Shown here piece after piece: positions 1 through 14,233 of a stretch of 14,233 nucleotides of DNA. Position numbers and translations under genes: made by a program. This stretch comes from Bacteroidales bacterium (GTDB lineage Bacteria; Bacteroidota; Bacteroidia; Bacteroidales; VadinHA17): assembly GCA_003155705.1 (NCBI GenBank), contig PMEC01000192.1:1-14233 (forward strand). The letters are read 5' to 3'. The notes beneath the pieces were generated by a model. That model was not told the DNA's origin, searched no databases, and saw only the letters and a program-made list of their open reading frames with translations. Positions within the stretch are counted from its first letter, which is position 1. Each line of letters begins with the position of its first letter.

Positions 1-2780
1 CCATTCATGTATTTCAGCATTGAAATAAGTAGTTGTTTTGTTACAGGCCGCTCTTCAATTTTATCTTTCATATCGATGCTGCAAACCATGATTTTCCCAT
101 TTCCGATTCTGGTTTCAAATGCCAGGGCAAGACGCCTGTTCTCAAACCATGTATCAATAGGCTGAATAAGTGGACGTAATTCAGCCGGGAATTTATCAAG
201 TATCATTGCCTGTGAATGCGTGATAGGGTCCCACCACTGCCAGTTACTGTGAAACTCAGTAGGAAACTCGCTGAATACGGCATGTTTTGGATCACAAAGA
301 ATTCCTAAAGTATGAGGCGGCTGATTATGTGTCCAGGCAGTGTTCCAAAAGATGCTGGAGAAACCTATTGCGACCTGAGCACCTTTTTCTTTTCCAACTT
401 TTCCAAATGTCAGTAACAAGACCGAACCACCCTTCTTTAAAATATTTTCAGTTTTTGAATCCAGTTTTTCAGTAACAACAACTTTCCCGGGATCAATTTC
501 CTGTTTTGCAGGATAGACCCAGAAATCCCATCTGTTTTTAAAAGCAGTGTTTTTAATTGAAACTTCAAGTGTTAGTTTCTGGGGAGTAACAATCTTTGCC
601 AGATCCATTAAAACAGCACTCACCTGAATATTATTCCCAATTTTAATTTCATTTAGTGTAACGCTGTCGGAGTGAATGGATTCACCTTTTGAATTTACAA
701 TATGAGAAAGTATTACCGCTTTTTTTATTGGTTTTGCACCGAAATGAGCTATTTCAATATCAGCTTTAAAAACTTCATCGGTTGTAAAAACCTCTTTTTT
801 CATTCTTGCGAGAGGAACCGTCTCATTGCAAAACATTCTGAACTCTTCCGGAGTAACGTACCCTTTTGATTCAAAGAAAGGATTCAGTATCCCAACAAGC
901 GCTGAACCCTGGCCAGGGAAATCATGAAGCTGAAGCAGCTGAAACCCTGCAAAACCGGGAGTCCTCAGAGCAGCCTCAATATCAGCCTTATAGCACAGAA
1001 CCTGAAGCTTACCAGAAGCCATCAGGAAATCTTCTGCCTGGCTGCCCATTTTGTTTTCATCCAGCGTTTCACGGAATATTTCAAAGTTAGTAGCCTTCAG
1101 AACACCGGTATATTTTGCGATCTCTTTAAAATCGGGATAAACACACCACTGTCCGATCTCGTGACTCACTGTCGGAACATTATATTTTAAGACGAAATCG
1201 CGATAATCAAACATCGTCTGAGGTGATTCCGCGTTTATTATGCTTTTCAGGCCCTCACCCCAATGCTGAATCCGTGGTTCAGACGAAAGGTTATAATCAT
1301 TTTCAGGAATTATGGGCCATCCTGCACCTGAGGTATAGACCCTGCGATTATCTGTTGATTTCCAGTATTTTACTAATTTTCCAAGGTATTCCTTCTGGTT
1401 TTTCCCGGCAGGTTCATTTCCATAAGCGAGCATACAGAATGACGGGTGATTTCCATACGCTTTCAATATCCTGTCACTCTCGTCATATATAAACCTGTCG
1501 ACCGGGAGACTATCGCCGATTGAAGTTCCCTGGTTGGCCCATGAACTGCACTCAATATGAAAATAGATTCCGAGTTTATCGGCAGCAATGAAAGCTGCTT
1601 CAGGTGGACACCACGAATGAAAGCGTATGTGATTCAAACCATAATCTTTGCAGGTCTGCAACACTTTTTCCCAGGAATTAACATCTGTTGGAGGGTATCC
1701 TGTCAGTGGAAAAATACAACACTCGAGCGTTCCTCTTAAAAAGACCTGCTGACCATTGACCTCAAACCGGGTACCATCAGCTTTAAATTCGCGCATTCCG
1801 AAATCAACTGATTTATTGTCAATTATGTTTCCCTTTGAATCTTTCAGATTAACTATTAATTTATATAGTGAAGGATTATGCTCACTCCACAGTTGCATCT
1901 TCCTTCCAAGGGAATAATTGACAACCAGCTGGATTTTTCCCGACATTGTACTGACCTTAACAACTTTTCTGCCCAGACTTCCGGGATTATTCGAGTTAAA
2001 ACTTTCTGCACTAAGAACTATTTTCCCTTTAAAAGGAGTGCCCGGCTTATTGTTCAGGGCGACAATCACTCGGGCAGTTTTGGAATGAATATCAGGATAA
2101 ACCTTAATATCACTGATAAATACCGGTGAAGTTGCTTTCAGGCAGATATTTCCGGTTATTCCATTCCAGTTTGACTGAGTGTGATCGCTAATGCTATGAG
2201 AGTTAACCCCTATTGGAATTATCATCCTGTTATCAATTCTTATGCTTATTAAATTCTTTCCAGGGACAAGCAACTCAGTTATATCATATTCATGTGGTGT
2301 TGCAAGACTGTTCTGGCTTCCTGCCAACCAGCCATTTACATAAACAATCGACTCCCAGTGACATCGTTCCAGAATGAGCTCAATATGTTTTCCTTTCCAT
2401 GCTGCAGGCAAATAAATTTCCTTCTGGTACCATGCGGCTCCTTTGTAGTACTTGACCGGTTTTAGCCAGAAAGGTATTTTAATATTATCTGCCTGACGAT
2501 ACTTTTCATATTTTTTATCAGTGAAATACGACTTATCAATTATATCGCCGGTCCAGTTTGTTTTGAGTGTGACCCCATTACCCTTACCATTTTCAGCCAT
2601 AGAACCCGGAAGCTTAACTGTTTCACTGCTGATCTCATTGTACCATTTGTTTTGAATTCCCTGGTCCAGTGAATCGATTCTGAATTTCCATTCACCTGCA
2701 AGGGAAAGCTTTTGCTGAACATCTTTATTTTGATTGGTGCACGCACCCATAATCAGAATAAGAAACATCAATTTCTTCAT
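1..2780 (-). CDS. Glycoside hydrolase family 2 lipoprotein (beta-galactosidase-like), 3' end outside window
   Basis: The frame is open from ATG at 2778-2780 to the left edge (926 codons, no stop), so the C-terminus is missing. The N-terminus is a short hydrophobic signal with a slightly atypical lipobox (MGAC, Cys14), suggesting a lipoprotein. The layout fits GH2: a beta-sandwich sugar-binding domain (about 30-220, with LPGSM and a WYQKEIYLP strand), an Ig-like domain (about 225-335), and a TIM barrel (about 340-640) opening with VNGQQVFLRG. The barrel carries acid/base Glu456 in YGNEP and the likely nucleophile Glu541 in SHEIGQ. Both catalytic residues are present, so the enzyme should be active. 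A further beta-sandwich and a Rossmann-like region (GGSVLLLT, about 778 onward) follow the barrel. It lies 31 bp after the sugar transporter and downstream of the GH53 galactanase, which favours trimming of galacto-oligosaccharides. GH2 also includes beta-glucuronidases, mannosidases and arabinosidases, so the substrate is inferred from context only. Confidence 0.88.
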   Translation of the reverse strand, partial: MKKLMFLILIMGACTNQNKDVQQKLSLAGEWKFRIDSLDQGIQNKWYNEISSETVKLPGSMAENGKGNGVTLKTNWTGDIIDKSYFTDKKYEKYRQADNIKIPFWLKPVKYYKGAAWYQKEIYLPAAWKGKHIELILERCHWESIVYVNGWLAGSQNSLATPHEYDITELLVPGKNLISIRIDNRMIIPIGVNSHSISDHTQSNWNGITGNICLKATSPVFISDIKVYPDIHSKTARVIVALNNKPGTPFKGKIVLSAESFNSNNPGSLGRKVVKVSTMSGKIQLVVNYSLGRKMQLWSEHNPSLYKLIVNLKDSKGNIIDNKSVDFGMREFKADGTRFEVNGQQVFLRGTLECCIFPLTGYPPTDVNSWEKVLQTCKDYGLNHIRFHSWCPPEAAFIAADKLGIYFHIECSSWANQGTSIGDSLPVDRFIYDESDRILKAYGNHPSFCMLAYGNEPAGKNQKEYLGKLVKYWKSTDNRRVYTSGAGWPIIPENDYNLSSEPRIQHWGEGLKSIINAESPQTMFDYRDFVLKYNVPTVSHEIGQWCVYPDFKEIAKYTGVLKATNFEIFRETLDENKMGSQAEDFLMASGKLQVLCYKADIEAALRTPGFAGFQLLQLHDFPGQGSALVGILNPFFESKGYVTPEEFRMFCNETVPLARMKKEVFTTDEVFKADIEIAHFGAKPIKKAVILSHIVNSKGESIHSDSVTLNEIKIGNNIQVSAVLMDLAKIVTPQKLTLEVSIKNTAFKNRWDFWVYPAKQEIDPGKVVVTEKLDSKTENILKKGGSVLLLTFGKVGKEKGAQVAIGFSSIFWNTAWTHNQPPHTLGILCDPKHAVFSEFPTEFHSNWQWWDPITHSQAMILDKFPAELRPLIQPIDTWFENRRLALAFETRIGNGKIMVCSIDMKDKIEERPVTKQLLISMLKYMN

Positions 2781-2811
2781 TATCAATATTTTATTAGATT
2801 ATGCTTCGAAT

Positions 2812-4203
2812 TCAAATAAGTTCTTTTTCAATCTCTTCGAGTGACTTTCCTTTTGTCTCCGGCAATTTTTTGAAGATGAACCAGAATCCGAGCAAACAAA
2901 TAAAACCATAAAGCCAGAATGTACCGGATGCTTTTAACATTTTATTCAGTAACGGGAATGTGTATGTCAGAACAAAGCAGGCAGCCCAAAGTGAAAACGT
3001 TGCAATTGACATTGCAGCTCCGCGTACTTTGTTAGGAAAGATTTCTGAAAGAACTACCCAAACCACCGGACCCAGTGTCATTGCAAAACAGGCAATTGTA
3101 AGAACTACCATAATTAGCAAGGGTAATCCCTGAATATGGAAAAAATACATACTGCCCATCACAAAATAGATTCCTGCAAGTCCACCTGCACCAAGAAGCA
3201 TAAGTGCTTTACGTCCAAGCCTGTCTACAGTAAACATTCCGACAAAAGTAAAAATCATGTTTACACTTCCAGTTATTACTATATTAAAAAGTGTATCTGA
3301 AACGCTATATCCGGCTTTGGAAAATATTTCCTGGGCATAGTTAAATATAACATTTATACCGCACCACTGCTGAAATACTGCCAAAACTATACCCAAAATC
3401 AAGAGTTTGGAGACACCAGGTTGTTTCAAAAATCGCAGATTGGTTTTTTCAGTAGTTGTCTTAAATGTCTCCTCTATTGAACTGAGTTCCTCAACTGCAT
3501 AATCATTACCTCCAATTTTTGCAAGTATGCTTATTGCTTTTTTATGATTTTCTCTTTTCTTTGCCAGCCATCTCGGGCTTTCCGGAACAAACCACATTAG
3601 GATGAAAAATAGTCCGGCAGGAATGGAACAGGCATAAAACATCCATCTCCAACCAGTTTGTCCATTCCAGGAAGACATGATATCGGCAGTTGTGGCGCCT
3701 TGAGGTACTGGTTGTGCGATCCTGTAATTAATAAGTTGAGCCGCAAGAATTCCTATAACGATTGTAAGCTGATTTATAGAAACAAACCTCCCTCTGACAT
3801 TTGCTGGTGTAATTTCAGCAATATACATCGGGGAGAGATTTGATGCCAGACCAATTCCAATTCCGCCAAGTATACGGAAAATAATAAAACTTCCCAAAGA
3901 ACCTGCTGATCCGGTCCCAAAAGAGGCTGCAATAAATAAAACCGCAGAAAGTATCAATAGCTTCTTTCTCCCATATCTGTCACTCAACCATCCTGATAAT
4001 GCTGCACCTCCAAGACATCCAATCAGGGCGCAACTCATTGTCCAACCTTGCATTGACGGGCTGGTCGTAATGCCGAAAAAAGTTTCATAAAATGGTTTTG
4101 CCCCTCCTATAACCACAAAATCGTAACCAAAAAGGAGACCACCCATTGCTGAAGCAAGGGAAATACTTATCAAATAGGTCCAGTTGTACTTATTTTCTTT
4201 CAT
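2812..4203 (-). CDS. Sugar-porter family MFS transporter (XylE/GalP-like sugar:H+ symporter)
   Basis: 463 residues, full length for the sugar-porter family, with about twelve hydrophobic segments. Family signatures appear in order: GGLLFGYD at 21-28 (Asp28 sits where XylE has its proton-coupling aspartate), SDRYGRK at 74-80 in the first cytoplasmic loop, PESPRWL at 207-213 closing the N-terminal half, QQWCGIN at 278-284 (the sugar-contacting QQxxGxN motif of TM7), DRLGRK at 327-332, the GPVVWVVLSEIFP segment at 378-390, and PETKG at 448-452. It should import a monosaccharide or small oligosaccharide across the inner membrane, driven by protons. It sits between the GH53 galactanase (22-23 bp upstream) and the GH2 enzyme (31 bp downstream), so galactose or a related sugar released by these enzymes is the likely cargo. 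Specificity cannot be read from sequence; xylose, glucose or arabinose remain possible. Confidence 0.93.
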   Translation of the reverse strand: MKENKYNWTYLISISLASAMGGLLFGYDFVVIGGAKPFYETFFGITTSPSMQGWTMSCALIGCLGGAALSGWLSDRYGRKKLLILSAVLFIAASFGTGSAGSLGSFIIFRILGGIGIGLASNLSPMYIAEITPANVRGRFVSINQLTIVIGILAAQLINYRIAQPVPQGATTADIMSSWNGQTGWRWMFYACSIPAGLFFILMWFVPESPRWLAKKRENHKKAISILAKIGGNDYAVEELSSIEETFKTTTEKTNLRFLKQPGVSKLLILGIVLAVFQQWCGINVIFNYAQEIFSKAGYSVSDTLFNIVITGSVNMIFTFVGMFTVDRLGRKALMLLGAGGLAGIYFVMGSMYFFHIQGLPLLIMVVLTIACFAMTLGPVVWVVLSEIFPNKVRGAAMSIATFSLWAACFVLTYTFPLLNKMLKASGTFWLYGFICLLGFWFIFKKLPETKGKSLEEIEKELI

Positions 4204-4226
4204 GCTCGCAAAACAAGCCCACAGGT

Positions 4227-5654
4227 TTATCTTAAATAGTTTTTATTCAGCTCATTGTAATCTTTGAGTGTTTTTGTGGCTTCCCCGTCCCTGCTGAAGA
4301 AAATATTAATTGGTTCCCATATAAATGTACCTTCTCCCCTGTTCTCAGGAAGGTCGAACACAATCTTATGTATTTCGTTCTTGAATTGCGAGTATTCAAC
4401 AACATTAATGAATTTTTTATATCTCATCAGGAGATCGTTGGTATTGAATTTCAGATCATCAAGAGTTCCATGCCATCTTGGATAGTAAGACAAACCAATA
4501 ACATCAAAATTAACTCCCCGTGCAATCATATTGTCCAGCCAGAAGATAGCTTCCCTGTTCTGACCTCCAAGCGCCAGATGGATCATAATGACAATCGAAG
4601 TATCAACCTCCTTCACACCTTCAATCCCGGCATTAAGAAGTTCAGCCAGATTGTCCAGGTTGCCGATATGACCATCAGGCCATAACATTCCATGATTAAT
4701 TTCATTTCCAATCTGAACCATTTCAGGAAGGGTCCCCTGATCTTTTAAGGCAATAAGTACTCTTTTTGTGTAGGTTTTCATGGAATCTTTCAAGGTTGGA
4801 AAATCAAGATTCTTCCAGGCATCAGGTTTATTTTGCTGCTGCGGGTCGGCCCAATAATCGCTGTAATGAAAATTCAATAACAGTTTTAATCCTGCCTTCT
4901 TCGCTCTTAATGCCATTTGCTTTGTGTATTCAAGTCCGCAAAATCCTTTACCCGGAGAATATCCCTTTTCTTTTTCAGGATTTACAAACAGACGGAGACG
5001 GATGAAGTTAATTCCGTTATCGGAGAGGATCTGCATGATATCCTTTTCAACGCCATTATCTTTAAATTTCCTTCCACTTGCTTCAAGCTGAGGGGTAAAG
5101 GAGATATCAGCACCAATACTTCTGGCTATGATTTTTTTAACAGGTTTTACCTGGTCGGCTGAAGGTTTAAGAAGTTTAACATCGGGATTGATTGTGTGAA
5201 TTTCATGAGATCCGGGCCAAAGACTATCAGATTTTACTTCAACTTTAATTCTGTCTGGTTTGGTTCCCGCCTGAAATATCAGAGGGCAGGATCCCTTAAC
5301 CAGTTTGCTTTCCCAGGTCGAAGTACCATTTTCAGATTTTAAGAGAGTTACAGAAGTTCCGTTCTCAGTCCCTGCAATTTTTGCATCACCTGTTATTGAA
5401 ATCTTAATAGGCAGTTCTGCTGAAACAATTTCTCTTCCGGCACTGTCCACAACAAACGCTCTGATCAATGTCTTGTCTTTCCCGTCCGCAAACATGGTTG
5501 TTGTATAGGTTGTCATTACAACACCGACAGGTTTGCCGGAAGCTACCCTGCTTACTGAATCAAATTCAGATTGAGTTTCTGATTTTTTACCATTGCCGCA
5601 ACCAGAAAGGAGCAACAATGGAATAAGTGTAAAAAACACATTTATTCTTAACAT
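4227..5654 (-). CDS. GH53 arabinogalactan endo-beta-1,4-galactanase lipoprotein with N-terminal Ig-like domain
   Basis: 475 residues. The signal peptide ends in a clear lipobox, LLSGC (Cys19), so the enzyme is a lipoprotein, probably at the outer membrane. Residues about 40-150 form a beta-rich domain (MFADGKDKTLIRAFVVDSAG) resembling the Ig/invasin-like modules found on Bacteroidota GH2 and related enzymes. The GH53 TIM barrel runs from about 180 to 475: GADISFTPQLE at 181-191, FIRLRLFVNP, LLLNFHYSDYWADP at 258-271, acid/base Glu318 in QIGNEINHG, SYYPRWHG at 389-396, and probable nucleophile Glu420 in NVVEYSQ. GH53 enzymes cut beta-1,4-galactan, the side chain of pectic rhamnogalacturonan I and type I arabinogalactan. 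The barrel is complete and both catalytic glutamates are present. The gene lies 49 bp after the MetV-MetF gene and directly before the sugar transporter, on the same strand, so it is probably co-transcribed with both. The family assignment is strong; the exact galactan is not determined. Confidence 0.94.
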   Translation of the reverse strand: MLRINVFFTLIPLLLLSGCGNGKKSETQSEFDSVSRVASGKPVGVVMTTYTTTMFADGKDKTLIRAFVVDSAGREIVSAELPIKISITGDAKIAGTENGTSVTLLKSENGTSTWESKLVKGSCPLIFQAGTKPDRIKVEVKSDSLWPGSHEIHTINPDVKLLKPSADQVKPVKKIIARSIGADISFTPQLEASGRKFKDNGVEKDIMQILSDNGINFIRLRLFVNPEKEKGYSPGKGFCGLEYTKQMALRAKKAGLKLLLNFHYSDYWADPQQQNKPDAWKNLDFPTLKDSMKTYTKRVLIALKDQGTLPEMVQIGNEINHGMLWPDGHIGNLDNLAELLNAGIEGVKEVDTSIVIMIHLALGGQNREAIFWLDNMIARGVNFDVIGLSYYPRWHGTLDDLKFNTNDLLMRYKKFINVVEYSQFKNEIHKIVFDLPENRGEGTFIWEPINIFFSRDGEATKTLKDYNELNKNYLR

Positions 5655-5703
5655 ACCTGTTAATTTATTGATAATTAAAACGATATAATAAATTCAAGTA
5701 AAT

Positions 5704-7143
5704 TTATTGTTGCTTGAGACCGGCATCGTCAATTATTCTCTGAACCGTCGATTCACACCCGAATGTCATAAGATGAATACCATTTACTCCCTGCTTTTTC
5801 CTGATAGTATCAATAAGTTCCAGAGCAATAGTTATTCCCTCCTCATGCGCATTGTCTCCGGCTCTTTCGATCCGATTAATTATCTTTTCCGGGATAGTGA
5901 CCCCGGGAATTTCTTGATTTAGATGAAGTGCAACTTTTATACTTCTCAGGGGCGCAATACCCACAAGAATAAATACTTTTCCCAGGATATCTTTTTTGTA
6001 AAGCTGTTCAAGCCACCTGTCAAGTCCATCCGGATCAAAAACCAGGTTGGTCTGAAGGAACTGAGCTCCGGCATTGATTTTCTTATGCTCCCTCATTGCC
6101 TGGAAATGAGGCTCTGAGGCAAAAGGGGAAGCGGCTGCTCCGAGGAAAAACTTAGGTGGATGTTTCATCTGCCTGCCATCGAGGTAAATACCATCATCCC
6201 TCATCCGGCGAAGTATCCAAAGCATCTGAACGGAGTCAATATCAAGTATCTCCATACTGCTTTTTGGAGCTGGTCCGATTCTCGGACTGTCGCCGGAAAT
6301 ACACAAAATGTTGTGAATTCCGAGGTTTTCAGCTCCGATAACCCTAGACTGAAGACCGGTCCTGGTATTATCACGTGCTGTTATCTGAAGCACCGGCTCT
6401 GCATTCATACCTGCAGCGATTGTACAGCAGGTAAAAGCTGACATTCTAGGAAAAGCTGAAGAACTATCTGTAAAGTTTATAGCAGCTACATGTGGTTTAA
6501 CGAGTTCAATATTCTCTTTAAGACGCTTTATGTCAGCATGTAATGGAGGAATAATTTCAGTAGTAACAACAAACTCTCCATTTCGTAGTTTTTTCTCAAG
6601 TTCAGAAGCCGGTTCAGAATAACCGGGTGGATGATAATCTGAATCTCCTTTCCACCAATCAGGCTGCCTGACAGGCCGGAAAACACTTTCCCATACCTCC
6701 CTTCGCTCAGGAAGACTTTTTTTGAAAAGACCTTTGATAAAAAAAGAGGTGCCAACTTTTTTTATCTGCCTCACAACGTCACCCCATGTCTCCGTACCAA
6801 CTTTGTCCCAGTCGAGAGGTGGAAGGACTTCCATAAGTCTCTCTTCTCTACCCATTCTGACTGACTTATCATAGATGCAATACCAGATACATTTCCGGGT
6901 TTCATCGACATAACATTTTTCCGGTGTTGCTCCGCCACATGGTCCGTTTCGCAATCCTTTGGGACATTCCATACAACATATGAAAGCAGTCTCCTGCAGA
7001 AGGCAGTTACCGCACATACGGCAACCGAAGAGCGGACCCTTTACCAGTAACTCAGTTTTTTCGAGCAGACGTAGGGAAAACTTCTCCTTTTTAAAGGGAT
7101 AGAAGGCAGGCTGCCATCTTCGGGAGGGTGTGAAAAGAGACAT
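5704..7143 (-). CDS. Fused MetV-MetF methylenetetrahydrofolate reductase
   Basis: 479 residues joining two parts that are separate genes in acetogens. The N-terminal part (about 25-125) is the MTHFR_C/MetV-type Cys-rich domain. It has Cys at 41, 44, 47, 56, 57, 60, 69, 77, 85 and 89, including CRMCGNC, GPCGG and CIWYC patterns that suit iron-sulfur or zinc binding. The C-terminal part (about 188-479) is the FAD-dependent MetF barrel: TTEIIPP with Glu196 at the catalytic position, NFTDSS at 223-228, QITARD at 253-258, CISGD at 281-285, QTNLVFD at 364-370, and GIHLMTFG at 455-462. The reaction interconverts methylene- and methyl-tetrahydrofolate. The start overlaps the MeTr stop by one base (TAATG), so the two are translationally coupled. 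Next to corrinoid methyltransferases it probably oxidises methyl-THF delivered by demethylation, although the reductive direction for methionine synthesis is possible. The electron partner is unknown, and no HdrABC or MvhD gene is visible. Confidence 0.9.
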   Translation of the reverse strand: MSLFTPSRRWQPAFYPFKKEKFSLRLLEKTELLVKGPLFGCRMCGNCLLQETAFICCMECPKGLRNGPCGGATPEKCYVDETRKCIWYCIYDKSVRMGREERLMEVLPPLDWDKVGTETWGDVVRQIKKVGTSFFIKGLFKKSLPERREVWESVFRPVRQPDWWKGDSDYHPPGYSEPASELEKKLRNGEFVVTTEIIPPLHADIKRLKENIELVKPHVAAINFTDSSSAFPRMSAFTCCTIAAGMNAEPVLQITARDNTRTGLQSRVIGAENLGIHNILCISGDSPRIGPAPKSSMEILDIDSVQMLWILRRMRDDGIYLDGRQMKHPPKFFLGAAASPFASEPHFQAMREHKKINAGAQFLQTNLVFDPDGLDRWLEQLYKKDILGKVFILVGIAPLRSIKVALHLNQEIPGVTIPEKIINRIERAGDNAHEEGITIALELIDTIRKKQGVNGIHLMTFGCESTVQRIIDDAGLKQQ

Positions 7144-7979
7144 TATTTATTTTGAGAACATTCAATAAACCTCATTGCAAAATCATCCCGTCCAAGAACC
7201 AGATCTGCTGCACGGACAGCTGCGGTAATCTTTTCAGGATTTGCTATAGGACAAGTGAGTCCATTTTTAATTGAAAGTACCATGTGTGCAATATTAAGCA
7301 TTTCCCTTGCAGGCAGACCAAAAGAGATATTGCTGGCACCCTGTGTAATATTCAGTCCAAGTTTTTCATGAACCAGCCTTATTGTCTCAAGAGTGACGAG
7401 GCATGCATGAGGATCAGCACTGACTGCCATAGCTAATGGATCAATAATTACATCCTCTTCTTTAATACCCATTTGTACGGCCCTGTTGACTATCTTTTCA
7501 GCAATTGCAAGTCTTTTATAAGGATCGTGTGTGATGCCGTCATCATCCATTGTCAATCCGATTACAGCAGCGCCATATTCTTTTGCTATCGGAAGAATAG
7601 CATTCATTGATTTTTCTTCACCATTTACAGAATTAATCAGGCATTTTCCCACAATAACTTTCAGTGCAGCTTCAATTGCTTTGGGATTGGGTGAATCGAG
7701 ACATAGAGGTACGTCAAAATGACTCTGCAATTGTATTACTGTTTCAGGCAGCAGTTTCACATCATCAACACCCGGAAAACCAACATTTACATCGAGCATA
7801 TCAGCCATCGCATCTATCTGACTTTTAGCCAGTTCCAGAACGTAACCAAAATTTCCTTCCTGTAAAGTCGATACAAGTTTTTTTCTCCTTGTCGGATTTA
7901 TGCTTTCCCCGATAATGATAACCGGGCCTTCTGTGTTGATGATTACCTCTTTTGTTTTGCTCCGGAGTATTGTCTTCAT
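7143..7979 (-). CDS. Pterin-binding (MeTr family) methyltransferase, methyl-corrinoid:tetrahydrofolate type
   Basis: 278 residues forming one pterin-binding TIM barrel, like AcsE, the pterin domain of MetH, and methyltransferase II of O-demethylases. Motifs: IGESINPTRRK at 23-33, DVNVGFPG at 63-70, LDSPNP at 94-99, INSVNGEE at 115-122, LTMDDDGIT at 142-150, IIDPLAMAV at 178-186, and GASNISFGLP at 214-223. GASNISFGLP is the family signature and separates it from dihydropteroate synthase. The expected role is moving a methyl group between the adjacent corrinoid protein and tetrahydrofolate, giving methyl-THF for the MetV-MetF enzyme encoded next. An upstream in-frame TTG at 7995-7997 would add six residues and overlap the corrinoid gene. 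The ATG at 7977-7979, seven bases past the corrinoid stop, is preferred because the TTG version adds only an unconserved MLADDK. The stop overlaps the next start (TAATG). Confidence 0.9.
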   Translation of the reverse strand: MKTILRSKTKEVIINTEGPVIIIGESINPTRRKKLVSTLQEGNFGYVLELAKSQIDAMADMLDVNVGFPGVDDVKLLPETVIQLQSHFDVPLCLDSPNPKAIEAALKVIVGKCLINSVNGEEKSMNAILPIAKEYGAAVIGLTMDDDGITHDPYKRLAIAEKIVNRAVQMGIKEEDVIIDPLAMAVSADPHACLVTLETIRLVHEKLGLNITQGASNISFGLPAREMLNIAHMVLSIKNGLTCPIANPEKITAAVRAADLVLGRDDFAMRFIECSQNK

Positions 7980-7986
7980 CTTATCA

Positions 7987-8655
7987 TCAGCTAACAAGTT
8001 GACTAAGATAATTCACTGCTCCCTGAGGATCCGGAGAATAAAAGTCAGCGCCGATTTTATTGCAGTAATCCTGTGTGACCGGTGCTCCTCCAACAAGGAT
8101 TTTCGAAGACGCTGATCTTGACTTAATATCAGTAACTATTTTTTTCATGTTTTCCATTGTTGTGGTAAGTAGTGCCGAAAGACCGATAACAGCATCAGGT
8201 TTTTCACCCAATGCTTTAAGGAACTTCTCACTGCTGACATCAACACCAAGGTCAATGACTTCCCAACCGCCGCCTTCGACCATCATGGCAACCAGGTTTT
8301 TACCAATGTCGTGAAGGTCCCCTGTGACCGTACCTATAATGAAAGTCCCTTTGCGTTTAGTTTCACCTGATTGGAAAAAAGGTTTCAGGTGTATCATGGC
8401 ACCGCTCATTGCTTTTGCAGACATGAGCATCTGAGGGACATATATCTCCTTACGACTGAACTTGTTACCAACATTTGCCATAGCAGGGATCAATGCTTTT
8501 TCAAGAATCTCATCGGGTTTAAACCCCTGTTCCAGCGCTTTTCTGGCAAGTTCATCGGCACCATCCTGATCTTTCATATTTGGTGGATAAGGTGAAGATT
8601 TGTTTATCTTACCTGCCTCCACACAAAGAGCAATTTGATTTAAAATATCACTCAT
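7987..8655 (-). CDS. Corrinoid (B12-binding) protein, MtvC/MttC/MtaC-like methyl carrier
   Basis: 222 residues, the usual length of stand-alone methyltransferase corrinoid proteins. Residues about 1-95 are the helical cap (B12-binding_2 type; ILEKALIPAMANVGNKF and IYVPQMLMSAKAM are typical). Residues about 102-222 are the Rossmann-like cobalamin domain, with the DxHxxG motif as Asp113-Leu-His115-Asp-Ile-Gly118; His115 should be the lower axial cobalt ligand. GLSALLTTTM at 158-167 and LVGGAPVT at 187-194 complete the B12 pocket. The protein carries the methyl group as methyl-Co(III) between a substrate-specific methyltransferase (most likely the UroD-family neighbour upstream) and the MeTr protein downstream. 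Such proteins normally need a reductive activase (RACo/RamA type) to rescue inactive Co(II). None is encoded in this window, so it must lie elsewhere. The methyl donor cannot be inferred from this subunit alone. Confidence 0.93.
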   Translation of the reverse strand: MSDILNQIALCVEAGKINKSSPYPPNMKDQDGADELARKALEQGFKPDEILEKALIPAMANVGNKFSRKEIYVPQMLMSAKAMSGAMIHLKPFFQSGETKRKGTFIIGTVTGDLHDIGKNLVAMMVEGGGWEVIDLGVDVSSEKFLKALGEKPDAVIGLSALLTTTMENMKKIVTDIKSRSASSKILVGGAPVTQDYCNKIGADFYSPDPQGAVNYLSQLVS

Positions 8656-8725
8656 GGGTTTATTATTAAATTAGTTCTAGATGATTTCATTTATGTAAAA
8701 AAAAGATTCACTAAGATAAATATTT

Positions 8726-9982
8726 CTATTTAATCTCCTTTAATGTTTCAAGCATTGCAATTACATTTTCGAAAGGAACATTAGCCTGGATATTATGAAC
8801 AGTATTAAATACAAATCCTCCGTTCCTATTCAGTATCTCACACTCTCTTTTTACCTGATCTTTTACCTCCTGTGGTTTTCCGAAGGCAAATACGCCCTGA
8901 GTATCAACGCCTCCACCCCAGAAAACTATATTATCGCCATACTTTCTTTTTAGGTTCTGAGGTTCCATTCCTGTTGCATTTATCTGAACCGGGTTTATGA
9001 TATCAAATCCGGAATCAATGAACAATGGTAAAAACGATTCTACAGCACCGCAAGAGTGTTTAAAGGTTTTCCAGGTAGTGTTGAGATGGATCCAGTCATT
9101 TACCTTTTTATAGTAAGGCAACCACAGATTTTTGTAAGTCTCAGGTGAACAGAAAGTTGAATTCTGTGTACCAAAGTCTGTACCGCAAATAAACACAGTA
9201 TCTATCCTGTTTCCAATGACATTGAATATTCTTTTCAGATTCGCGACAGCGATATCTGTTTGTCTGTCATATAGTTCCCTGATGAAATCTGCCCTGGTAA
9301 GTGTGGACATGTACCATTCAGCCACTCCTCTGATCCCTTTTGGTTTTTTTAGGTTCAAACCCGGAACAAGAGCTATATCTCCAAGTGCTGTTCCGCCAAG
9401 AGATGCCATAATCCCTTTATCATTATCTTTCAGTGAGTCAATCTGATTCTTCCAGTAGACAAGCTCATTTTCAGAAATGGGACCGAATTCTTCAAGATTA
9501 TCTTCAATACTAAGTTTTGATTCATCAATTGGTTCCTGTCTTTCTATTGCATCGAAGAAATATCCTGATTTAGGCATCATTCCGCATGGCGAAACTGATG
9601 TATCTCCTTCAGGATATATCATGATGCCACCTTTATTGTTATGAGTGTAATTAAAATTACCAGGTAAGAGAACCTCCTGCCCCCATAAAGTCCTATGGTG
9701 TTTCCAGTTTTCATTCGGAATGCCGAACATATTCTTCGCAGAAAACAATCCGATTACATCGATATCCATCTCTTTTATCAACTCACTATCAACTTCCCCC
9801 AGCATTTGGTATGGCTCAGTTACTTTTACAGGACGTTTTTCAAGGCCATAATAATCCCGGAGTTTTTCCACAATCATGACGTGAATACCCGTAACACCAG
9901 TTGAACCAAAATCAACAACAACTCCATCTGGCTGCTTATGATTTATAGTATTTATAAAGTTTATCCGGGAATTGCTAACCAT
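8726..9982 (-). CDS. Uroporphyrinogen-decarboxylase-family protein, probable corrinoid-dependent methyltransferase I
   Basis: 418 residues of the UroD/MtaA/MtvB superfamily, longer than true HemE (about 350). It opens with an INFINTINHKQPDGVVVDFG segment typical of the family's non-heme branch. The core has CGTDFGTQNSTFCSPETYKNL (about 266-286), where true HemE has substrate-binding signatures. It also has KHSCGAVE (308-315), whose His309-x-Cys311 pair matches the zinc site of MtaA/MtbA-type methyltransferases. The usual third ligand is a C-terminal Cys; here the matching region reads FNTVHNIQANVP, so His396 may substitute. In zinc-dependent relatives the metal activates the methyl donor or acceptor for transfer to cobalamin. 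Being first in the run and directly before the corrinoid gene suggests the substrate-specific demethylating subunit. Many close family members in carbohydrate loci are uncharacterised, so the substrate is unknown. A role in heme synthesis is unlikely. Confidence 0.8.
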   Translation of the reverse strand: MVSNSRINFINTINHKQPDGVVVDFGSTGVTGIHVMIVEKLRDYYGLEKRPVKVTEPYQMLGEVDSELIKEMDIDVIGLFSAKNMFGIPNENWKHHRTLWGQEVLLPGNFNYTHNNKGGIMIYPEGDTSVSPCGMMPKSGYFFDAIERQEPIDESKLSIEDNLEEFGPISENELVYWKNQIDSLKDNDKGIMASLGGTALGDIALVPGLNLKKPKGIRGVAEWYMSTLTRADFIRELYDRQTDIAVANLKRIFNVIGNRIDTVFICGTDFGTQNSTFCSPETYKNLWLPYYKKVNDWIHLNTTWKTFKHSCGAVESFLPLFIDSGFDIINPVQINATGMEPQNLKRKYGDNIVFWGGGVDTQGVFAFGKPQEVKDQVKRECEILNRNGGFVFNTVHNIQANVPFENVIAMLETLKEIK

Positions 9983-10108
9983 ATTCTGATTATTTTTCTG
10001 TTAATAACTTAACATCAAAGGAAATGATTTTTATGCAATTTTGATATGAGGGAGAAAATAAGACAAGAAAAAGTCAAAGGATATTAAATTGATCATTTGG
10101 GTCAGTAT

Positions 10109-10212
10109 GGTTGAAGGGTTGAAAGGTTTAAGGGTTGAACCCTTCAACTATTCAACATTTCAACTATTCAACATTTCAACTATTCAACTATTCAACTATT
10201 CAACATTTCAAC
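10109..10212. repeat. Head-to-head array of 8-bp repeats (4 x GGTTGAAN, then 9 x NNTTCAAC)
   Basis: Four octamers on the left (10109-10140: ggttgaag, ggttgaaa, ggtttaag, ggttgaac) meet nine octamers on the right (10141-10212). The right set is ccttcaac followed by a mix of tattcaac and atttcaac. TTCAAC is the reverse complement of GTTGAA, so the two halves are inverted copies with strict 8-bp phasing. At the junction, aagggtt (10130-10136) and aaccctt (10138-10144) flank a single base, so a hairpin or cruciform is possible. The array lies in the 265-bp divergent gap, 35 bp before the DUF3472 start and about 127 bp before the UroD-family start, and could affect either promoter. The rest of that gap is AT-rich with no convincing promoter match. 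Confidence 0.9.
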
Positions 10213-10247
10213 TATTTTTACCTTAGCCTACTATAAAACTATGAGAT

Positions 10248-11543
10248 ATGAAAACTATTTTCAAATATCTTTACCTCACAACAATTGCTTTGGTTTCATA
10301 TTTATTAATTTCATGTAATCCTACATCACCAAAAGAAAAATTCCGTTCTTCTGTTCAAATTCCGACTAAAGGAAACAGCTGGGTCACAAATATCATTACC
10401 GATAATGAAAAGATGATTTCTGATTCTGGAATTACAAACTGGACTAATACCGGTTCAATTATTCAGACTTACTTCAGACTTGAACATACCGGCCCGATCA
10501 ATGTGGCTATCCGTGCTAAAGTAAAATCAGGTAAGTCAAAAATACTATGCTCCCTCGGTTATAAATCAATAGAAATTTCTTTTTCGAACAGTGCATTAGA
10601 TACAATTTATATTGGAACATTTAATATTTTAAAAACAGGATATCAGTCACTTAAAATGAAGGGACTGACAAAATCCGGTTATTCTTTCGCTGAAATATCT
10701 GATATTCTCATTTCAGGAGAGGCAACTGGCGGAAAAGTTAATTATGTAAAGGATGATTTTTACTGGGGACGCCGGGGTCCATCGGTTCATTTAAGATATG
10801 ATATACCGGATGGTGCAAAAGATATTGTCTGGTTTTATAATGAGGTTACTGTTCCAGAAGGCAATGATGTCCCAGGGTCTTATTTTATGGCTGACGGATT
10901 TATGGATGGCTATTTCGGGATGCAGGTAAACGGACCCGATGAAAGGAGAATTTTATTCTCAGTATGGAGCCCATACAAAACTGATAACCCCAAGGATATT
11001 CCTGAAGATTACAGGATTAAACTATTGAAAAAAGGTGAAGATGTCCATGCGGGTGAATTCGGCAGTGAAGGTTCCGGAGGACAGAGCTATAAAAAATTAA
11101 TGTGGAAAGCAGGAACAACCTACAGATTTCTTCTGAAAGGAGAACCATCATTAAATAAATCAACCGATTACACAGCATATTTTTTTGCTCCTGAAGTTGG
11201 CAGCTGGCAGCTGATTGCCAGTTTCAGGAGACCAGAAACAAATAATTACCTGAAAAGTCTCTACTCCTTCCTTGAAAATTTCCTGCCTGAAACAGGATAT
11301 ATCACAAGGCGTGCGTTGTACTCAAATCAGTGGGTCTGTATAAAAGGAGGTAAATGGTTTGAGATTACTTCAGCCAGGTTAACAGCTGATGCCACTGCAA
11401 AAAAAGAGTCAAGGCTCGACTATTCCGGAGGAATCGAAAATGGAGCATTCTTTCTGAAGAACTGCGGATTCCTTAATGAAACGACAGAGATTAATACTGT
11501 GTTTTCAAGAGGAATGACAGGGAAACAGCCGGATATTAAATAA
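10248..11543 (+). CDS. DUF5077/DUF3472 domain lipoprotein of unknown function
   Basis: 431 residues. The signal peptide ends at LISC (Cys23), so it should be a lipoprotein. An N-terminal DUF5077-like region (about 35-158) starts with VQIPTKGNSWVTNI. The DUF3472 domain (about 185-390) is recognised from the conserved stretches SYFMADGFMDGYFGMQVNGP (211-230), ERRILFSVWSPYKTDNP, GEFGSEGSGGQSY (269-281), TYRFLLKGEP and YTAYFFAPE, followed by a C-terminal FFLKNCGF. DUF3472 proteins are common in Bacteroidota polysaccharide loci, and their biochemical role is not established; a carbohydrate-binding or surface role is a guess from context. The gene is divergent from the methyltransferase/galactan operon and ends at a strong hairpin. 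It may belong functionally to the same locus, but the opposite strand means separate transcription. Confidence 0.9.
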   Translation: MKTIFKYLYLTTIALVSYLLISCNPTSPKEKFRSSVQIPTKGNSWVTNIITDNEKMISDSGITNWTNTGSIIQTYFRLEHTGPINVAIRAKVKSGKSKILCSLGYKSIEISFSNSALDTIYIGTFNILKTGYQSLKMKGLTKSGYSFAEISDILISGEATGGKVNYVKDDFYWGRRGPSVHLRYDIPDGAKDIVWFYNEVTVPEGNDVPGSYFMADGFMDGYFGMQVNGPDERRILFSVWSPYKTDNPKDIPEDYRIKLLKKGEDVHAGEFGSEGSGGQSYKKLMWKAGTTYRFLLKGEPSLNKSTDYTAYFFAPEVGSWQLIASFRRPETNNYLKSLYSFLENFLPETGYITRRALYSNQWVCIKGGKWFEITSARLTADATAKKESRLDYSGGIENGAFFLKNCGFLNETTEINTVFSRGMTGKQPDIK

Positions 11544-11546
11544 AAG

Positions 11547-11578
11547 AAATACTGATAATCAGATGATTATCAGTATTT
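11547..11578. terminator. Bidirectional hairpin terminator between convergent genes
   Basis: A perfect 14-bp inverted repeat (arms 11547-11560 and 11565-11578, core atactgataatc / gattatcagtat) closes on the 4-base loop agat. It starts three bases after the DUF3472 stop and lies 30 bp from the end of the convergent PepSY-like gene. On the minus strand it is followed by the T-rich stretch atttctttta, and on the plus strand by a weaker T-rich tail, so it probably ends transcripts from both sides. The stem is AT-rich but long. Confidence 0.8.
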
Positions 11579-11608
11579 ATACATCAGCTTATTGTCTGAT
11601 TTTCTTTA

Positions 11609-12172
11609 TTATTTATTCGATGTTGCCTGATCGTTAAAAGATATGCTTCTTTTTACATTATCTTTCTCAACAGTAACGCGGACATGCTGTTCTACACTAG
11701 TAAAATCATTATCATGATAATATTTGATGATCTCTTTGTTTCCCACAACCTTCCAGTCTTTGTATTGACTTTTTGATAGTTTATCCATTACAGTCGGAGA
11801 AAGAGCCGCATCTTTTGCCACTTCTCTGGTTTCTATAAGATCGCCATTTGCAGCATAAACCGCCCACAAGTCACCACCTTTATCTGTTTTCATTGTGACT
11901 TCGAAGCGATTGAGCTTAATATCAGATGCTCCGACATCATAAACCCATCCATATTCCTTTAATGCAAACGGGAACTTTGACCATGTAAGTTGATTATCTT
12001 TATTAAACTCAGTGTTAACTGCTTTGAGAACAGCGGGAGGAACCTGATCTTTTGTAATTGTTGCATTCACAACAGGAACGCGATCATTAGGATTGTAGTC
12101 GTGATCGACTTGTGCTAGCAACGGGAATAAAAATCCCGCCAATGCTAAAACTGAAACTAAAACTCTTTTCAT
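11609..12172 (-). CDS. Secreted PepSY-like (putative beta-lactamase-inhibitor-like) protein
   Basis: 187 residues with a clear Sec signal peptide (MKRVLVSVLALAGFLFPLLA, probable cleavage LLA|Q after residue 20). No lipobox Cys is present, so it should be exported to the periplasm or beyond. The mature part has the pattern of the Bacteroidota PepSY-like/BLIP-like family: VPPAVLKAVNTEF, then a TWSKF...YGWVYDV segment, RFEVTMKTDKGGDLWAVYAANGDLIETREV, and a second helix, LSPTVMDKLSKSQYKDWKVV, followed by beta strands. These proteins are thought to adopt PepSY-type alpha/beta folds. Most have no known partner, and the name does not imply beta-lactamase inhibition. It is monocistronic, convergent with the DUF3472 gene and divergent from the SnoaL-like gene. 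The family call rests on pattern resemblance and is moderately secure. Confidence 0.72.
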   Translation of the reverse strand: MKRVLVSVLALAGFLFPLLAQVDHDYNPNDRVPVVNATITKDQVPPAVLKAVNTEFNKDNQLTWSKFPFALKEYGWVYDVGASDIKLNRFEVTMKTDKGGDLWAVYAANGDLIETREVAKDAALSPTVMDKLSKSQYKDWKVVGNKEIIKYYHDNDFTSVEQHVRVTVEKDNVKRSISFNDQATSNK

Positions 12173-12299
12173 ACTTTTAAATTTTAAATAAATAAGCTAA
12201 TTAATAATACTATAACAGGTGAGCACATTAAAAGTTTAAATAAATTATGGTTTTAACTTTTTCTATGATGTATTAAATTCATTTAAAGCCATTTTCTCC

Positions 12300-12328
12300 T
12301 TTAACAAATGTACAAACCATTTGTTAAA
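12300..12328. promoter_or_regulatory. 11-bp inverted repeat, operator candidate
   Basis: The arms tttaacaaatg (12300-12310) and catttgttaaa (12318-12328) are perfect reverse complements with a 7-base spacer, tacaaac. A possible minus-strand -7 box (CAAATGTA on plus, 12305-12312) falls inside the dyad. Ten A follow on the plus strand, and the T tract precedes the stem on the minus strand, so it does not look like a terminator in either direction. Binding by a dimeric regulator between the divergent genes is the simplest reading, but no regulator gene is nearby. Confidence 0.4.
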
Positions 12329-12360
12329 AAAAAAATATTATAATCGTAATTAAACAAATG

Positions 12361-12378
12361 ATCTGGAAAATACCAGAT
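12361..12378. repeat. Short 6-bp inverted repeat
   Basis: The arms atctgg (12361-12366) and ccagat (12373-12378) are perfect reverse complements around the spacer aaaata. It lies about 104 bp upstream of the SnoaL-like start, inside the divergent intergenic region. It could be a second operator half-site pair or chance; nothing else supports a role. Confidence 0.3.
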
Positions 12379-12481
12379 AACTTCGGTCATTACATTTTAG
12401 CAATTCACTTTTGTTTTATCAATCTTAAGAAACAATTTCATTAATAATCTGTTTATTGATTATAATATAAAATAAAAGAAT

Positions 12482-12844
12482 ATGAGTTATTACGACAAAG
12501 CCAAAAACGTGTATGACATGATGGCACAAGGAAAAATGCTTGATGCATTTGAAAAATACTATCATAAAGATGTAGTGATGGTTGAATCTACTGGTGAATC
12601 CCGCAAAGGGAAAGACGCTAACAGAAAATTTCAAGCCGATTTTTTGGGTATGATAAAGGAAGTTCATGGATCTGGAGTAACAGCTGTAACCTCAGATGAA
12701 AAAGCAGCCGTAACCATGGTTGAATCGTGGATGGATGTGACATATAAGGATGGTAACAGGGCTAAAATGGAGGAGGTTGCTGTTCAGAGATGGAAAGGCG
12801 ACCAGATAATAAATGAAAGATTTTATTATAACATGCCGAAATAG
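12482..12844 (+). CDS. SnoaL-like / NTF2-like small protein
   Basis: 120 residues with no signal peptide, so cytoplasmic. The pattern is that of SnoaL-like NTF2-fold proteins: an N-terminal helix (YDKAKNVYDMMAQGKMLDAFEKYYHKDVVMVESTG), a GKDANRKFQADFLGMI helix, and then curved beta-sheet strands (VTAVTSDEKAAVTMVESWMDVTYKDG, KMEEVAVQRWKGDQIINERFYYN). The length matches stand-alone single-domain family members. The fold supports small-molecule isomerases, cyclases and many proteins with no known reaction. The central acidic residues could line a pocket, but no substrate can be named. It appears monocistronic: the upstream gene is divergent and a terminator follows 35 bp after the stop. Fold assignment is fairly secure; function is unknown. 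Confidence 0.78.
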   Translation: MSYYDKAKNVYDMMAQGKMLDAFEKYYHKDVVMVESTGESRKGKDANRKFQADFLGMIKEVHGSGVTAVTSDEKAAVTMVESWMDVTYKDGNRAKMEEVAVQRWKGDQIINERFYYNMPK

Positions 12845-12878
12845 TTCTTCATTTTTTAAATAAATACTTTGATTAATT

Positions 12879-12902
12879 AAGCCTCAGAAATGGGGCTTTT
12901 TT
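12879..12902 (+). terminator. Rho-independent terminator after the SnoaL-like gene
   Basis: The stem aagcctc (12879-12885) pairs with ggggctt (12892-12898), including one G-U wobble, around the loop agaaat. It is followed by an unbroken T tract to 12902. It lies 35 bp after the stop codon and ends the single-gene transcript. Confidence 0.82.
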
Positions 12903-12990
12903 ATATTGTCTCTTACCTCAAATGTCAAATATATCATTTAGTAATCATTTTCACTATTTTTATTATATTCTATTGTATTTTTTATGATAT

Positions 12991-13023
12991 TTTGTATATT
13001 CTTAAATTATTTTGATATTTTTG
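12991..13023 (+). promoter_or_regulatory. Bacteroidota-type promoter for asnB
   Basis: TTTG at 12991-12994 is followed, after 21 bp, by TATTTTTG at 13016-13023, matching the Bacteroidota -33 TTTG and -7 TAnnTTTG consensus at the expected spacing. Transcription would begin near 13030, leaving a leader of about 70 bases before the asnB ATG. The region is very AT-rich, so some chance of a coincidental match remains. Confidence 0.6.
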
Positions 13024-13052
13024 CTTAATATTATTTGAATACTTTTTAAATT

Positions 13053-13075
13053 TTCCCGGCTTAATCGGGAATTTT
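13053..13075 (+). promoter_or_regulatory. Leader hairpin upstream of asnB
   Basis: ttcccg (13053-13058) and cgggaa (13066-13071) form a 6-bp stem around the 7-base loop gcttaat, followed by TTTT at 13072-13075. It is the only GC-rich spot in the region and lies 24 bp before the asnB start, downstream of the predicted promoter. It could be a weak terminator or attenuator, or a structure that shapes translation initiation. Confidence 0.45.
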
Positions 13076-13098
13076 CAATTAAATAAATTAGAGATTTT

Positions 13099-14233
13099 AT
13101 GTGTGGAATTATTGGAGTATTTGATTTGAAGCAGCCTTATGATGAATTAAGACCAGGTGTCCTGGTAATGTCGAAAAAGATCCGTCATCGAGGACCTGAC
13201 TGGTCTGGTATCTACTGTGATAACAACGCCATACTTGCTCATGAAAGACTCGCAATAGTCGATCCGGTTTCCGGAGCACAACCTTTGAAGAGTGCTGATG
13301 GCAATCTGATTCTTACTGTTAACGGCGAAATATATAATCATCTGGAACTCAGGAAGCAACTAAAGCAGGATTACCAATTCATGACGAAGTCCGATTGTGA
13401 AGTGATACTTGCATTGTATCGTGAAAAAGGAGTTGATTTCATTAATGATCTGAGTGGTATTTTTGCATTTGCATTGTACGATAAATTGAATGATACTTAT
13501 CTTATAGCCCGGGACCATATGGGCATTGTCCCACTTTATAAGGGATGGGATAAACATGGAAATTTCTATATTGCATCTGAACTTAAGTCACTTGAAACTA
13601 TATGTCCCAGAATTGAGGTGTTCCCTCCAGGTCACTATTTATACAGCAGAGATAGTTATGAAAAAAGATGGTACGAACCACGCTGGACAACTTTTGATGC
13701 AGTAAAAGATTTGACCAGCAATATTGCAGAATTAAGAAAAGCGCTTGAAGATTCAGTTCACCGGCAGCTTATGTCGGATGTGCCTTACGGGGTCCTGCTT
13801 TCAGGGGGTCTCGATTCATCGATAATTTCAGCAATTGCACGGAAGTTTTCAGCAATGCGGATCGAATCGCAGGATTTGAAGGAAGCTTGGTGGCCGCGTC
13901 TTCATTCTTTCGCTGTGGGTCTTAAAGGTTCACCCGATCTGGCTGCTGCACAGAAAGTTGCCGATCACATTGGCACAGTTCACCACGAAGTGGTATTTTC
14001 AATTCAGGAGGGACTCGATGCCCTATCTGATGTGATCTACCACCTTGAGACATACGATGTGACGACGGTTCGGGCATCAACACCGATGTATCTTCTTGCC
14101 AGAGTAATAAAGTCAATGGGGGTGAAAATGGTACTTTCGGGTGAAGGGGCAGATGAAATATTCGGCGGTTATCTATATTTTCACAAAGCGCCCGATGCAA
14201 AATCATTTCACGAAGAGACTGTCCGCAAGTTAA
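13099..14233 (+). CDS. asnB: Asparagine synthetase B (glutamine-hydrolysing), 3' end outside window
   Basis: The frame is open to the right edge (378 codons) and represents roughly two thirds of a typical AsnB of about 555 residues. Met1 precedes Cys2-Gly3-Ile-Ile-Gly; Cys2 becomes the N-terminal nucleophile of the class II glutaminase after Met removal, which fixes the start. Glutaminase landmarks are RHRGPD at 29-34, HERLAIVDP at 48-56, NGEIYNH at 75-81 and SDCE at 98-101. The synthetase half begins with the PP-loop SGGLDSS at 235-241 and includes RASTPMYLLAR at 325-335 and LSGEGADEIFGGY at 346-358. The enzyme makes asparagine from aspartate, glutamine and ATP via a beta-aspartyl-AMP intermediate in the cytosol. 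The similarity looks like the AsnB branch proper rather than the antibiotic or capsule-modifying paralogues. The missing C-terminus prevents a full check. Confidence 0.96.
   Translation, partial: MCGIIGVFDLKQPYDELRPGVLVMSKKIRHRGPDWSGIYCDNNAILAHERLAIVDPVSGAQPLKSADGNLILTVNGEIYNHLELRKQLKQDYQFMTKSDCEVILALYREKGVDFINDLSGIFAFALYDKLNDTYLIARDHMGIVPLYKGWDKHGNFYIASELKSLETICPRIEVFPPGHYLYSRDSYEKRWYEPRWTTFDAVKDLTSNIAELRKALEDSVHRQLMSDVPYGVLLSGGLDSSIISAIARKFSAMRIESQDLKEAWWPRLHSFAVGLKGSPDLAAAQKVADHIGTVHHEVVFSIQEGLDALSDVIYHLETYDVTTVRASTPMYLLARVIKSMGVKMVLSGEGADEIFGGYLYFHKAPDAKSFHEETVRKL

Follow-up and report, generated by a model that had tools for sequence, protein, structure and literature searches.

In mosses, algae, charophytes and pectin, methyl ethers on the sugars are considered an obstacle to degradation, and the only demethylation route for sugars that the open-access literature yielded is one that uses oxygen; neither corrinoid-dependent sugar demethylation nor a way in which anaerobes remove sugar methyl ethers was found in that literature. 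Oxidation of the MetF type is a feature of acetogens. Among described systems, the corrinoid O-demethylases combine a UroD-superfamily methyltransferase I, a corrinoid protein and a pterin-methyltransferase II (PMC8630106; PMC13222342), and those represented by MtvABC, Odm, Vdm and MtoABC of acetogens and archaea act on methoxyaromatics. For sugars, P450 demethylation of 6-O-methyl-D-galactose in marine Bacteroidota is described as yielding formaldehyde (PMC10033563). Finally, the type 1 mlp clusters, described as widespread, comprise three Mlps and Ram/RACE, carry sites that are for the most part His-Cys-Cys and have a link to methyl-Se/S (PMC10418091).

The window analyzed here is the whole of a 14,233-nucleotide contig from the 76%-complete genome of an uncultured Bacteroidales bacterium (G000). 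Seven genes lie on its minus strand in the order UroD1, corrinoid protein, MeTr, MetV-MetF, GH53, sugar porter and GH2, and this one-strand run, proposed in the initial annotation, was borne out by open reading frames and family matches. Of the gaps, said there to range from -1 to 70 bp, the maximum stands and the minimum does not: from UroD1 to GH2 they measure 70, -11, -1, 49, 23 and 25 bp, the -11 bp overlap depending on the TTG taken as the start of MeTr, which no in-frame start precedes (with an inner ATG at residue 7 the overlap would vanish). Likewise, the span first assigned, 4227..9982, contains five of the genes and ends short of the porter and GH2. The seven genes may be co-transcribed; a consensus scan found no terminator-like site on the minus strand from UroD1 to GH53, though regional counts match those of shuffled sequence (7 vs 8.2), as do counts of promoter-like sites (26 vs 25.7), and the scan therefore says little. 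GC content is even across positions 1-10000 (0.38-0.45), and a plasmid collection gave three records with remote partial matches. Neither a sugar kinase nor a SusC/SusD pair occurs among the 10 window ORFs scanned, the contig ending inside GH2, and the locus, as far as the contig covers it, is not classed as a PUL; the MtaB family likewise has no match in the window.

UroD1 (8726..9982, minus strand), the proposed methyltransferase I and candidate sugar O-demethylase, matches PF01208 at 52.4 bits (cut-off 23.9), supplying the UroD-superfamily component by which three-component corrinoid O-demethylases are recognized. Narrower assignments were rejected: the MtaA/CmuA family TIGR01463 is reached at 55.8 bits against a cut-off of 235.4, and TIGR01464, representing the uroporphyrinogen decarboxylase HemE, gives no match at E 0.001. 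A PDB profile search returned CdmB as its sole match, a weak one (E 0.053). The UroD-like group numbers at least 8000 scored proteins, and among the 120 matches listed the annotations are UroD-like, methyltransferase or hypothetical. A putative zinc site includes His-x-Cys at codons 309-311 (9050..9058, minus strand), aligned with the HNC of MtaA-like UroD2 proteins, and His at codon 396 (8795..8797, minus strand), where the UroD2 proteins have Cys in the same column. H309, C311 and H396 are invariant in 52 of 52 aligned sequences and conserved at 1.00 across 86 orthologues, giving UroD1 a His-Cys...His pattern where S-methyltransferases have His-Cys...Cys. This pattern bears on the suggestion that UroD1 acts on a methylthio or methylseleno compound, as would the MtaA-like proteins of type 1 mlp clusters. 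Both belong to the same superfamily and are found with a corrinoid protein, and a homocysteine methyltransferase domain is encoded in the G318 operon described below; however, the 52 aligned UroD1 proteins have His where the third zinc Cys would stand, whereas mlp enzymes are described as mostly His-Cys-Cys (PMC10418091), and sugar genes are among the neighbors. Such a substrate is thus very improbable, and membership of the type 1 mlp proteins was rejected on the His-Cys-His site.

The corrinoid protein (7987..8655, minus strand), proposed to carry Co(I)/CH3-Co(III), contains PF02607 and PF02310 and has 1y80 as its best solved chain. Its best NCBIfam names are MtgC/MtbC, below their cut-offs, and it scores 183.8 bits against NF047996 (cut-off 370). 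A DLHDIG sequence (8302..8319, minus strand), which we take to be the cobalamin motif DxHxxG, is intact and invariant in four of four aligned proteins. Downstream, MeTr (7143..7997, minus strand) is a MeTr-type methyl-corrinoid:tetrahydrofolate (THF) methyltransferase, or methyltransferase II, with PF00809, 262.2 bits against NF005719 (cut-off 259) and solved relatives that include MeTr and MetH. The MetV and MetF parts form one fused gene (5704..7143, minus strand), with an N-terminal, MetV-type DUF5981 at residues 35-113 and a C-terminal MTHFR at 182-475, predicted to convert methyl-THF to methylene-THF. The window therefore has the same three component types as MtvABC, Odm, Vdm and MtoABC, including a methyl-corrinoid:THF methyltransferase and a small corrinoid protein that contains B12-binding domains and the DxHxxG motif. 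In contrast to those systems, it has a sugar porter and glycosidases, a His-Cys-His site and no CdhC match, and no RACo/RamA-type corrinoid activator was found in the 76%-complete G000. RACo-type activators are present in 8 of 36 genus genomes. Other roles for the module were rejected: acetogenesis, because CdhC, and with it CODH/ACS, matched in 0 of 60 genomes; an MttB-type methylamine system, PF06253 being present in 3 of 58 genus genomes and absent from G000, despite the MtgC/MtbC names of the corrinoid protein; and split methionine synthase as its sole role, since 27 of 36 genus genomes also have PF02607 within an ORF of at least 1000 aa, the size of MetH (none such was found in G000, at 76% completeness).

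Within the genus, the corrinoid protein, MeTr and MetVF mostly form a locus of their own, apart from UroD1 and often accompanied by a stand-alone MetH-activation-like protein; all three are present in 29 of 40 fetched loci, 34 of which come from the genus, and they are found also in genus genomes without UroD1 (for example G005, G007, G011, G016 and G025). This distribution, and the uniqueness of the merged seven-gene order, would suit a general one-carbon unit that serves several methyltransferases and lies beside the galactan genes by accident. Yet in the window the module separates UroD1 from the sugar porter, two genes that are neighbors in 26 of 35 close-clade loci, and the corrinoid gene has joined UroD1 repeatedly; an accidental position is quite unlikely, and one module shared among several UroD enzymes would fit sugar demethylation too.

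Turning to the glycan genes, GH53 (4227..5654, minus strand) encodes an endo-beta-1,4-galactanase (PF07745, 293.9 bits, cut-off 24) that carries a GH2_C5 domain at its N terminus and a lipobox-like LSGC at residues 16-19, its best solved chain being the arabinogalactan endo-1,4-beta-galactosidase 7osk. The XylE-like sugar porter family MFS transporter (2812..4203, minus strand) scores 370.8 bits against TIGR00879 (cut-off 237.8) and 427.9 bits against PRK10077 XylE, below the cut-off of 608. GH2 (3..2786, minus strand), open at the contig end, carries a lipobox-like MGAC and has as its best NCBIfam match NF049890, the exo-beta-1,4-galactosidase BT4151 (1279.6 bits, cut-off 1500). The window thus shares the GH2 and GH53 types of BT4151 and the GH53 galactanases, and differs from the BT4151 system in a truncated GH2 that scores under the BT4151 cut-off and in having no SusCD. 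Ferulate decorates pectic side chains. UroD1 could be imagined as a vanillate/veratrole-type O-demethylase acting on ferulate or a similar methoxyaromatic, esterified or glycosidically linked to galactan, and the known UroD-superfamily O-demethylases MtvB, OdmB, VdmB and MtoB are described as using methoxyaromatics (PMC13222342). We regard this as unlikely: no esterase family appears in the window ORFs scanned or among the best 25 of 111 operon-neighbor families, the transporters are sugar porters, and GH2 of the beta-galactosidase type, GH38 and GH29 are among the partner enzymes.

Gene order in relatives was compared across 97 unique loci, among them L076-L079, four loci of paralogues, and seven in which the UroD piece is shorter than 380 aa; orthologue counts refer to 86 loci at ≥40% identity and 80% coverage. 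Eight loci for which the greedy ORF caller gave no labeled UroD (L125, L130, L137, L139, L148, L150, L155 and L156) were left out, and neighbor counts are lower bounds, as contig ends or fetch limits cut the loci short. The window's sugar porter has a homologue within two genes of UroD1 in 38 of the 86 loci (48 are without one), and the window's GH2 has one nearby in 26 of 86, across four phyla, including KSB1, Verrucomicrobiota and Planctomycetota; four of these GH2 proteins were checked, and BT4151 was the best name for all, with one above the cut-off. Outside the close clade, Sugar_tr accounts for 13 of 109 operon neighbors (from 51 loci) and no more than 1 of the 108 more distant genes of the same loci (p 0.001). 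These controls come from a random draw, bounded by a size limit, of 119 among 153 distant genes, 11 of the 119, mostly ones that reach a locus end, being omitted without a fixed rule; minimum length was 130 aa for near genes and 200 aa for controls, for which the best 25 of 158 families were listed. B12-binding and GH2 each occur five times near UroD1 and at most once among controls, neither enrichment being significant alone (Fisher p 0.21 with one control, 0.06 with none), and the URO-D family accounts for 6 of the 108 controls and 5 of the 109 neighbors, indicating regions rich in URO-D generally. Together, the porter, GH2 and Sugar_tr counts tie UroD1 to sugar use, and the glycosidases' conserved partner is UroD1 with a sugar porter. 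The proposed tie between a corrinoid module and glycan use is upheld in this form, as the UroD1-porter link recurs in relatives, recurrence being the check suggested in the initial annotation; the four-gene block from UroD1 to MetVF was seen beside galactanases in the window's genome alone.

Indeed, the seven-gene order is found in 1 of 97 loci, the window itself, as is GH53, and it thus appears to have arisen through the recent joining of two older units. An assembly chimera of two metagenome loci would also produce an order unique in the set, on a single contig of a draft genome. This is highly improbable: two joins in one locus would be required, because the insert separates UroD1 from porter-GH2, and these usually neighbor each other; GC is even, and the sister UroD1 genes of L081 and L090 also have a corrinoid gene downstream. 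Of the UroD1 genes whose loci were fetched, the closest (86%) is that of L081, which has DUF5107 and GH123 next to it and not galactan genes; the corrinoid gene of this locus lies past a divergent AraC gene. Neighbors at other UroD1 loci include the unrelated PPDK, peptidase M28 and ALAD.

Several observations indicate that UroD1 works with the corrinoid protein. In 9 of 86 orthologue loci, UroD1 has a corrinoid gene within 3 kb on its own strand, a linkage for which four or more gains or losses are required by the tree. Among 394 other genomes of the phylum, the three with UroD1 (E 1e-60) are all among the 24 with the corrinoid protein (E 1e-45; p 2e-4). Similarly, in 24 genomes of the order's other families, the three with UroD1 (≥49% identity) are exactly the three with the RACo activator. 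Of the three genomes with UroD1 that fall outside the genus, two (G049 and G057) gave no MetV match. In addition, UroD1 and the corrinoid gene are adjacent in G318 (locus L203), from another Bacteroidota family, where an independent operon consists of GH42, UroD1, the corrinoid protein, an MtaA-like protein, a weakly MetH-activation-like protein, homocysteine methyltransferase and a sugar porter.

Distant UroD1 paralogues adjoin GH38 or GH29, one of which stands beside a UroD in 6 of a further 20 paralogue loci; GH106 is found at L226 (197 bits) and, weakly, at L232 (56 bits), and the remainder have no recognized glycosidase next door among the GH types covered by the queries. At L077, a GH92 lies two genes from UroD on the opposite strand. 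More broadly, and tentatively, the large His-Cys-His UroD clade, composed of UroD1 and paralogues of about 32% identity in some ten phyla, may represent diversified cobalamin-dependent sugar-ether demethylases that share a corrinoid hub, each paired with a sugar-freeing exoglycosidase: beta-galactosidase types GH2/GH35/GH42, alpha-mannosidases GH38, alpha-fucosidases GH29 or alpha-rhamnosidases GH106. The clade would then do without oxygen what the P450 route does with it.

For the window, the reading we favor, and consider somewhat probable, is that secreted GH53 and GH2 lipoproteins would cut beta-1,4-galactan, after which the porter would take up monosaccharides, some bearing an O-methyl ether. 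Cytoplasmic UroD1 would bind the O-methyl sugar, perhaps methyl-galactose, at its His-Cys-His (possibly zinc) site, and Co(I) of the corrinoid protein would take the methyl group, leaving free sugar. MeTr would then pass methyl from CH3-Co(III) to THF, and MetVF would oxidize methyl-THF to methylene-THF, which would feed biosynthesis or, alternatively, yield formate and ATP via an assumed FolD and formate-THF ligase. As in the P450 route, methyl-galactose would be demethylated within a Bacteroidota galactan-use locus, but methyl would pass to THF without oxygen. The oxygen-independent design first envisaged is supported, no P450 match being present among the family hits of the 10 window ORFs scanned; the proposed O-methyl removal is refined as to its site, demethylation being more likely to occur in the cytoplasm on imported sugar than on the polymer. 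Beyond the corrinoid partnership and the tie to sugar use, the G318 operon, the paralogues beside GH38/GH29, the His-Cys...His site and the formate-THF ligase found in G000 count in favor, while an order confined to the window, L081, the unrelated neighbors, the 48 orthologue loci with no such porter, the general richness of the regions in URO-D, G049 and G057, the missing activator in G000, and the window ORFs scanned having neither SusCD nor a sugar kinase count against.

If correct, this proposal would provide a function for a very common group of proteins. It would also add a methyl source in anoxic sediments and fens and, because many such enzymes adjoin a glycosidase that hints at the sugar, offer a directly testable set of enzymes and substrates.

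The initial annotation placed a corrinoid methyl-transfer module and galactan-degrading genes on one strand with gaps from -1 to 70 bp; the shared strand held, while the smallest gap is -11 bp. Specifically, seven genes follow one another in the order UroD1 (a UroD-family proposed methyltransferase I), Corr (a corrinoid protein), MeTr (a methyl-corrinoid:THF methyltransferase), MetVF (a fused MetV-MetF), GH53, a sugar porter and GH2, with spacings of 70, -11, -1, 49, 23 and 25 bp. Lipobox-like motifs open GH53 and GH2, and UroD1, Corr, MeTr and MetVF yielded none in a simple motif search. This suggests that the glycan would be hydrolyzed outside the cytoplasm and the methyl group transferred within it, the porter connecting the two compartments. 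The window's GH53 (4227-5654, reverse strand) carries an N-terminal domain of the GH2 C-terminal type (PF18565), an unexpected fusion. On the other side, 265 bp from UroD1 and divergent from it, lies a gene for a DUF5077-DUF3472 protein (10248-11543, forward), followed by genes for a 187-aa protein without a Pfam match (11609-12172, reverse), a SnoaL-like protein (12482-12844, forward) and what we take to be an asparagine-synthase-like protein (13099-14232, forward), cut by the contig end.

UroD1 is very probably a corrinoid methyltransferase. Orthologues with 46-86% identity occur on 80 contigs of MAGs labeled as Bacteroidota, Chlorobiota, KSB1, Neomarinimicrobiota, Acidobacteria, Planctomycetota, Verrucomicrobiota, Armatimonadetes, Hydrogenedentes, Spirochaetales, and Clostridia and relatives. 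The gene is present in 28 of the 36 genus genomes (at least 55% identity, some partial), in 3 of 24 from other families of the order, and in only 3 of 394 others across the phylum. All three of the latter encode Corr, compared with 24 of 394 overall (2e-4), and the three UroD1-bearing genomes from other families are exactly the three with RACo, a reductive corrinoid activator, MetV being found only in one of them (G042). Corr lies within 3 kb of UroD1 on the same strand at 9 of 86 orthologue loci, a linkage requiring at least four gains or losses on the UroD1 tree, in which the UroD1 genes of the window, L081 and L090 make up a single clade (99/94). The gene order RACo-Corr-UroD1 is seen at two acidobacterial loci (L131, L147), and a second UroD intervenes at L136.

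Residues H309, C311 and H396 of UroD1 are invariant in 52 of 52 aligned sequences and have a frequency of 1.00 in the 86; four aligned MtaA-like UroD2 proteins keep the His-x-Cys and have Cys in the H396 column. By Kountz and Balskus (PMC10418091), S-methyltransferases of the superfamily are described with His-Cys-Cys, and O-methyltransferases with one or both Cys replaced by carboxylates or non-ligands. His at position 396 matches neither description precisely; it speaks against an S-type enzyme and is compatible with an O-substrate. Metal binding by UroD1 is not assured, because CdmB (PMC13222342) shows that zinc-free function is possible in this superfamily.

A same-strand homologue of the window's porter lies within two genes of UroD1 at 38 of the 86 loci, a homologue of its GH2 at 26, and both at 20. 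Of the 35 close-clade loci, 26 have the porter and 23 the GH2; for the other 51 loci the counts are 12 and 3. In the window, Corr-MeTr-MetVF lies between UroD1 and the porter, its usual downstream neighbor. The three outlying GH2 loci belong to KSB1 (L124), above the cut-off of the galactosidase model BT4151, and to Verrucomicrobiota (L153) and Planctomycetota (L160), both below. At the 51 loci Sugar_tr accounts for 13 of 109 operon neighbors versus at most 1 of 108 genes at least five places away (Fisher p 0.001). Further neighbors include GH35, GH29, GH106, GH120 and GH123. Several loci from the genus have additional genes upstream of UroD1, encoding a 3-keto-disaccharide hydrolase, a Gfo/Idh oxidoreductase, a TIM-barrel isomerase and another porter. 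At L042, L048 and L082 the first three immediately precede the porters and UroD1, presumably constituting a 3-keto glycoside route.

In another family, the G318 operon (L203:3097-14650, reverse) encodes an SDR, GH42, a phosphomannose-isomerase-like protein (weak), UroD1, Corr, an MtaA-like protein, a MetH-activation-like protein (weak, E 6e-5), a second UroD-like protein, homocysteine methyltransferase and a sugar porter. Here UroD1 and Corr are independently combined with a sugar porter and an enzyme of the beta-galactosidase family, and homocysteine may be the methyl acceptor. The operon resembles a methionine synthase split into its parts and supplied with methyl groups by a demethylase.

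Among 40 fetched loci matching Corr or MetV (34 from the genus, six from other families), 38 contain Corr and 29 contain Corr, MeTr and MetVF. MetV (PF12225) is found in 32 of 36 genus genomes versus 2 of 24 others. At 26 of the 38 Corr loci there is also a gene of about 233 aa, often placed after the module within the genus; its representative hits PF02965 (E 9.6e-11), the activation domain of cobalamin methionine synthase, and one such stand-alone protein lies at L178:6207-6911. Judged from this match, it would be a reactivator that depends on SAM and takes the role of RACo, which occurs in 8 of 36 genus genomes; it is a possible RACo/RamA replacement in corrinoid demethylases. An AraC regulator and formate-THF ligase join the module at L188, L191, L193 and L196, the last also with an MtaA-like UroD. 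Since CdhC of CODH/ACS matched in none of 60 genomes and the window's own genome (3.2 Mb, 76%-complete) encodes formate-THF ligase, methyl groups would be oxidized towards formate, not turned into acetyl-CoA.

On the best reading, the UroD1 system would remove the O-methyl group of an imported sugar without oxygen, in the window perhaps that of methyl-galactose. A sugar ether is the somewhat favored substrate; methyl-galactose in particular is proposed tentatively, on account of the window's GH53 and GH2, the recurrence of that GH2 type at 26 of 86 loci and the GH42 of G318. An argument against galactose is that the closest fetched orthologue (L081, 86%) neighbors GH123 and DUF5107, and that many loci lack GH53, such GH2 and GH42 alike. 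Paralogues (about 32% identity or less) retain His-x-Cys in 8 of 8 and the second His motif in all except L062. One in the window's own genome adjoins GH29 (L076), two adjoin GH38 (L078, L079), and L077 has a GH92 gene two positions from the paralogue, on the opposite strand. Among 20 further paralogue loci picked by similarity, GH38 adjoins at L215, L220 and L223, GH29 at L217, L218 and L222, GH106 at L226 and Corr at L227, most of the rest having no recognized glycosidase next door. These neighborhoods point to sugar substrates rather than one aromatic, and suggest methyl-mannose and methyl-fucose counterparts.

Corrinoid demethylation is on record, in the open-access literature at the level of titles and abstract openings, for aromatics, amines, haloalkanes and selenium compounds, and no corrinoid sugar demethylation appeared there; the text of PMC10805028, on Stordalen Mire, contains no word starting sugar or Bacteroid. 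PMC10033563 describes demethylation of 6-O-methylgalactose by a P450. The components of the UroD1 system are of known kinds; novelty lies in the substrate class inferred for it, in its variant active site and in its pairing with glycosidases.
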